The position numbers and the translations under genes were made by a program. Below, one piece after another: positions 1-64,000 of a stretch of 64,000 bases of DNA. This DNA is from a bacterium HR37. Lineage in GTDB: Bacteria; Desulfobacterota_D; UBA1144; Nemesobacterales; CSP1-2. The stretch spans positions 1-64,000 of the forward strand of contig BEIN01000007.1 of NCBI GenBank assembly GCA_002898375.1, given 5' to 3'. The notes under the pieces are model-generated. The model saw only the letters and a program-made list of their open reading frames with translations, had not been told where the DNA came from and made no database searches. Within the stretch, counting starts at the first letter, position 1, and every line of letters begins with the position of its first letter.

Positions 1-957
1 AAAAGTTGTCAAAAAGGTAGAATCCGCCCACCAGAGATCCATGCTTCCCACACTGCTTCCACCACTGTTAAGCCCTGTAAAACCGACAAAGAAATTATCA
101 CCAAAAATTAGGTCTATAAAGCCAGTAAACGGAAGGGAAACAAACCCGGTTGTAGCTGAAGAAGTGCAGATGTTTGGTGCAGCACCCTTTGTGTTTGGAA
201 ACTGTGCACTTATACCAAACTCATAGTTTATGCGGTTTGTTGATATACCAAGAACATCCGCAATAAGCTCATTTGGCTCACCACAGGAAAAGACAACGAC
301 ATCACAGTCCCTTGGAACTTCTTGGTCATCAAATATAAAGACCGGAAACCCTGGATCAAAACCAAAAACAGCAGCTATTTGATTATTTGCCTCTACTGCT
401 CCAGTTCCTGCACCTGCAACGGTTATACCTATAACGTCTGAAAAGGCTGCCCCCCCTCTGTTGTTAAAGTTAAAGGAGTATAAAGAAGTTGGCTCACTAA
501 AAGGATCCCAGGCAGCAGCATTTGCCCTGTATTCGTATCCCGCATCATCTATAATCCTAAAGTTTCCTATAAGGGAGAAGTTAAAAACACTTTCAGTGCT
601 TGCAAGGCCTGTTACCTCTGTTACAACAACAAAACCAAACCCATCCGGGTCATCCTGAATAGCGCTTAGGTCATAAACGTTTGTATCGTTAGGGGTTAAG
701 GTATCCCAGAAGCTGTTTTCAAGACAATCCTCTGCATGGTTAAATACCTGAACGTGGATTACTACGGGGGAGTTGGTAACATTTGTTACCTGTATAAAGC
801 TATTTCTACCCCTTAAATCCCAGGGAAAGTAAAGCTGACTCTCACCGAGAAAATCAGAGTCTGGAATTAGAGTTGTTCCACCCCCCCACGACTTTACAGG
901 GATAAGAAGCAGAAAAGCAAGAAGCAAAACATACTTACTTAACATTTTTTTAAACAT
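1..957 (-). CDS. Secreted protein of unknown family, 3' end outside window
   Basis: The reading frame is open from ATG at 957 to the window edge (319 codons, no stop). The first residues are MFKKMLSKYVLLLAFLLL, a basic start followed by a hydrophobic core, so I read a Sec signal peptide ending near residue 22. The rest is rich in Asn, Gly, Phe and Thr, with few charged residues and a few Cys (for example in NHAEDCLE and PRDCD), as in exported beta-rich proteins. I do not recognise the family. AAAGGAGGATAGG precedes 957. A second in-frame ATG at 1005 has its own AAAAGGAGGAGG and would add 16 residues before the signal peptide; 957 is preferred because it puts the signal peptide at the terminus. 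Confidence 0.7.
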   Translation of the reverse strand, partial: MFKKMLSKYVLLLAFLLLIPVKSWGGGTTLIPDSDFLGESQLYFPWDLRGRNSFIQVTNVTNSPVVIHVQVFNHAEDCLENSFWDTLTPNDTNVYDLSAIQDDPDGFGFVVVTEVTGLASTESVFNFSLIGNFRIIDDAGYEYRANAAAWDPFSEPTSLYSFNFNNRGGAAFSDVIGITVAGAGTGAVEANNQIAAVFGFDPGFPVFIFDDQEVPRDCDVVVFSCGEPNELIADVLGISTNRINYEFGISAQFPNTKGAAPNICTSSATTGFVSLPFTGFIDLIFGDNFFVGFTGLNSGGSSVGSMDLWWADSTFLTTF

Positions 958-1233
958 AGAACCTATCCTCCTTTTTTTGTTATTTTTTAAAAACTCTCTA
1001 AACATAGACCTCCTCCTTTTGGGTTGATTTTTCTAAGGTTTTATTATTGCAGAAGAAAAAGGGATTTTCGGGTATCTTATCCATCCTCCTTTTAAGAGAA
1101 GCCCTACCCGAGGCTTTAATTTGGGTGAAATTACAACACACAAAAGGAAACTTGTCAAGCCCGATTTTCAAACTAAAGCCTGAGCAAGTTTCCTTTGACA
1201 TCTCTCCCAATCCTCCTTTAAAAACTCTATGCA
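958..1233 (-). promoter_or_regulatory. Long structured leader with four Shine-Dalgarno motifs
   Basis: Between the promoter and the ATG at 957 the minus strand carries four strong AGGAGG motifs, at about 1219-1211, 1093-1084, 1020-1009 and 978-966. The last two precede in-frame ATGs at 1005 and 957; the first precedes ATG 1199. A perfect 12-bp inverted repeat (AAAGGAAACTTG at 1143-1154 and its complement at 1185-1196) closes a 30-base loop. A 78-codon frame (998-1234) runs through the leader but looks like no known protein. I infer either repeated duplication of a translation-initiation segment or a regulatory leader; no known riboswitch class fits by eye. Confidence 0.45.
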
Positions 1234-1262
1234 ATTACATCACAAACAAAACCCATTGTCAA
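1234..1262 (-). promoter_or_regulatory. Sigma-70 type promoter for the secreted protein
   Basis: On the minus strand TTGACA (1262-1257), a 17-base spacer and TGTAAT (1239-1234) form a near-consensus promoter. Transcription would start near 1227 and give a leader of about 270 nt before the start codon at 957. Confidence 0.65.
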
Positions 1263-1341
1263 GGGTTTTAAGACATTATTTTTTAAAGGATGAAAGAGCA
1301 TTCTCCCGTTTTTTTAAAGCAAAGAATACACCTGAAAATAT

Positions 1342-1370
1342 TTGACACTCCCACGGCTAAAGCACGTGGG
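1342..1370. mobile_element. Solo IS200/IS605-type element end (relic)
   Basis: TTGACACTCCCACGGCTAAA and the following bases form a hairpin with arms CCCACG (1350-1355) and CGTGGG (1365-1370) around GCTAAAGCA. Read on the minus strand this is the right end typical of tnpB elements, ending in GTGTCAA. No transposase follows it; only this end remains. The rest of 1235-1484 shows nothing I can name. Confidence 0.5.
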
Positions 1371-1484
1371 ATTCCTTGCCAGATTTGCTATGATATGGTT
1401 CAGTTGCTAAAATTTTTTGCAGACAGTTCTTTGGACACTTGGAAATAGAATTTGCACAAAGTATTTAGAAAGAAAAAAGCTAAT

Positions 1485-1774
1485 ATGGATAAGGACGAAA
1501 GACTTAAAAAAGTAAAAGAGATTTTACCTAAGGTTAAGGAAATCCTTTCAAATATCTATGGGGATCGCCTTTTAGATGTTTTTCTATACGGCTCTTTTAC
1601 AAGGAATTCCTTTACAGAGGAGTCTGATATTGATATTGCATTGGTACTTAAGGGTGAAGTGAATAGAATTAAAGAGATTAAGAAATTATATGTATATCTT
1701 TAAAAGTACACATGAGATTAACTGAGGAAGACTATATATATGTGGACTCTTCTTTGGAAGTGCTTGCCTTGTAA
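1485..1774 (+). pseudogene. Frameshifted MNT-type nucleotidyltransferase (MntA-like)
   Basis: From ATG 1485 the frame gives a helix rich in Lys/Glu and then GSFTRNSFTEESDIDIALVL, the GSxxR...SDIDI motif of minimal nucleotidyltransferases (MntA/HEPN-MNT systems, where the enzyme modifies its HEPN toxin). The frame stops at 1703 after about 73 codons. The family-like continuation lies in other frames: YIFKSTHEIN just before a TGA, then EDYIYVDSSLEVLAL up to TAA at 1772-1774. At least two frameshifts are therefore needed to restore it. No HEPN partner follows; an IS relic lies directly downstream. The motif is clear, so the family call is firm and the decay is visible. Confidence 0.65.
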
Positions 1775-1837
1775 CAAAATATGCCACCCTTAAAAACCTC
1801 TTGTATCTTCCTTCCCTTTTATTCCTTAATCTATTTT

Positions 1838-1914
1838 GCCTCCTTAAGGTATACTGGATCATATCTAATTTATACCTTAAGGAGGCTACTTATACATATC
1901 TTTGCAACAGAGCA
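1838..1914 (-). mobile_element. Inverted relic of the insertion sequence also found at 8.1 kb
   Basis: The stretch ends with TTTGCAACAGAGCA (1901-1914), the same terminal repeat as at 8071-8084. Next to it is a perfect 16-bp inverted repeat, GCCTCCTTAAGGTATA (1838-1853) with its complement at 1870-1885. Element 8069-8543 has the same end followed by the same hairpin in the opposite orientation. Only one end is well kept; a weak match to the other terminal repeat may lie near 1765-1782. MNT and PIN gene fragments on its two sides suggest it interrupted older genes. Confidence 0.65.
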
Positions 1915-2085
1915 TATGAAACTTATAAAATAGCCAAGAAGTTAGCATAAAAGGATGTTGATTATTGGGATAGCTATCTTGTAGCAAGCAGCATAGAAAA
2001 CTCAGCCGATTTCTTTCTAACAGAAGAGAGGAAGCTAGAAGGTAGAAAAATAATGGGGGTTAAAACCATTAATCCTCTTATATAA
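1915..2085 (+). pseudogene. C-terminal fragment of a PIN-domain toxin
   Basis: In frame with TAT at 1915 the sequence reads YETYKIAKKLA, a stop at 1948-1950, then KDVDYWDSYLVASSIENSAD, FFLTEERKLEGRK and a final INPLI before TAA at 2083-2085. The YWDSYLVASSIE and FFLTEERKL patterns match the C-terminal half of PIN-domain (VapC-like) ribonucleases, which carry the late acidic residues here. The N-terminal half is missing, the left edge is the IS terminal repeat, and there is one in-frame stop, so it is dead. It may belong to the same family as the toxin start at 2506. Confidence 0.5.
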
Positions 2086-2155
2086 CACCTAATATTTTGA
2101 TTAATTTTTCAGTGTTATATACACTTATATCAAACTGTAAGTGGAGATAACAACC

Positions 2156-2509
2156 ATGGCATTAAAGAAATTTATTCTCAGGGGTAAAGAAGCCCATATA
2201 TCTAAAAAGGATATTGAAAAGGTTGCCCTAAAAAAAAGGATAGTTGGCAGAGGCAAAAACTACTATGCTTGCATCAACGGTAAAAGGATACCTGTTAAGA
2301 ACCTGCTTTATGAGGTTCTTAAGGAAAAAGGCTACGATGTAACACTTCTTGATTTTACAACTCAAGATGCTGTCAGGATACTGAGAAAACTGGGTGTTGA
2401 AATCCTAGAAGAAAGAGAGATAGGAACCGCAAAAGCCCTTTTAAAGTTTGCTGGAACTTTATCCATTGGAGGAGATGCTCTGGAAGACGAACGGAGACTA
2501 TGTGAATGA
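2156..2509 (+). CDS. Putative antitoxin of a VapBC-like pair
   Basis: A 117-residue basic-to-acidic protein; its end, LLKFAGTLSIGGDALEDERR, resembles the C-terminal tails of antitoxins that pair with PIN toxins. The stop TGA overlaps the ATG of a PIN reading frame in the arrangement ATGA (2506-2509), the usual coupling of antitoxin and toxin. GGAGAT 10 bases upstream supports ATG 2156 over an in-frame GTG at 2141. Residues 10-60 contain a segment like a small DNA-binding or regulatory domain that I cannot name. The partner toxin is broken by the TnpB element, so the antitoxin is now an orphan. The role comes mainly from position; the family is unsure. Confidence 0.55.
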   Translation: MALKKFILRGKEAHISKKDIEKVALKKRIVGRGKNYYACINGKRIPVKNLLYEVLKEKGYDVTLLDFTTQDAVRILRKLGVEILEEREIGTAKALLKFAGTLSIGGDALEDERRLCE

Positions 2510-2545
2510 TAGTTCTAGATACAAATATAGTAGTTGCCCTTCTCG
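2506..2545 (+). pseudogene. PIN-domain toxin start, cut by the TnpB element
   Basis: ATG 2506 overlaps the antitoxin stop and begins MIVLDTNIVVALLG, the first strand and first catalytic Asp of PIN-domain ribonucleases (V/I-LDTN). After 13 codons it runs into the right end of the TnpB element at 2546. Joining 2545 to 3801, the other side of the element, gives 10 more in-frame codons (GQLLYLPCFS) and then TAG. Nothing like the rest of a PIN domain lies beyond 3801, so the toxin had also lost its 3' end. Confidence 0.6.
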
Positions 2546-2575
2546 GTGAACTACTCCCAGCTTACGCAGGGAGCT
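2546..2575 (-). ncRNA. Right end and probable omega RNA 3' scaffold of tnpB
   Basis: On the minus strand the tnpB stop lies inside a stem of CTCCC and GGGAG, followed by TAGTTCAC. In TnpB elements the omega RNA covers the 3' part of tnpB and this end and continues into flanking DNA as the guide. The guide here would begin CGAGAAGGGCAACTAC (2545-2530). The 5' limit of the RNA cannot be seen. Confidence 0.45.
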
Positions 2576-3690
2576 TCTCCTGGGCTAAGCCCAAGAAGGC
2601 TAGTTCCTAGCCTTAAAATATTACGTGACGCATTAATGTCTCTATCAAGAACAATATGACATTTATTGCAAATATGAACCCTATCAGAAAGCAATTTTGG
2701 AACCCTAGCACCACAATTGCTACAGTTCTGGCTTGTCCCCCTTGGAGCTACCCCAATAGCATGCTTACCAGCACTCTCAGCCTTGTAAGCTATGTATTGG
2801 AGAAACCTACCCCAGGAACAATCCCCTATAGACTTAGCAAGATTGCCATTTTGCATCATATTCTTTATTTTCAAATCCTCAAATGCAATCAGGTCATAGG
2901 TATCTACAAGGTATCTACTAACCTTATGAAGAAAATCCCTTCTCTGATTGACTATCTTACGATGAATTTTAGCAACCCTAACCATTGCCTTCTCTCTGGC
3001 CTTAGTTCCCTTCCTTTTTCTAGAAAACACCCTCTGGGCTTCGGCAAGTTTGGACTCAGTCCTACCAAGATACCTGGGATTCTCAATCTTAGCTCCATCA
3101 CTCAACGTTGCAAAAGCGTCTATACCAACATCAATCCCTACTGCATTCCTTATAGGAACTTTATCCTTTCTATCTGGAATCTCAAAACTAACTATCGCAT
3201 ACCACCTATCAATTTCTTTTTTAAGAGTAAGAGTCTTAAGTCTAGCACCCTCAGGAAAATTACGGTGCCTCTTAACCCTGATTATCCCTATCTTAGAAAT
3301 CTGAATCTTTCTATCACTAAGAAACTGCCACCCACTTTGAGGATAACAAAAACTCTTATACCAGTTTCTACCTTTAAATCTTGGAAACCCTGGCTTCTCC
3401 CCCATCTTAAGCCTTCTAAAGAAAGCCCTAAAATTCTTATCCAACCTTCTAAGAACATCTTGAAGTACCTGGGAATGAACCTCTTCAAACTCAGGTCTAA
3501 CCTGTTTGATTTCTACGAGAGAGTTAGCCTGCTCAGTATAGGTAACATGGTATCTGGCTTTTTGCCAAGCAGAAATCCTATGCAGAAGGGCAGAGTTATA
3601 GAGCTCTCTACAAAGCTCAAGAGTGGATTCAAGTTTTTGAAGATGTGTTTTATTGGGGTAGAGCCGGAATTTGTAACTAAGCCTCAACAT
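2551..3690 (-). CDS. tnpB: TnpB RNA-guided nuclease, catalytic residues intact
   Basis: This 379-residue protein is full length for TnpB, the RNA-guided DNA nuclease ancestral to Cas12. The start LSYKFRLYPNKTHLQKLEST is the typical opening. The RuvC-like residues are D187 (GIDVGIDAF), E271 (AFEDLKIKNM) and D351 (LDRDINASRN); zinc-finger cysteines are C323/C326 (CSNC) and C341/C344 (CNKC). The last codons overlap the right-end hairpin, where the guide RNA (omega RNA) of these elements is produced. The guide would extend past 2546 into the flanking PIN toxin sequence. There is no sign of frameshift or missing motif, so it is probably active. Confidence 0.92.
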   Translation of the reverse strand: MLRLSYKFRLYPNKTHLQKLESTLELCRELYNSALLHRISAWQKARYHVTYTEQANSLVEIKQVRPEFEEVHSQVLQDVLRRLDKNFRAFFRRLKMGEKPGFPRFKGRNWYKSFCYPQSGWQFLSDRKIQISKIGIIRVKRHRNFPEGARLKTLTLKKEIDRWYAIVSFEIPDRKDKVPIRNAVGIDVGIDAFATLSDGAKIENPRYLGRTESKLAEAQRVFSRKRKGTKAREKAMVRVAKIHRKIVNQRRDFLHKVSRYLVDTYDLIAFEDLKIKNMMQNGNLAKSIGDCSWGRFLQYIAYKAESAGKHAIGVAPRGTSQNCSNCGARVPKLLSDRVHICNKCHIVLDRDINASRNILRLGTSLLGLSPGEAPCVSWE

Positions 3691-3721
3691 TGCAGATTAT
3701 ATACCAAGAAACAACACAATC

Positions 3722-3783
3722 AAGCCCTTACAGGCTTAGCTTTCCGTATCCCCAAGCTTAACGCTCTGGGGTCTTGGAAAGCT
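3722..3783 (-). repeat. Left-end stem-loops of the tnpB element
   Basis: Two hairpins lie upstream of tnpB. One has AGCTTTCC (3738-3745) pairing with GGAAAGCT (3776-3783) and an inner CCCCA/TGGGG stem (3750-3771). A smaller one has AAGCC/GGCTT (3722-3737). Such imperfect subterminal hairpins are what the Y1 transposase TnpA recognises in IS200/IS605 elements. Confidence 0.55.
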
Positions 3784-3850
3784 AAAAAAGATAAACGAAA
3801 GTCAATTGCTTTACCTGCCCTGTTTCTCCTAGCTAACTAACTTAAACCCT

Positions 3851-4309
3851 CTACTTAAGGCCAATTCTTTTATGATAGCAGTAAGTTATAAACCACTCTA
3901 TGCTTTCCTCTCTAACAAAAACTGGTTCTATACTGTAACCACTTATAAATCTTATTGTATCTACTACTTCTAAATTTGAAGGATCAGCCATAGCAACAAC
4001 CAACTTCTTTGAACCACTTTCTACCTTAAATTTAACTGGTACAGCCCTATATCTTCTTGCAACATGTTCAGGTATAAGGCCAATAACACCCTCATCAACC
4101 AACTCCTTACCCAGATCTATACTTTGAGCACCATGTTGCTTGCTAAGAAACTCTATAAGTTCATCCGTACTAATATATTCAAGCCTGGTAAGAACCTGAC
4201 CTAACTTCTCCCCAGTCCTTTTTTGTATCCCTAACGCCTGATTAAGCTGCTCTCTATTAATAAGACCAGCTTCAATAAGTAACTCTCCTAAACGTTTACC
4301 CCGCATCAT
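3851..4309 (-). CDS. Stand-alone MshEN (GspE/PilB N-terminal) domain protein
   Basis: 152 residues match only the N-terminal domain of type II secretion/type IV pilus ATPases: MRGKRLGELLIEAGLINREQ and LNQALGIQKRTGEKLGQVL are the paired RLG(E)xL...GLI...QL motifs, and DPSNLEVVDTIRF is the later part of the domain. MshEN domains often bind cyclic di-GMP. No Walker motifs follow, so it cannot be a secretion ATPase; it is more likely a regulatory or adaptor subunit. It is the last gene of the minus-strand block after the sensor kinase, though 224 bases and an inverted repeat separate them. Tandem ATGs at 4309 and 4306 leave the start uncertain by one residue. Confidence 0.75.
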   Translation of the reverse strand: MMRGKRLGELLIEAGLINREQLNQALGIQKRTGEKLGQVLTRLEYISTDELIEFLSKQHGAQSIDLGKELVDEGVIGLIPEHVARRYRAVPVKFKVESGSKKLVVAMADPSNLEVVDTIRFISGYSIEPVFVREESIEWFITYCYHKRIGLK

Positions 4310-4412
4310 AGTTTTCTAGCAAGCAGAAACAAAAGGAAGGCCCCTTTTTACTTGCAAAATAACTCCCTATATGATAATCTTTGGCAGACTTCCCTCTAAA
4401 TCCCTAGAAAAA

Positions 4413-4461
4413 GCTCCCTGAGATACTATGAATCACTACTCGGGAGGCTATCTCAGGGAGC
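4413..4461. terminator. Perfect 13-bp inverted repeat downstream of the kinase gene
   Basis: GCTCCCTGAGATA (4413-4425) pairs perfectly with its complement at 4449-4461 around a 23-base loop. It lies just after the kinase stop on the minus strand and could end its transcript, but there is no T-run, and the large loop is unusual. A transposon-derived palindrome is the alternative. Confidence 0.4.
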
Positions 4462-4533
4462 AACCACTTAGTAGAAGGCAAAATAATTCTACCCAACTTA
4501 TGTAACCTAACAAGATATAATTTTTCCTAACTC

Positions 4534-6903
4534 CTATAACACACTACCTGCCATCGATTTGGCAACTGAGCTAAATACGCTTAAAAACCTCTCCATTGTA
4601 AATGGCTTAAGAATATAAGCCCTACCCTCACCCTCTAAAAAACTATATACACTAGAGCTAACAATATCACCCGTAAGAAAAATAAAACCCTTAGCCATCT
4701 CAGGATCCACTTCCTTTACCCTCTTATATACCTCTATCCCATCTAAACCAGGCATATTAATATCACATATGATAAAATCATACCTTCCCCTTCCTAACTT
4801 CTCTAACCCCTCCCTACCATCATACGCCTTATCAACCCTATACCCCTCATAAGCAAGTATACCCTCAATAAGCTCCACTATCGATTCCTCATCATCAATC
4901 ACAAGAACACTCCCCCTAACCCCCACCTCCTGAACCCTACGCTCACTAACCTCCCCCTCTACCCCTACCCCCTCAATTAAATCAACCACAGGAAACTCAA
5001 CCACAAAAGTAGCACCACCTTCACAATCACCCAAATAAATCCTGCCCCCATGAGCCTCCACTATACCATATGAAACACTCAACCCAAGCCCAGTTCCCTT
5101 CCCCACAGGCTTTGTGGTAAAAAAAGGCTCAAATACCCTATCCCTATACTCAACAGGTATTCCAGGACCTGTATCAGAAAATACCACCCTTATCATACCA
5201 CCACACACCTCTGTCCTTATCACTAACTTCCTCTCCCCTCCCCACCCCACCATGGCATCCCAAGCATTGTTTATTATGTTTAAAAAAACCTGCTGCACCT
5301 CATTGGCATTAACCACAGTCCTTGGTAAATCCCTCGATAAATCCTTTACAATCTCTATACCATTTGCCCTAAACTTATAAACCACAAGCTCAAGTGTATC
5401 CTCAATAAGACCATTTATATCAACATAGCCCCTCTCCTCAGACTTATACCTCCTTGCAAACCTCAATAAACTACCAACTACCCTGCTTGCACCCTCGCCA
5501 GCATCCAAAATCTTCTTTAACTTATCCCTTACCTCGCTATCCAAACTAGAACGATTTAATAAAAGTTGAGAAAACCCTACAATAGGTGTAAGCTGATTGT
5601 TAATCTCATGTGCTACCCCAGAAATCATCGTCCCTAAAGCAGCAAGCTTTTCAGCTTGAATAAGCTCCCCCTGAAGTAATTCCCTCTCCCTCTCAAGCCT
5701 AACCCTCTCCGTTACATCCTCAACTAGGATAATAAACTCCTCCCCATGAAATATGCTAGAAAGCATAATATCCAACACCCTCTCACCCTTTTCTGGATGG
5801 TTATATCTGACCTTTGATAATTCTAAAATCTTATCCCCTCCTATAACAGAACTTGCCTGCTGCTCAAAACCCTCTATGGGAAGCACCTCATTAATACCCC
5901 TACCTAAAACATCCTTTACACCCAAAACCTCCTGAAATAAAAAATTTGCAATTAGAATCTTCTTATTCTTATCTAATACCGCTAGACCAATAGGCAAAAA
6001 TGAAATTGTATTGCGATACCTCTCCTCTGCCTCCTGAATCCTTCTTATAAACTTTGCGTTTTCGATTTTAAGAGCAAGGTTTCTTGCAAAAGTAACGGCT
6101 AGAGATTCATCCTCTTTGGTAAAAACCCCATTTTCCTCCTTTTCGATAAAATACAGTCCACCATAGACTTTACCATCTCTTCCCACTACTGGAACTCCTA
6201 AAAAAGTCTTCATTATCGGATGATTAGGTAGAAATGGTAACTGTCTTGGGTCTTTCGTTAAATCATCTAACCTGATAACTTCTCCCTCCTTGATTATAGC
6301 CCCCAAAAGACCTCTACCCTGAGGCAGGTCTCCAATAAGATTTACCTCATCTTCACTTAAACCACTATGGATAAATTCAATAAGCCTTCCTCTCTCATCA
6401 GTAAGCCCTATAGCACCGTATCTAGCTTGAATAAGCTCTCTTAAAGCAGAAATCCACTCTTTTAGCACTCTCCTTTCATCTTGAAAAGCCAGTATTTGTA
6501 AAAGCCTCAAGCTAATATTATAAAGTTCCTCAATTCTCTTACCTTTCTTACTGGTCTCCTCTTGCAGAGAAGCAAGATGACGAATTACCCGCTCACGAGA
6601 ACGAATAATTTGTCCTATCTCATTATTAGGAATATCCTTCTCAGGAATAAATTTCTTCTCTTCGTTACCAGAGATAAGATGTCTATCAGCCTCTATAATC
6701 TGGCCTATTGGGCGCAAAACTGTTTTCTCAAGATAAATCCAAAGGGGAAGCAATAGAAGGATAAGAAGTGAAACCACTGAAATAACATAAGAAATAGCGT
6801 AATCCTCCCCTGTTGCCCTAAGCAATAAAAAGAAAAGAAGGAGTACTAAAGGAAATGAAACCATTACATTTATAGCTCCATAGAGTAAAAACCTTAGTCG
6901 CAT
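4534..6903 (-). CDS. Hybrid sensor histidine kinase, start controlled by a repeat tract
   Basis: 789 residues from ATG 6903: two membrane helices (about 8-30 and 36-58), HAMP (58-110), GAF (about 135-285), PAS (about 295-400), HisKA with H432 in GVAHEINNQ, HATPase with the N box LNIINNAWDA (541-550), DTGPGI (577-582) and GKGTGLGLS (601-609), then a receiver domain with D670/D671, phospho-acceptor D714 (CDINMP) and K766. It should autophosphorylate and pass phosphate to its own receiver; no DNA-binding output is present. The gene follows the mini sigma-54 gene. The coupled start (ATG 7012, good Shine-Dalgarno) is out of frame because of the GTGA tract, and ATG 6903 has only a weak AAGG before it. 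Expression is therefore probably phase variable. Confidence 0.85.
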   Translation of the reverse strand: MRLRFLLYGAINVMVSFPLVLLLFFLLLRATGEDYAISYVISVVSLLILLLLPLWIYLEKTVLRPIGQIIEADRHLISGNEEKKFIPEKDIPNNEIGQIIRSRERVIRHLASLQEETSKKGKRIEELYNISLRLLQILAFQDERRVLKEWISALRELIQARYGAIGLTDERGRLIEFIHSGLSEDEVNLIGDLPQGRGLLGAIIKEGEVIRLDDLTKDPRQLPFLPNHPIMKTFLGVPVVGRDGKVYGGLYFIEKEENGVFTKEDESLAVTFARNLALKIENAKFIRRIQEAEERYRNTISFLPIGLAVLDKNKKILIANFLFQEVLGVKDVLGRGINEVLPIEGFEQQASSVIGGDKILELSKVRYNHPEKGERVLDIMLSSIFHGEEFIILVEDVTERVRLERERELLQGELIQAEKLAALGTMISGVAHEINNQLTPIVGFSQLLLNRSSLDSEVRDKLKKILDAGEGASRVVGSLLRFARRYKSEERGYVDINGLIEDTLELVVYKFRANGIEIVKDLSRDLPRTVVNANEVQQVFLNIINNAWDAMVGWGGERKLVIRTEVCGGMIRVVFSDTGPGIPVEYRDRVFEPFFTTKPVGKGTGLGLSVSYGIVEAHGGRIYLGDCEGGATFVVEFPVVDLIEGVGVEGEVSERRVQEVGVRGSVLVIDDEESIVELIEGILAYEGYRVDKAYDGREGLEKLGRGRYDFIICDINMPGLDGIEVYKRVKEVDPEMAKGFIFLTGDIVSSSVYSFLEGEGRAYILKPFTMERFLSVFSSVAKSMAGSVL

Positions 6904-7012
6904 CCTTGATACTCTCGTGAGTGAGTGAGTGAGTGAGTGAGTGAGTGAGTGAGTGAGTGAGTGAGTGCAAACTCATGCCAGTTTTGTTTTTCCATTCTTT
7001 TTCTATTTCCAT
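6818..7012 (-). other. Out-of-frame upstream reading frame of the kinase gene
   Basis: ATG 7012 follows the sigma-54-like gene's stop by one base (TGAGATG) and has AGAGGGTGAG as Shine-Dalgarno. It encodes MEIEKEWKNKTGMSLH, four SLTH repeats from the GTGA tract, then an unrelated tail that ends inside the kinase gene at 6818. The distance to ATG 6903 is 109 bases, one more than a multiple of three. I read this as the present OFF (or reduced) state of the kinase gene, with 6903 as a possible fallback start. Confidence 0.6.
6917..6967. repeat. (GTGA)12.75 tetranucleotide tract at the kinase 5' end
   Basis: Twelve perfect GTGA units plus GTG, 51 bases with no mismatch (TCAC on the coding minus strand). 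No stop codon is possible in any frame of this unit. It begins 14 bases upstream of ATG 6903 and lies inside the frame that opens at ATG 7012. Loss of one unit or gain of two would join ATG 7012 in frame to the kinase. Slipped-strand change of such tracts is the known mechanism of contingency loci. Confidence 0.95.
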
Positions 7013-7013
7013 C

Positions 7014-7712
7014 TCACCCTCTATATCTATAAGATGGAATTCCTAAGAGCTTACGATACTTTGCAACAGTACGTCTTGAGATCTTTAATCCCTGCAAATT
7101 TAAACAGGTAGCTATCACTTCATCACTAAAAGCCTCTTCTTCATTGTTTATAATGCTTAAAATAGCTCTACATATGGTTTCTTTTCTTCTACCACTACCT
7201 AAAAGCTGTCTCATTGATATCTCACCAAAGGGGGTTAAAACACGTTTCCTTCTGGTTACCCTACTTACAATGGATTCATGAAACCCGCTTAGCTTCGCTA
7301 GAGCCCGAATTGTAAGAGGCAGAGGCAAATCACTAATACCCAAAACATAGGAACGCTGAACTTCGATTAATTTTTGTGAAACCCTTTCTAGTATCTCCCT
7401 CCTTTTACTAATGCCCTTTATTATCCAGGCAGCCTCATTATACAACTTTACTTCCTCTTTTGAAGCTTGATCCCCCAAAGGTTTAAGTCTTAAGTTTGGT
7501 AATCCTTTATCATTTATAAAAAAATTATAATTCCCATTCCAATACCTGACAATCACATCACACTCTAAAGGAACATCAATAGGGAAAGGAAGAACCAAAT
7601 CCTCCTCTAAGAATGGATTCTCAATTAACTTTTCCTTAACAAACAGGATAAGCTCAAGCTTCCCAAACTCAAGAAGAGATATAGCCATATGAACCATAGG
7701 GGTTACACGCAT
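7014..7712 (-). CDS. Miniature sigma-54 (RpoN-like) protein, 232 residues
   Basis: Sigma-54 factors are usually about 400-500 residues; this one has 232. Residues 1-37 match the second part of Region I (VTPMVHMAISLL...IENPFLEED). Residues 52-80 match the late core-binding part (VIVR...NDKGLPNLRLKPLG). Residues 93-125 match the WIIKGISKRREILERV helix, 136-175 the helix-turn-helix (FHESIVSRVTRRKRVLTPFG), and 212-221 the RpoN box (SRRTVAKYRK; usual ARRTVAKYRE). Region II and the first half of the core-binding domain are absent. A stop codon two codons upstream of ATG 7712 rules out a longer start. It would bind -12/-24 type promoters; whether it still binds RNA polymerase is open. It is coupled to the phase-variable kinase gene. 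Confidence 0.8.
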   Translation of the reverse strand: MRVTPMVHMAISLLEFGKLELILFVKEKLIENPFLEEDLVLPFPIDVPLECDVIVRYWNGNYNFFINDKGLPNLRLKPLGDQASKEEVKLYNEAAWIIKGISKRREILERVSQKLIEVQRSYVLGISDLPLPLTIRALAKLSGFHESIVSRVTRRKRVLTPFGEISMRQLLGSGRRKETICRAILSIINNEEEAFSDEVIATCLNLQGLKISRRTVAKYRKLLGIPSYRYRG

Positions 7713-8068
7713 TAGCTACAATTCTGTATTAATAGAATTCCCTAGAATTAAAAAACAAAGCTAATTTCCCATCATAGAAACCATCTTACTTGATGTAAAA
7801 TTCCTCATAATTAATAGGTTCATCACCGAAATATGTCAATATATTTGATGCTGTTATAGAACTTTCTCATTATAGAACAATTCAGGCAAAAACAGAACTT
7901 GCTGAGTTTCTGTTAGTATGTTTACATACGAAATCCTAATTTATGTATTAACCCCCTTTGATATAAAATACGATTTAAGCAAGAAGATACCCAAGAGAGT
8001 TATCAAAATACTCTTTTAAACCCGTATCTTTTAGAAGAATAAAAATCAGGAAAGAAAAAATGTAATAA
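7713..8068. other. 356-base gap, no convincing gene
   Basis: AT-rich DNA between the mini sigma-54 gene and the IS relic. A 42-codon plus-strand frame without start (about 7815-7941, reading FDAVIELSHYRTIQAKTELA in its middle) could be gene debris, but I cannot assign it. No clear promoter, tRNA or riboswitch was seen. Confidence 0.4.
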
Positions 8069-8543
8069 GTTGCTCTGTTGCAAAGATATAGATAAGAAGC
8101 CTCCTTAAGGTATAAATTAGACATGGTTAAGTACACCCTAAGGAGGCAAAACAGATTTAATAGTAATTTTAATCTTAAGGGGTTTGTGGAAGTGGGAATA
8201 TGATATTTGGACTTCCAATAAGGGTTATTCCTCCCATAAGGCGTGGAGGGGGTATAAAGAGTTGGAATAGGATATTGGCTTATATGGTCTATAGGATTTC
8301 AAAATGGATGGGGGTTTATGGCAAGAGGTGGCTTTGTGAGACAATTAACTCAGTGATTAAGAGAAAGTTTGGAGACAGCATAAGGGAAAGAAAGTGGGGA
8401 AATAAAAAGAAGATCGTATCCCTTATGACTATAGTTTATAACATACATGTGATTGTAAGGGATGGAGGGGAAAACCAATTCTTGCTATTACTTGTTTTCC
8501 TCTCATTTAAATCAATTAAAAATGATGTTTGCAACAGAGCAAC
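8069..8543 (+). mobile_element. Internally deleted insertion sequence with 16-bp terminal repeats
   Basis: GTTGCTCTGTTGCAAA (8069-8084) and its exact complement (8528-8543) bound a 475-bp element. Inside, the left end has a subterminal hairpin (8099-8147), then only the C-terminal part of a DDE transposase. Transposases of this kind are about 300 residues, so roughly the first half to two thirds is gone and the element cannot move itself. No clear target duplication is visible. An inverted partial copy lies at 1838-1914. Confidence 0.75.
8099..8147. repeat. Subterminal hairpin of the insertion sequence
   Basis: GCCTCCTTAAGGTATA (8099-8114) pairs with GTACACCCTAAGGAGGC (8131-8147) with a few mismatches. 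The same structure, perfectly paired, sits next to the same terminal repeat at 1838-1885. It may stop transcription entering the element or help transposase binding; this is inference. Confidence 0.55.
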
Positions 8544-8595
8544 CCTTGATAATAACCTTAAAAAGTTTATAAATTCGCCTGTTAAAGGAGGCTAG
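8200..8595 (+). pseudogene. C-terminal fragment of a DDE (IS4/IS5-type) transposase
   Basis: The frame reads SWNRILAYMVYRISKWMGVY and then ETINSVIKRKFGD, the third catalytic Glu with the E-x6-K pattern of DDE transposases, followed by IVYNIHVIV, typical of the IS4/IS5 C terminus. The first two catalytic Asp residues are missing. After about 8470 the frame runs on through the right terminal repeat and stops outside the element at 8595, so the original stop is lost as well. It is not a working gene. Confidence 0.7.
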
Positions 8596-8623
8596 CCATT
8601 TATAAAACGGGCTAGCCTCCTTT
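8584..8623. terminator. Bidirectional terminator after the glycine-zipper lipoprotein gene
   Basis: AAAGGAGGCTAGCC (8584-8597) and its perfect complement (8610-8623) form a 14-bp stem with a 12-base loop. Read on the plus strand the stem runs into TTTT. It ends four bases from the lipoprotein stop on the minus strand. Confidence 0.75.
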
Positions 8624-8627
8624 TCCC

Positions 8628-9080
8628 CTAGTACTGATACCCTGGTTCGTATTTTTCAGACTCACATACCTCTTTTACCTCATCCTTTACAAGCTTTCCC
8701 TCCTGCCAGATTCTTTCCCGAACCTTATGGCACTTTGTGCTTGCATCGTATCCAACAGGGGTTGCCTCAACCCTCTGAAAACCATCGTTACTCTGATAGA
8801 CTACAGGCCTTCCCTGCATTGCGGCCTCGCGTGCTGCCCTCTGTGAGATCTCTGTAACCGTTGCAGCAGCAACTCCACCTATTAAAGCACCAAGAACCCC
8901 TCCACGCCACCTGTTCTTCTTATCAATCAACGTACCTGCAAGGGCTCCAAGCCCGGCACCAACAGCCCCTGCCTCATATGTGCGCTGACTCGTAGCACAG
9001 GAGGTAAGAAACGCTGATGTTCCAAAAAGAGAGAAAACAAGGGCAATGGAGAGAAGAACAGAAATCACCTTTACCTTCAT
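8628..9080 (-). CDS. Glycine-zipper 2TM lipoprotein
   Basis: 150 residues with a signal sequence (MKVKVISVLLSIALVFSLFG) and the lipobox LTSC near residue 28, so the mature protein is a lipid-anchored envelope protein. Residues 38-75 hold the glycine-zipper pattern (GAVGAGLGALAGTLIDKKNR, then GGVLGALIGGVAAA) of the SlyB/17-kDa antigen class, which packs in or on the outer membrane. The C-terminal part, with CHKVRERIWQEGKLV and VCESE, resembles the tail seen in many such proteins. AAGGAGGA precedes ATG 9080. It has its own strong terminator and so is probably transcribed alone. Function is likely envelope integrity, inferred from the family. Confidence 0.85.
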   Translation of the reverse strand: MKVKVISVLLSIALVFSLFGTSAFLTSCATSQRTYEAGAVGAGLGALAGTLIDKKNRWRGGVLGALIGGVAAATVTEISQRAAREAAMQGRPVVYQSNDGFQRVEATPVGYDASTKCHKVRERIWQEGKLVKDEVKEVCESEKYEPGYQY

Positions 9081-9158
9081 TTTTTGAAATCCTCCTTTAT
9101 ATAGAATCTACCTAATAATATTAAACCTGAAATTAAAGAAAAAGTAACGTATAAGTTC

Positions 9159-9362
9159 TTACATTTGCACCTTTCTTAGCGCCCTTTTAAATTCTCTAAC
9201 ATAGATCCTTTTAATCCTTTCAAAAATCTCTCTCGAAGCTTCTTTATCATAAAGATGAACGCTTATGTTTCTATCATCTAGCATTTTAAGCCATACATTT
9301 TCTTTATCTATAATTCCCATCTGATAAGCCTCTTTTAGGCAACTCTTTGGACTCTTAACCTC
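9159..9362 (-). pseudogene. HEPN/HI0074-type nucleotidyltransferase partner, 5' end lost
   Basis: In one open frame ending at TAA 9161-9159 the minus strand reads SPKSCLKEAYQMGIIDKENV, then WLKMLDDRNISVHLYDKEAS. This is the SPRxxxREA...GLI...W..ML.DRN...H.YD pattern of the HI0074 (nucleotidyltransferase substrate-binding, HEPN-like) family, including the R-x4-6-H type motif (DRNISVH). The frame is closed upstream by a stop at 9365-9363 and has no start codon, so about half the protein is missing. It follows the MNT gene 9384-9752 as expected for an MNT/HEPN pair. Confidence 0.6.
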
Positions 9363-9383
9363 TTATCCTTTTAACCTTTTATC

Positions 9384-9752
9384 TTATCCTGCTCTACCCT
9401 TTTCATAAACTGTAATTCCCTCTCTAAGAATCTCCCTTCTTAACCTCTTATTTACCTTTCTTAAATTAACAATATTAAATTTTAGAAGAGTTGAAACCTC
9501 CTCATCCAATATCTCACCGGGAAATACTATATCCCCTTTACAATCAATAGCTATATCTATATCTGAGGTTTTCCTATAGTCACCTCTTGCCCTAGAACCA
9601 GATATTATAATCCTCTCCGGATTTAAATACCTTACAATTACACGAACAATATTTTCTAATAAATCGCCTGGCAAACCCGGTTTCCTAAATACGCGCTCAT
9701 CCTTTTTTAAAGAGGAACTTATTTTGTACGTTTTACCCCAAGACATCAACAA
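9384..9752 (-). CDS. MNT-domain nucleotidyltransferase (MntA-like)
   Basis: 122 residues with SGSRARGDYRKTSDIDIAID, the complete GSRARG...SDIDIAID signature of minimal nucleotidyltransferases, and a later strand, TLLKFNIVNL, that normally supplies the third acidic residue (here not obvious). MntA enzymes AMPylate their HEPN partner and act as antitoxins. The partner gene next to it is truncated, so this copy may be an antitoxin left without its toxin. The first about 25 residues are poorly conserved and a later start is possible. Confidence 0.7.
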   Translation of the reverse strand: MLMSWGKTYKISSSLKKDERVFRKPGLPGDLLENIVRVIVRYLNPERIIISGSRARGDYRKTSDIDIAIDCKGDIVFPGEILDEEVSTLLKFNIVNLRKVNKRLRREILREGITVYEKGRAG

Positions 9753-9804
9753 ATAAGGTAACGCAGGTTTTTAGCCAATACAACGGTTATGTTAAATTAT
9801 TTCA

Positions 9805-10176
9805 GTGGCAAAGGTTAGGGCTTTGATACTGGTAGCAAAGGACTGGAGGGAAAGGGCCTTTATAAGGGCCGAGCTTATTGAGGAGGGTATAAGAACGCTT
9901 GCTGTAGAAGATATGGATGAGGCTGAGAAGTGGCTTAAAGACCCCGAGATAGTTCCCATGATAATAGTCTACGATACAAAGTATCAGGAAAACGTAAGAG
10001 ATGACATAAACCGCCTTCTCAAGTACTCCTCTTCCGTTCCCGTGCTTATAATTGCAGGTGCCTCTGAAAAGAAGGCACTTGGCACAGAGCCTGGGAAACT
10101 CTATGTGGTTTCAAGACCGATAACCATAGGGGAGGTTGTAAGAAAGGTAAAAGAGATTCTCATGAAGGGAATTTGA
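9805..10176 (+). CDS. Receiver-like domain protein, degenerate
   Basis: A 123-residue single-domain protein with the alternating strand/helix pattern of CheY-like receivers. IIVYDTKYQ would hold the phospho-acceptor Asp and VVSRPITIGEV the region where receivers have KPF; here the Lys is Arg, and the acidic pair at the start is missing (ALILVAKDWRER). It is probably a non-canonical or pseudo-receiver that signals without phosphorylation. The start is GTG at 9805. The peptidase gene follows after 57 bases and may be cotranscribed. Confidence 0.5.
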   Translation: MAKVRALILVAKDWRERAFIRAELIEEGIRTLAVEDMDEAEKWLKDPEIVPMIIVYDTKYQENVRDDINRLLKYSSSVPVLIIAGASEKKALGTEPGKLYVVSRPITIGEVVRKVKEILMKGI

Positions 10177-10233
10177 GAAGAAAAAACACTGTGATACTAT
10201 AAAAGAAACCCTTAATTTTAAGGAGATAGAGAC

Positions 10234-13146
10234 TTGAAAAGGATCCTTAGAATTACAAGATACACAAATATCCTTTTTATAATAGCCCTTGCCTATCTCT
10301 TTGTTTTCTCCTCAACCTTTGAGGGCTTTAGAGGGGAAACAAAAAAGGCAAACCTGAGCATTCTTCCGCTTGTTACACAGTACGTAAAGAGGTACTACGT
10401 TGACCACTCAGCCATACACCCAAGGCTCATGGTGGTTAAAGGGCTTGAAAAACTTGAAAGAAGCCTTGATGAGGTACTTGTTGATTTCCCCGAGGGGGAG
10501 AGGAGTCAGTACTTTACAGTCCAGGTTGGAAACGAAAAGAAGAGATTTGACATGAGAAAGGTAGAGAACATAACCAGTGCAGCAGACACCGTAGAAGAGG
10601 TATTCGGTTTTATAATCCCGCGTGTTAGCCTTGATGGTAAAAAAATATCAGATATCGAGTACGCGGTGGTTGATGAGATGCTAAAGACCCTTGATCCGCA
10701 CTCAGGAATAATCCCCCCACAGGTCTATAGAGAGTTTATGATAGAGACAGAGGGTAGCTTTGGAGGGCTCGGTATAGTAATAGGTATAAGAGACGGGCAG
10801 CTTACCGTAATTGCCCCAATTGAGGGAACACCCGCATACAGGGCAGGTATTAAGCCAAATGATAGAATCGTTCAGATAGAGGATGAGTCCACCATAAACA
10901 TGTCCCTTATAGAAGCTGTAAGCAAGCTCAGAGGTCCAAAGGGAACCACCGTAAACATATACATAATGAGGGAAGGGTTTTCAGAACCAAAGAGGTTCTC
11001 CATAGTAAGGGACATAATAAAGATTGAAAGCGTAGAGGCGTTTAACCTCGGAGACGGGGTCGGGTACATAAGGATAAGGGACTTTCAGAAGAACACACTA
11101 AGCAGCCTGGAGGAAGAGCTAAACAGGTTAAAAAGAGAGGGCAATCTCAAAGGAATAGTGCTTGACCTTAGAGGAAACCCCGGAGGTCTCCTTGACCAGG
11201 CAGAAAAGATCTCGGATCTCTTTCTTAGCAACGGTGTTATAGTTACAACAAAGGTTGGCAACTCCAAAAAGAGATACCGTGCAAGGGAAGAAGAAAGAGA
11301 CTTTAAGGGAAGAATCATAGTGCTTGTAGACTCAGGAAGTGCAAGTGCCTCAGAGATAGTAGCAGGTGCCTTAAAGAACAACCAGAGGGCTCTGGTTATG
11401 GGCGAGAAGACCTTCGGTAAGGGCTCTGTTCAGCAGATCTTTGACCTTACAAACAACTCTGCACTGAAACTAACAATAGCCTCATACCTTACCCCGGGGG
11501 ATATATCCATACAGGATGTGGGGATAACACCGGATATAGCCGTTCACCCTGCAATCGTATCAAAGGAGGAGATAAAACTCATTCCCTCGTTTGAAGAAAA
11601 CAAAGACACCAAAAAACCCCTTTACTCGATAACCTATCTTGAAACCAATAAAAACACAGGAGAGGATGAAGAGCAAACCCCTGAGGAAGCCCTAAGCCGT
11701 GAAGAGAGAAGAAAGAAGCTGGAGGGGGATTTCTATGTAAAGACCGCAAAGGAGCTTATCCTCTCCTCACACTCAATCTCAAGAAACGAGATGCTAAAAG
11801 AGGTAAAGGAAAAGCTTGAAGAGATATCAAGAAACGAGGAAAGAAAGATAGAGGAGAGGATGAAGGCACTTGGTGTTGACTGGTCCCTTGAGGGGGATCT
11901 GGCTTCATCTTCTCCCAGCCTCTCCGTTAAGGTAAGCCCAAGCCCTCTTAGGGTTAAAGCAGGGGAGAAGGTCTCCCTATCAGTTGAGGTAAAAAACACA
12001 GGACAGACCCCTCTTTTTAGGCTTATGGCTGTAGCAAAATCGGATAACCCTGTATTTAACGGAAAGGAGTTTGTCTTTGGAAGGGTAAATCCCGGGGAGA
12101 AAAGAAGCTGGAGTGTTACCCTTGAGGTTCCAAAGTGGGCTCTTACACGGGAAGACATGGTTACACTTGAGTTTAAGGATGCCTTTAACTCAAACATACC
12201 GGATTTTGCCTTTGATATAAGAACCGAGGGACTTTCCCGTCCCCTCTTTGCTTTTAACTACGCTGTCATAGACGATGGGAGTTTTGGTTCCTCAGGAAAC
12301 GGAGATGGGATACCAGAGGTTGGAGAAACCATTGCCCTTCTTGTCAGGGTAAAAAACACAGGGAAGGGGGTCTCTGAAAAGAGCATACTAACTATTAAGA
12401 ACCTATCTGGGGATAAGGTGTTTTTAAAAAAAGGCAGGGCAGAGTTTTCCAGTCTAAAACCTGGAGAGGTAAAGGATGCCACCCTTCTCTTTAGCCTCAA
12501 AAAACCAGACTCAAAGATAGATATGGAGGTTCAGATTCTAGATGAGGTCTTTAGAGACGGTATAACAACAAAGGTCTCCCTTCCGGAAGAGGAAAAGGAA
12601 GAGGAGTTTGTAAAGAGGGTATTTAGGGCTGTTGTGTTAAGGGATGGAACTCCCATAAGGGGAGGGAGTTTTTCGGAAGCACCTGTTCTTGCAGTATCCC
12701 AGAAAGGGGCTGTGTTTAGGGCAGTTGGGGAAAACACCAACTGGGTAAAGGTAGAGCTTGGCAAAGACCTTTACGGATGGATACAGAAGGCAGAGTTAAG
12801 GCTTGAGGGACAGAACCTCTTTTCTCCCCTAAACGATTCAAAGTTTACAGAGGTATTTGAGGAAGCCCCTTTTATAGAGATAACCCCCCCACCACTTACC
12901 ACAAGCTCTAGGGAGGTAGAGCTTAAGGGAACTATAAGGGATAAAGACGGGGTAAGACTCGTCTCTGTCTTTGTTGGAGATAATAAAGTTGAGCTTTTAC
13001 CCGCAAAGGAAAAGACCCTTCCCGTATCGTTTAGAGTGGAGCTAAACGAAGGGGTAAACGTAATTACCGTTTTCGCAAAGGACTCAAAAGGGCTCTTTGT
13101 AAAGGAAAGCTTTGTTGTAAGAAGAGGCACAGGGGAAGAAACGTAG
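10234..13146 (+). CDS. Very long S41 C-terminal processing peptidase
   Basis: 970 residues, about twice a typical CtpA/Prc. The start is TTG 10234 with AAGGAGAT upstream. One N-terminal membrane anchor (about 14-30) places the rest in the periplasm. A PDZ domain (about 165-250) contains GGLGIVIGIRDG and GIKPNDRIVQI. The S41 domain has the Ser/Lys dyad S371 (GSASASEI) and K396 (GEKTFGKGSV). After about residue 550 come two repeats of a beta-sandwich (CARDB-like) built on SLSVEVKNTGQTP and LLVRVKNTGKG, an SH3-like segment (WVKVELGKDLYGWIQKAEL) and a last Ig-like domain. The layout recalls long Myxococcota S41 peptidases. Substrate unknown; a role in processing envelope proteins is inferred. Confidence 0.88.
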   Translation: MKRILRITRYTNILFIIALAYLFVFSSTFEGFRGETKKANLSILPLVTQYVKRYYVDHSAIHPRLMVVKGLEKLERSLDEVLVDFPEGERSQYFTVQVGNEKKRFDMRKVENITSAADTVEEVFGFIIPRVSLDGKKISDIEYAVVDEMLKTLDPHSGIIPPQVYREFMIETEGSFGGLGIVIGIRDGQLTVIAPIEGTPAYRAGIKPNDRIVQIEDESTINMSLIEAVSKLRGPKGTTVNIYIMREGFSEPKRFSIVRDIIKIESVEAFNLGDGVGYIRIRDFQKNTLSSLEEELNRLKREGNLKGIVLDLRGNPGGLLDQAEKISDLFLSNGVIVTTKVGNSKKRYRAREEERDFKGRIIVLVDSGSASASEIVAGALKNNQRALVMGEKTFGKGSVQQIFDLTNNSALKLTIASYLTPGDISIQDVGITPDIAVHPAIVSKEEIKLIPSFEENKDTKKPLYSITYLETNKNTGEDEEQTPEEALSREERRKKLEGDFYVKTAKELILSSHSISRNEMLKEVKEKLEEISRNEERKIEERMKALGVDWSLEGDLASSSPSLSVKVSPSPLRVKAGEKVSLSVEVKNTGQTPLFRLMAVAKSDNPVFNGKEFVFGRVNPGEKRSWSVTLEVPKWALTREDMVTLEFKDAFNSNIPDFAFDIRTEGLSRPLFAFNYAVIDDGSFGSSGNGDGIPEVGETIALLVRVKNTGKGVSEKSILTIKNLSGDKVFLKKGRAEFSSLKPGEVKDATLLFSLKKPDSKIDMEVQILDEVFRDGITTKVSLPEEEKEEEFVKRVFRAVVLRDGTPIRGGSFSEAPVLAVSQKGAVFRAVGENTNWVKVELGKDLYGWIQKAELRLEGQNLFSPLNDSKFTEVFEEAPFIEITPPPLTTSSREVELKGTIRDKDGVRLVSVFVGDNKVELLPAKEKTLPVSFRVELNEGVNVITVFAKDSKGLFVKESFVVRRGTGEET

Positions 13147-13149
13147 AGG

Positions 13150-14079
13150 ATGTTAAGGTTTGCTCTAAGTCGCTTTCTTACAGGAGCCTTTGTTGTTTTT
13201 TCCGTAGCTTCGCTAACCTTCTTTCTGCTAAGGGTTCTGCCAGGAGGTCCTTTTGACACAGAGAAGAAGCTTCCACCTGAGATCCGCAGAAACATCGAGG
13301 CAAAATACGGACTTTCTAAACCCATCTGGAAACAATACACAGACTACATAACAGGCCTTTCCCGTGGGGACTTTGGCCCCTCATTCAAATACATAGACAG
13401 GTCGGTAAACGATATAATAAAGGAGACGCTTCCCGTATCGCTAAAGCTCGGGATAGCAGCCCTTTTTGTATCCACAACCGCAGGAATCCTGATAGGTGCA
13501 CTTTCAGCTACCCGTCCAAAAAGTGTTCTTGACCTTTTAAACCTCTCCCTTGCAACCGTACTTGTTTCGGTTCCCAGTTTCGTTGTAGGTGCCGTGGTTA
13601 TCTATGTGTTCTCCTTAAAGCTTGGCTGGTTTCCAGCAGCACTCTGGGGAAACCTAGAGCACATGGTTCTTCCAACCATTACCCTCGCAGCAGCACCCAC
13701 AGCCTATATATCCCGCCTTACAAGGGCAAGTATGCTTGAGGTATCGGAGAGCCTTTTTGTAAGAACGGCAAGGGCAAAGGGGCTTGGAGAAATAAGGGTT
13801 GTTTTAAAGCACATACTAAGAAACGCCCTTATACCTGTTGTAACGGTTCTTGGGCCAATAGCAGCTTACCTTGTAACGGGCTCATTTGTTGTGGAGCACA
13901 TATTTGCGATACCGGGAATGGGAAGGTTTTTTGTCATTGCGGTATCAAACAGAGACTACCCACTTGTAATGGGAATAACCGTTGTGTATACGGCTGTGCT
14001 TGTTCTTGCAAACCTGATTGTAGATATCCTGTATGCCCTACTTGATCCCAGGATAAAATTTGAGAGGGAAACAGTTTAG
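13150..14079 (+). CDS. OppB/DppB-type ABC transporter permease
   Basis: 309 residues with six predicted membrane helices. The start RFALSRFLTGAFVVFSVASL with the following LPGGPFD is the typical OppB/DppB N terminus, and ARAKGLGEIRVVLKHILRNA is the EAA loop that contacts the ATPase. The family imports peptides, nickel or sugars together with an OppC permease, two ATPases and a binding protein. None of these are nearby: the gene sits three bases after the peptidase and eight bases before truA. It is intact, so partners must be encoded elsewhere. Confidence 0.9.
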   Translation: MLRFALSRFLTGAFVVFSVASLTFFLLRVLPGGPFDTEKKLPPEIRRNIEAKYGLSKPIWKQYTDYITGLSRGDFGPSFKYIDRSVNDIIKETLPVSLKLGIAALFVSTTAGILIGALSATRPKSVLDLLNLSLATVLVSVPSFVVGAVVIYVFSLKLGWFPAALWGNLEHMVLPTITLAAAPTAYISRLTRASMLEVSESLFVRTARAKGLGEIRVVLKHILRNALIPVVTVLGPIAAYLVTGSFVVEHIFAIPGMGRFFVIAVSNRDYPLVMGITVVYTAVLVLANLIVDILYALLDPRIKFERETV

Positions 14080-14086
14080 GGATTAG

Positions 14087-14857
14087 ATGCGGAACATAAT
14101 GCTTGTAATAGAGTACGATGGGACAAACTACCTGGGATGGCAAAAACAACCACAGGGACCCACCATTCAGGACACACTCGAAAGAACGCTTGAGAGGATA
14201 ACGGGGGAGAAGGTTGCTGTTATTGGCTCTGGAAGGACAGACTCGGGGGTACACGCACTTGGACAAGTAGCAAACTTTAAGACCGAAAGCAGACTCACAC
14301 CCCTTCAGTTTCAAAGGGCACTTAACTCACTCCTTCCAAAGGACATAGTTATAGTAGGGGCCAGAGAGGTAGAGCCAGGTTTTCATGCCCAGTTTGATGC
14401 AAAGAGCAAGGTCTATGTGTACAGGATACTTAACCGTCCCTACCCTTCGGCACTTGAGAGGTTTAGGGTGTGGTTTGTTCCAAATCCACTTGATGTAGAA
14501 GAGATGAAAGAGGCACTTGAGCTCTTTAGGGGGGAACATGACTTCAGGGCATTTGCCCTTTCTGATAAACACAGGAAGGGAAGCACCGTAAGAAGGGTTA
14601 TAAATACCTCAATATACCAGAGACAGGGAAACGTAATAGAGATTGAGATAGAGGCAAACGGCTTCTTAAAGGGTATGGTTCGTCTCATAGTTGGAGCCCT
14701 ATCAAATGTGGGAAGAAAGAGGATCTCACCTAAAGACGTAAAAGATATACTTGAATCCGGAAAAAGGTCCAGATTCGTCTTTAGTGCACCCCCATGGGGA
14801 CTTTTTCTTAAGGAGGTAAAGTACCAGGATTTGACAACCCTAGTTAAGGCTGGATAA
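14087..14857 (+). CDS. truA: tRNA pseudouridine(38-40) synthase TruA
   Basis: 256 residues, normal length. GSGRTDSGVHALGQVANFKT contains the catalytic Asp of TruA, and IEYDGTNYLGWQKQP is the characteristic N-terminal motif. The enzyme converts uridines 38-40 in the tRNA anticodon stem to pseudouridine. It starts eight bases after the permease stop and is therefore in the peptidase operon. A second in-frame ATG four codons in (14099) is possible as start. Confidence 0.96.
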   Translation: MRNIMLVIEYDGTNYLGWQKQPQGPTIQDTLERTLERITGEKVAVIGSGRTDSGVHALGQVANFKTESRLTPLQFQRALNSLLPKDIVIVGAREVEPGFHAQFDAKSKVYVYRILNRPYPSALERFRVWFVPNPLDVEEMKEALELFRGEHDFRAFALSDKHRKGSTVRRVINTSIYQRQGNVIEIEIEANGFLKGMVRLIVGALSNVGRKRISPKDVKDILESGKRSRFVFSAPPWGLFLKEVKYQDLTTLVKAG

Positions 14858-14903
14858 CTATAACCAGACAAACGGGGCAATCCACTTTTAAGGAGGAAAT
14901 AAG

Positions 14904-15683
14904 ATGGCTTTTAAGCTTATCGAATACAAAAGGGAGGGGGATATAGGGGTTTTATACATAAATCGTCCCCAGGCACTAAACGCACTTAACAGAGAAACCC
15001 TCGGTGAAATGAAGTCTTTTCTAAAAGACGTTCTTCCAGGAGAAGGACTAAGAGCCCTTATAGTTACCGGGGCAGGGGATAAGGCGTTTGTTGCCGGTGC
15101 AGACATAAAGGAGATGTACGATATGACGGATGGCGAGTTTGAAGACTACATAGAGCTTGCTCAGGGAGTGTATGAACTCATAGAAAACTCCATACCATCC
15201 ATTGCCGCAATAAACGGATATGCACTGGGAGGGGGATGTGAGCTTGCGCTTGCATGCGATGTAAGGATTGCCTCTGATAAAGCAAAACTGGGATTCCCTG
15301 AGGTAAAGCTAGGCATATTCCCGGGATGGGGAGGAACCCAGAGGGCAACAAGGCTTATAGGACCCGGAAAAGCAAAAGAACTCATCTTTACAGGGGAGAT
15401 GATAGATGCGCAGGAAGCACAGAGAATAGGGCTTGTAGAAAGGGTCGTACCCCATGAAAAGCTAATGGAAGAGGCAAAAAACCTGGCCAGCACGATAGCA
15501 AAGAGAGGGCCTATAGCGGTAAGGCTTGCAAAAACAGCCATAAACGCAGGGTACGATATGGACCTTAAAAAGGCACTTCTCCTTGAGAAGTCTCTTGTTT
15601 CAATTTGCTTTAAGAGTGAGGACAGAGTTGAGGGAATGAAAGCATTTCTTGAGAAGAGAGAGCCGTCTTTTAAATCAAAATAA
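14904..15683 (+). CDS. Enoyl-CoA hydratase/crotonase family enzyme
   Basis: 259 residues, usual length. ALGGGCELALACD and FPEVKLGIFPGWGGTQR provide the oxyanion-hole glycines and both Glu residues used for hydration of enoyl-CoA. FVAGADIKEM is the CoA-binding loop. It likely hydrates short-chain 2-enoyl-CoA in fatty-acid or butyrate-type metabolism; the exact substrate cannot be read. AAGGAGG stands before ATG 14904. An FAH-family hydrolase follows after 29 bases. Confidence 0.92.
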   Translation: MAFKLIEYKREGDIGVLYINRPQALNALNRETLGEMKSFLKDVLPGEGLRALIVTGAGDKAFVAGADIKEMYDMTDGEFEDYIELAQGVYELIENSIPSIAAINGYALGGGCELALACDVRIASDKAKLGFPEVKLGIFPGWGGTQRATRLIGPGKAKELIFTGEMIDAQEAQRIGLVERVVPHEKLMEEAKNLASTIAKRGPIAVRLAKTAINAGYDMDLKKALLLEKSLVSICFKSEDRVEGMKAFLEKREPSFKSK

Positions 15684-15712
15684 AGACAACCCCCAAGAGA
15701 GGAGAATCCGAT

Positions 15713-16486
15713 ATGAAGTTTTTAAGGTTTCAGGATAAAAACGGCAGGGTGGGCTCTGGAATCCTTGATGGGGAAAGCGTGGTTGAGATTGAGGGAAGCT
15801 TCTTTAACGATTACAGAGAAACACCGAGAAAACATCCCCTGGGTGAGGTAAGAATCCTTCCCCCCTGTCTTCCATCAAAGATAGTTGCTGTTGGGCTAAA
15901 CTACAGAGACCATGCAGAGGAGTTAAAGAAGGAAATCCCCGAAGAGCCCCTTTTGTTTTTAAAACCATCTACAGCGGTAATAGGATACGGCGATAGCATC
16001 ATATATCCATCCCACATGTCGTCACGCGTTGACTACGAGGGGGAGCTTGCAGTTGTTATAAAAAAGGAGGCAAGGTTTGTAAAGGAGAGCGAAGCACTAA
16101 ACTACGTCCTTGGATACACCTGCATTAACGATGTTACTGCAAGAGACCTTCAGGTAAAGGACGTTCAGTACACAAGGGCAAAGGGCTTTGATACCTTCGC
16201 CCCAATAGGGCCCGTAATAGAAACGGAAATAAGCCCCGAAGACCTTGAGATATCCACCTTCCTTAACGGGGAGAGGAAACAGCACTCACGCACATCCAGT
16301 CTCATATTCAGCGTTCCAAAGCTTATAAGCTTCATATCACACGTTATGACGCTCCTTCCAGGTGACATAATAGCAACAGGAACCCCCTCAGGAATAGGTC
16401 CCATGAAAGTGGGGGATACTGTTGAGGTAAGAATAGAGGGAATAGGGGTTCTTAAAAACCAGGTGGCCCATAGAGAAGCGCGTTAA
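15713..16486 (+). CDS. Fumarylacetoacetate hydrolase (FAH) family protein
   Basis: 257 residues. VGLNYRDHAEEL and DYEGELAVVIKKEAR supply the metal-binding acidic residues, INDVTARDLQ the third, and ATGTPSGIGPM the C-terminal loop. The family includes acylpyruvate hydrolases, oxaloacetate tautomerases and 2-hydroxyhepta-2,4-diene-1,7-dioate isomerases; this small single-domain form is most like the acylpyruvate hydrolase/oxaloacetate tautomerase type. AGAGGAGA precedes the start. Its last 35 bases overlap the end of the convergent gene on the other strand. Confidence 0.88.
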   Translation: MKFLRFQDKNGRVGSGILDGESVVEIEGSFFNDYRETPRKHPLGEVRILPPCLPSKIVAVGLNYRDHAEELKKEIPEEPLLFLKPSTAVIGYGDSIIYPSHMSSRVDYEGELAVVIKKEARFVKESEALNYVLGYTCINDVTARDLQVKDVQYTRAKGFDTFAPIGPVIETEISPEDLEISTFLNGERKQHSRTSSLIFSVPKLISFISHVMTLLPGDIIATGTPSGIGPMKVGDTVEVRIEGIGVLKNQVAHREAR

Positions 16487-18224
16487 CAATACGGCGTGCC
16501 TCTTTTTCCATGGGCTCTGGAAGGCCCTTCTCAAGTGCCTTTCGGGCACTATCGAGTGCCTCCTCTCTCCTCCCAAGGGCTATATAGACCTTTGCCAGAA
16601 GCAGATATGCGTTACCGTAGGAACTGTTTACTTCCATTGCCTTTCTAAGATACTCCTCGGCCTTTTTGTAGTAGAGAGGGGATCTCGTTGATGTAGCCCG
16701 CATGAAGTAGACTATAGCAAGGTTATAATAGGACCTGTAGAAGCGGGGATTATAGGATATTGACTTAAGAAACCACTCCTCTGCCATATCCAGGTTCTTT
16801 TTCTTACTTGCATAAAGAAGGCCCAGGCTGTTTGCAACCACCGCCTTTGAGGCCTTGTTCCCCTTTGCCTCGGGGGTAAGAGCAAATTGAAACTCCTTTA
16901 AGGCTTCCTCAATCCTTCCCGCATACATGAGTGCAAGCCCGTAGTTTCCGTGTGTGTAAACGTACCCAGGAGCCTTATTTACCGCCCTTTCCCAAAGGGA
17001 GAGGCTACTTTTCCAGATAGACTGCCCCCTTACCGTTGTAACCGCATAGGACACACACAAAACGAGGCCAAGAGCAAAGCCAAGCCTTTTAAGACCCAGG
17101 GCATCTTCAAGCCGAAAGAAAAGATAGCCAACAAGAAGAGCGTAACCCGAAGAAGGCAGAAAAAGGAACCTCTCGGCAAGTGGGGTTGCTGCAACGGGAA
17201 AGACAGCCGGATAGAGAGATGGGGCAAGAGTTATTGATATCCAGAGAACCAGGAGTGCAAATATATTCTCTCCTTTTACCACAGATAAGAAGCAAAGTAA
17301 AAAAAGCACAGAAACAAGGAAAACGGAGAAGAGAAGCAAAAACGTGCCATCTGGGACAGTGGCTATAAACGGATTTAAATCATAGGGAAAAACGAGCTTT
17401 CCTATGTAGAAGAGATAGGAGAGAAAAAGGGCTTTTATCACACGAAAGAGATCAAAGCCGGTTTTTGAAAGAGCCTTTTCCGTACCAGAGCTAAAAACAC
17501 TTTCTGGGACCGTGGTACTTACCCCTCCCCTCAGGTAGAAGTAAGCAAGCACCAAGAGCAAATAAACTCCATACCTTAATATATTGCTCCGTTTGTTGAA
17601 CCTGCGGCTTATAAGATCAAACGCAAGAACCAAAAGGGGAAACGAAATTGCAATCTCCTTTGAAAGGAGGGAGAAGAAAAAGAACAGTGCAGAAGGTATG
17701 AGGAAAAGGGGGTTTCTATGCGAAAGCACATGAAACAAAAAAGCCGGAAGGAAAAAGATGGTGCACAGTATATCTGCTCTTGCACTCACAAAGGAGACAG
17801 ACTCTACATGGACCGGATAGAGGGCAAAGAGAAAGGAAGAGAGAAGAGCAATCTCCTCTCTTCTCCTTACATTAAACTCTCCAAGCAGAAAAAGAGAAAA
17901 AAGGTAAAACAATAAAGAGGAGACTGCGTAGAGGATAACGCTTGTTAGGTGAAAACCAAAGGGAGACATACCCCAGAGCTCTTTATCGGCAACAAAAGAG
18001 ATAAAGAGAAAGGGACGGTAGTGAGAGAGCCTTTCCCTCTCAATGTTCTTAAAGAAAACCTCTGGGATATTTGATAGGCTGAGCCTGTGGGAGGTCTTCT
18101 CTATGTACTCAATATCATCCCATACAAACTCACTCTTTAAAGACGGAATAAAAACGCAAAAAGATAACGAAAAAACAAAAAGTGCTACCAGTAACCTGCG
18201 CCCTATTACCACCCTTGGCTCCAC
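16452..18224 (-). CDS. TMTC-like membrane protein with TPR repeats
   Basis: 590 residues: about ten membrane helices in the first 400, then three or four TPR repeats (for example YVYTHGNYGLALMYAGRIEE, SYYNLAIVYFMRA and AYLLLAKVYIALGRREEAL). FVWDDIEYIE just after the first helix is the Asp-pair motif of the lumenal/periplasmic loop in GT-C glycosyltransferases of the PMT/TMTC group. It probably transfers a sugar from a lipid donor to an envelope acceptor. The start is GTG 18224, seven bases after the CBS gene stop, with no clear Shine-Dalgarno, so translation is likely coupled. The 3' end overlaps the FAH gene. Confidence 0.75.
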   Translation of the reverse strand: MEPRVVIGRRLLVALFVFSLSFCVFIPSLKSEFVWDDIEYIEKTSHRLSLSNIPEVFFKNIERERLSHYRPFLFISFVADKELWGMSPFGFHLTSVILYAVSSLLFYLFSLFLLGEFNVRRREEIALLSSFLFALYPVHVESVSFVSARADILCTIFFLPAFLFHVLSHRNPLFLIPSALFFFFSLLSKEIAISFPLLVLAFDLISRRFNKRSNILRYGVYLLLVLAYFYLRGGVSTTVPESVFSSGTEKALSKTGFDLFRVIKALFLSYLFYIGKLVFPYDLNPFIATVPDGTFLLLFSVFLVSVLFLLCFLSVVKGENIFALLVLWISITLAPSLYPAVFPVAATPLAERFLFLPSSGYALLVGYLFFRLEDALGLKRLGFALGLVLCVSYAVTTVRGQSIWKSSLSLWERAVNKAPGYVYTHGNYGLALMYAGRIEEALKEFQFALTPEAKGNKASKAVVANSLGLLYASKKKNLDMAEEWFLKSISYNPRFYRSYYNLAIVYFMRATSTRSPLYYKKAEEYLRKAMEVNSSYGNAYLLLAKVYIALGRREEALDSARKALEKGLPEPMEKEARRIVNALLYGPPGF

Positions 18225-18230
18225 AAGCGT

Positions 18231-18827
18231 TTATAGTTCAGAGAAAGTAATCTCAACATCGAGTTTCTTTTCTTCAAGCTTCTTATCCAGTTTATCAAAA
18301 TCGCAACCTATAACCCAGAGGTAACACCTATCCTGCTTCCCGGAAGGAAAGCTAAAGGAAAGCACCTTATCCGAAGCCATTCTTATAACCTTTAGAACCT
18401 CAAAGAAATCGGTGCCTTCAGGTGTTTTAACCTCCACTCTAACAGGTTTTCCGTGAAAACCAAGGAGCCTTAGCAAGCCATCAAGTACATCGGTAACCGT
18501 AATTATCCCGACAAGCCCTCCCGTTTTTGACACAACAGGAAGTGCATTGAATTTATGGCTACGTAAAATCCATGCAGCCTCCTCAAGAGAGGTATCCTCA
18601 TAAACGGTAACCGGATTTGAACTCATAACGTCTGCAACAACGAGATTGTCATCTATGTTTATGGCATTACGTAGGTCCCTATCGGTAACTATACCCACCA
18701 AAGCCCCATCTTTAACAACCGGGAACTGACGGAAACCGTATTGCCTGAGCAGGCTGAAGGCAACCCTAACGTCCTCCCGGGGACTTACGGTAACAGGCTC
18801 TTTTGTCATACACTCCCTTACAAGCAT
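18231..18827 (-). CDS. CBS-pair protein with C-terminal ACT-like domain
   Basis: 198 residues. Two CBS motifs (MTKEPVTVSPREDVR...VGIVTDRDLR, and MSSNPVTVYEDTSLE...VGIITVTDVLDGL) fill the first 125 residues and form one adenine-nucleotide-binding Bateman module. Residues 130-198 resemble the ACT-like domain seen in AcuB-type proteins (VRVEVKTPEGTDFFEVLKVI). It is probably an energy-state sensor. ATG 18827 lies one base after the stop of the DUF2934 gene and seven bases before the TMTC-like gene; all three make one operon. Confidence 0.82.
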   Translation of the reverse strand: MLVRECMTKEPVTVSPREDVRVAFSLLRQYGFRQFPVVKDGALVGIVTDRDLRNAINIDDNLVVADVMSSNPVTVYEDTSLEEAAWILRSHKFNALPVVSKTGGLVGIITVTDVLDGLLRLLGFHGKPVRVEVKTPEGTDFFEVLKVIRMASDKVLSFSFPSGKQDRCYLWVIGCDFDKLDKKLEEKKLDVEITFSEL

Positions 18828-18828
18828 C

Positions 18829-19020
18829 TTACCCCCTAAGGTATTCTTCCTTGATTATCCTTTCTGCTTCAAGCCAGTCATCAAGGGCTTTTCCCTCCTG
18901 TTTTCCCCTCTTTTCGTAGAGTTCATAAGCCTTTTTTTCGATAAGCTCGTGTAGCACCCTTTCATCAACAACTGGCTTCTTCTTCCTGGAAACCTTCCCC
19001 TTTCCTCTCTTTCCCACCAT
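18829..19020 (-). CDS. DUF2934 small basic protein
   Basis: 63 residues. LIEKKAYELYEKRGKQEG and DDWLEAERIIKEE match the DUF2934 pattern (I...AY.LYE.RG...G...DWL.AE). The first 20 residues are Lys/Arg-rich. Its function is unknown in the family; it is often near stress or desiccation genes. TAAGGAGGTG before ATG 19020 makes it the first gene of this operon. Confidence 0.8.
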   Translation of the reverse strand: MVGKRGKGKVSRKKKPVVDERVLHELIEKKAYELYEKRGKQEGKALDDWLEAERIIKEEYLRG

Positions 19021-19273
19021 TTTTACACCTCCTTACCGTTATTTCAAGCCCCTATACTTTAAACTATTCCCCTGCATCCCTTTATCAGCTATCAGCAGAG
19101 GAACTGTAGAGTATCCCAGTAAAAGGTCATACCCACCCTTACCCCCTCACTCCCCTCCCTCTTTGAAAGAACTATAATGGAGCTAAAAAGAGCATTCCTT
19201 TTTATCTTATCCTTGATACCGGAGGCATCAATCTTGATCCTTGACATCCAAATTCCTTAAGGTAATCCAGCGC

Positions 19274-19750
19274 CTACTTAACCTCAATCTTAATCTCTTT
19301 TGACTTTGCCTCTTCCGCTTTGGGAAGACGTATCTCAAGCACCCCATTCTTAAAACTTGCCTTTACCTTACTGGCATTTACCTTGGTCGGAAGGGTTAGT
19401 GTCCGCGAAAAACTGCCATATGACCTTTCCGCATAGTAGTAGTCCTCTTCCTTTACCTCCTCCTCTTTTTTAACCTCACCCCTTATAGTAAGTGCGTTAT
19501 CCCTTAAGGAAATGCTTATGTTATCCTTATCAACCCCTGGAATCTCAGCCTTTACAACTATCTCCTCACCCCTGTCATACATGTCAACCGGAGGATAAAC
19601 TCCCTCTACCTCACTTAGCCTCTTTAGCAGGGGAAACCTCCTCCACATACGGGCAAAAAGAGGCTCTCCCATAAGCTCCTCATACATCCTCTCTATATCC
19701 TTCCTTAAAGCCTCTATCTCCTTTGAAGGAACCCACCTTGTAAGTGCCAT
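19274..19750 (-). CDS. Small heat shock protein, Hsp20/alpha-crystallin family
   Basis: 158 residues from ATG 19750, which has GGGAGGTGGG upstream; a longer frame to 19843 lacks such a signal and adds residues foreign to the family. The alpha-crystallin domain spans about 45-150, with VDMYDRGEEIVVKAEIPGVD near its start and FKNGVLEIRLPKAEE holding the conserved GVL motif. It is a cytoplasmic holdase that keeps unfolding proteins soluble. It stands alone, opposite to leuB. The 3' flank 19021-19273 shows no further gene. Confidence 0.93.
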   Translation of the reverse strand: MALTRWVPSKEIEALRKDIERMYEELMGEPLFARMWRRFPLLKRLSEVEGVYPPVDMYDRGEEIVVKAEIPGVDKDNISISLRDNALTIRGEVKKEEEVKEEDYYYAERSYGSFSRTLTLPTKVNASKVKASFKNGVLEIRLPKAEEAKSKEIKIEVK

Positions 19751-19783
19751 ACTACCCACCTCCCTAAGTGGTTTTATCCTAAA

Positions 19784-19789
19784 ATTATA
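19784..19789 (-). promoter_or_regulatory. Probable -10 box of hsp20
   Basis: TATAAT on the minus strand, about 33 bases before ATG 19750, leaves room for a short leader with the strong Shine-Dalgarno. I see no good -35 element and no CIRCE repeat. Confidence 0.4.
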
Positions 19790-20019
19790 GCAATTTCCAT
19801 GCCACAGCTTACGGTAATCGGATAAATAATCCAGGCCACCCAAGCCACTGTAATCCTTAAAGTTCTTTTAATTCTCAGGTTCCTGCTTGGAGAATACATC
19901 TCCTCCTGTGTCCTATTTTCTTACACCTTACAGCTCTCCCTGTTGTAGGGATTTACGCTTTCAAAAAATTCCCTGTAAAATAATTCCAAACAAAACCAAA
20001 GCACAAAGGAGATAAAAAA

Positions 20020-21102
20020 GTGCCAAAGATACTTGTGCTTCCCGGAGATGGAATCGGTACAGAGGTAACGGATGTAAGTCTGAAGGTTCTTAAGGCTATA
20101 GAGGAAAAGTACAATACGGAATTTGAGGTTGAAACTGCCCTCTTTGGCGGTTGCTCCATAGATGAGTATGGGGTTCCTGTAACCAAAGAGGTGCTTAAGA
20201 AGGCAAAGGACTCGGATGCGGTTCTTCTTGGAGCCGTTGGGGGACCAAAGTGGGACAAACTTGATTACGATATAAGACCCGAAAGAGGGCTTCTTGCTCT
20301 TAGGAAAGAGCTCGATACCTTTGCGAATCTAAGGCCTGCTGTGGTATATCCAGCACTTAAAGATGCCTCCACCTTAAAGGGTGAAATCGTAGAGGGTGTT
20401 GACATAATGGTTGTAAGAGAGTTAACAGGGGGGATATACTTTGGTACCCCCCGTGGTATTACCAAACTGCCAAACGGTGAAGAGAAAGGGGTTAATACCC
20501 TTGTATACACAACAGGTGAGATAGAGAGAATAGCAAGAACGGCCTTTGAGATAGCAAGGAAAAGGAGAAAGAAGCTTACCTCCGTTGATAAGGCAAACAT
20601 ACTAGAGGTAATGGAGCTCTGGAGAAAAACGGTAACCAGAATCGGTAGAGATGAGTTTCCGGATATTGAGCTTGAGCACCTCTACATTGATAATGCTGCC
20701 ATGCAGCTTATAAGAAGGCCAAAGACCTTTGATGTCATACTTGCAGATAACATGTTTGGGGACATACTGAGCGATGAGGCAGCACAGCTTACAGGCTCCC
20801 TTGGTATGCTTCCCTCCGCAAGCATAGGCAAAAGTGGTGCAATATATGAGCCTGTTCACGGCAGTGCTCCCGATATCGCAGGAAAGGATATTGCAAATCC
20901 AATTGCCTCGGTACTTACCACGGCAATGATGCTTAGATACTCTTTTAACATGGATAGGGCAGCAGAGGATATTGAGGGAGCAGTAAGGAAAGTCCTGGAT
21001 AAGGGCTATAGAACAGCAGACATCTACCAGCCCGGCACAAAGAGGGTTGGTTGCAAGGAGATGGGGGAGTTGATAATTGAGGAGGTAATAAAGTCCCCTT
21101 AA
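20020..21102 (+). CDS. leuB: 3-isopropylmalate dehydrogenase
   Basis: 360 residues, normal for LeuB, which oxidises and decarboxylates 3-isopropylmalate in leucine synthesis. [10 protein letters not shown] is the NAD-side start, [15 protein letters not shown] the family motif, [20 protein letters not shown] the metal-binding DxxxD site, and [18 protein letters not shown] the adenine-binding loop. GTG 20020 is the start, with AAAGGAG upstream. No other leu genes are nearby; mfd follows six bases after its stop. Confidence 0.95.
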
Positions 21103-21108
21103 AAACCT

Positions 21109-24100
21109 ATGGTTGTTGAGTACCATGAGTTTAAAAACCAGCATAACCCAAACCACATACTAACAGCACTCTCCAGGTCCAGAACCTTTTTAAGGCTTAC
21201 CGAGAGCATAAAGAACGGCAGTAAAGTTATAAAGGTTTCTGGATTAAAGGGCTCTTCTGGACTTGCACTGATTCCGGCTATCCAGAGGGCAACAGGAAAA
21301 CCCCTACTCTACATACTCCCTTCAAAAGAAAGGGTAAGGCTTGTTTCAGAAAGCCTATCATTTTACCTGGGAGAACCCCTTCCTTTCCTCCTAGGCAGAG
21401 AAACCAATCTAGAGGGCGCAATCCTCTCCTCTGTAAGTGGGGAGAAACCCAACCGGATTGAGTGGCTCTACTTTGCAGACAAAAAAAATATTGTTCTTGC
21501 AGAAGCTCGCTCTGTTTTTGAAAGGTTAATACCAAAAGAGCATCTCTTAAAATCAACCCTAAGTGTTGAGGTTGGAAGCAAGATACCAAGGGATAATCTC
21601 CTGCTAAGACTTGCCCAGATGGGCTACGCTGTGAGTGATTTCGTTCAACGCAAGGGAGAGATGAGCGCAAGGGGGCTAGTTGTAGATGTGTTTTCCCCAG
21701 GAGCCCCAAATCCCATAAGGATAGAGTTTTTTGGAGACGAAGTTGCCTCAATAAGGCACTTTAACCCCCAGGACCAAAAGTCGGTAGAAAAGGTAGAAAA
21801 GGCTATTATTTTACCTGCAGGTGAGCTCATAATGGATGAAGAGGGTGTAAACAGCTGCATCCTCTATATAAGGGCAAGAGGAGAAGAGATTCCCGCTTCG
21901 CTTCGAATGCGGATGATAGATGATTTAAGGGAGAGAAGGAGGTTTTCAGATATTGAGTTATTTATTCCCGCTTTTTATCCGAAAACCGATACCGTATTTG
22001 ACTACATACCCCCTGACTCAATTGTGGTTTTAGAAGAGCCTGAATCAATGATAAAGGCCATAGAAGACGCAAGGGAAAAACTCTTAAAAACACTTGAGGT
22101 GGTAAAAAAACGATTAAAGATAGCCCCGGATACAGATGAACTCCTTCTAGAGTACGGCCAGATTGAAAGCAGGCTAAGCCAGTTCCAGAGGATTCAAATA
22201 GAAGGTGTAGGGGTTTACGAAGAAGGCATAGAAACCCTTGTGTTTGAAACACACACGATAGAGAGGGAAGAAGGCCCAAGATCCCCATTTGAGAGCCTTT
22301 CGGAAAAGATCTCAGGGTGGCAGTCCCAGGGGTTTTCCGTATTTATAGTTCTTAAGAGCAAAATAGAGCTTGAAAGGTTTGAAAACATACTTAAAGAGCA
22401 CGGTATAAGAGACGTAAACCTTCTTCTGGGAGATCTGCCTTTTGGATTTATCTTCCCCGAAGCAGGTCTTGTGGTTATTACGGAAAAAGAGATTATAGGG
22501 GAGAAGAAAAGGTTAAGATCCTATCCCCTAAAGGACATACCTTCAGCGTTTATAACCTCATTTAGCGAGCTAAAACCCGGGGACTACATAGTACATGTAA
22601 ACTTTGGAATAGGCATTTTCAGGGGGCTTAAAAGGCTAAGAATAGAAAACGTGGAAGGGGATTTCCTCCAGTGTGAGTATGCAGGTGGGGATAAGATATA
22701 CGTTCCTGTTGACAAACTAAAACTCGTTCAAAGGTACATAGGGGAAGGACCACCCCCGAGGATAGATAAACTGGGAAGTGAAAGCTGGAGAAGGACAGTA
22801 AGGAGGGCAAAGAAGGCGGTAGAGAAGATAGCACGAGAACTCCTTGAACTCTATGCCCGCAGAAAGTCAGAAAATGGATTTCAGTTCTCAAAAAGAGACA
22901 GGATGTTTGAGGAGTTTGAGCTTTCATTCCCATACGAAGAAACACCTGATCAGGCAGCAGCAATTGAGGATGTAATGAGCGATATGGAATCCCCAAGACC
23001 CATGGACAGACTGATATGCGGTGATGTTGGGTTTGGTAAAACCGAGGTTGCCATAAGAGCTGCATTTAAAGCTGTAATGGATGGCAAGCAGGTTGCTGTT
23101 CTTGTTCCAACCACCCTTCTTGCCTCTCAACACTATAAAACCTTTACAGAAAGGCTAAAAGGCTACCCCGTTATAGTTGAGGTGCTCTCAAGGTTCAGAA
23201 CCACTGCAGAGGTAAGGGAGATACTTAAGAGGCTTGAATCCGGAACCGTAGACATAGTAATAGGAACACACATGCTCCTTGGTGATAGGGTAAAGTTTAA
23301 AGACCTTGGCCTGGTTATAATAGATGAAGAGCACAGATTTGGTGTAAAACACAAGGAGAAACTACGAAAGCTAAAAAGCAGGGTTGATGTGCTAACCCTA
23401 AGTGCAACCCCTATTCCACGGACCCTTCAGCTCTCCCTTGCCGGTATAAGAGATATAAGCGTAATAAACAGCCCTCCGGAGGGAAGGCAGCCCGTTGAAA
23501 CCTACGTTTTTCAATTCAGCAAAAACGTAATAAGGGAAGCAATCACCAGAGAGCTTAAAAGAGGAGGGTCTGTTTTCTTTATACACAACCGGATCGAAGA
23601 CATTTTCAGGGTAGCACAGGAGATAAGAGAGCTTGTTCCGGAGGCAAGGGTAGAGGTTACACACGGAAGAATGAGCAGAAGGGTACTCGAAAGAAGGGTA
23701 CTTGATTTCGTTGAGGGCAGGGTTGATGTACTTGTTACAACCGCTATAGTGGAGTCCGGCCTTGATATCACAAGGGCAAACACGATAATAGTGAATGAGG
23801 CCCATACCTTTGGTCTGGCTGACCTGTACCAGCTAAGGGGAAGGGTTGGAAGGTCTGATGTAAAGGCCTATGCCTATCTCCTTGTACCGTCTCCAAACTC
23901 ACTCACGCCGGAGGCAAAAAAGAGGCTTCAGGCAATTGTAGAGCTTAAGGAGCTTGGCTCAGGCTTTAGGCTTGCCCTATCAGACCTAGAGATTAGGGGA
24001 GCGGGAAACGTATTCGGGATGGAACAGTCAGGACACATTGCTAATGTTGGACTGGAACTCTACCTTGATATGCTAAATAAGGCCATTAAGGAGCTTAGAA

Positions 24101-24528
24101 GAGAAGAGACCGGAGAGGAGTTCGAGCCTGAGATACACGTAAACACTAAAGCATTTATTCCAGATGACTACATAGAAGACAGCAAAGAAAGGCTTCTCCT
24201 CTACAAGAGGATATCTTCTGTTTCTTCAGATAGAGAGCTTAAGGACATACAAAGCGAGCTAAGGGATAGGTTTGGCCCCTTACCAGAACCTGCTATAAAT
24301 CTTCTAAAGATTGTAGAGCTAAAGCTCGTAATGAAGAGGCTCCTTATATCAAGGATAGATATAAAAGAGGATTCAACTGTTATAACGTTTATGCCTGCTT
24401 CCCCTTTTTACCCAAACTTCCTGCCAAGTGGCAAATGGCGGTTATTCCAAAGCGGTAGCGAAGCTATTTCTGAGGTAGCAAAACGATTAAATCTGCTCAC
24501 AAAAAAAGCAGAAAAAACCACAGGCTAA
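21109..24528 (+). CDS. mfd: Transcription-repair coupling factor
   Basis: 1139 residues, full length. Residues 1-340 are the UvrB-like module, LKPGDYIVHVNFGIGIFRGL (about 485-505) opens the RNA polymerase-interacting domain, CGDVGFGKTEVAIRAAF is Walker A, DEEHRFGVKHKE is motif II, and SGLDITRANTIIV and QLRGRVGRS are motifs V and VI. The C-terminal TRCF domain is present. Mfd removes stalled RNA polymerase and recruits UvrA. It sits between leuB and two parvulin genes in a tight plus-strand run. Confidence 0.97.
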   Translation: MVVEYHEFKNQHNPNHILTALSRSRTFLRLTESIKNGSKVIKVSGLKGSSGLALIPAIQRATGKPLLYILPSKERVRLVSESLSFYLGEPLPFLLGRETNLEGAILSSVSGEKPNRIEWLYFADKKNIVLAEARSVFERLIPKEHLLKSTLSVEVGSKIPRDNLLLRLAQMGYAVSDFVQRKGEMSARGLVVDVFSPGAPNPIRIEFFGDEVASIRHFNPQDQKSVEKVEKAIILPAGELIMDEEGVNSCILYIRARGEEIPASLRMRMIDDLRERRRFSDIELFIPAFYPKTDTVFDYIPPDSIVVLEEPESMIKAIEDAREKLLKTLEVVKKRLKIAPDTDELLLEYGQIESRLSQFQRIQIEGVGVYEEGIETLVFETHTIEREEGPRSPFESLSEKISGWQSQGFSVFIVLKSKIELERFENILKEHGIRDVNLLLGDLPFGFIFPEAGLVVITEKEIIGEKKRLRSYPLKDIPSAFITSFSELKPGDYIVHVNFGIGIFRGLKRLRIENVEGDFLQCEYAGGDKIYVPVDKLKLVQRYIGEGPPPRIDKLGSESWRRTVRRAKKAVEKIARELLELYARRKSENGFQFSKRDRMFEEFELSFPYEETPDQAAAIEDVMSDMESPRPMDRLICGDVGFGKTEVAIRAAFKAVMDGKQVAVLVPTTLLASQHYKTFTERLKGYPVIVEVLSRFRTTAEVREILKRLESGTVDIVIGTHMLLGDRVKFKDLGLVIIDEEHRFGVKHKEKLRKLKSRVDVLTLSATPIPRTLQLSLAGIRDISVINSPPEGRQPVETYVFQFSKNVIREAITRELKRGGSVFFIHNRIEDIFRVAQEIRELVPEARVEVTHGRMSRRVLERRVLDFVEGRVDVLVTTAIVESGLDITRANTIIVNEAHTFGLADLYQLRGRVGRSDVKAYAYLLVPSPNSLTPEAKKRLQAIVELKELGSGFRLALSDLEIRGAGNVFGMEQSGHIANVGLELYLDMLNKAIKELRREETGEEFEPEIHVNTKAFIPDDYIEDSKERLLLYKRISSVSSDRELKDIQSELRDRFGPLPEPAINLLKIVELKLVMKRLLISRIDIKEDSTVITFMPASPFYPNFLPSGKWRLFQSGSEAISEVAKRLNLLTKKAEKTTG

Positions 24529-24541
24529 AAGGAGAAAAAAA

Positions 24542-25429
24542 ATGGGTTTAAAGGCTTTACTAACTACCCTCACTTTAACCCTTGCATTCTGTGCTGGATG
24601 CAGCGATTTTAACAGGTTCTATAAAGAGAAAAGACAGACCCCGGGTATTGGAAAAGACACCGTCGCAGTGGTTAACTCAGAGAGAATTACAAAGGAAGAG
24701 CTTATCCGCTCCCTTGAAGCGCTTCCCGTTAAGCAGAGGATTATATACCTGTCGGGTCCTGAGAGGCTTAGAGAGTATCTGGACTCCTATATAAACCAGA
24801 TACTTCTCTACAAGGAGGCCAAGAGAAAGGGAATTGATAAAAGAGAAGACATAAAACAGAGGGTTGAGAGATACAAAAGACGCCTTCTAATACAGGCACT
24901 TGGAGAAGAGATACTAAACAGGGGTGTAAGCGAAAAGGAAGTAGAGAGATACTATAGAGAAAACCAAAGGCGGTTTGAACAGGTAAGGATAAGCTCGATA
25001 TTTATAAAGGTAGCTCCTGAGCAGGGAGTAGACAGAGAAGAAGCAAGAAAGAGGGCAAAGCTTCTTACCGAGAGAGCAAGAAGAGGAGAAGATTTTAAGA
25101 GGCTTGCCAAGGAGTTTTCAGACGATAACATCCTAAGGGACAAAGGTGGAGACATGGGGTATTTCCTCAGAGGACAACTACCCGGGGAAATAGATGAGGT
25201 TGCTTTCAGCCTGAAACAAGGTGAGGTAAGCAACCCTATAGAAACAAAGAAGGGATTTTATGTAGTTAAGGTAACAGAGGGCCCAAGCGTCCTGCCACTT
25301 GAGAGGGTAAGGGGAAGGATAAGATTTGAGTTGAGAAATGCCCTTTTCTCAGAGTATACTAAGGAGCTTAGGGAAAAGGCTGGTGTAGAGGTTTTTGAAG
25401 ATAGATTGAAGGAGATAACAAAGAGATGA
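24542..25429 (+). CDS. Parvulin-type peptidyl-prolyl isomerase lipoprotein
   Basis: 295 residues. The lipobox FCAGC lies near residue 20, so it is a lipid-anchored periplasmic protein. Residues 40-140 form a SurA/PrsA-like chaperone segment and 145-245 a PpiC domain (RISSIFIKVAP, RRGEDFKRLAKEFSDD, GGDMGYFLRGQLPGE, ETKKGFYVVKVTE). It probably assists folding of outer-membrane or secreted proteins. Its stop overlaps the start of the next parvulin by four bases (ATGA). Confidence 0.88.
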   Translation: MGLKALLTTLTLTLAFCAGCSDFNRFYKEKRQTPGIGKDTVAVVNSERITKEELIRSLEALPVKQRIIYLSGPERLREYLDSYINQILLYKEAKRKGIDKREDIKQRVERYKRRLLIQALGEEILNRGVSEKEVERYYRENQRRFEQVRISSIFIKVAPEQGVDREEARKRAKLLTERARRGEDFKRLAKEFSDDNILRDKGGDMGYFLRGQLPGEIDEVAFSLKQGEVSNPIETKKGFYVVKVTEGPSVLPLERVRGRIRFELRNALFSEYTKELREKAGVEVFEDRLKEITKR

Positions 25430-26361
25430 AAAAGGTTACGGGCATTGTTTTTTTCTTTCTTCTGGTATTTTCCACACCGCTACAGGCTGGAGAGGTTATA
25501 GACAGGATTGTTGCTGTTGTAAACGATGATTTAATTACGCTTTCTGAGCTAAAGGAAACGATATCGACTCTAAACACAGACACCCAGACCATAAGCAAGA
25601 AAGAGGAAAGAAGCATACTGGAGCAGATGATAGAGCAAAGACTTCTAGAGCAGGAAGCAAAGAAGCTTGGAATCACGGTTACGGAAAGTGAAGTAGATGC
25701 TGCTATAGAGAGCGTAAAGAAAAACCTTAACCTTACGGATGAACAGATGAGAGAGGTTCTAGAAAGGCAAAACCTTTCACCGGAGAGTTTTAGACAGCAG
25801 TGGAGAATACAGATACTGGCAAACAAGCTTATAGCAAGCCAGCTTAAGGGACAGATAGCAATTACAGAGGATGAGATAAGAAAAGAATACGAAGAGAACT
25901 ACAAACAGAGCAAAACGGTTGATGAGGTAAGAATAGCCCATGTGCTTATTCCGGTTAATTCCCCGGATGAGGAAGAAAAAGCAAGAGAAACCGCTGAGAA
26001 GGTTTTAAAGCTAGCTGAATCTGGCTACGAATTTGAAAAGCTTGCAAAGGAGTACTCAAAAGACAGTGTGTCAGCAGAGAGAGGAGGAGACCTGGGTTAC
26101 TTTAAAAAAGGTGACCTTGCAAAACCAATAGAGGATGCAGTTGAGAATACCCCAGTTGGGGGCATAGTGGGGCCGGTAAGGTCTCCTATGGGATATCACA
26201 TTATAAAGGTTATTGACAAGAAAGAAGCCTCTGAGGAAAGACCCCTTGAAGCGGTAAGGGATGAGATAAGGGAGAAGCTCTACAGGCAAAAAGCTGAGAA
26301 GGCTCTTAAAAACTGGATTGAGCAGATTAAAAAGACCGCATATATAGAGGTAAAGCTCTAG
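25426..26361 (+). CDS. SurA-like periplasmic chaperone/isomerase
   Basis: 311 residues with a cleavable signal peptide ([20 protein letters not shown]) directly followed by [20 protein letters not shown], the SurA N-terminal motif. One PpiC domain (about 165-270) contains [29 protein letters not shown] and [10 protein letters not shown]. SurA of enterobacteria has two parvulin domains; this has one. It works in outer-membrane protein folding, next to a lipoprotein paralogue. Its stop shares the palindrome CTAG (26358-26361) with the stop of gcvP on the other strand. Confidence 0.88.
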
Positions 26362-29276
26362 CTTTCCTCTTCCTCCATGTAAGAGTGAATGGGAGGACAT
26401 ACACACACCAAGTGTTTGTCTCCATAAGGGTTATTTACCCTGCCAACAGGAGGCCAGAACTTGTTTTCCCTGACAAATGGAAGCGGGTAAACAGCTTTGG
26501 TTCTCGTATAGGGATGTGTCCAGTTATCCGATGTAGCCTCCGCAGCCGTATGGGGAGCATTCTTTAACACATTATCCTTTATATCAGCTTCACCCCTTAC
26601 AATCTCCTGTATCTCCTCGTAGATAGATATCATTGCATCACAGAAACGGTCAAGCTCATCCTTTGCCTCACTTTCGGTTGGCTCAATCATCATGGTTCCT
26701 GGAACTGGCCAAGAGATCGTAGGAGCATGAAATCCATAGTCAATAAGCCTCTTTGCAACATCCTCAACCTCTATATCGGCACTCTTCTTAAACTGGCGCA
26801 GATCCAGTATAAACTCATGTGCGACCCTTCCCTTGCTGCCCTTATACAGGACCGGGTAATACCTTTCCAGCCTGGACTTTAAGTAGTTAGCATTTAAGAT
26901 AGCATACTTGGAAGCCTCGGTCAGCCCCTTTGCACCAAGCAATCTTATGTAAGCATAGGAAACAACAAGGATACTTGCACTTCCCCAGGGAGCAGAGGCA
27001 ACAGCGGTTATTGCCTTTTCCCCGCCAACAGGCACCAGAGGATGTCCAGGTAGATATGGGGCAAGGTGCTTTGCAACACATATAGGGCCCATGCCGGGAC
27101 CACCTCCGCCATGAGGTATGCTAAAGGTCTTATGGAGATTCAGGTGACATACATCCGCTCCGATAATCCCGGGACTTGTAAGGCCCACCTGTGCGTTCAT
27201 ATTTGCCCCATCCATGTACACCTGACCACCGTTTTCATGAACAACAGCACATGCCTCCTGAATCCTTTCCTCAAAAACCCCGTGAGTAGATGGATAGGTA
27301 ACCATAAGCGCAGCAAGTGTTTCCCTATACCTTGAAGCCTTGTTCTTTAAATCCTCTATATCTATGTTCCCATCCTGGTCACACTCTACAACAACAACCT
27401 TCATACCCGCCATAACCGCGCTTGCAGGATTTGTTCCGTGGGCAGATGAAGGGATTAAAACGGTGTTTCTGTGAGCCTCTCCCCTATCCTCGTAGTAAGC
27501 ACGTATAACCATAAGGCCGGTGTACTCTCCCTGAGCACCGGAGTTGGGCTGTAGCGAACAGGCATAAAGGCCTGTAATCTCGCAAAGGGCCCTTTCAAGC
27601 TCCCTAAATATATGGGCATAACCCCTTGCCTGATCAAGAGGGGCAAAGGGGTGTAACCTTGAAAACTCTGGCCAGCTAAGGGGTATCATCTCCGTAGCCG
27701 CATTGAGCTTCATTGTGCATGAGCCCAGGGGTATCATAGAGGTATTTAACCCAATATCTTTGTTCTCCAGTTTCTTTATATACCTTAGCATCTTGGTCTC
27801 AGAGTGGTACCGGTTAAAAACGGGATGGGTTAGGAAGCTGCTTTTCCTTACGAGGTTTGATGGGTAGTTGGGCTCTATTCTGTCTACATCGTTTTTAAGC
27901 TCTTTCCCCACGTAGTTTTTTCCCACCGCCTGTGCAAAGATCCGGGCAATCTGCTCAATATCTTCTACCTGTGTTGTCTCATCAAGAGAAATACCAACGT
28001 ATCTATTGCCTATGTATCTAAAGTTGATACATGCCTCCTCCGAAATCCTCCTTATCTCCTGAGCTATTCTTCCTGAATCATCCCCAAGGTCTATCTTTAA
28101 TGTATCGAAGAAATAATCGTTAAGCTGAGCAAACCCCAGGCTCTTTAATTCCCGTTCCAAAACCCTTGCAAGAGCATGTATTCTACGTGCAATTGCTTTT
28201 AACCCCTTTGGCCCATGATAAACGGCATACATACCAGCCATAACAGCAAGCAGAGCCTGAGCGGTGCATATGTTTGATGTGGCTTTTTCCCTTCTTATGT
28301 GCTGCTCCCTTGTCTGAAGGGCCATTCTGTAGGCCGTGTTTCCGTGGGAATCAATTGAAACACCTATAATCCTTCCAGGAACCTGACGCTTAAACTCATC
28401 ACGGGTAGCAAAGTAAGCTGCATGGGGTCCGCCATATCCCATAGGTACACCAAACCTCTGGGTTGAACCAACAACCACATCCGCTCCAAACTCCCCAGGA
28501 GGGGTAAGAAGCGTGAGGCTAAGAAGGTCAGCGGCAACCACAACCCTTGCACCGGCTCTATGAGCCTTGCTTATGAAATCGGAGTAATCACACACACCAC
28601 CATCACAATCAGGATACTGAACAATTGCCCCAAAAACCCTTTCATCAAATTCAAAACCACTGTGATCACCTATAATAAGCTCTATACCCAGGGGCTTTGC
28701 CCTGGTTCTTAGAACCTCTATGGTCTGGGGAAAACACATTTTAGAGACGAAAAAAACGTTTGCATTTTTCTCCACCGCCTTTTTATCCCTTAGCCTGTAA
28801 AGCATGGTCATGGCCTCAGCAGCAGCCGTTCCCTCATCGAGAAGGGAAGCATTTGCTATTTCCATCCCGGTAAGATCTACAACCATTGTTTGAAAGTTAA
28901 GTAGAGCCTCCAGTCGCCCCTGTGAGATCTCTGATTGATAAGGAGTATAGGGGGTATACCAGCTTGGATTCTCAAAAACATTGCGCTGGATTACACTCGG
29001 GGTGATACAGTCGTAGTAACCAAGCCCTATATAGGACTTAAAAACCCTGTTTTGCCCAGCTATTGCCCTTAGCTCCTCCAAGAACCTGTACTCACTTACC
29101 GCATCGGGAAGCTCAAGGGGTTTTTTAAGCCTTATACCAGATGGTATGGTTTCATCAATAAGGGAGTCCAGCGAATTAACCCCAATAACCTCTAACATCT
29201 CTTTAAGTTCAGCCTCATCTGGACCTATGTGTCTTGATAAAAAAGAGCCTTCTTCCATTAAATCATCTTTTTCCAT
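26358..29276 (-). CDS. gcvP: Glycine dehydrogenase (decarboxylating), one-chain P protein
   Basis: 972 residues, the fused form; many thermophiles have split GcvPA/Gcv[22 protein letters not shown] is the typical start and [20 protein letters not shown] holds the PLP-binding Lys. P protein decarboxylates glycine and hands the aminomethyl group to the lipoyl arm of GcvH. It is the last gene of gcvT-gcvH-gcvP, 121 bases after gcvH with a hairpin between. GGAAGG precedes ATG 29276. Confidence 0.97.
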
Positions 29277-29295
29277 GTCCTTCCCTTACAATAAA

Positions 29296-29319
29296 GGAGA
29301 ACAAAAAGACCTGTTCTCC
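29296..29319 (-). terminator. Hairpin between gcvH and gcvP
   Basis: GGAGAACA (29296-29303) and its complement (29312-29319) form a perfect 8-bp stem with an 8-base loop; on the minus strand TTTATT follows. It sits 20 bases before the gcvP start, and so could act as a partial terminator or RNA stabiliser that sets the ratio of GcvH to GcvP. Confidence 0.45.
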
Positions 29320-29397
29320 CCTGTAAATATTCCATGGTAAGCCCCTAATACCCAGACAACATGAGAACCAAAGAAGCAAAACCCCTAAGATTCTCTT

Positions 29398-29796
29398 TTA
29401 ACCTTCCTCCATCTCACTCTCTATGTAATCTGCATACTCTTCGCTATCCATTAGGTCATCAAGCTCTGCAAGGTCATAGGGCTTTACCCTTATCATCCAT
29501 CCTTCACCGTAGGGATCCTCATTTATGGTCTCCGGTGAGTCAAGAAGGGCTTCGTTTACCTCCACAACCTCACCGCTTACAGGAGCATACAACTCAGAGA
29601 CAGACTTGGTAGATTCTACCGAGCCAAAGGGATCACCCTTGGTAATCTCATCACCTTCACTGGGAAGCTCGATATACACAATCTCCCCAAGGGCATCTTG
29701 GGCATAATCGGTAATCCCAATTACAACCGTATCCCCCTCAACCCTTACCCATTCGTGTTCCTTTGTATACTTAAGCTGCTCTGGAATCTCTACCAT
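29398..29796 (-). CDS. gcvH: Glycine cleavage system H protein
   Basis: 132 residues, normal length. LKYTKEHEWVRVEGDTVVIG is the family start and the lipoate attachment site is K64 in SVESTKSVSELYAPVSG. GcvH shuttles the aminomethyl group between P, T and L proteins. It starts 18 bases after gcvT, with a good AGGAGA. Confidence 0.97.
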   Translation of the reverse strand: MVEIPEQLKYTKEHEWVRVEGDTVVIGITDYAQDALGEIVYIELPSEGDEITKGDPFGSVESTKSVSELYAPVSGEVVEVNEALLDSPETINEDPYGEGWMIRVKPYDLAELDDLMDSEEYADYIESEMEEG

Positions 29797-29814
29797 AATT
29801 CTTCTCTCCTTTTT

Positions 29815-30906
29815 CTAAGCCTTTTTCCTATAAAAAGGAACCGAGACGATCTTTGCCCTTCTCAAGGTCCCTCGAATATCTATGTAGATTTCCTCATTTT
29901 CCGAGTAGCTATTACTCCTTAGATAACCCAGCCCAATAGCCTTTTGAAGGCTTGGGGAAAAGGTACCGCTTGTAACCACACCTACTACATCCCCGTCTTT
30001 TAAGATACCATAACCCTGCCTTGGGATTCCACGTTCAACCATCTCAAATCCCATAAGCCTTTTCCCTGGCCCTGCCGATACCACATCCATAAGGGCTGTC
30101 CTGCCAACAAAGTCCCCCTTATCAAGCTTTACAAACCTTAAAAGCCCAGCCTCCACAGGGTTGGTTTCCTCATCGAGTTCGTGTCCGTAAAGTGGATAGC
30201 CCATCTCAAGTCTCAACGTATCCCTTGAACCAAGACCACAGGGTTGGATTTGATAAGGCCTTCCCTCTTCAAAAACAGCATCCCAGAGCTCAAGTGCCCT
30301 TTCCCATGGAAGAAAAACCTCAAAGCCATCCTCACCAGTATACCCAGTTCTGGCAACCATAAGCTCAACTCCCTTCCAGCTCACCAAGGCAAAAGAAAAC
30401 CTCTTTAGCAAGCTAAGATCCCTGTTTAAAACCTTAATTAAAACCTCCTCAGCACTGGGTCCCTGAACTGCAAGCTGAGAAAATTCAAGGCTTCGGTTTT
30501 TAACCTCCACTCTAAATTTACCAGCAGCATTTTGCTTTATCCACTCAAAGTCTTTAGCCGTATTTATGGCATTTACACAGATAAAGAATCTGGTTTCTGA
30601 AATTCTATAAATTATAACATCATCTATAACCCCTCCATTCGGGTTACACATAAGGGTATACTGAGCCTGAAAATCCCCGAGTCTGGACACATCGTTTGTG
30701 GTAACCCACTGGCAAAGAGAAAGGGCACCTTCACCTTCAACCTCAATCTCACCCATGTGGCTTATATCAAAAACACCCACAGAGCTTCTTACACCAAGAT
30801 GTTCCTCCCTTATTCCTCTATATTGAAGAGGCATCTCCCAACCGGCAAACTCTATCATCCTTGCCCCAAGTTTTTTGTGCACCTCATAAAGTGCAGTTCG
30901 ATTCAT
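29815..30906 (-). CDS. gcvT: Glycine cleavage system T protein (aminomethyltransferase)
   Basis: 363 residues from ATG 30906 (an in-frame GTG two codons earlier, 30912, is also possible). MIEFAGWEMPLQYRGIREEH and GVFDISHMGEIEVEG are the folate-binding start, ARTGYTGEDGFEVFLPW is the central motif and ETNPVEAGLLRFVKLDKGDF the C-terminal one. It releases ammonia and makes methylene-tetrahydrofolate. It is the first gene of the operon, behind a leader of about 200 nt. Confidence 0.96.
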   Translation of the reverse strand: MNRTALYEVHKKLGARMIEFAGWEMPLQYRGIREEHLGVRSSVGVFDISHMGEIEVEGEGALSLCQWVTTNDVSRLGDFQAQYTLMCNPNGGVIDDVIIYRISETRFFICVNAINTAKDFEWIKQNAAGKFRVEVKNRSLEFSQLAVQGPSAEEVLIKVLNRDLSLLKRFSFALVSWKGVELMVARTGYTGEDGFEVFLPWERALELWDAVFEEGRPYQIQPCGLGSRDTLRLEMGYPLYGHELDEETNPVEAGLLRFVKLDKGDFVGRTALMDVVSAGPGKRLMGFEMVERGIPRQGYGILKDGDVVGVVTSGTFSPSLQKAIGLGYLRSNSYSENEEIYIDIRGTLRRAKIVSVPFYRKKA

Positions 30907-31116
30907 ATCCACCTGCGTAGCTTACCTAAAGAGTCAGTTGTATTAACCTACAAAGGGAGTCTCTATCCTAAAAGGCCTCTCTCCACTCCCTACAAAGAAG
31001 GCCTAAAGAAACCACCTAAAAAGCCAAAAGCTTTACCACAAACCCCACACACTATTTCCTTCCAGAAACACTCCTCCGTTTAAAAACCAAATCCCAGAGG
31101 GCATTTTTACTCTGGG
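30907..31116 (-). promoter_or_regulatory. Structured leader of the gcv operon
   Basis: The minus-strand leader opens with a perfect stem CCCAGAG/CTCTGGG (31116-31110 with 31099-31093) followed by ATTTGGTTTTT, like a short terminator. Near the start codon AGGGAGT (30954-30960) pairs with ACTCCCT (30985-30991) around a partly paired interior rich in GGCC and GAGAG. Glycine riboswitches often precede gcvT, but I cannot fit the conserved aptamer core here. A regulatory RNA of another kind, or simple mRNA structure, remains possible. Confidence 0.4.
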
Positions 31117-31118
31117 TT

Positions 31119-31146
31119 ATTGTATTCAAAATTATGAAACTATCAA
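31119..31146 (-). promoter_or_regulatory. Sigma-70 promoter of the gcv operon
   Basis: TTGATA (31146-31141), a 16-base spacer and TACAAT (31124-31119) on the minus strand. The start of RNA would be near 31112, in the 5' hairpin described next. Confidence 0.65.
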
Positions 31147-31193
31147 GCCCTTTTGGTTTTGTTTTATCCACATTCACATGAAGCAGGATAAAA

Positions 31194-31199
31194 TATAAT
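31194..31199 (+). promoter_or_regulatory. -10 box directly before the glycosylase gene
   Basis: TATAAT ends four bases before ATG 31204 and there is no Shine-Dalgarno, so the transcript should be leaderless. The -35 region is weak. Confidence 0.5.
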
Positions 31200-31203
31200 A
31201 GAG

Positions 31204-31866
31204 ATGACATACTCAGAGCGTATAGCTGGCTTCTATGAAGCAATGCTAAAGAGATATGGCCCTCAAGGGTGGTGGCCTGCCGAAACAGAGCTTGAATGCA
31301 TACTGGGAGCGATACTTACCCAAAACACCTCCTGGAAGAATGTAGAGAAGGCAATAGGGAATTTAAAAAGGGCAGGACTTATATCCGTAGATAAACTTGC
31401 TTCAATTCCAACGGAAACTCTGGCCAAACTAATTCGCCCCTCCGGATACTTTAACCAGAAAGCAAGGCGAATAAAGAGCTTTATTCAGTTTGTTATAGAC
31501 AGCTACAATGGAGACCTAAAGAAGATGTTTGATGAAGATACAGATAAGCTAAGAGAGAAGCTACTGGGTATAAAGGGTGTTGGTCCTGAAACAGCAGACA
31601 GCATACTGCTTTATGCAGGGAAAAAACCTGTTTTTGTTGTAGATGCCTACACATACAGAGTCCTTCTACGACATGGACTTATCTCAGAAGATGCAGGGTA
31701 TGAAGACATACAGAAGCTGTTTCTAAGGTCTCTTCCAAAGGACCAGAGCCTCTTTAGCGAGTACCATGCACTTCTGGTAAGGGTAGGGAAAGAGCACTGC
31801 AGGAAAAAAGCGGTGTGCAGGGGATGTCCCCTGGAGTATGACCCACACAGAGTGGCCTCAATCTAG
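31204..31866 (+). CDS. Endonuclease III-superfamily DNA glycosylase (MagIII-like)
   Basis: 220 residues. [20 protein letters not shown] with the following SWKNVEKAI is typical of the MagIII/Nth-like branch. The helix-hairpin-helix is [20 protein letters not shown], then [10 protein letters not shown] with the catalytic Asp. The Lys of bifunctional Nth is replaced by Glu (GPETAD), so it should be a glycosylase without lyase activity, perhaps for alkylated purines. Three cysteines of the Fe-S loop remain ([12 protein letters not shown]) but the fourth is absent. Its stop shares CTAG with the rplT stop on the other strand. Confidence 0.82.
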
Positions 31867-32216
31867 TTTAGGTGAGCCTTTGCAGTGTCCACAACAGCCC
31901 TGAATGCTTCGGGGTTTCTTACAGCCATATCGGCAAGAACCTTCCTGTTAAGCTCTACCCCTGCCTTTTTCAGGGCTCCCATAAAAGTGCTATAAGAAAG
32001 GCCATAAGGTCTTACAGCAGCATTGATTCTAACGATCCAGAGGCTTCTAAAATCCCTTTTCTTCTGTTTTCTGTCCCTGTAAGAATAGGAAAGAGCACGA
32101 AGTAAGGTTTCTCTTGCCCGTCTTAAAATGTTTTTTCTCTTTCCCCAGAAACCCTTTGACAGCTTAAGCAACCTTTTCTTCCTTCTCCTTGAGGTAACGC
32201 TTGATTTTACCCGCAT
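31863..32216 (-). CDS. rplT: 50S ribosomal protein L20
   Basis: 117 residues, normal length, strongly basic. [20 protein letters not shown] and [20 protein letters not shown] are hallmark L20 segments. It binds 23S rRNA early in 50S assembly and in other bacteria represses its own operon. It is the last gene of thrS-infC-rpmI-rplT. Confidence 0.98.
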
Positions 32217-32254
32217 ATTAAATCCTCCCTAATCGGATACTTCAAATAGAGCAC

Positions 32255-32458
32255 TCAGAGATAGGGCACATACTTCTTTATCCTCTTTGCTGCCTCCCCA
32301 ACTATATAGTCCGGAGAACCCAACCTCCTTAACCTCTTTCTACTCTTTTTTACATTCAAATGGCTTTTCCCACTGCGAGCCCTCTTTATCTTCCCAGAGG
32401 CCGTGAGACGAAACCTCTTTGCCGCACTTCTGTTTGTTTTTACCTTTTGCTTAGCCAT
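32255..32458 (-). CDS. rpmI: 50S ribosomal protein L35
   Basis: 67 residues, almost all basic. KVKTNRSAAKRFRLTASGKI is the classic L35 start. It lies between infC and rplT as in most bacteria, 17 bases after infC. Confidence 0.97.
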   Translation of the reverse strand: MAKQKVKTNRSAAKRFRLTASGKIKRARSGKSHLNVKKSRKRLRRLGSPDYIVGEAAKRIKKYVPYL

Positions 32459-32475
32459 CTTCTCTCCTCAACACA

Positions 32476-32991
32476 TTATGTTTTCTTCTTGGGAGAAAGA
32501 ATCATTGTAAGGTTCTTTCCCTCCAACTTTGGTGGAGAATCCACAACACCAACATCCGATAACCTCTCAATTATCTTATTGGCAAGCATGTGACCTATTT
32601 CCGGATGCAGTATTTCCCTTCCCTTAAAGAATATCATCACCTTGCTTTTGTGCCCCTCCTCTAAAAACTCCCTCATATGGTTTATTTTGATATCAAGGTC
32701 GTGTTCACCAATATTGGGCCTGATCTTTATCTCTTTTACCGTTTGAGCCTTCTGCTTCTTGGCAGCGGCCTGTTTTTTCAGTTCGTATTTATACCTTCCA
32801 TAATCCATCATCCTGCATACAGGTGGGTTTGCATTAGGTGCAACCTCTACAAGATCCACTCCCTGCTCCTCTGCCATCCTAAGTGCCTCACGAATTGGAA
32901 ATATCCCAAGCTGTTTTCCATCTACCGATATTACCCTTACTTCCTTTGCCTTTATTCTCTCGTTTACCCTGATATTAGGTTCTCTAACTAT
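32476..32991 (-). CDS. infC: Translation initiation factor IF-3, apparent ATA start
   Basis: 171 residues if begun at ATA 32991, giving (M)[20 protein letters not shown], the conserved IF-3 N terminus. Between 32991 and the first ATG at 32877 there is no ATG, GTG or TTG in frame, and the segment is clearly conserved IF-3 sequence, so initiation must use ATA (or another rare codon). GGAGGGAGG lies about 10 bases upstream inside thrS, whose last eight bases overlap. The C-terminal domain has [21 protein letters not shown] rare start fits the known self-control of infC in other bacteria, where IF-3 rejects its own poor start codon. Confidence 0.93.
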
Positions 32992-34924
32992 AGTTCTCTA
33001 CCTCCCTCCACTTATAAGGGTTATTTTCTTTCTCAATTAGCCTCAAAAACTCCTCTACTTTCATCGAAGGCAGGTTTTTCCCACCCAGTTTCCTTGGTGC
33101 AACCGTTTTGTTCTCAACCTCCTTGTTACCTATAACGAGAAGATACGGAATCCTCTCAAGTTGAGCCTCTCTAACCTTTAGTCCCAGCTTCTCGTTTCTA
33201 AAATCCTTCTCCACCCTTAGATTCTCCTGCCTTAGTATATTATACACTTCCTCTGCATAACCTATATGGGTATCGCTTATAGTTGCAATACGAACCTGAA
33301 CAGGACTTAGCCACAGGGGAAAAGCACCACCGTAGTGCTCTATTAAGATCCCAAAAAACCTCTCGAATGAACCAAATATAGCCCTATGAATCATAATTGG
33401 AGTATGACGTAGGTTATCCTCGCCCACAAAGCTTATCTCAAACCTCCGCGGGAGGTTAAAATCTACCTGAATAGTAGAACACTGCCAAGCTCTACCGAGA
33501 ACGTCCTTTATTTTTAGATCGATCTTTGGACCGTAGAAAGCCCCTCCCCCCTCATCCACACTGTATTTAAGTCCCTTTGACTCTATTGCACTTTGAAGAG
33601 CCCTGGTTGCCTTATCCCATTCCTCTTCACTCCCCACAAACTTCTCCGGACGGGTTGATAAATACACCTCGTAGTCATCAAAACCAAAGGTTCGAAGGAA
33701 AAACACCGTTAAATCCAAAACACCCAAAACCTCCTCCTCTATCTGGTCAGGCCTGCAGAAGATATGGGCATCGTCTTGAGAAAAACCCCTTACCCTTAAA
33801 AGCCCATGCAGAACCCCAGAGCGCTCATATCTGTAAACCGTACCTACCTCAGCCCAGCGCAGGGGAAGCTCTCTATAGCTTCTTATCCTGGATTTGTAAA
33901 TCATAATGTGAAAGGGGCAGGTCATGGGTTTTAACTGATAGGCAGTGTTCTCAACCTCCATTGAGGGATACATGTACTCGCTATAGAAGTCAAGATGCCC
34001 GCTTGTTTTCCAGAGATCAAGCCTTGCAATGTGGGGGGTAAAAAGGATATCGTATCCACACCGCTCATGCTCCTTTCTCCAAAAATCCTCTATAACCCTT
34101 CTAACCCTTGCTCCCTTAGGATGCCACAGAACAAGTCCAGGGCCAATTTCGTCCTGTATGCTAAAGAGATCAAGCTCTTTTCCAATTCTTCTGTGGTCCC
34201 TTTTCTTGGCTTCCTCAAGTCGGGTAAGATACTCCGTTAAATCTCTCTCATTAGAGAAAGCGGTTCCATATATCCTCTGCAACATGGGGTTTCTCTCATC
34301 CCCCCTCCAGTAAGCCCCTGCAACGCTTAAAAGCTTAAACGCCTTGACAAACCCGGTAGAGGGAGCATGTGGTCCCCTACACAAATCAAACCAGTCTCCC
34401 TGCTCATAAATGGTTATCTGCTCTTCCGGTGGTATCTCGTTTATAATCTCTATCTTATAAGTCTCCCCAGCCTCTCTAAAGATTCTTATAGCCTCTTCCC
34501 TAGAGACCTTTTTTCTTACAAGAGGCTTGTTCTCTTCCACAATCTCTTTCATCTTTGATTCTATTTTTTCAAGGTCCTCTGGAGTAAAACCCCGCGGGAA
34601 ATCAAAATCGTAGTAAAAGCCGTTTTCGATTACAGGTCCTATTGTAACCTTGACCTCACCAGGGAAAAGCTTTTGAACCGCCTCTGCCATAACATGAGCA
34701 GCAGTATGTCTTATAAGATAGAGTCCCTCCGGGGAGTCTAGAGAAACGGGCTCAACGGTAGCATCTGATTCCAGTTCATACCAAAAATCTACAACCTTTC
34801 CGTTTACCTTAGCACCTATTATGCTGTCTTTAAGCCCAAGGGCCTCAAACACCTGTTTTATGGTTGTCCCTTTAGGAAAGACCCCTACCCTTCCGTCTGG
34901 AAGTGTGATCTGCACTTCATCCAT
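32984..34924 (-). CDS. thrS: Threonyl-tRNA synthetase
   Basis: 646 residues from ATG 34924 (TTG 34930 is also in frame). Order: TGS domain (1-62), the editing N2 domain with [10 protein letters not shown] and the HxxxH/C site, the class II core with [20 protein letters not shown] and MIHRAIFGS that bind the zinc, and the anticodon-binding domain. It charges tRNA-Thr. The gene starts 20 bases after the CCA end of tRNA-Val, with a hairpin in between and no good Shine-Dalgarno. It is the first protein gene of the IF-3/L35/L20 operon. Confidence 0.97.
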
Positions 34925-34930
34925 AATCAA

Positions 34931-34947
34931 CCAGTTACGCTAACTGG
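34931..34947 (-). promoter_or_regulatory. Hairpin joining the tRNA-Val 3' end to thrS
   Basis: CCAGTTAGCGTAACTGG on the minus strand is a perfect 7-bp stem with a 3-base loop. Its first three bases are the encoded CCA of tRNA-Val and its last base is six bases before thrS ATG. It may guide 3' processing of the tRNA or affect thrS initiation. Confidence 0.55.
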
Positions 34948-35019
34948 TGAGCGCGGCAGGATTTGAACCTGCGACCTCTTGCGCGTCAAGCAAGCGCTCT
35001 CCCCCTGAGCTACGCGCTC
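34945..35019 (-). tRNA. tRNA-Val (GAC)
   Basis: 75 bases with acceptor GAGCGCG/CGCGCTC, discriminator A and encoded CCA. The anticodon loop TTGACGC between CTTGC and GCAAG gives anticodon GAC. The T arm is GCAGGTTCAAATCCTGC. It lies in the leader of the thrS operon. Confidence 0.95.
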
Positions 35020-35039
35020 AACCAAGACTGTAACAGTTT

Positions 35040-35069
35040 ATTTTACTTTTGAAAAATACACACTGTCAA
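35040..35069 (-). promoter_or_regulatory. Promoter of the tRNA-Val-thrS-infC-rpmI-rplT operon
   Basis: TTGACA (35069-35064), an 18-base spacer and TAAAAT (35045-35040) on the minus strand, about 20 bases before the tRNA. No other promoter is evident between the tRNA and thrS. Confidence 0.7.
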
Positions 35070-35118
35070 GGACCTCAAGAAGTTTTTTTACACCAGGAGT
35101 TGAAACCCGTTTGTGGCT

Positions 35119-35147
35119 TTGACATACCTTATTTCTTCCAATATCTT
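35119..35147 (+). promoter_or_regulatory. Promoter of purC, predicting a leaderless mRNA
   Basis: TTGACA (35119-35124), 17 bases, TATCTT (35142-35147). The expected start of RNA coincides with ATG 35155. The upstream in-frame GTG at 35113 would lie outside the transcript. Confidence 0.6.
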
Positions 35148-35154
35148 TAAAATC

Positions 35155-36057
35155 ATGAAAAATGAGAGGGTGGTTATAAGAACCGAATTTCCAGAGCTTC
35201 CCCAACCCAAGAGGGGAAAGGTAAGGGATATTTACGACCTTGGAGATAAGCTGCTAATAGTAGCCACCGATAGGATCTCTGCTTTTGATGTTGTCCTGCC
35301 AAACGGAATTCCCAAAAAGGGTATTGTGCTGAACCAAATATCAAGGTTCTGGTTTGAGCAAACAACAGAGATTGCTCCCAATCACCTCATATCAACAAGC
35401 GTTGAGGACTTTCCAGAAATCCTTTGGAAGTACCGGAGCATCCTTCAGGGAAGGAGTATGCTTGTAAAAAAGGCCAAGCCACTTCCCGTAGAGTGCATAG
35501 TTAGAGGCTACCTTGCAGGTTCAGGGTGGAAAGAGTATCAAAGAAATCAAACGGTTTGCGGAATAACTTTGCCTCCTGGGCTGGTTGAAGCCTCAAAGTT
35601 AGAAAGCCCAATATTTACCCCTTCAACAAAAGCCGAAGAGGGTGAGCATGATGAAAACATACCTTTTGAAAGGGTTGTAGAGATCCTGGGGAAAGAATTG
35701 GCTGAGAGAATAAAAGACTTAAGCCTATCCATTTACACATTTGCCTGTAATATAGCTGAAAGAAGAGGGATAATAATAGCGGACACAAAACTTGAATTCG
35801 GAATAGAAAAGGAAACTGGAGAGTTGCTAATTATAGATGAACTCCTTACACCGGATTCCTCAAGATTCTGGCCAAAAGAAGATTATAAACCCGGGGGACC
35901 ACAAAAAAGCTTTGATAAGCAGTTTGTAAGGGATTACCTAGAGTCAATAGGATGGAACAAAAAACCCCCTGCTCCCAAACTCCCCCCCCATATCGTTCAG
36001 AAGACCTCTGAAAAGTATGTAGAGGCCCTCTACAGGCTTACAGGTATTAGATTATGA
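35155..36057 (+). CDS. purC: SAICAR synthetase
   Basis: 300 residues from ATG 35155, the longer (yeast-type) form of PurC; many bacterial PurC are about 240. [20 protein letters not shown] and [18 protein letters not shown] are the ATP-binding start, [16 protein letters not shown] and DTKLEFG the core. It joins aspartate to CAIR in purine synthesis. No Shine-Dalgarno is seen, in line with a leaderless transcript. No other pur gene is near. The convergent dehydrogenase gene begins two bases after its stop. Confidence 0.96.
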
Positions 36058-36059
36058 GC

Positions 36060-37061
36060 TTAAACAACAACATTTTTAGGATTATCCAGAAGGAAAGCCA
36101 GGATGTTTTCAACCGTAATCTCAAGGATCCTCTCTAGCGCTTCTTTACTGTAGAAGGCAATATGAGGGGTAAACACAACGTTATCCCTGCTTAACAGTAT
36201 GTGATCCCTAACGAGATTGGCTAGAATACGTATATTTTTTTGATCATACAGTAGTTGCTTCTCCTCCTTTATCAACTCCTCACCTTCAATAACATCAAGC
36301 CCAACACCGCTTAATATCCCTTTATCAAGGCCCTCTATTAAAGCCTCAGTGCTTACAACCCCTCCTCTGGAAGTGTTTATAAGTATGGCTCCTTTCTTCA
36401 TTATCCCTATGTTATCTCTATTAATCATATGATGAGTATGCCTGTTATACGGAACATGCAGTGTAATGATGTCAGAACTTCTTAAAAGCTTCTCAAATGA
36501 AACGTATTTAAACCCCAAAACCTCAGCCAAAAAGGGATTCTGTTTTATATCGTAAACCAAAACATCCATACCAAATCCCTTTGCTATTCTAATCACATGC
36601 AAACCAATATGCCCGGCTCCAATAACACCTATCGTTTTCCCCTTAAGGTCAAACCCTCTTAGCCCCTCTGTTGAAAAGTCCTTTCTTAGAGACCTTACAT
36701 AAGACTTATGAACGTTCCTAGAAAGAGCCAAAATTAGGGCAAAAGTGTGTTCAGCCACTGTATTTTCCCCATAAGAGGGGACATTGCAGACGGTGATCCC
36801 TCTTCTCTTGCACTCTCTTATATCAATATGGTCAAAACCCGTTGATCTGGTAACTATAAGCTTTAGTTTAGGAAGTCTCTTTATTACCTCTCTGTCAATC
36901 TTTGAATAGATAAAGACAGAGATTATATCACTGTCTTTGGCCTCTTTCACATTCTCCAAACTAAGTCGTTCCCCACTAAATTCCAGGACACAGCTTTTTA
37001 ATCTATTTTTTAAATACCTTTTCTCCCAACCCTGAATCTCAAAAAAAGTAATCTTTGCCAC
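36060..37061 (-). CDS. D-isomer 2-hydroxyacid dehydrogenase (D-lactate dehydrogenase-like)
   Basis: 333 residues. GVIGAGHIGLHVIRIAKGFG is the NAD-binding glycine motif, VYDI ends the strand with the Asp that selects NAD over NADP, and catalytic Arg, Glu and His appear in NTSRGG, GLDVIEGEE and TPHIAF. The segment QKNIRILANLVRDHILLSRDN before TPHIAF is typical of D-lactate dehydrogenases. It likely reduces pyruvate or a similar 2-oxoacid. A good AGGAGAGG precedes the start. Confidence 0.87.
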   Translation of the reverse strand: MAKITFFEIQGWEKRYLKNRLKSCVLEFSGERLSLENVKEAKDSDIISVFIYSKIDREVIKRLPKLKLIVTRSTGFDHIDIRECKRRGITVCNVPSYGENTVAEHTFALILALSRNVHKSYVRSLRKDFSTEGLRGFDLKGKTIGVIGAGHIGLHVIRIAKGFGMDVLVYDIKQNPFLAEVLGFKYVSFEKLLRSSDIITLHVPYNRHTHHMINRDNIGIMKKGAILINTSRGGVVSTEALIEGLDKGILSGVGLDVIEGEELIKEEKQLLYDQKNIRILANLVRDHILLSRDNVVFTPHIAFYSKEALERILEITVENILAFLLDNPKNVVV

Positions 37062-37118
37062 CTTAACCTCTCCTCCTAACTAAACGCCTTTGTTTCCTGC
37101 CCTTACCTTATGGTATAC

Positions 37119-37124
37119 TATAAT
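37119..37124 (+). promoter_or_regulatory. Possible -10 box in the 225-base phoH upstream region
   Basis: TATAAT on the plus strand, 160 bases before phoH; the -35 is weak. A 41-codon hydrophobic frame (ATG 37177) runs into phoH out of frame and could be a leader peptide, but evidence is thin. Confidence 0.35.
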
Positions 37125-37286
37125 ACTTGGATATGATAAGGAAAATAAAAGGAGCTTTTATAAGCTTTTACGGGGAATGAACAATCTACTTAAGCTTTTT
37201 TTCACACTTTTTTGCTCTATAAAAACGGTACATATCTTATTACCAGCAATAAACAATAAAAACACAGGAGGGGTTTTAAGGAAAAC

Positions 37287-38279
37287 ATGCAAGAGATTCT
37301 AGAGGGTGGTAACGGTATTACAAAAGAGATAGATTTTGAGGACAACGCCATAACCAAACAGCTTTACGGAGAGAATAACGAAAACCTAAAAGAGATAGAA
37401 AACATATTTAACATAAGAATATACTCTCGCGGAGGAAAGCTCAGTCTGAGAGGGGAAGCAGTGGAGGTAGAATCTGCAGAAAGGCTTATTACAGAGATAT
37501 ACCGTCTTATCTCAAAGGGGTACTCACTGGACCCAGGAGATATTGAGCTTGCAGCAAGGATTGTACTCCAAAGCAATATACCCCTAGAAGAGATATTCCT
37601 TGATACGGTTTGTATATCAACCAGAAAGAAAATAATTGCTCCCAAAAGCCTAGCACAAAAGCTCTACATAGAGGCCATTCGTAAAAACGATATCGCCTTT
37701 GGTATAGGCCCTGCCGGAACCGGAAAAACCTACCTCGCAATGGCGATGGCAGTTTCTGCTTTCATGAACCGACAGGTAAACCGCATAATCCTTACAAGAC
37801 CGGCTGTAGAGGCCGGAGAGAAACTGGGGTTCTTACCCGGAGACCTTTATCAGAAGGTTGATCCCTACCTAAGACCGCTTTTTGACGCACTATACGATAT
37901 GATGGATTTTGATAAGGCCACAAGGCTTATAGAAAAGGGAGCAATAGAGATAGCCCCTCTTGCTTTTATGAGGGGAAGAACCTTAAATGATGCCTTTGTT
38001 ATTCTTGATGAGGCCCAGAATACCACAGCCATGCAGATGAAGATGTTTCTTACAAGACTCGGATTTAACTCAAAGGCCGTTATAACAGGAGATACCACCC
38101 AGATTGATCTGGGACCAAACGAGAGGTCCGGTCTGCTAGAAGCAGAATCGCTACTAAAGGGAATAGATGGAATTGCCTTTGTTTATTTCTCAAAAGCAGA
38201 TGTTGTAAGACATCCCCTTGTAAAGAAGATAATAGAAGCGTACGAAAACAAAGAAAGAAAACAACAAACAGCTTCCTAA
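37287..38279 (+). CDS. phoH: PhoH-family ATPase
   Basis: 330 residues. An N-terminal KH-like segment (about 20-75, [20 protein letters not shown]) precedes the ATPase: [20 protein letters not shown] is Walker A and [19 protein letters not shown] Walker B. PhoH proteins are linked to RNA metabolism and often sit next to ybeY, which is not here. AGGAGGGG and AAGGAAA precede ATG 37287. A lipoprotein gene follows after 19 bases. Confidence 0.92.
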
Positions 38280-38298
38280 ACCCGGAGGTTTTCTTCTT

Positions 38299-38706
38299 AT
38301 GAAAAAAGCATCCATAGTGGTTTTCTCCATTCTCCTACCCCTTATCGTTACGGGATGTGCTAAAGAGTGGCAAAACCCAGACACAGCTCTGCCAGCCAAG
38401 AAGCTAAAGATAACAAGCATACTGGTAAGCCCCCATGCTTATGATAGCGCAGGGGTTATAGTAGAAGGCAAGGTGTGGGATCTTACCTTTAATATACTTG
38501 AAGAAAAGGACTCCGAAACTCCCTACACCAGCTTTAAAATTGCTGATAAGGATGGAAACTTCATTAATGTTTTTGCCCTTGGACACGTCCCTTTACTTGA
38601 AGGTGACTTGGTAGAGGTAAAAGGCATATACAGAAGGGAATACATTACAGAAAGACATAGCTTCATTAACGAGATAGAAGCTGTAAGTATAGAAAAGATT
38701 AAGTAA
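38299..38706 (+). CDS. Lipoprotein with OB-fold-like domain
   Basis: 135 residues. The signal sequence ends in the lipobox VTGC (Cys near residue 20). Residues 40-135 have the alternating strands of an OB fold (SAGVIVEGKVWDL, FKIADKDGNFINVFALGH, EGDLVEVKGIY). Such proteins bind nucleic acid or small ligands, but the role in the envelope is unknown. CCGGAGGTT precedes the start. Its last eight bases overlap the end of ribD on the other strand. Confidence 0.65.
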   Translation: MKKASIVVFSILLPLIVTGCAKEWQNPDTALPAKKLKITSILVSPHAYDSAGVIVEGKVWDLTFNILEEKDSETPYTSFKIADKDGNFINVFALGHVPLLEGDLVEVKGIYRREYITERHSFINEIEAVSIEKIK

Positions 38707-39823
38707 TCTGGTGCTTCCTCAAATAGCCCTCCACTAAAAACTCCTCTCCAATAGACCTTAGCCTTAACCTTTCTATTGGAATCGCCTCACCAACCCTAGA
38801 GATATTTAGTTTTCCTATCATGCTTACCCCATCTGCACCTATAATCTTTGGAGCATAAAAGAAAACGACCTTATCAACCACCCCCTTCTTTAAAGACGTA
38901 GCTGCAACCTCGCTCCCCCCTTCAATCATAACACTTGTAATCTCCATCTCACCCAGTTTTTTTACCAGATCCACAAGGTCAACCCGTCCACTTTCATCTT
39001 TATCCGTAACTATAACCCTTACCCCCATATCCTCTAACCTCCTTAACTTCTCCAGGCTCGCCAAAGAGGTGGTAGCAATAATTGGAGACACATGAACCTT
39101 AAAAATACGTGATTCAAGGGGAATCCTCAAATTGCTATCCAGGATAACGGGTACTGGTTGCCTGAAAAAACCTTTTCCCAATCTCACATTAAGCTGAGGG
39201 TCATCCTGTAGCACCGTTCCTATTCCAGTCATAATTGCATCAACCTTGCTCCTTAGTTTGTGTGCATACCTTCTCTGACGCTCACTTCCTATCCACTTAG
39301 AATCACCGGTAAATGTTGCTATCTTACCATCAATTGTTGCAGCCAGTTTAAGGATAACAAAGGGAAGCTTTGTGGTTATGTACTTAAAGAAAGCCTCATT
39401 TATTTCCCTGCATCTTTCCTCAAGTATGCCAACCCTTACATCTATTCCTTCTCTGGCAAGAATCTCTATTCCCTTTCCCTTTACCTTTGGATTGAAATCA
39501 AGCGTTCCAACAACCACACGTGATATCCCGCTTCTGATAATTGCCTCAACACATGGTGGAGTTCTTTTATCCCTATGGCAACAGGGTTCAAGTGTAACGT
39601 ATAGGGTAGAACCAGAAACCCGATATCCTTTCTTTTCAGCATCCAAAAGAGCTTCTATCTCTGCATGAGGAAAGCCAGCTTTTTTATGATATCCCCTTCC
39701 TATAACCTTACCTTCCTTTACCAGTACAGCCCCAACAACCGGATTAGGGCTTGTCATCCCCTCTGCCCTACGTGCCAGTCTTAGAGCAAGTGACATGTAC
39801 TTTTGGTCAGTATCCCTAAACAT
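38699..39823 (-). CDS. ribD: Bifunctional riboflavin biosynthesis deaminase/reductase
   Basis: 374 residues from ATG 39823, which has AGGG upstream and directly follows the ftsY stop; longer frames would reach into ftsY. The deaminase domain has HAEIEAL and PCCHRDKRTPPC for zinc, with SPNPVVGAVLV before it. The reductase domain (from about 150) begins PFVILKLAATIDGKIATFTG and has MIEGGSEVA. It performs steps two and three of riboflavin synthesis. No other rib genes are near. Confidence 0.95.
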   Translation of the reverse strand: MFRDTDQKYMSLALRLARRAEGMTSPNPVVGAVLVKEGKVIGRGYHKKAGFPHAEIEALLDAEKKGYRVSGSTLYVTLEPCCHRDKRTPPCVEAIIRSGISRVVVGTLDFNPKVKGKGIEILAREGIDVRVGILEERCREINEAFFKYITTKLPFVILKLAATIDGKIATFTGDSKWIGSERQRRYAHKLRSKVDAIMTGIGTVLQDDPQLNVRLGKGFFRQPVPVILDSNLRIPLESRIFKVHVSPIIATTSLASLEKLRRLEDMGVRVIVTDKDESGRVDLVDLVKKLGEMEITSVMIEGGSEVAATSLKKGVVDKVVFFYAPKIIGADGVSMIGKLNISRVGEAIPIERLRLRSIGEEFLVEGYLRKHQIT

Positions 39824-39830
39824 ATAATCC

Positions 39831-41171
39831 CTAGTGCAGGGTTTCCTTTCCTGTAAGGAAAAGTGCTTCAACAAACTCTTCGGCTCTAAACTCCCTTAAA
39901 TCCTCTAACCTCTCGCCTATCCCTATAAACTTTACAGGTATATTTAGTTCATCTGCGATAGCTACAATCACCCCACCCTTGGCTGTTCCATCAAGCTTTG
40001 TTAAAACTATACCCGTAACGTCTATTGCCTCCTTAAACATCTTGGCCTGCTGAATTGCATTCTGACCAGTGGTTGCATCAAGCACAAGCAGAATCTCATG
40101 CGGCGCACCCTCTAGTTCACGTCCAACAACCCTTCTTATCTTTTTGAGTTCCTCCATAAGGTTGGTTTTCGTATGAAGTCTACCAGCGGTATCTATTATC
40201 AAAACATCTGTACCTCTGGCAAGGGAAGCCTTTACAGCATCAAAAGCAACCGCTGAAGGATCAACTCCACTTTGTCCCTTTAAGAAATCGCTTCCAACCC
40301 TTTTGGCCCAGACCTCAAGCTGCTCTATTGCTGCTGCTCTAAATGTGTCAGCTGCGGCAATCATAACCTTTTTGCCCTCTTTTGTGAGCTTAAAAGCCAG
40401 TTTTCCAATAGTTGTTGTTTTTCCAACCCCATTTACTCCTACAACCATTATAACAAACGGCTTTACATCAAGGGATAAAGCCCTGCCTTCAGCCTTTTTA
40501 AGCATACTAAAAATCTCTTCTTTAAGAGCCATTTTTATAGCCAGAGGGTCACGCAGTGATTTCTTGGCAAGCCTACTCTCTATCGCTTCCCTTAACTTCA
40601 TAGTGGTTCCCACACCCAGATCAGCCATAACAAGGGTTTCCTCAAACTCATCCCAGAGGTCACTGTCTATCTCTTTTCTTAAAGACAGTATCTCATCCAA
40701 TCTCCCAAGGAGCCCTGCCTGGGTTCTTGAAAGTCCAGCGCGAAGCCTTTCAAAAAGCCCCTGTTTGGTTTCCTCAGCCCCTTGAGGTTCTATCTCCTCT
40801 TTTATTTCCTCAAGCCTTAGCTCTTCTCTAGGTATCTCTTCTTGCTTGATTTCAATATCTTCTTCCCCAACTTCTTCAACTTCCCCTTCTCTTTCGTCCA
40901 AAAACTCATCCACCGAATACATCTGAGCTTTTGGCTGAAGAGTGTCGGATGAGACATCCTCTTCTTTATGCTCAGATAAGATATGGCTATCCTTTTCCTC
41001 AGGTTGCATTACCACTTCTTCTGCTTTTTCCGGTTTCTTCCTAAAAACCAGAAAATACATTGAAAGCACAAACGCAGTTACACCTCCAGCACCCACTATA
41101 ATTACAAGCTCCGGGCTGGTTGAAAATACCTCCCTTAACGAGAAAACAATGTTTTCAAAGAAACTTTCCAT
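39831..41171 (-). CDS. ftsY: Signal recognition particle receptor FtsY
   Basis: 446 residues. An N-terminal membrane helix (about 20-42), then an acidic stretch (50-135, rich in EEE/EEI) and the NG GTPase. VVGVNGVGKTTTIGKLA is the P loop, DTFRAAAIEQL, IDTAGRLHTKTNLMEELKKI and LTKLDGTAKGG are the other G motifs. It docks SRP-ribosome complexes at the membrane. A true N-terminal membrane helix is a variation; E. coli FtsY lacks one. Confidence 0.96.
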   Translation of the reverse strand: MESFFENIVFSLREVFSTSPELVIIVGAGGVTAFVLSMYFLVFRKKPEKAEEVVMQPEEKDSHILSEHKEEDVSSDTLQPKAQMYSVDEFLDEREGEVEEVGEEDIEIKQEEIPREELRLEEIKEEIEPQGAEETKQGLFERLRAGLSRTQAGLLGRLDEILSLRKEIDSDLWDEFEETLVMADLGVGTTMKLREAIESRLAKKSLRDPLAIKMALKEEIFSMLKKAEGRALSLDVKPFVIMVVGVNGVGKTTTIGKLAFKLTKEGKKVMIAAADTFRAAAIEQLEVWAKRVGSDFLKGQSGVDPSAVAFDAVKASLARGTDVLIIDTAGRLHTKTNLMEELKKIRRVVGRELEGAPHEILLVLDATTGQNAIQQAKMFKEAIDVTGIVLTKLDGTAKGGVIVAIADELNIPVKFIGIGERLEDLREFRAEEFVEALFLTGKETLH

Positions 41172-41369
41172 ATTGCTACCTCCGTTTAAAACCTTTTACT
41201 GGAAAACCTAACACAGCAAATCCTACAACGAATACATTACAAAACTGGCTTCTAAAACCGTATCCACTACTTATGGGGATAGCTGCTAGAATATAAGTAT
41301 TTTAACATATACAGAGCATTTTTCTTCCAGTTTCTAAAGGATCTTTTTAATCCCAAACTCTCTCCAAAC

Positions 41370-41399
41370 TTGCAGGTATAAAATTTTCTGTTATATAAT
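41370..41399 (+). promoter_or_regulatory. Promoter of dnaE, predicting a leaderless mRNA
   Basis: TTGCAG (41370-41375), 18 bases, TATAAT (41394-41399), then eight bases to ATG 41408 without a Shine-Dalgarno. Confidence 0.6.
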
Positions 41400-41407
41400 A
41401 CGTCGAG

Positions 41408-44400
41408 ATGGAAAAAGGTTTTGTTCACCTACACCTTCACTCCCAGTACTCTCTGCTTGACGGGGCAATAAAATTTGAAGAGCTGTTTTCAAGATTAAAG
41501 GAATACGGTATGGAAGCCGTTGCTCTTACCGACCATGGCAACCTATTTGGCGCAGCGGAGTTCTATAAAGAAGCAAAGAAATGGGGAATAAAGCCAATAA
41601 TAGGGTGCGAGGTATATGTAGCTCCGGGCTCCAGACAGGACAAATCGCTAGAGGAGAAAAACCACCACCTAATCCTGCTTGCAATGAATGAGGAGGGATA
41701 TAAGAACCTTTCAAATCTTGTAACAAAAGCCTATTTCGAGGGCTTTTACAGAAAACCAAGAATCGATAGGGAACTGCTCGATTCATACAGGGAAGGCCTT
41801 ATAGTCCTTAGTGGATGTTTAAATGGGGAGCTATGTAAACACCTTCTTGCAAACAATACCAAGGCAGCACTACACACAGCAGCCTTATACAAGGAGATAT
41901 TTGGGGATAGATACTATCTTGAAGTTCAGGCAAACAAGCTTAAGGAACAGGAATTTGTAAACCAGAGGCTAAAAGAACTGGGGAAAAAGCTTAACATACC
42001 GGTGGTTGCAACAAACGACTGCCACTACCTTAGGCGGGAAGACTCCAAGCTTCACGATATCCTTCTCTGCATCCAAACCGGGACAACGGTAAAAGACGAA
42101 AAGCGCTTTCGTTTTAAAGGGGATGAGTATTTTCTTAAATCAAGGGAAGAGATGCTTGAGTGCCTGGTTGGTTTTGAAGAGGAGATAAACCGAACCCTTG
42201 AGATAGCCGAGAGATGCAACTTCGAGTTTAGAATCAACGGTTACAAACTACCGGTATTTGAGATTGAAGGAAACAGATCCCTAGATGAATACATGGCAGA
42301 ACTTGCCAGAGAAAAACTTGAGCTGCGCTTAAAGGAAGGGAAAATAACCGGAAAGAGGGCTGAATTATACAGAGAAAGGCTTGAGAGTGAGATCGAGATC
42401 ATAAAAAAAATGGGCTTCTCCGGATACTTTCTTGTCGTCTCCGATTTCATAAACTTTGCAAAATCAAGGGGTATACCGGTTGGACCGGGTAGGGGAAGTG
42501 CAGCCGGAAGTCTGGTTGCCTACGCCCTGGGTATAACAGAGATAGACCCCATTCCCTACAACCTTCTTTTTGAGAGGTTTTTAAATCCCGAGCGGGTTAG
42601 CATGCCCGATATAGATGTAGACTTCTGTGCGGAAAGAAGGGATGAAGTTATAAGGTACGTTACGGAAAAATACGGAGCCGATAAGGTTGCCCAAATCGGA
42701 ACATTTGGGACAATGTCTGCCAAGGCAGTGGTTAAGGATGTAGGAAGGGTACTTGGGATACCATATGCAGATGTAGACCGGATTACCAAGCTCATTCCCA
42801 CCTTTAGGGGCAGGGTATTCAGTATAGATGAAGCCGTCTCCCAGATCCCCCAGCTTAAGGAACTAATTGAGAAGTCCCCTAAGATAAGGGAGCTAATTGA
42901 GCTAGCCCGTCCCCTTGAGAACATGGTAAGACACTCCTCTACCCATGCAGCAGGAATCGTTATATCAAATGAGCCGCTTTCAGATTACATACCTCTTTAC
43001 AAGGGATCGAATGACGAGATTGTAACCCAGTTTGATATGAAATCAATAGAAGAGCTTGGGTTTGTCAAATTTGATTTCCTGGGTCTTAAAACCCTCACGG
43101 TTATAGACAAGGCTATAAACTTTATAAAAGAAAACCGCAGTTCAGAAAAAGACAAGGGCTTTGATATAAAGAAAATCCCTCTGGATGACCCCGAGGTATA
43201 CAGGCTTCTTTCCAGCGGTCGAACCAGGGGAGTTTTTCAGGTTGAATCTCCAGGGATGAAAGAGCTTCTTTCAAAGCTTCAGCCCTCAAGCTTTGAAGAT
43301 ATAATAGCTGCCCTTGCCCTCTACAGGCCAGGCCCTCTGGATAGCGGAATGGTAGATGAGTTTATAAAAAGGAAGCATGGCCACAAGAAAGTGGACTATC
43401 CACTCCCGGAGCTCAAAGGAATTCTTCAGGAAACCTATGGGCTCTTTGTATATCAGGAGCAGATAATGAAGGCAGCCAGCCTTCTTGCCAACTACAGCCT
43501 CGGAGAAGCAGACCTGCTTAGAAGGGCCATGGGGAAGAAAAAGCCGGAAGAAATGAAGGCCCAGAGGCAGAGGTTTCTTGAAGGGGCAAGAAAAAACGGA
43601 ATAAGCTTAAAAAAAGCAGAAGAGATATTTGATGCCATGGAGAAGTTTGCTGAGTATTCCTTCAACAAAAGCCACAGCACTGCCTACGCACTAATAACTT
43701 ATCAAACAGCCTATCTTAAAGCCCACTATCCAACCGAGTTTATGGCAGCGCTTCTCTCCGTTGAAGCAAATAATACCGACAAGGTGATAGCCAGTATAGC
43801 AGAGTGCAAGGAGATGGGAATTGAGGTTCTTGCTCCAGACGTTAATGAAAGTATGGCAGGTTTTACCGTAACCGGTGATAAGATAAGATTTGGTCTCTCA
43901 GCCATAAAAAACATAGGGGAAGGGACAGTAGAAGCAATAATAAAGGCAAGAGAAGAAGGAGGGAAATTTTCCTCCATATTCGACTTCTGTCGTAGGGTCG
44001 ATGCAAAAAAGATAAACAGAAGAAACTTTGAAAGCCTAATAAAAAGTGGAGCTTTTGACTCCCTTGGAGCCCATAGAGCACAGCTTATGGAAGCACTTGA
44101 TACCCTCCTTACCTACACATCAGCCGTACAGAAAAGCTCTCAGGAAGGCCAGAATCTCCTCTTTGCCGTAAATGACTCAATCCCCACACCAGAGCTTCCA
44201 GAGGTAGAAGAGTGGAGTGAAAAGGAGAAGCTTAAATACGAGATGGAGGTTCTTGGATTCTATGTTACAAGCCATCCAATGGTAAGGTATCTTGAAGAGA
44301 TAAAGAGATACACAAACGTGGATACAGAATCCATACTTGAGATAAGGGAAAAACAGGAGGTATCCATTGCAGGAGTAGTTCGTTCAATAAACGTAAAACA

Positions 44401-44845
44401 CACAAAAAACGGTGCAGGAATATTCGGTAATATGGTTCTTGAAGACATGAAGGGTTCTGTAGAGATAATCATATTTAATGACCTGTTGAGGAAATCACTC
44501 CCCATACTTGAAGAAAAGGCCGAGCCTGTAATTGTGAAAGGAATAGTAGAGCCTTCTGAGGATAAGGTAAAGATAAAGGCCACTGACGTTCTCTCCCTCA
44601 AAAACCTAAGAAATAACTCCACAGTTCACATAAACCTCACAAAAGAGAAAGCAACAAGGGATAACCTTCTTAGGTTAAAAAACACCCTGGAGAGCTACCC
44701 GGGTGTTTCCCCTATCTGGCTTCACATACACACAGGCAGTGGAGAAGCCATAATTGAGCTTGACAACTATAAAGTCGATGTTCAAGACAAGCTCATTGAA
44801 GATATAAAGAGGCTTTTTGGGAACGAAAGCATTAGGTTAGTATAG
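41408..44845 (+). CDS. dnaE: DNA polymerase III alpha subunit
   Basis: 1145 residues, normal for DnaE. The PHP domain starts with FVHLHLHSQYSLLDGAIKFE and ALTDHGNLFGA. The polymerase core has PVGPGRGSAAGSLVAYALGI and MPDIDVDFC with the catalytic Asp pair. A tandem HhH and an OB-fold (about 975-1060, VSIAGVVRSINVKHTKNGAG) follow. It is the replicative polymerase. The PHP motifs with His/Asp look complete, so metal-dependent exonuclease activity is possible. Confidence 0.97.
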   Translation: MEKGFVHLHLHSQYSLLDGAIKFEELFSRLKEYGMEAVALTDHGNLFGAAEFYKEAKKWGIKPIIGCEVYVAPGSRQDKSLEEKNHHLILLAMNEEGYKNLSNLVTKAYFEGFYRKPRIDRELLDSYREGLIVLSGCLNGELCKHLLANNTKAALHTAALYKEIFGDRYYLEVQANKLKEQEFVNQRLKELGKKLNIPVVATNDCHYLRREDSKLHDILLCIQTGTTVKDEKRFRFKGDEYFLKSREEMLECLVGFEEEINRTLEIAERCNFEFRINGYKLPVFEIEGNRSLDEYMAELAREKLELRLKEGKITGKRAELYRERLESEIEIIKKMGFSGYFLVVSDFINFAKSRGIPVGPGRGSAAGSLVAYALGITEIDPIPYNLLFERFLNPERVSMPDIDVDFCAERRDEVIRYVTEKYGADKVAQIGTFGTMSAKAVVKDVGRVLGIPYADVDRITKLIPTFRGRVFSIDEAVSQIPQLKELIEKSPKIRELIELARPLENMVRHSSTHAAGIVISNEPLSDYIPLYKGSNDEIVTQFDMKSIEELGFVKFDFLGLKTLTVIDKAINFIKENRSSEKDKGFDIKKIPLDDPEVYRLLSSGRTRGVFQVESPGMKELLSKLQPSSFEDIIAALALYRPGPLDSGMVDEFIKRKHGHKKVDYPLPELKGILQETYGLFVYQEQIMKAASLLANYSLGEADLLRRAMGKKKPEEMKAQRQRFLEGARKNGISLKKAEEIFDAMEKFAEYSFNKSHSTAYALITYQTAYLKAHYPTEFMAALLSVEANNTDKVIASIAECKEMGIEVLAPDVNESMAGFTVTGDKIRFGLSAIKNIGEGTVEAIIKAREEGGKFSSIFDFCRRVDAKKINRRNFESLIKSGAFDSLGAHRAQLMEALDTLLTYTSAVQKSSQEGQNLLFAVNDSIPTPELPEVEEWSEKEKLKYEMEVLGFYVTSHPMVRYLEEIKRYTNVDTESILEIREKQEVSIAGVVRSINVKHTKNGAGIFGNMVLEDMKGSVEIIIFNDLLRKSLPILEEKAEPVIVKGIVEPSEDKVKIKATDVLSLKNLRNNSTVHINLTKEKATRDNLLRLKNTLESYPGVSPIWLHIHTGSGEAIIELDNYKVDVQDKLIEDIKRLFGNESIRLV

Positions 44846-44856
44846 GAAACCAACAC

Positions 44857-45141
44857 CTACTTCGTAAGCTTTTCTATGACCTCTTTAAGTTTCTCCGGAT
44901 ATCTTGTTACAACAAATACTTCTTGAACAGAAGAACCACTTCTGGCAATAAGCTTTGCCCCACTTAGGGTACTGTACTTATACCTTACAACAAGGTTTTC
45001 ACCCGTTGCACTACCGACCTTTATCTCCCCAGGTATCACCCCATCCACAAAATCGAGAACAGATATGTTCTCCTCGAGAAACTCCTTTAAGCCCTTTATC
45101 ATGCTGTGCTGACGCTTTATTTTGCGTTTACGGTGTCTCAT
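44857..45141 (-). CDS. DUF2103 protein (predicted metal-binding)
   Basis: 94 residues. RKIKRQHSMIKGLKEFLEEN, VDGVIPGEIK and GAKLIARSGSSVQEVFVVT match DUF2103, a small family in thermophilic bacteria and archaea. It has a single His and no Cys, so metal binding is not obvious from this copy. Function unknown. TATAAT (45155-45150, minus strand) lies eight bases before ATG 45141, with no Shine-Dalgarno: probably leaderless. Confidence 0.65.
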   Translation of the reverse strand: MRHRKRKIKRQHSMIKGLKEFLEENISVLDFVDGVIPGEIKVGSATGENLVVRYKYSTLSGAKLIARSGSSVQEVFVVTRYPEKLKEVIEKLTK

Positions 45142-45167
45142 ATTGGTAAATTATAATGTAAACGCCA

Positions 45168-45704
45168 TCAAGCCCACTTTATAGTACAGCCAATTGCATA
45201 TGTCTCTGGAATCCTTATCTCTTTTCCCTCAAGAAGGGACAAAATTGCATCTCTAAGATACCGCTCTTTAACCTTCTCAGGCTCCCTCCAATTATCATCT
45301 ATCTTCCCCGTGTAACGGAGCCTTCTCTGTTCATCAAAGACAAATATATGAGGAGTGTGTGTTGCTCCGTAGGCCCGTGCAACCTCCTGCGACTCATCCC
45401 TTAGGTAGGGGAAATTATAGCCCTTCTGCTCAGCCCTTCTTACCATATTTTCAAAGCTGTCTTCTGGATACTTCCTGTCATCGTTTGAGTTTATCCCGAC
45501 AAAAATAACTCCTTTTTCTCCAAACTCCCTTTGAAGATCGATAATCCTATCCTCATAAGCCTGCACATAAGGACAGTGATTGCAGGTAAACATAACTACC
45601 AACACCCTTTTATCCAGGAAATCAGAAAGCGAATACACCTTTCCATCAACCCCGGGAAGGGAAAAATCTGGAGCTTTATCCCCTATCCTTAATTCTTTAC
45701 CCAT
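45168..45704 (-). CDS. Thioredoxin-family (AhpC/TSA-type) protein
   Basis: 178 residues. LRIGDKAPDFSLPGVDGKVY is the redoxin start and FTCNHCPYVQAYEDRI carries the CxxC redox pair in the less usual form CNHC. THTPHIFVFDEQRRLRYTGK holds the cis-Pro loop. There is no signal peptide, so it should act in the cytoplasm as a thiol reductase or peroxiredoxin-like enzyme. AGGAGGTG precedes ATG 45704, 29 bases after the helicase gene in sequence order but upstream of nothing else on its strand but UvrD. Confidence 0.85.
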   Translation of the reverse strand: MGKELRIGDKAPDFSLPGVDGKVYSLSDFLDKRVLVVMFTCNHCPYVQAYEDRIIDLQREFGEKGVIFVGINSNDDRKYPEDSFENMVRRAEQKGYNFPYLRDESQEVARAYGATHTPHIFVFDEQRRLRYTGKIDDNWREPEKVKERYLRDAILSLLEGKEIRIPETYAIGCTIKWA

Positions 45705-45733
45705 ACAAACACCTCCTGGTTTCCAAATGCGTT

Positions 45734-47893
45734 TTAAACCTTTTTAAGACCCAAAAAGTTTGCCATTATCCTTTTTTCTCCATATTTGGGGAAAAAGATA
45801 ACAACCTTTGCCTCTTCCCCTGCTCCTTCTATTCTCCTTACCACTCCCTGTCCAAATGAAGGATGTACAACCTTTTCCCCAATCAGATAGGTACTTTCCC
45901 CCTCAAGCTGCCCGTTTCCATTTTCAGCACAACCAAAAGGTAAATCATTCTTATCTACAGCACGCTCCTTTGAAACCATCTGGTAACTTTCCCATCTGAG
46001 AAGCTTTCTTGGAATCTCAATTATGAATCTTGAAGGTATGGATCTCTGCTCTATACCGAAAAACCTTCTTTTAGATGTGCTTGTAAGATACAGTTTTTCC
46101 TTGGCCCTTGTAATTCCCACGTAACAGAGTCTTCTTTCCTCCTCTATTAATTTCCCGTTTCCAAGTGATTTTATGTGGGGGAAAAGGCTTTCTTCCATTC
46201 CTATAATAAAGACAACCGGAAACTCCAGACCCTTAGCACAGTGAAGTGTCATAAGGGCAACCTGATCCGCCTTCTCATTGAATCTGTCAACATCACTTGC
46301 AAGCGTAACCGAGTCCAGAAAATCGTGTATGCTTGCATTCTGCTCTTCTTTCTCAAACTCCATAGCAAGGTTTAAAATCTCTCCGACATTCTTTACCCTT
46401 TCCTCTTCCCCCTTTAAGAAATCGATATAGTTTGTTCTGTTAACCACACTCTCTATTATCTTTACCACCGAGGCTTTTTTTGAAAGCTCTATAAGCTCTG
46501 TTATAAGATAATAAAACCTCTCAAGGTTTTTTAAAGATTTTGTGGGTAATAGCTTGTCTCTGATGGCAAGTTCAATTGCGCTAAAAAGAGTAGTCCCCTT
46601 TTCCCTGGATATGCTCTCCAGCGTATCAAGTGTCCCTTTGCCTATACCCCTAGGAGGAACGTTTATTATACGCCTTAAACTCATCTCATCGTATGGATTT
46701 GCTATAAGCCTAAGATAAGCCATTATATCCTTTATCTCCGCTCTCTCGTAAAAACCCACCCCACCAACAATGGTGTACGGTATTCCACGCCGAGCAAACT
46801 CTTCCTCCACAAGGCGAGACTGATTATTTGTTCTGTAAAATACCGCAAAATCCCCATAAGAACGTCCATTTTCCTCTTTTTCCCTCTGTATCTGGGAAGC
46901 CACATATCGCGCCTCATCCTTCTCATCGTATGCCTCGTAGTACACTATAAGATCACCTTCTGGGTTATCTGTCCAGAGCTTCTTATCGCGTCTGTATCTG
47001 TTTTTAAGTATTATGGCATTTGCAGCTCGAAGTATATTTTTTGTTGACCTGTAATTTCTCTCAAGCTTTATAACCTTTGCATCAGGAAAGTCCCTTTCAA
47101 AGTTTAAGATGTTAGAGATATCTGCTCCCCTCCATCCGTATATTGACTGATTGTCATCACCCACAACAAATATGTTTCTGTGTTTCCCGGACAGTAACTT
47201 TATAATCTTATACTGCAAATAATTCGTATCCTGATACTCATCCACCAGTATATGGTGAAACTGATTCTGATACCTCTCAAGAACCTCTGGTTTCCTCTCA
47301 AAAAGGATCACAGTAAAATGGAGAAGGTCTCCGAAATCAAGTGCGTTTGAGTTTCTAAGTTCCTTTTCATACAGATAGTAAACTTTTGAAACCCTATCAT
47401 CGTATATGTTTGAACCGAAATCACCAGGATTTAGCCCCCTGTTCTTAGCACAATCTATCTGGGAACGTACAAACCTTGGATCAAAAACCCTATCACTTAA
47501 ACCAAGCCTGTTCATACACTCCCTTATGAGCTTTATCTGATCCACTTCATCGTATATTATGAAATCTCTTCTAAACCCTTCGAGTTTATCAATCTCCCTC
47601 TTTAGGATGCGGAGGCAAATAGAGTGAAAAGTCCCTATCCAGAGCTCATTTGCATCCCGGGAAATCAAACGATGGATACGTTCTTTCATCTCATTGGCAG
47701 CCTTATTTGTAAAAGTAACGGCCATTATATTAGATGGTAAAACATCTCTCTCCTTGATGAGGTAAGCAATTCTGTAGGTTATTATCCTTGTTTTCCCGGA
47801 ACCTGCACCTGCAAGAACAAGAACCGGCCCCCCTGGGTGCGTAACCGCTTCCAGTTGAGAAGGATTAAGCTCACCTAAAAAAACAGATTCCAT
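45734..47893 (-). CDS. UvrD/PcrA-type DNA helicase
   Basis: 719 residues. VLAGAGSGKTRIITYRIAYL is Walker A, VDEYQDTNYLQY motif II, GDDNQSIYGWRGADIS motif III, RNYRSTKNIL motif IV, LMTLHCAKGLEFPVVFIIG motif V and EERRLCYVGITRAKEKLYL motif VI. The Tudor-like C terminus ends with VHPSFGQGVVRRIEGAGEEA, the RNA polymerase-binding fold of PcrA/UvrD. It unwinds 3' to 5' in repair and in removing blocks to replication. GGAGG stands before ATG 47893. The gene is transcribed ahead of the thioredoxin-family gene, 29 bases away. Confidence 0.95.
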   Translation of the reverse strand: MESVFLGELNPSQLEAVTHPGGPVLVLAGAGSGKTRIITYRIAYLIKERDVLPSNIMAVTFTNKAANEMKERIHRLISRDANELWIGTFHSICLRILKREIDKLEGFRRDFIIYDEVDQIKLIRECMNRLGLSDRVFDPRFVRSQIDCAKNRGLNPGDFGSNIYDDRVSKVYYLYEKELRNSNALDFGDLLHFTVILFERKPEVLERYQNQFHHILVDEYQDTNYLQYKIIKLLSGKHRNIFVVGDDNQSIYGWRGADISNILNFERDFPDAKVIKLERNYRSTKNILRAANAIILKNRYRRDKKLWTDNPEGDLIVYYEAYDEKDEARYVASQIQREKEENGRSYGDFAVFYRTNNQSRLVEEEFARRGIPYTIVGGVGFYERAEIKDIMAYLRLIANPYDEMSLRRIINVPPRGIGKGTLDTLESISREKGTTLFSAIELAIRDKLLPTKSLKNLERFYYLITELIELSKKASVVKIIESVVNRTNYIDFLKGEEERVKNVGEILNLAMEFEKEEQNASIHDFLDSVTLASDVDRFNEKADQVALMTLHCAKGLEFPVVFIIGMEESLFPHIKSLGNGKLIEEERRLCYVGITRAKEKLYLTSTSKRRFFGIEQRSIPSRFIIEIPRKLLRWESYQMVSKERAVDKNDLPFGCAENGNGQLEGESTYLIGEKVVHPSFGQGVVRRIEGAGEEAKVVIFFPKYGEKRIMANFLGLKKV

Positions 47894-48118
47894 TTCTAAC
47901 CTCCACTTCCAGTATAATTATGATAGGCAAATTAAAAGCTAACTACTTAAGGGAAGCCTCAAAAACACTAGAGTTTAAACCCAACCTCCCCACAACATGT
48001 TCTTATAACCAATTCACAGAGTTTCTAAAAATAGCAAGAGACCCTGACAACTAAACTATAACAACCTCGCAAAGCAACTATATCTTATATTTACCCAAAA
48101 ACATGTCAACAGCCTTAC

Positions 48119-48193
48119 TGGCTGGGGCGGGTGGACTCGAACCACCATAGCGGGCTCCAAAGGCCCGAGTCCTGCCAATTAGACGACGCCCCA
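48119..48193 (-). tRNA. tRNA-Gln (TTG)
   Basis: 75 bases. Acceptor TGGGGCG/CGCCCCA with discriminator G and encoded CCA; anticodon loop CTTTGGA between CGGGC and GCCCG gives TTG. T arm GTGGTTCGAGTCCAC. Confidence 0.95.
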
Positions 48194-48205
48194 ACTCACG
48201 ATTAA

Positions 48206-48234
48206 AATCTACCAACCTTTTTCTTTTATTGCAA
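48206..48234 (-). promoter_or_regulatory. Promoter of tRNA-Gln
   Basis: TTGCAA (48234-48229), 17 bases, TAGATT (48211-48206) on the minus strand, ending 12 bases before the tRNA. It sits right after the ispE stop. Confidence 0.5.
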
Positions 48235-48238
48235 ATTA

Positions 48239-49111
48239 CTAGATTAGTATATGCCACCCAGAAATCCCCTGTGCAAGAAAAACCTTAAACCTAGTGCTAC
48301 CCCTTAGATACTCATATATTTTGTAAGCAGACTGGCTATCTTTAAAAACACCAAAAACACTGGGGCCGCTTCCTGTCATAGAGACTGCACCTGCCCCCAT
48401 ATTTTCTAAGACCTCTTTTAATTCCCTGATCTCTGGGTAAAGAGATACAGCTACCTCCTCTAAACTGTTACTTAAAGGAAATTCCCCTTTCTTAAAAAGG
48501 AGAATCGTATCCTCCAGCTTTAAATCACTTAATGAGCGCACTTTCCCAATCCTATCCCAGAGCTCGTATATCTCCTTTGTGGATACCTCAAAACTGGGGT
48601 TAACTATTACATAGTAAAAGTTGGGGAAATTCCTAAGCAGGATAATCTTTTCACCAATTCCACAGGCTATGGCGCTTCTTGAGTGAATAAAAAACGCAAC
48701 ATCGGCTCCTATTCTAGCTGACATCCTGATAAGCTCATCTTCACCAAACACCCTTAAAAGCCTATTTAACCCAACAAGCACAGCCGCTGCATTACTGCTT
48801 CCTCCTCCAAGCCCAGCACCTACAGGTATTCTTTTCTTTATGTTTACACTTACCCTCTTATTTCTTTCCCCACACTCTCTAAGAAAAAGATCCGCTGCTT
48901 TCCATGCTAGGTTATCTCTTACATCCTTTATTCTTAATCCCCTGGACTCAATCTCTATTCCCTCCCCCTCCTCTATAGATACCCTTACCTCATCAAAAAC
49001 GTTTACAGGTTGCATTACCGAGACAATCTCATGGTACCCATCGGGTCTTTTCCAAAGCACATCAAGGGTCAAATTTATTTTAGCCGGAGAAAGAAGAGTA
49101 ATAGACTTCAT
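48239..49111 (-). CDS. ispE: 4-diphosphocytidyl-2-C-methylerythritol kinase
   Basis: 290 residues. LLSPAKINLTLDVLWKRPDG is the GHMP-kinase start with the catalytic Lys, PVGAGLGGGSSNAAAVLVGL the ATP-binding glycine loop, and MTGSGPSVFGVF the third motif. It phosphorylates CDP-methylerythritol in the MEP isoprenoid pathway, so this organism uses that route. No other MEP gene is close. Confidence 0.95.
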   Translation of the reverse strand: MKSITLLSPAKINLTLDVLWKRPDGYHEIVSVMQPVNVFDEVRVSIEEGEGIEIESRGLRIKDVRDNLAWKAADLFLRECGERNKRVSVNIKKRIPVGAGLGGGSSNAAAVLVGLNRLLRVFGEDELIRMSARIGADVAFFIHSRSAIACGIGEKIILLRNFPNFYYVIVNPSFEVSTKEIYELWDRIGKVRSLSDLKLEDTILLFKKGEFPLSNSLEEVAVSLYPEIRELKEVLENMGAGAVSMTGSGPSVFGVFKDSQSAYKIYEYLRGSTRFKVFLAQGISGWHILI

Positions 49112-49221
49112 TTAAAAATCAAACTCCCGGATAAATGGTATAACCTCTATCCCCAGTAATTTAAATTACTAAAGACACATTTAAGGTCAAGGGGAAAGGG
49201 TATAGGCATCAGATACTTTTG

Positions 49222-49803
49222 TTACCTATCACATATATCAGACAGGCGAGTGGCTTCAAATCTTCCAGGATGTCCCTTTCTTGCTTTACTCCGTGTGCAC
49301 CTTATTATTCCGTCTGAATACACCGCAAAATCGCGTCTACCGGTTCTACCTATCCTTACTGTAGAAGCTTCCCATCCATAGTCGCTTTTAAGAACAAAAA
49401 CATCCTCACCATCTACATCACCGGCAAACTGGATGCAGTACCCGGTTTTAGGAACTGCACACTCAGCTCTGCTCCCAATTGCAATGGCTTTCTCAAAAGA
49501 TATATCCACCAGGGAATCGCTTTCGCTACACTTACTTTGGCCATCTTCAAAAGAAGGACACCGCAATGTCCCCTGAATATAGAGGCTACCTATACGGCTT
49601 GTAAAATCCATAACATCGTCTCTATCAAGATCTAATTCAAAGTACTCTGCCTCTGCATCTCTGAGAGCCTGCATGGCTTTTAGGATACCTGCCTCGTTTG
49701 ATGAAATTAAAGCGGAAAAGAAATTTGGAACTGCAATTACAATAAGAACAGAAATTACGATTAAAACAATAGCGACCTCAACAACTGAAAAACCCTTATT
49801 CAT
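49222..49803 (-). CDS. Type IV pilin-like (prepilin) protein
   Basis: 193 residues from ATG 49803. MNKG followed by FSVVEVAIVLIVISVLIVIA is a short leader with the prepilin peptidase site G/F and Glu at +5, then the hydrophobic pilin helix. The C-terminal part has six cysteines, some probably disulphide-bonded (as in LRCPSFEDGQSKC). Upstream in-frame ATGs at 49815 and 49863 would give leaders longer than usual. It may be a pseudopilin or minor pilin; no assembly genes are adjacent. Confidence 0.8.
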   Translation of the reverse strand: MNKGFSVVEVAIVLIVISVLIVIAVPNFFSALISSNEAGILKAMQALRDAEAEYFELDLDRDDVMDFTSRIGSLYIQGTLRCPSFEDGQSKCSESDSLVDISFEKAIAIGSRAECAVPKTGYCIQFAGDVDGEDVFVLKSDYGWEASTVRIGRTGRRDFAVYSDGIIRCTRSKARKGHPGRFEATRLSDICDR

Positions 49804-49925
49804 ATCGAAAGCCATCCCTTCTAGGTTTTTCCTACATTTATCTGAGAAGGGAAACAGAAACAATTAGACAATGGTTGATTTTTGCTTGAAAGCTATAGGT
49901 TTTACCCTGTTTAACAACACATACT

Positions 49926-50639
49926 TTAGTTGGAAGAACTATCCCTAGAAAAGACATTAAATCTTATACTAAAGCCCCTTATTATGCCTTCGGCCCTAAT
50001 TAAGTGACCATCCCTGTTGTGAAACAGAAGATGCAAGGTAAGATTTGTGTTTTCCTTTTCTGAACTTCCCTCAGTGGTATATACATAAGTAAGAAGGTAC
50101 CCGGAAGAAAGGGCTTTTATAGAAGAAGGACTACCCATCACCTCAATAAAGTGTTCTCTTCTTGGTATCATTGAATAATCCTCTATTTTAACCCCTGAGG
50201 TAATTTTCCGCGATAGCTTGCTAACCTCTGCACTTCCAACGGATCCAAGCATTTTGGCAAGTAGCGGTTTAGAAAAATACTTAAGAAACCTCTCCGGAAA
50301 AGAAACCCTAACAAGCCTGTTATTTTTAAAAAACAAAAAGAGAGGTATGTTGAAATCTTCACGATCCAAATTGGGAGGTTGCTTTTTAAATACATATTTC
50401 CATACCGTTTCTTCTTCTGTTTTTTTTTCGTAAATCGGTTTTCCCCCCATAAGCCAAGCAATATCCTCTGAGAGAAGAACAGGTTTTAAAAATACCAGTG
50501 TAATCCCTCCTTTCTCCTCAATTTGGAAGTAGGAACCAAAATTTGCAAATTGACGCTTTACCTCAAGAAACCGAAGATACACGCATCCACTAAATGTAAT
50601 ACAAAGAAGAAAAAACAAGGATTTTCTTGGCAACCTCAT
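49926..50639 (-). CDS. Lipoprotein of unknown function
   Basis: 237 residues. The signal sequence ends in FSGC (Cys near residue 19). The rest is mixed alpha/beta, with GKPIYEKKTEEETVWKYVFK and the PPNLDREDFNIPLFLFFKNN that follows, a pattern reminiscent of SmpA/OmlA-like small lipoproteins, but I do not recognise the family. It starts just after a terminator hairpin and may be transcribed alone. Confidence 0.65.
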   Translation of the reverse strand: MRLPRKSLFFLLCITFSGCVYLRFLEVKRQFANFGSYFQIEEKGGITLVFLKPVLLSEDIAWLMGGKPIYEKKTEEETVWKYVFKKQPPNLDREDFNIPLFLFFKNNRLVRVSFPERFLKYFSKPLLAKMLGSVGSAEVSKLSRKITSGVKIEDYSMIPRREHFIEVMGSPSSIKALSSGYLLTYVYTTEGSSEKENTNLTLHLLFHNRDGHLIRAEGIIRGFSIRFNVFSRDSSSN

Positions 50640-50666
50640 ACCTTTTATTTTAGCTTAAAAGAATTA

Positions 50667-50699
50667 AGCGGAGGTATTCCCATTTAGGAACCCTCCGCT
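50667..50699 (-). terminator. Terminator downstream of the flavin reductase gene
   Basis: AGCGGAGG (50667-50674) pairs with CCTCCGCT (50692-50699), continued by TTCC/GGAA inside; on the minus strand TTAATTCTTTT follows. Confidence 0.65.
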
Positions 50700-50795
50700 C
50701 TCTTAAAGGAGGATGGAGGATGACTTTTAAGAAAAAAAATTAGCTTTAAGAAAAAAAATAAAGTATTTTACTTTAATTGTCAAGGATTCCTCTTT

Positions 50796-51377
50796 CTACG
50801 GGGTCCAAGGGGTGTAGTCTATCTTGTGAATAAGCTCAAGTGAGAAAGCTACAGAGCGGGAGAGTTTTTGCCCGTATTCTGCTATCCACTCAGCAGGGGC
50901 AGCAGAATAGAAGTAATCAAGCGTCATCCACTCTCCTCCCCTAATAATCCCCCCATCCACGATATTTACAAGAAAGGCAGTCATATCTCCACCATCCATG
51001 GCATTTACTATCCTGCCCTCGGCATAGGAATGGACATTGGAGATAATGGGGCAACCAGTTACCCCGATCCTGTAAGGAACATCTTTAAGCTTATCAACCT
51101 CCCGACCCGTATAGAAACCAAACCTTTTTACAAGCTCAATCTGTTCTTTTGTTAGAAGGTTTACCGCAAGGGACTTGCTTTTTACTATAAGTTCATGCGA
51201 ATAATTACCCTTCCATATTCCTACAATAAGCCTTGGAACGGAATGAACTATTGAGGCTGTAATTACCGTTACCGCAATCTGGGCATTTACCCTGCCCTGC
51301 CATGAGCTTGTAATAGCAACTACGGGAGAAAGGGTCCAAAATATACCTGAGACAGTTGCACCATCTTCAAGACTCAT
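50796..51377 (-). CDS. Flavin reductase-like (FMN-binding) domain protein
   Basis: 193 residues. SPVVAITSSWQGRVNAQIAV and the later SVPRLIVGIWKGNYSHELI are the start of the flavin reductase-like fold, and EAGRIVN-type FMN-loop residues appear in SYAEGRIVNAMDGGDM. These proteins bind FMN and reduce free flavin or act like flavoredoxin. Cys in GVTGCPIIS matches the position of a conserved Cys in some members. No partner gene is next to it. Confidence 0.75.
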   Translation of the reverse strand: MSLEDGATVSGIFWTLSPVVAITSSWQGRVNAQIAVTVITASIVHSVPRLIVGIWKGNYSHELIVKSKSLAVNLLTKEQIELVKRFGFYTGREVDKLKDVPYRIGVTGCPIISNVHSYAEGRIVNAMDGGDMTAFLVNIVDGGIIRGGEWMTLDYFYSAAPAEWIAEYGQKLSRSVAFSLELIHKIDYTPWTP

Positions 51378-51482
51378 GCTTTCATATTAAAACAATTTTT
51401 GAAACAAGACAACATACTTTGCTGAAACCTTAACATCCTTCCTCGGTTTAATAATCTTGTAAAAGAACTGAGGAGGGAAAAC

Positions 51483-52394
51483 ATGAAGACAAAAGGTTTC
51501 TTCTTTAATGCACTTCTAACTTTTGCTCTTCTTTTGTATACCCTAGGTTGTAGTGACGATAACAAGGCAAAACGTACAGGGCAGACTGTAATAAGCGGTA
51601 GCGTAAGAGTAGAAGGACAGCTTAGCACTAACACAAAAGGCAAAAAAAACTTGCCCTACCTAAGCTTTTTACGGGTAACAAAACAGGCAATCGCTGAGGA
51701 AGAAAACATTTTTGTTACCGCATTTCAAAACGGGGTAGAAGTTGACCATACCCTTTCAGACACAGAGGGAAACTACAGTGTTACCGTACCAGGAGGTGGT
51801 AGTGTAACCCTCCTGTTTGAATTCTCTGGATCCAGTGCTGCAACCATAGTAAACGTTACACCGGATAGCAAAGCTCTCTTAGACGTAGTCATGGTTCTAT
51901 CATCCCAGCAACCAGAGATTCAAATTGAAACCTTCGCCATAATAAGCCCATCAATACGAACCCGAGAGCTTGAGAGCTTTACCTTCAGGGAAGAAAAAGC
52001 GGATTTTAGAATTGAAGGTAACAATGCAAACTGCCTAGAAGCCACAGGAAGCTCAGAAATTGAGATCAGGGTAAAAAACCTTACATTAACAGGCTGTAAT
52101 AACGGAATAGTTGGAGAGGATTTTGCAAACGTTTTGCTGGAAACAGTTTCTGTTTCAAACCTTAATATCGAGGCAAAGGCAAATGGAATTCATGCAAAAG
52201 ACGACTCCTCTATAAGGCTTAAAGGGAATAACGTATACATAACAGCTGATATAAATGGTATCCTTGCTACAGGTACCTCAGGGGTTCAGATTGAACCCTC
52301 CGGAAGCTGTACGATACAGGGAAGAGAAGAAGCTGTTGATAAAAGAGATGCAGCCTTTGTTGATACCGCAAACTGCACCCTGATAAAACAATAA
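51483..52394 (+). CDS. Lipoprotein with beta-sandwich and beta-helix regions
   Basis: 303 residues. The lipobox TLGC lies near residue 23. Residues 37-130 look like a carboxypeptidase regulatory-like beta-sandwich (GSVRVEGQL, DTEGNYSVTVPGGGSVTL). Residues 190-300 show short repeats (EIRVKNLTLTGCNNGI, IRLKGNNVYITADINGILAT) of a parallel beta-helix type. GAGGAGGG precedes ATG 51483. I infer a surface or periplasmic binding role; the family is unknown to me. Confidence 0.65.
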   Translation: MKTKGFFFNALLTFALLLYTLGCSDDNKAKRTGQTVISGSVRVEGQLSTNTKGKKNLPYLSFLRVTKQAIAEEENIFVTAFQNGVEVDHTLSDTEGNYSVTVPGGGSVTLLFEFSGSSAATIVNVTPDSKALLDVVMVLSSQQPEIQIETFAIISPSIRTRELESFTFREEKADFRIEGNNANCLEATGSSEIEIRVKNLTLTGCNNGIVGEDFANVLLETVSVSNLNIEAKANGIHAKDDSSIRLKGNNVYITADINGILATGTSGVQIEPSGSCTIQGREEAVDKRDAAFVDTANCTLIKQ

Positions 52395-52479
52395 GCTGAG
52401 CAGCTTGCTTCCTAGGAGACTAAAGTAGAGGGGCTGCTGTTACAATTCTCTGAGCCAAGGCAGGAGCTTACCGTAAAAG

Positions 52480-52872
52480 CTAGAGCCTTTCCCTGATTTT
52501 TTCCAGTATAAGTCTTGATAGCGACTCATCACCAAACGTTCCGACCCTAATTCTTATCTCAGTTATACTCTCTGCTCTTCTTTTAAGCTTTATCTGAACC
52601 TTTTTGTTATCAGCAGTATAAGCCGTTAAGCTTCCGGATAAATCATCTTTTTCACTATTTCCTATAACAAACCCCATATCCCTGACTGCTAAATTAGCAG
52701 CGTTCCATGCTCTATCAAGTGGAACCTCCTCTACAGATTGCAACTCCCCTTTTACATATAAAACAGTACCTGCTCCTGCAGCAGCTCCACCTCCCAAAAG
52801 CACTGCAGCACACCCACTATTTACAAGGGAGAGCAAAATGAAAAAAACAGCAATATCTATCCTATATCGCAT
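52480..52872 (-). CDS. DUF3568-type small lipoprotein
   Basis: 130 residues. Lipobox NSGC near residue 21, then AAVLLGGGAAAGAGTVLYVK and GELQSVEEVPLDRAWNAANL, the sequence pattern of DUF3568 lipoproteins, ending with RIRVGTFGDESLSRLILEKI. Function unknown; it is an envelope protein. Confidence 0.75.
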   Translation of the reverse strand: MRYRIDIAVFFILLSLVNSGCAAVLLGGGAAAGAGTVLYVKGELQSVEEVPLDRAWNAANLAVRDMGFVIGNSEKDDLSGSLTAYTADNKKVQIKLKRRAESITEIRIRVGTFGDESLSRLILEKIRERL

Positions 52873-53044
52873 TTTTAACCCCTTTTAAATTTAAGTCCAA
52901 AAAATTGTAAAGCAGTTTGTGTTTCTTTTCCAGAAGAAAGTCCTTCCTTCTAGTTATATCCACAGGATACATAATTAACACAAATGATGTATTATTAGTA
53001 AACATAATAGAAAACCTGCTTGTTCTTATAAATTGAAAGTTCTA

Positions 53045-54295
53045 ATGAAAGGAAACACAGCCAAATCCTTTTTTCCAATCGGGATAGTAGCTGGAATTCT
53101 CCTGGGAGTAGTTATCGGGTCAATACATCCTGAAACAGGCATTAGAATAGGGATTTTAGGCAGGCTTTTCTTAAATGCACTAAAGATGATAGCACTTCCC
53201 TTAATAGTTATATCAATAACCCTAAGTGTTCTGTCCCTTGGACACACAAAAACTCTGGGGTCACTTACGGTAAAAACCCTTACTTACTACTTAATAACCA
53301 CATCAATAGCAGTTCTTATTGGAATCATCCTGGTTACAGTGATTGAACCAGGTAAAGGTGGAAAAACACAGATTAAAGACATTCCACAAGCAATTTTTGA
53401 AAAAAGGGAAATCGGAATAAGTGATGTTATCCTTAGCTTTATTCCATCAAATATAGTAGAAGCAGCACTGGGCTTTCAGATTCTTCCCCTGATCTTTGTT
53501 TCAATCCTTTTTGGAACAGCGCTTGCTACACTCGGGAAAGAAAGCGCAATCATCACGCAAATACTTGAAGTCTTAAATAAAGCCTTAATGAAAATAGTTG
53601 AGTGGATTATCCTCTTTACACCTATAGGTATTCTGGGTCTGATATCTGAAAGAATCGGCTTAGAAGGAGGGGGAGATGCAGTGCTGAAACTGGCCCTAAG
53701 CCTTGGTAAGTATGTGGGAACCGTACTTCTTGGTTTAGCCATACACGGATTCATTGTTCTACCTGTAATTCTCCTGTTAGTTGCAAGATACAATCCAGTT
53801 CTGTATGCATCAAAACTGGGAAAGGCTCTTATCACAGCATTTGTAACGGCCTCGTCTTCAGCGACCCTACCACTTACGATGAAAGGGGCTATAGAGGAAG
53901 CACACGTATCCCCTGAGGTGGGAAGATTTGTTCTTCCACTTGGGGCTACAATAAACATGGATGGTACCGCCCTTTATGAAGCTGTAGCAGTAATATTTAT
54001 TGCACAAAGCTACGGGATTCAATTTGGCATAGTGGAACTTATAATAGTGTTTTTTACCTCAACCCTTGCTGCAATCGGAGCAGCAGGGATACCCGAAGCA
54101 GGACTCGTTACCATGGTACTTGTATTAGAGGCAGTAGGTCTTCCAACAGAGGGAATAGGACTGATACTTACAGTAGACTGGCTTCTTGATAGATTCAGAA
54201 CCGTTGTAAACGTATGGGGAGACTGTGTTGGAGCAGCAATAATAGATAGAAAACACAAAGGAACAACATGCCTACAAATAACAGGGGAAGAATAA
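53045..54295 (+). CDS. GltP/DctA-type dicarboxylate or glutamate symporter (DAACS family)
   Basis: 416 residues from ATG 53045 (TTG 53033 is the alternative; it touches a TATAAA box and would lie outside the transcript). About eight membrane helices and two re-entrant loops. The substrate motifs are ASSSATLPLTMKGAIEEAHV, LPLGATINMDGTALYEAVAV and AAIGAAGIPEAGLVTMVLVL. It imports glutamate, aspartate or C4-dicarboxylates with Na+ or H+. Its last 28 bases overlap the next gene. Confidence 0.9.
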   Translation: MKGNTAKSFFPIGIVAGILLGVVIGSIHPETGIRIGILGRLFLNALKMIALPLIVISITLSVLSLGHTKTLGSLTVKTLTYYLITTSIAVLIGIILVTVIEPGKGGKTQIKDIPQAIFEKREIGISDVILSFIPSNIVEAALGFQILPLIFVSILFGTALATLGKESAIITQILEVLNKALMKIVEWIILFTPIGILGLISERIGLEGGGDAVLKLALSLGKYVGTVLLGLAIHGFIVLPVILLLVARYNPVLYASKLGKALITAFVTASSSATLPLTMKGAIEEAHVSPEVGRFVLPLGATINMDGTALYEAVAVIFIAQSYGIQFGIVELIIVFFTSTLAAIGAAGIPEAGLVTMVLVLEAVGLPTEGIGLILTVDWLLDRFRTVVNVWGDCVGAAIIDRKHKGTTCLQITGEE

Positions 54296-54534
54296 AGCGA
54301 TTTGCAATAAAGGACTGTGCTCCAATTGCAATAGCAACTGTAATAAGAGCCCAAAACTTTCGTAAGCTAATAGAACGCCTTAGCGTACATCCCGGGTGTA
54401 TATACTACTACCTCTGGAGAGGGCTTTTACGCCCTAAGTTTACTGACCCAGAATACAATAACGATTTTGCAGCCTGGGCTTTTCACGGACTTCACATATA
54501 TAGATATCCAAATCTTGTGAGAGCCTGTTCTTAG
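54268..54534 (+). CDS. DUF5752-like protein, shortened
   Basis: 88 residues. FAIKDCAPIAIATVIRAQNF, CIYYYLWRGLLRPKF and EYNNDFAAWAFHGLH resemble the DUF5752 pattern (LRELxxxL...SIYYH...LRP.F...NDFA.W...LHD). The usual following LAERL...IDP part is absent: after HGLH the frame gives an unrelated tail, so the protein is truncated. It overlaps the end of the transporter gene by 28 bases. It may be a broken remnant still in frame. Confidence 0.45.
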   Translation: MPTNNRGRIKRFAIKDCAPIAIATVIRAQNFRKLIERLSVHPGCIYYYLWRGLLRPKFTDPEYNNDFAAWAFHGLHIYRYPNLVRACS

Positions 54535-54585
54535 GTTAAAATAAGCCCTATAACCGTTTCTTCACAGATAGCCACGGAGGGAAAG

Positions 54586-55698
54586 ATGGAAGAACTACTG
54601 GATGTAATCAACAGAAGGTATTACGGTAATCCTGTATGGGCATGGTTTCTTGCGGTTTTTATCACAGTTTGTGTTCTTTTTGCCCTGCAATTTATAAAAA
54701 CCTTTACCGTAAGGCGCCTTACAACATTTGCAGAAAGAACAAAAACAGAGATTGATAACCTTATAGCGGATCTCATAAGGAGAACAAACCTCTTTATACT
54801 GCTACTTATATCACTTTTTATTGGTTCTCTTATCCTTTCCCTACCGGAGTCGGCTGGCAAACTCATAAGAAGCATTACAGTAGTTGCATTTCTCCTACAG
54901 GGTGCAATTTGGGGAAACGGACTCATAGAGCTCTGGGTAAGCCGTTATATAAGAGAAAAGCTGGTAGAAGATGCCGCAAAGGCAACCACTATTACAGCGC
55001 TGGGTTTTATAAGCAAGCTGGTTCTATGGTCGATTATACTTCTTCTTGCACTTGACAACCTGGGCTTTGATATTACAGCCCTTGTAGCAGGTCTGGGTAT
55101 AGGTGGTGTAGCTGTTGCTCTTGCTGCTCAAAACATACTAGGAGACCTCTTTGCATCTATGTCTATCGTTCTGGATAAACCATTTGTGATTGGGGATTTT
55201 ATAATAGTGGATGAATACCTAGGAACAGTAGAGCACATAGGGCTTAAAACAACCAGAATACGCAGCCTCTATGGAGAGCAGATAGTATTTTCCAATAACG
55301 ACCTGCTAAAGAGCCGCATTCGCAACTACAAACGCATGTTTGAACGCAGGGTTGTTTTCTCCATAGGGGTGGTTTATGAGACCCCTTATGAAAAACTAAC
55401 AGCCATTCCGGGTATGATAAGGGAAATAATAGAGTCTCAAAACTTTACGCGTTTTGATAGGGCACACTTTAAAGAGTACGGTAACTTCTCACTTAACTTT
55501 GAGGTAGTCTACTATGTACTTAGCCCTGACTACAACCTTTACATGGACATTCAACAGACTATAAATCTGGCTATCTTTAAGCGTTTTAAAGAAGAAGGCA
55601 TTGAGTTTGCCTATCCAACTCAAACCATATACGTGCAAAGAACAGATGGGTTGAACAAGGAAGCCAAATGGCAAGTGGTTTCTAAACAGGAAAACTAA
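54586..55698 (+). CDS. MscS-family mechanosensitive channel
   Basis: 370 residues with four membrane helices and the pore helix GLGIGGVAVALAAQNILGDL, then FASMSIVLDKPFVIGDFIIV, the signature of MscS. The cytoplasmic beta and alpha/beta domains complete it. It releases solutes after osmotic downshock. GGAGGGAAAG precedes ATG 54586. argH follows 14 bases later, an uncommon pairing. Confidence 0.93.
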   Translation: MEELLDVINRRYYGNPVWAWFLAVFITVCVLFALQFIKTFTVRRLTTFAERTKTEIDNLIADLIRRTNLFILLLISLFIGSLILSLPESAGKLIRSITVVAFLLQGAIWGNGLIELWVSRYIREKLVEDAAKATTITALGFISKLVLWSIILLLALDNLGFDITALVAGLGIGGVAVALAAQNILGDLFASMSIVLDKPFVIGDFIIVDEYLGTVEHIGLKTTRIRSLYGEQIVFSNNDLLKSRIRNYKRMFERRVVFSIGVVYETPYEKLTAIPGMIREIIESQNFTRFDRAHFKEYGNFSLNFEVVYYVLSPDYNLYMDIQQTINLAIFKRFKEEGIEFAYPTQTIYVQRTDGLNKEAKWQVVSKQEN

Positions 55699-55712
55699 AG
55701 GAGGGTAAAACG

Positions 55713-57095
55713 TTGCTGAAAAAACCCTGGGGAGGTAGGTTCAAGAAAAAAACACACAAGGTAGCAGAAAGGTTTTCAGCTTCTATAGAGACCGATAAAA
55801 GGTTATATAGAGAAGACATAGAAGGAAGCATTGCTCATGCAAAGATGCTTGGCCAAGTTGGGATAATATCTCAAAGAGAAGCAAAAAGCATAATAAAGGG
55901 TCTAAGAGAAATACAGAAAGAGATAGAAAACGGAAAGTTCCCCTTTAGAGAGGAATTTGAAGACATACACCTAAACATAGAGAAACGACTTATAGAAAAG
56001 ATCGGAGAAACAGGAGGGAAACTACATACGGCTCGAAGTAGAAATGACCAGATTGTTCTTGATGAGCGTCTATATCTCAGACGAGAAACAACCGAGATTC
56101 TGGGACTCATAAAAGGGGTTGCAGAGGAATTCATAAGGCTTGCAGAAGAGAATATAGACGTTATTATCCCTCTTTATACCCATCTCCAAGCAGCTCAGCC
56201 AGTTTTACTCTCTCACCACCTGCTTGCCTACTTTGAGATGTTAAAGCGAGATAGAGAACGATTTATAGAGTGCTTAAAGAGGATAAACATCATGCCACTT
56301 GGAGCTGGAGCTGGAGCTGGAACCTCCTTTCCCATAGATAGAAGATATGTAGCAGAGCTTTTAGGATTTCCTGAGGTTACACGAAACAGCATCGATACCG
56401 TAAGTGATAGGGACTTTATAGTGGAGTTTATCTCAAACTCCTCAATTCTTATGATGCATCTAAGCAGGCTATCAGAAGAGTTGGTTATATGGTCCAGCAA
56501 GGAGTTTGACTTCGTTGATCTAGGAGATGAGTTCACCACAGGCTCTAGTATAATGCCACAGAAGAGAAACCCGGATATAGCAGAGCTTCTAAGGGGAAAA
56601 ACGGGAAAGGTATATGGAAACCTGATCTCAATCCTTACGGTGATGAAGGGATTGCCACTTTCATACAACAGAGACCTGCAGGAAGACAAAGAACCAATGT
56701 TTGGTACAGTGGATACGTTAAAATCCTGTCTTTATGTTCTTAAAGAGATGTTAAAGAACATAAAATTCAAACCAGAAAACATGAAAAGATCCCTTCTTAA
56801 CAGCTTTATCACTGCCACGGATTTAGCTGACTATCTTGCAAGAAAAGGAATTCCCTTCAGGCAAGCACATGAAATCGTTGGCAGGATAGTTAGGTATGCA
56901 GAAGAGAAAAGAAGAGACCTGCTTCAACTGAGCATCTCAGAGCTAAAGATGTTTTCAAACCTGTTTGAAGAAGACGTTTACGAATTCATAACCCTTGAGG
57001 GCTCGATCTCAAGCAGAAAGTCCTACGGTGGAACAGCCAAAGAGAATGTAGTAAAAATGATAGAAGAAGCAAGGGAAGAAATTAAGATGTGGTAA
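55713..57095 (+). CDS. argH: Argininosuccinate lyase
   Basis: 460 residues, normal length. It starts at TTG 55713 with AAAGGAGGG upstream. WGGRFKKKTHKVAERFSASI is the family start, LHTARSRNDQIVLDERLY and THLQAAQPVLLSHHLLAY hold active-site residues, and GSSIMPQKRNPDIAELLRGK is the fumarase/ASL signature. It splits argininosuccinate to arginine and fumarate. Its stop is followed at once by the stop of the convergent ATPase gene. Confidence 0.96.
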   Translation: MLKKPWGGRFKKKTHKVAERFSASIETDKRLYREDIEGSIAHAKMLGQVGIISQREAKSIIKGLREIQKEIENGKFPFREEFEDIHLNIEKRLIEKIGETGGKLHTARSRNDQIVLDERLYLRRETTEILGLIKGVAEEFIRLAEENIDVIIPLYTHLQAAQPVLLSHHLLAYFEMLKRDRERFIECLKRINIMPLGAGAGAGTSFPIDRRYVAELLGFPEVTRNSIDTVSDRDFIVEFISNSSILMMHLSRLSEELVIWSSKEFDFVDLGDEFTTGSSIMPQKRNPDIAELLRGKTGKVYGNLISILTVMKGLPLSYNRDLQEDKEPMFGTVDTLKSCLYVLKEMLKNIKFKPENMKRSLLNSFITATDLADYLARKGIPFRQAHEIVGRIVRYAEEKRRDLLQLSISELKMFSNLFEEDVYEFITLEGSISSRKSYGGTAKENVVKMIEEAREEIKMW

Positions 57096-58709
57096 CTAAC
57101 CGTATAGCTCCTCTATATGTTTTGAGGCATCTCCTTCATCGTAAGCAGAGGAAATATCTTTGTAGAATTTTTCATCATACTCTCTTGTTTTTATAACAAC
57201 AGGCATTGGCACTGCATGTCCAATAACTAGTGCCTGTTGCTTTGTATCAAGGCTTGCAAGAACTGACCTAAGCCCAGAGGTGTTACTAACTCCGGTTAGG
57301 ACTGCCTGGATATCCCTTTCATCGTTTAAAAGGGCTGTTATTCTTGTACCTATCTGGGAGATAACCTCATCATCTATTCCTGAAGGTCTTTGGTCAACTA
57401 TGAGCATTGTAACAAAGTACTTTCTGAGTTCTCTGGCAATCGTTCCAAAAATCGTTTGGCGAGCTGCCTGGGGGTTTAAAAACTTATGAGCTTCTTCAAT
57501 TGTAATCATAAGCTGCTTGGGCTTATCAGCTGGATTCTGTGTGGCAAAGTAGCGCTCCGTTTTTTCTATGTAGTGGTCGTGTATCCTTCTTGATATAATG
57601 TTTGCCACAAGGAGATAAGACAAGGCACTGTTTTGTCTTCCAAATTCAAGAACTATGTTTATACCCCGCTCAAGGTACTCAATTATTTTCTTAAATGTTC
57701 CCTCACCCTGGGTATTATCATCCACTATGAATGGAAGGTTTTTTAACCTTAAAAGCTTCCTATGAAGCGCAGCAAGGGAAGACTGGTGTGCACCTAGCTC
57801 CTTGGCAATTTCAGGCAAATCTTCTTGTTTCCACGAAAGAAGCATGTGTAACCAGTCTTCTCCATACTTTCTGTAGATAGCGTAGGCAGATTCAATGGCA
57901 GTTGTATGAAGCTGTAGCTCATCCTGGAGAAGAGCTATATCCTCTATCTCTATCTGGTCAAGGGATATGTAAACCTCAACATCTGGTTTTGCTCCCCTGC
58001 GTCTTGTGGATTTTGGATCAAGAGAAAAGATAGCAACCTTTTCGGGGAAAAGCTGTTTAAGTCCCTTTACAAAACCTCCTGTCTCTTCCCTTCTGGAACC
58101 CCAACCGTACTCGTTGTGCATATCAAATATGAGATTTACAGCCTTTCCGTACCTGATTATCCCCGCAAGCATAAGCCTTGTAAGAAAAGTTTTTCCAGTA
58201 CCACTTTTACCAAAGATTCCATTACTTCTTTCAACAAACCTATCAAGGTTAATACACACAGGTGTATCCATATCAAGCGGAGAACCCACATTAAAGAACC
58301 TTCCACTTCCATCCTCCCGTCCAAAAACAAGACTAACATCTTCTTCCGTGGCCTCCGATACTATTGCAAAGTGAGGAGGAATGGTTTTTACCGGTTTTGG
58401 TTCATCGTCTTCTTTGGTAAGCATAAGCATTGGTTTTAACTCAACAGTAGCATAGGTACTTGTTCCTGAAAGCACCCTTCTTAGTATCTCATCTTCCTTT
58501 GACGGAGGGTTTATCAAGAAATTTGTCGAGGAAGCATCTAATCTTACATCGGTAATAAGAGAAAAAAACTTGTGAAAAAGCCCATATACTACAACGAACT
58601 TACCCGCTTTTACCTCTTCTATGCTCCTTTCGGGGCCAAGCTTCATCTCAAGCCCTTCAACCAAAGAACCCCTTGTTATAAGACCAAGTTCCTTCTTCTC
58701 TTCTGCCAT
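57096..58709 (-). CDS. HerA-like (DUF87) ATPase
   Basis: 537 residues. A small N-terminal beta-barrel (about 1-140) precedes the motor: GIFGKSGTGKTFLTRLMLAG is Walker A, NLIFDMHNEYGWG and MLIVDQRPSGIDDE cover the following strands, and LMITIEEAHKFLNPQ is Walker B with the catalytic Glu. HerA forms hexameric rings that translocate DNA, usually with the nuclease NurA in archaeal end resection, or as part of bacterial defence. No nurA or SIR2/defence gene is adjacent, so its partner is unknown. Confidence 0.85.
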   Translation of the reverse strand: MAEEKKELGLITRGSLVEGLEMKLGPERSIEEVKAGKFVVVYGLFHKFFSLITDVRLDASSTNFLINPPSKEDEILRRVLSGTSTYATVELKPMLMLTKEDDEPKPVKTIPPHFAIVSEATEEDVSLVFGREDGSGRFFNVGSPLDMDTPVCINLDRFVERSNGIFGKSGTGKTFLTRLMLAGIIRYGKAVNLIFDMHNEYGWGSRREETGGFVKGLKQLFPEKVAIFSLDPKSTRRRGAKPDVEVYISLDQIEIEDIALLQDELQLHTTAIESAYAIYRKYGEDWLHMLLSWKQEDLPEIAKELGAHQSSLAALHRKLLRLKNLPFIVDDNTQGEGTFKKIIEYLERGINIVLEFGRQNSALSYLLVANIISRRIHDHYIEKTERYFATQNPADKPKQLMITIEEAHKFLNPQAARQTIFGTIARELRKYFVTMLIVDQRPSGIDDEVISQIGTRITALLNDERDIQAVLTGVSNTSGLRSVLASLDTKQQALVIGHAVPMPVVIKTREYDEKFYKDISSAYDEGDASKHIEELYG

Positions 58710-58770
58710 TGTTCCTATATTGAGAGAATAGCAAAGTAACGGTAAATGTTCAAGAAGAAAGAGCCCTGTA

Positions 58771-58798
58771 TTGATTTCCTCTCCCTGTATGCTAAATT
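58771..58798 (+). promoter_or_regulatory. Promoter of tRNA-Glu
   Basis: TTGATT (58771-58776), 16 bases, TAAATT (58793-58798), 22 bases before the tRNA. Confidence 0.5.
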
Positions 58799-58820
58799 AC
58801 CAGAGGATAGAGGAAAGAGT

Positions 58821-58898
58821 GGCCCCTTCGTCTAGCCTGGTCTAGGACGTTGCCCTCTCAAGGCAGAAACACGGGTTCAAATCCCGTAGGGGCCGCCA
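58821..58898 (+). tRNA. tRNA-Glu (CTC)
   Basis: 78 bases. Acceptor GGCCCCT/AGGGGCC, discriminator G and encoded CCA. The anticodon loop CTCTCAA between TTGCC and GGCAG gives CTC. The T arm is ACGGGTTCAAATCCCGT. Confidence 0.93.
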
Positions 58899-58976
58899 CC
58901 AAAGCAAAGGCTGTATTGTATCAATATAAAATCTCCTCAAATTAAGGAGAGAAGGGTTAGAGGGCACACAGTAAAG

Positions 58977-59876
58977 TTGGATCAAAAAGTAACCCTGATT
59001 ACAGGGGCAACAGGTTACATAGGAGGGCGGTTGCTAACCGCCTTGGAGCAAAGAGGGTACAGGGTTCGCTCTCTTGTACGTGATCCAAAGAGGTTAAAAA
59101 ACCCTCTTAACCAGCGTACAGAGATAGTGCAAGGGAACGTATTTGACCCAAAAAGCCTAGATATAGCTCTAAAAAACGTTAGTGTGGCTTATTATCTTAT
59201 CCACTCCATGGGGTCATCTGGGGATTATGAGAAGCAGGACCGTATCGCTGCTAGAAACTTCTCTAATGCAGCCAGAACAGCTGGTTTGGAGCGAATAATT
59301 TATGTGGGTGGGCTTGGGAATTCAAAGGAGAAGCTATCAACACATTTAAGTAGCCGCCAAGAGGTAGGAAGCATTCTTAGAGATTCCGGTTTAAATGTAG
59401 TAGAGTTTCGTGCTTCAATTGTAATCGGTGCTGGGAGTCTATCTTTTGAGATGATCCGTGCCCTGGTTGATCGGTTGCCCGTAATGATCACACCTAAATG
59501 GGTATCCATGAAGGCGCAACCTATAGCCATTGATGATCTAATCTCCTACCTAATTGAGGCTCTCCATATACCGGCTGGACAACATGGTGTTTATGAAATT
59601 GGGGGCAGGGATCAAGTAACCTATGCTGAAATTATGCGCACCTACGCACGTATGCGCGGTAAGTTTCTCTACATGATTCCCGTACCAGTACTTACTCCCT
59701 ATCTATCCAGTCTATGGCTTGGGCTGGTAACCCCTCTTTATGCTCATGTTGGAAGAAAGCTCATAGAGAGCATTATGTTCTCAACCGTTGTAAATAACAA
59801 CAGAGCCCTAAAGGTATTTAACACACAGCCTATGGGGATCAAAGAAGCTATCTGTAAAGCACTAAAAGAGAGCTAA
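58977..59876 (+). CDS. NAD(P)-binding atypical short-chain dehydrogenase (NmrA/NDUFA9-like)
   Basis: 299 residues starting at TTG 58977. TLITGATGYIGGRLLTALEQ is the Rossmann TGxxGxxG motif, AYYLIHSMGSSGDYEKQDR and RIIYVGGLGN are typical of the NmrA-like epimerase group, where the YxxxK pair is missing. The C-terminal third is probably a substrate-binding or membrane-associated part. Role uncertain: a redox sensor or lipid-modifying enzyme. Codon use is a little richer in CGN arginine than its neighbours, which could mean transfer. Confidence 0.75.
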   Translation: MDQKVTLITGATGYIGGRLLTALEQRGYRVRSLVRDPKRLKNPLNQRTEIVQGNVFDPKSLDIALKNVSVAYYLIHSMGSSGDYEKQDRIAARNFSNAARTAGLERIIYVGGLGNSKEKLSTHLSSRQEVGSILRDSGLNVVEFRASIVIGAGSLSFEMIRALVDRLPVMITPKWVSMKAQPIAIDDLISYLIEALHIPAGQHGVYEIGGRDQVTYAEIMRTYARMRGKFLYMIPVPVLTPYLSSLWLGLVTPLYAHVGRKLIESIMFSTVVNNNRALKVFNTQPMGIKEAICKALKES

Positions 59877-59940
59877 GGGGCACCATCTGTCGGAATCTTT
59901 TTCTTTTTCTCTCATTTTAAGGTAAATTACACTATGTTTA

Positions 59941-59969
59941 TTGACAAAAACTGCATTTAGTGATAAATC
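59941..59969 (+). promoter_or_regulatory. Possible promoter of plsC
   Basis: TTGACA (59941-59946), 17 bases, TAAATC (59964-59969), 15 bases before ATG 59985; the -10 is poor and the leader very short. Confidence 0.4.
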
Positions 59970-59984
59970 TAGCTTACGCCATAA

Positions 59985-60734
59985 ATGCTTAGGACGGTTA
60001 TTAGCTGGATAGCTATAGTTTTTTGGACAACGGTTTTTGGGGTTTGGGGAGTTTTTTTATCAATAGTTTTCCCGAGCAGGATAACCAGATACGCTATAAG
60101 ACCATGGGCACAACTGGTTCTTAAATCCTGTGGGGTAAGGGTTGAACTAGAAGGAGTAGAAAACCTACCTAAAGAGCCCTCTATCATAATGTACAACCAC
60201 CAGAGTACATTTGATATTTTTGCGTTTGCTGCTTCTCTTCCGATAGAGTGGAAAGCCGTAATGAAACAGGAAGTGGCAAGTATCCCTTTTGTAGGGTGGG
60301 TATCAAAGCTAACCGGACACTATTTCGTTGCAAGAGATAACTCAAGCAGGGATGTTCAGGAGATCAGAAAACTCGTTGAAAAAATAAAGTCAGGGCCTTC
60401 GGTACTAATTGCTCCGGAGGGGACAAGAAGCTCAGATGGTAAGCTCCTACCCTTTAAAAAGGGTGGATTTGTTGTTGCCATGTATGCAGGGGTACCGGTT
60501 GTTCCCATGGTGATTACAGGTGGAAAAGATATAATGCCAAAGGGGTCTCTAAGCATAAGACCTGGCACGATACGAATAAATATACTGCCACCGATAGATA
60601 CTAAAAAGCTACCTTCCGGGAAGGAAGGTAGGGAAGAGCTCTTAAGGCTTGTAAGGGAGGCAATGCTTGGGTTTTTGGATGATTCAGAAGGTAAAACAGC
60701 AGATGAGGTTTTAAAAACCTCCCACACCGTTTAG
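59985..60734 (+). CDS. plsC: 1-acyl-sn-glycerol-3-phosphate acyltransferase
   Basis: 249 residues. One N-terminal membrane helix, then YNHQSTFDIFAF (the HX4D motif), APEGTRSSDGKLLPFKKGG (motif III) and VPVVPMVITGG (motif IV). It adds the second acyl chain in phosphatidic acid synthesis. No clear Shine-Dalgarno is present before ATG 59985. Confidence 0.92.
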   Translation: MLRTVISWIAIVFWTTVFGVWGVFLSIVFPSRITRYAIRPWAQLVLKSCGVRVELEGVENLPKEPSIIMYNHQSTFDIFAFAASLPIEWKAVMKQEVASIPFVGWVSKLTGHYFVARDNSSRDVQEIRKLVEKIKSGPSVLIAPEGTRSSDGKLLPFKKGGFVVAMYAGVPVVPMVITGGKDIMPKGSLSIRPGTIRINILPPIDTKKLPSGKEGREELLRLVREAMLGFLDDSEGKTADEVLKTSHTV

Positions 60735-60833
60735 ATACACTGGAGGCAAAGTTGAATAATGCAGGAGAACATTTATATTATGTGTTTCTTTTATTTAGGC
60801 CAATTCAGGTCAAGTTGGAGGATAAAGTAGGAA

Positions 60834-62489
60834 ATGAGTAGATTTGAGCTTGCTGATTTGGATTTAGAGACGATAATAGCCCTTACAGGAATGCCAGTTC
60901 AAAAGGATGTGGTTGATCCAACAAACCCCTTAGAGATGGCAAAGAAGGTAAGTGTTACCTTTAGACCCCTACCAAAAGGTTACAAAAACGAAGCGATTGT
61001 GGAGTTCAGAAGAAGATTAGAAGAAAGATTTAGGCACTTTGGGGTAGAGGTTATACCCTGGGATAGGGCAACCGAGGTTGTATCAAATGGGTTTGTGTCC
61101 AAAGTCCTTCGAACCAGAAAGGTTAAACACAGCATACGCGCTGTTATAGACGTTGAAAGACCTTATTCTATCCTGAGAAAGTTAATGAGTGGTCTTGCGG
61201 AGAAGATATACTCCTACCTTCGTTCCCCGGAGATGTCGGTTACAGAGATACTAAAAACTAGCGGGTGGGCTGATGATTTCACAGTAAGGTACCTCCAAGA
61301 CCCCTACAACACGCAGATTATAACCCTTATGCCCCTTGATCCTGAATTTGTAGACAGCAACACCACATACGATAGAAAGATACAGATAGGGCTTCAAAAC
61401 CTTATTAAAACCATGTCAGAGATAGTAATTGGGGTATCAAAAAACCGTTTTTCGATAATCAATATGAATCTCTCAGATTCTACCTTTTCCATAGAAGAGC
61501 TGGATGATTTTATACTAAACTCTCTCATCCCCAAGATCTACGCACCTATAAAACCCCCTGTTCTCAAAAGATTCGAAAAGGGAGAGTATGACCCAACTGG
61601 GTCCCCCTATGTTCAGCAACTGGTTGAGCTTGGCAAACAGCTAAAAGATACCGAGCTTTTTCCGACAGGAGCCAAATTCAGCGATAAAATAGAGAGGCTC
61701 TCACACAGGGACATAGTTGAGAAGATATTTGAGGGCAGAACCGGGGTATCATATGGATTTATAGCAGTTGTAGAGTCTCCAAGGTATGAAGGTCCCAGGG
61801 AGATAACCCAATCTGAATGGGAATCCCTTTCAGAGATAAACGGCCTAAACAGCAACTGGGTAAGAGAAGACAAAAACGGCAGATGGTATGTAAAAACAAT
61901 AATAGGAGGGGAGGTTGTATACCAGCAGGTACCTGACATATGGATAGTAACTTCCCGGTCCGGATGCGATAAGACAAACCTGGATCCAAAGAGTGATGTG
62001 ATAAGAATTGGACTAATAAAGGGTAAACTGTACCTGCAAACCCCAAAGGGAGTTGACCTACAGAGAAGGGATATAAGGCCCTCTTTTGATACATATGTAA
62101 TACTTGCTCAGGCTCTCTCAACGGCTCTCTATGCACCTGAGCTGATAAAAGATGGTATGCCAATTGCACATTTTCACGGATACCCGGACCCAAGCTGGTT
62201 TAAAAAAAACGAGTACTTTATAGGAGCGAAAAACCCCTCAATGCCGTGTGGAACCATTGAAGCAGCAGTGCTTAACTACTCAAGCATATATAACCTGGCT
62301 AATAAAAACGGTAGACCAGGAAATTTAAACCTGCTGTGTATAGTAGAACCGGATCATGGGGTAAACATACTTGGAATAAACAAGGAATACCTGGTAAAAA
62401 GGCTAATAGAAGGAGCCAGAGAAAAACGCATTTCGCTGGGGGGAAAATACTTGGAGCACTTAAGGAGGGAAGGACAAAATCTATCTTAG
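60834..62489 (+). CDS. Conserved-looking protein of unknown function, 551 residues
   Basis: I do not recognise this protein. It starts at ATG 60834 with TTGGAGGATAAAGTAGG upstream. There is no signal peptide or membrane helix, so it should be cytoplasmic. Residues 1-260 are mixed alpha/beta (VTFRPLPKGYKNEAIVEFRR early on). Later segments rich in potential active-site residues are VTSRSGCDKTNLDPKSDVIR, MPIAHFHGYPDPSWF and GAKNPSMPCGTIEAAVLNYS, which look like enzyme loops. It stands alone between plsC and a phosphatase gene, on the same strand. Codon use is like its neighbours. Confidence 0.6.
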   Translation: MSRFELADLDLETIIALTGMPVQKDVVDPTNPLEMAKKVSVTFRPLPKGYKNEAIVEFRRRLEERFRHFGVEVIPWDRATEVVSNGFVSKVLRTRKVKHSIRAVIDVERPYSILRKLMSGLAEKIYSYLRSPEMSVTEILKTSGWADDFTVRYLQDPYNTQIITLMPLDPEFVDSNTTYDRKIQIGLQNLIKTMSEIVIGVSKNRFSIINMNLSDSTFSIEELDDFILNSLIPKIYAPIKPPVLKRFEKGEYDPTGSPYVQQLVELGKQLKDTELFPTGAKFSDKIERLSHRDIVEKIFEGRTGVSYGFIAVVESPRYEGPREITQSEWESLSEINGLNSNWVREDKNGRWYVKTIIGGEVVYQQVPDIWIVTSRSGCDKTNLDPKSDVIRIGLIKGKLYLQTPKGVDLQRRDIRPSFDTYVILAQALSTALYAPELIKDGMPIAHFHGYPDPSWFKKNEYFIGAKNPSMPCGTIEAAVLNYSSIYNLANKNGRPGNLNLLCIVEPDHGVNILGINKEYLVKRLIEGAREKRISLGGKYLEHLRREGQNLS

Positions 62490-62548
62490 TTGTAAAGATA
62501 CCTAAATTGGGTATATTTTCTCTGATTGCCTGCTTCACATGAGATAAG

Positions 62549-63157
62549 ATGCAAAAGGCTGATGATTTAGCAAGAATCTACCTTGCAAGGCACTGTAAGA
62601 CAAGATGGAACCTTGAGAACAGGCTTATTGGAACCACCGATTTACCACTCTGCGAAGAAGGAATAGAGGAAGCAAAGGCAAACCTCTCCAGAATCGAAAA
62701 GCTGGGGATAGACAGAATAATATCGAGCAACTTAAAAAGGGCTTACCAAACCGCAAAGATATATGCTGAACACTTAAAGGTTCCCCTTCACATCTGCTCA
62801 GGTCTTAGGGAAATAGACCATGGAAGCTGGAATGGTCAAAAACTCCAGGAACTTCTAAATGACTCTCAATCGAATTTTAAAAAATGGTTTGATGACCCAA
62901 CAAGCATATCCATACCCGATGGAACAGAAACCATACTCTCTGCGCAAAAAAGGATTGTTGAAACCATAAAAAAAATAGCTCTAAAATACCCGGGTGAGAC
63001 CATACTGGTTGTTATGCACAAACACATAAGGTCCATACTGCGGTGTACCCTTTTAAATCTTGAGCTAAAACACTTTAGGGAAAACATCGATGAAAGCATT
63101 GAACCCGTTGAGATTCCAAAGGAGCAGCTTAGAAAACTGTTTGAGATCAAACTCTAA
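62549..63157 (+). CDS. Histidine phosphatase (phosphoglycerate mutase-like)
   Basis: 202 residues. IYLARHCKTRWNLENRLIGT is the RHG motif, here RHC instead of RHG; SSNLKRAYQTAKIYAEHL, LREIDHGSWNG and VVMHKHIRSILRCTLLNLE complete the family, with the second His. Such enzymes include alpha-ribazole phosphatase and cofactor-dependent mutases; the short length favours a phosphatase. The substrate is unknown. Confidence 0.85.
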   Translation: MQKADDLARIYLARHCKTRWNLENRLIGTTDLPLCEEGIEEAKANLSRIEKLGIDRIISSNLKRAYQTAKIYAEHLKVPLHICSGLREIDHGSWNGQKLQELLNDSQSNFKKWFDDPTSISIPDGTETILSAQKRIVETIKKIALKYPGETILVVMHKHIRSILRCTLLNLELKHFRENIDESIEPVEIPKEQLRKLFEIKL

Positions 63158-63228
63158 GCAAAAAGGCCTGGCCACGGGAATCCAATTCGAACAAATGGGA
63201 TTAACACAAGTGCCCACCATATAATACT

Positions 63229-64000
63229 ATGAAAAACTCTCCAAGGTATCTTTTTATCGTAAACCCTGCAGCGGGTAGAGGAAGAACTAAAAGGCTTTTG
63301 CCCTATATAGAGTTTCTAATAAAAGAACTAGACATCCCCCATGATATAAGACTAACCTCAGCACCCGGAGAAGCTACAGATATAGCCAAAAAGGGTATAG
63401 CAGAGGGGTTTGAATTCATTGTTGCAGTAGGTGGAGACGGCACAACACATGAGGTTGTAAATGGTATTATAGATTCCTCTGCAACCCTTGGGGTTATATC
63501 AACAGGTGGGGGGAATGACTTTCCAAAGGCTGCAAACATACCCCTTGATGTTCCAAGAGCGGTTGAAACCCTTAAAAAGGGAAGAATAAGGAAGCTAGAC
63601 ATTGGCTTATTCGCAGAGCAATACTTCGTAAATGGACTGGGAATTGGACTGGATGGGGAAGTATCCCACAGGTACAAACGAATGAAATACCTCAGGGGAG
63701 AATTAGGCTATCTCTGGGGAGCAATAAATGCAGCACTTGGATTTAGAGGTTTTGAAACTGAAGTCATAACCCAAGAGTGGAGCTACAGCGGAAGAGTGCT
63801 TCTTGTAGGAGCTTCAAATGGTCCCTTTCAGGGAGGGAACTTCAAACTGGCTCCCCAGGCAAGGGTTGACGATGGATTGCTTGACATACACATAGTTCAA
63901 GAAATGTCCAGGATAAAAAGGCTAATTAACATGCCAAAGGTTCGTCATGGAAAACATCTGCATTTAAAAGGCGTACACATAAGGCAAAGTACCTGGATTG
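63229..64000 (+). CDS. Diacylglycerol kinase-like lipid kinase, 3' end outside window
   Basis: 257 codons from ATG 63229 to the edge, with no stop. RYLFIVNPAAGRGRTKRL is the start of the DAGK catalytic domain (YegS/DgkB group), FIVAVGGDGTTHEVVNGI holds GGDGT, and STGGGNDFPKAANIP is the GTGNDFA-like loop. VGASNGPFQGGNFKLAPQAR and VDDGLLDIHIV follow. It phosphorylates diacylglycerol or related lipids. TATAAT ends only three bases before this ATG, and there is no Shine-Dalgarno. Confidence 0.9.
   Translation, partial: MKNSPRYLFIVNPAAGRGRTKRLLPYIEFLIKELDIPHDIRLTSAPGEATDIAKKGIAEGFEFIVAVGGDGTTHEVVNGIIDSSATLGVISTGGGNDFPKAANIPLDVPRAVETLKKGRIRKLDIGLFAEQYFVNGLGIGLDGEVSHRYKRMKYLRGELGYLWGAINAALGFRGFETEVITQEWSYSGRVLLVGASNGPFQGGNFKLAPQARVDDGLLDIHIVQEMSRIKRLINMPKVRHGKHLHLKGVHIRQSTWI

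Follow-up and report, generated by a model that had tools for sequence, protein, structure and literature searches.

The locus occupies positions 4,534–7,712 of the window, i.e. of the whole 64,000-nucleotide stretch of DNA that was analyzed, and includes a short second sigma-54-like gene, a gene for a hybrid histidine kinase and a perfect tetranucleotide tract adjoining the kinase start. Both genes sit on the minus strand, a detail added here to the first-pass annotation. The features are listed below in the direction of reading:

7014–7712, minus strand: short second sigma-54-like gene encoding 232 aa (Pfam, NCBIfam), with its TGA stop at 7016–7014
6821–7012, minus strand: upstream ORF of 64 codons, which starts at ATG 7012, enters the tract and is followed by the stop TAA 6820–6818
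6966–6980, minus strand: TGGCATGAGTTTGCA, a TGGCAT...TTGCA motif resembling a sigma-54 -24/-12 promoter, directly upstream of the tract
6917–6967, minus strand: tetranucleotide tract, (GTGA)12.75 on the plus strand and (TCAC)n on the coding strand
6894–6903, minus strand: ATGCGACTAA, the kinase start and the TAA at which the upstream frame terminates after gain of one or loss of two units; candidate stop-start reinitiation site
4534–6903, minus strand: hybrid histidine kinase of 789 aa, counted from ATG 6903 (Pfam, NCBIfam)

The short sigma-54-like protein keeps the activator-interacting domain (PF00309, 1e-5) and the DNA-binding domain (PF04552, 3.6e-29) with an RpoN box reading SRRTVAKYRK, and it is devoid of most of the core-binding domain; the TIGR02395 profile gave 137 bits, its cut-off being 277, and was aligned only from profile position 233. 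The gene start has no Shine-Dalgarno (SD) sequence. In comparison with full-length RpoN, the protein has an 8-residue gap between the helix-turn-helix and RpoN-box regions. The canonical RpoN of the genome, about 500 aa long, is encoded elsewhere (match C15:36056-36526), and among 58 genomes of the phylum a second sigma-54 match was present only in G000. Sigma-54 proteins of phages and plasmids mostly did not correspond to the short protein from end to end: among the matches listed, the majority spanned its residues 52–231 at approximately 30% identity. Sigma-54 signaling is prominent in this genome, as indicated by at least 11 strong matches to sigma-54 activator ATPases and 48 -24/-12 sites with canonical spacing.

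The kinase carries HisKA (PF00512), HATPase_c (PF02518) and receiver (PF00072) domains scoring over the Pfam cut-offs, plus a GAF domain, and two hydrophobic segments were recognized by eye at its N-terminus. Its codon usage is typical of the genome. The search for orthologues of the kinase N-terminus in the 58 phylum genomes, GTDB contigs and viral contigs returned its own genome only, and an exact 25-base pattern taken from the kinase start had no match in the viral contigs. Just downstream of the kinase, on the same strand, lies a gene for a stand-alone MshE N-terminal (cyclic-di-GMP-binding) domain protein (3851–4309). According to NCBIfam, the sigma-54/kinase locus has a TnpB RNA-guided endonuclease gene on one flank (2551–3690) and an IS5-family transposase fragment on the other (8200–8595), and a gene at 9384–9752 gave a weak match, below the cut-off, to MntA-like nucleotidyltransferase antitoxins.

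The tract consists of 51 bases, or 12.75 units at 100% match, with a unit length of four, which is not a multiple of three. Two properties ascribed to it in the first-pass annotation were recovered: it stands, without a single mismatch, just before the kinase ATG (13 bases lie between it and ATG 6903, the A being 14 positions away), and neither the tract nor its unit can bring in a stop, with zero stops found in the three coding frames. On the coding strand it is translated as SLTH-SLTH in all three frames, while the opposite orientation, with GTGA on the coding strand, would put a TGA in every frame; thus, only the TCAC orientation leaves the frames open. The pattern GTGAGTGAGTGA had 10 overlapping matches against 0.01 expected from shuffles. 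No second (GTGA)5-or-longer tract was found in the 2.42-Mb genome, nor was there any elsewhere among the 58 phylum genomes. The background of short repeats was estimated from 733 kb of sampled sequence (30% of the genome), in which the repeats with units of 2 to 8 above the threshold were this tract and one hexamer of 3.7 copies, the rest being homopolymers of nine.

Upstream of the tract, ATG 7012 follows the stop of the sigma-54-like gene (TGA 7016–7014) after a single base and is preceded by AGAGGGTGAG, in agreement with the first-pass description of a coupled start. As a measure of SD strength, the energy of the duplex formed with the anti-Shine-Dalgarno tail was calculated for 193 of the genome's genes, whose best starts had a median of -7.1 kcal/mol. 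ATG 7012 reached -6.3 kcal/mol, a value matched or exceeded by 14% of internal ATGs, and ATG 6903 only -3.4 kcal/mol, with 39% of internal ATGs being as strong; a later in-frame kinase start, ATG 6864, had -5.6 kcal/mol, and either of the two kinase starts yields a protein with all its domains. Judged by these energies against those of genes and internal ATGs, ATG 7012 looks like a gene start and ATG 6903 is weak, making the former a credible candidate for a translation start upstream of the tract.

The two ATGs are separated by 109 nt, so that in the allele as assembled the frame of ATG 7012 is offset from that of the kinase by one base, and the ATG 7012 frame is open through the tract, both as originally described. 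When the unit number was changed in silico from -3 to +3, three frame states were obtained, recurring with a period of three. Loss of one unit or gain of two fused the frames, as had been predicted, into a product of 824 or 828 aa. With the assembled number or a change of three units, the upstream frame overlapped the kinase start by approximately 80 nt and stopped out of frame at 6818. A third state, absent from the first-pass annotation, appeared with one unit more or two units less, where the upstream frame ended 7–9 nt into the kinase; in the +1 version the upstream ORF is 40 codons long and ends at TAA 6896–6894, within ATGCGACTAA. Such a stop-start overlap could permit reinitiation, and the output may therefore be graded. 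Whatever the frame state, initiation at ATG 6903 yields the whole kinase, with both hydrophobic segments and all domains, so that a full protein does not depend on the fusion.

The same layout, i.e. a start, a few codons, (TCAC)n and a hydrophobic segment, is present in other, distant bacteria. When public genomes were scanned for (TCAC)8, at least 120 loci were obtained. Among the matches listed, 8 of the 102 TCAC-oriented tracts were closely flanked by a strong ATG upstream and a long hydrophobic frame downstream, as opposed to 0.6% of points taken at random from the same public DNA, which corresponds to an approximately 13-fold enrichment; several of the qualifying tracts share one genome, so that the independent cases are fewer than eight. 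The tract of the window is included when the SD limit is set at -6 or lower and drops out at -7 or lower. Ten start-proximal loci were further picked by eye (L099, L129, L158, L103, L084, L184, L150, L165, L180 and L091); relative to the start nearest to the tract, the following frame was in register in two of them and out of register in eight. Where these loci had Pfam matches, most of the products, among the matches listed, resembled proteins that are secreted or sit at the surface (RCC1-like, Ig-like, RHS, subtilase and Por-secretion types), and a kinase was encoded in none.

One Planctomycete MAG (G058) contained at least five distinct loci with an SD, an ATG and (TCAC)n, and zero control matches. 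Two homologous loci of this MAG have identical flanks and differ in unit number (20.5 and 13.5), one being in frame and the other out of frame, which fits the expectation for a slipping contingency tract; by analogy, this pair lends the strongest, albeit indirect, support to reading the window locus as a contingency locus. The G058 genes for RCC1-like secreted proteins with start-proximal (TCAC)n were located at L099 1667–1733, L129 4559–4640 and 7090–7128, and L158 2575–2628, and unit numbers differ among their tracts. In Saprospiraceae, two genes with similar starts (MKKFIK and MKNFIK) have (TCAC)n before a hydrophobic segment (L103 4881–4917 and L084 3591–3632), again with one of the pair in frame and the other out.

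Taken as a whole, we consider it probable, with moderate confidence, that the window carries a simple-sequence contingency locus acting on a membrane hybrid histidine kinase. The contingency-gene architecture claimed in the first-pass annotation is supported by the gene-like ribosome-binding site at ATG 7012 and by the recurrence of the layout over random points. The claim of an on/off switch had to be narrowed: the anatomy is that of a contingency gene, but a strict on/off mode cannot be claimed, since ATG 6903 encodes a complete kinase. In the proposed mechanism, slipped-strand mispairing would alter the number of TCAC units between the coupled start ATG 7012 and the kinase body, and the amount of kinase would differ heritably and reversibly between cells, following the unit number. 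With one unit less or two more (fused frames), ribosomes that have finished the sigma-54-like gene would restart at ATG 7012 and read the SLTH-repeat N-terminus into the kinase, giving the 824- or 828-aa protein at high output. In the +1 or -2 state, the upstream frame would stop beside ATG 6903 and reinitiation would give an intermediate output, and in the assembled state the output would be low, with independent initiation only, either at the weak ATG 6903 or at a later ATG such as 6864. The allele behind this scheme comes from one assembly with one unit number (12.75); the arrangement of starts and frames would predict that the tract slips within the population, that ATG 7012 is used and that the outputs are graded.

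The alternative that survives best is a neutral microsatellite in the leader, in which case the kinase would always be made from ATG 6903 (or 6864), ATG 7012 would be unused or give a meaningless peptide, and the unit number would have no effect. It draws on the GAGAG found 8 nt upstream of ATG 6903, a start that by itself gives the full kinase, and on the frequent intergenic position of comparable tracts elsewhere: 36 of the 75 tracts lying away from locus ends looked intergenic among the matches listed, so that the position of such a tract next to a gene may be fortuitous. Moreover, retention of the tract is not shown by any orthologue, none having been found in the genomes searched. Against it, the tract has no equal in a genome almost without short repeats, and it lies in the sole orientation that keeps the frames open. 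It also stands downstream of a gene-like start and ahead of the first hydrophobic segment, a placement shared by approximately 0.6% of random points, also when these are taken from the genome of the window. We therefore regard the neutral explanation as possible, yet rather unlikely.

An effect at the level of the transcript appears improbable. According to this explanation, TGGCATGAGTTTGCA would be a sigma-54 promoter with transcription starting inside the tract, and the units would set the leader length of a kinase-only transcript translated from ATG 6903. In its favor, boxes close to the -24/-12 consensus stand right next to the tract, the operon includes a sigma-54 paralogue, and the canonical form of such sites is abundant in the genome, but the GG-to-GC spacing in TGGCATGAGTTTGCA is 9 instead of the canonical 10, and this spacing was seen only three times in the genome, which is no more than the background. 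The sigma-54 promoter at this site was set low because the spacing of 9 is not enriched in the genome, and the promoter likeness is probably due to chance. Sigma-70-like promoters and terminators around the locus occurred at the shuffle level only. Finally, an assembly artefact (the true allele being fused) or decay of both genes into pseudogenes in a transposon-flanked region is very improbable: despite the draft state of the assembly (33 contigs), the TnpB gene and IS5 transposase fragment on the flanks and a short sigma-54 lacking an SD and most of the core-binding domain, a typical short read is longer than the 51 bases of the tract, the ORFs of 232 and 789 codons are intact together with HisKA, HATPase, receiver and RpoN box, and the codon usage of the kinase is normal for the genome.

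Should the contingency reading be true, an uncultured lineage would have a tetranucleotide contingency tract acting on a hybrid sensor kinase. Repeat-driven phase variation, for which most studies have dealt with host-adapted pathogens and with surface structures, would then be extended to environmental signaling. A bolder version would combine two propositions, namely, that a three-level switch (fused, reinitiating and blocked) adjusts how much kinase is present relative to the co-encoded short sigma-54, with bet-hedging of a whole signaling output in an uncultured lineage, and that start-proximal (TCAC)n tracts form a widespread undescribed contingency class; in this combined form we hold it to be doubtful.

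Alternative starts in different frames are a feature of lic1 in Haemophilus influenzae, which the window locus shares. The locus resembles lic1A, lic2A, mod and other tetranucleotide contingency genes of this organism in having a perfect, stop-free, start-proximal tetranucleotide tract with a unit that is not a multiple of three and a tetrapeptide repeat at the N-terminus, which is SLTH here. The tetranucleotide tracts of H. influenzae are located at or just after the start codons, with two exceptions (PMC2651432). In contrast to H. influenzae, the unit here is TCAC, the start is coupled to the preceding gene, switching is a prediction from sequence, and the gene that would be affected encodes a hybrid histidine kinase, not a surface-modifying enzyme or a methyltransferase. 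The picked (TCAC)n loci from the Planctomycete, Bacteroidota and others share the order of start, few codons, tract and hydrophobic segment, often with the start out of frame, but those with a Pfam match encode secreted or surface-like proteins, in contrast to the kinase of the window. No literature naming a TCAC or GTGA repeat in phase variation was found, which, the coverage being incomplete, is weak evidence of novelty.

The first-pass annotation also held that such switching would be unusual for a signaling gene, and this holds only in part, since phase-variable signaling genes are already on record. The sensor kinase gene bvgS of Bordetella pertussis is phase-variable through a C6/C7 tract (PMC1891110) and, like the gene described here, has a reading frame dependent on a repeat tract; the bvgS tract, however, is a short homopolymer within the coding region, which truncates the protein, in contrast to a long tetranucleotide tract at the start with an alternative start downstream. 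In Campylobacter jejuni, flgS and flgR are phase variable and belong to the RpoN pathway (PMC3930126), so that the window locus is similar to them as a candidate phase-variable two-component gene beside a sigma-54 function, although flgR has homopolymer tracts inside the coding sequence and works with the canonical RpoN, while the neighbor here is a short sigma-54 paralogue. In view of these systems, the locus is a good candidate for a known kind of contingency locus with an uncommon target and an extra frame state.
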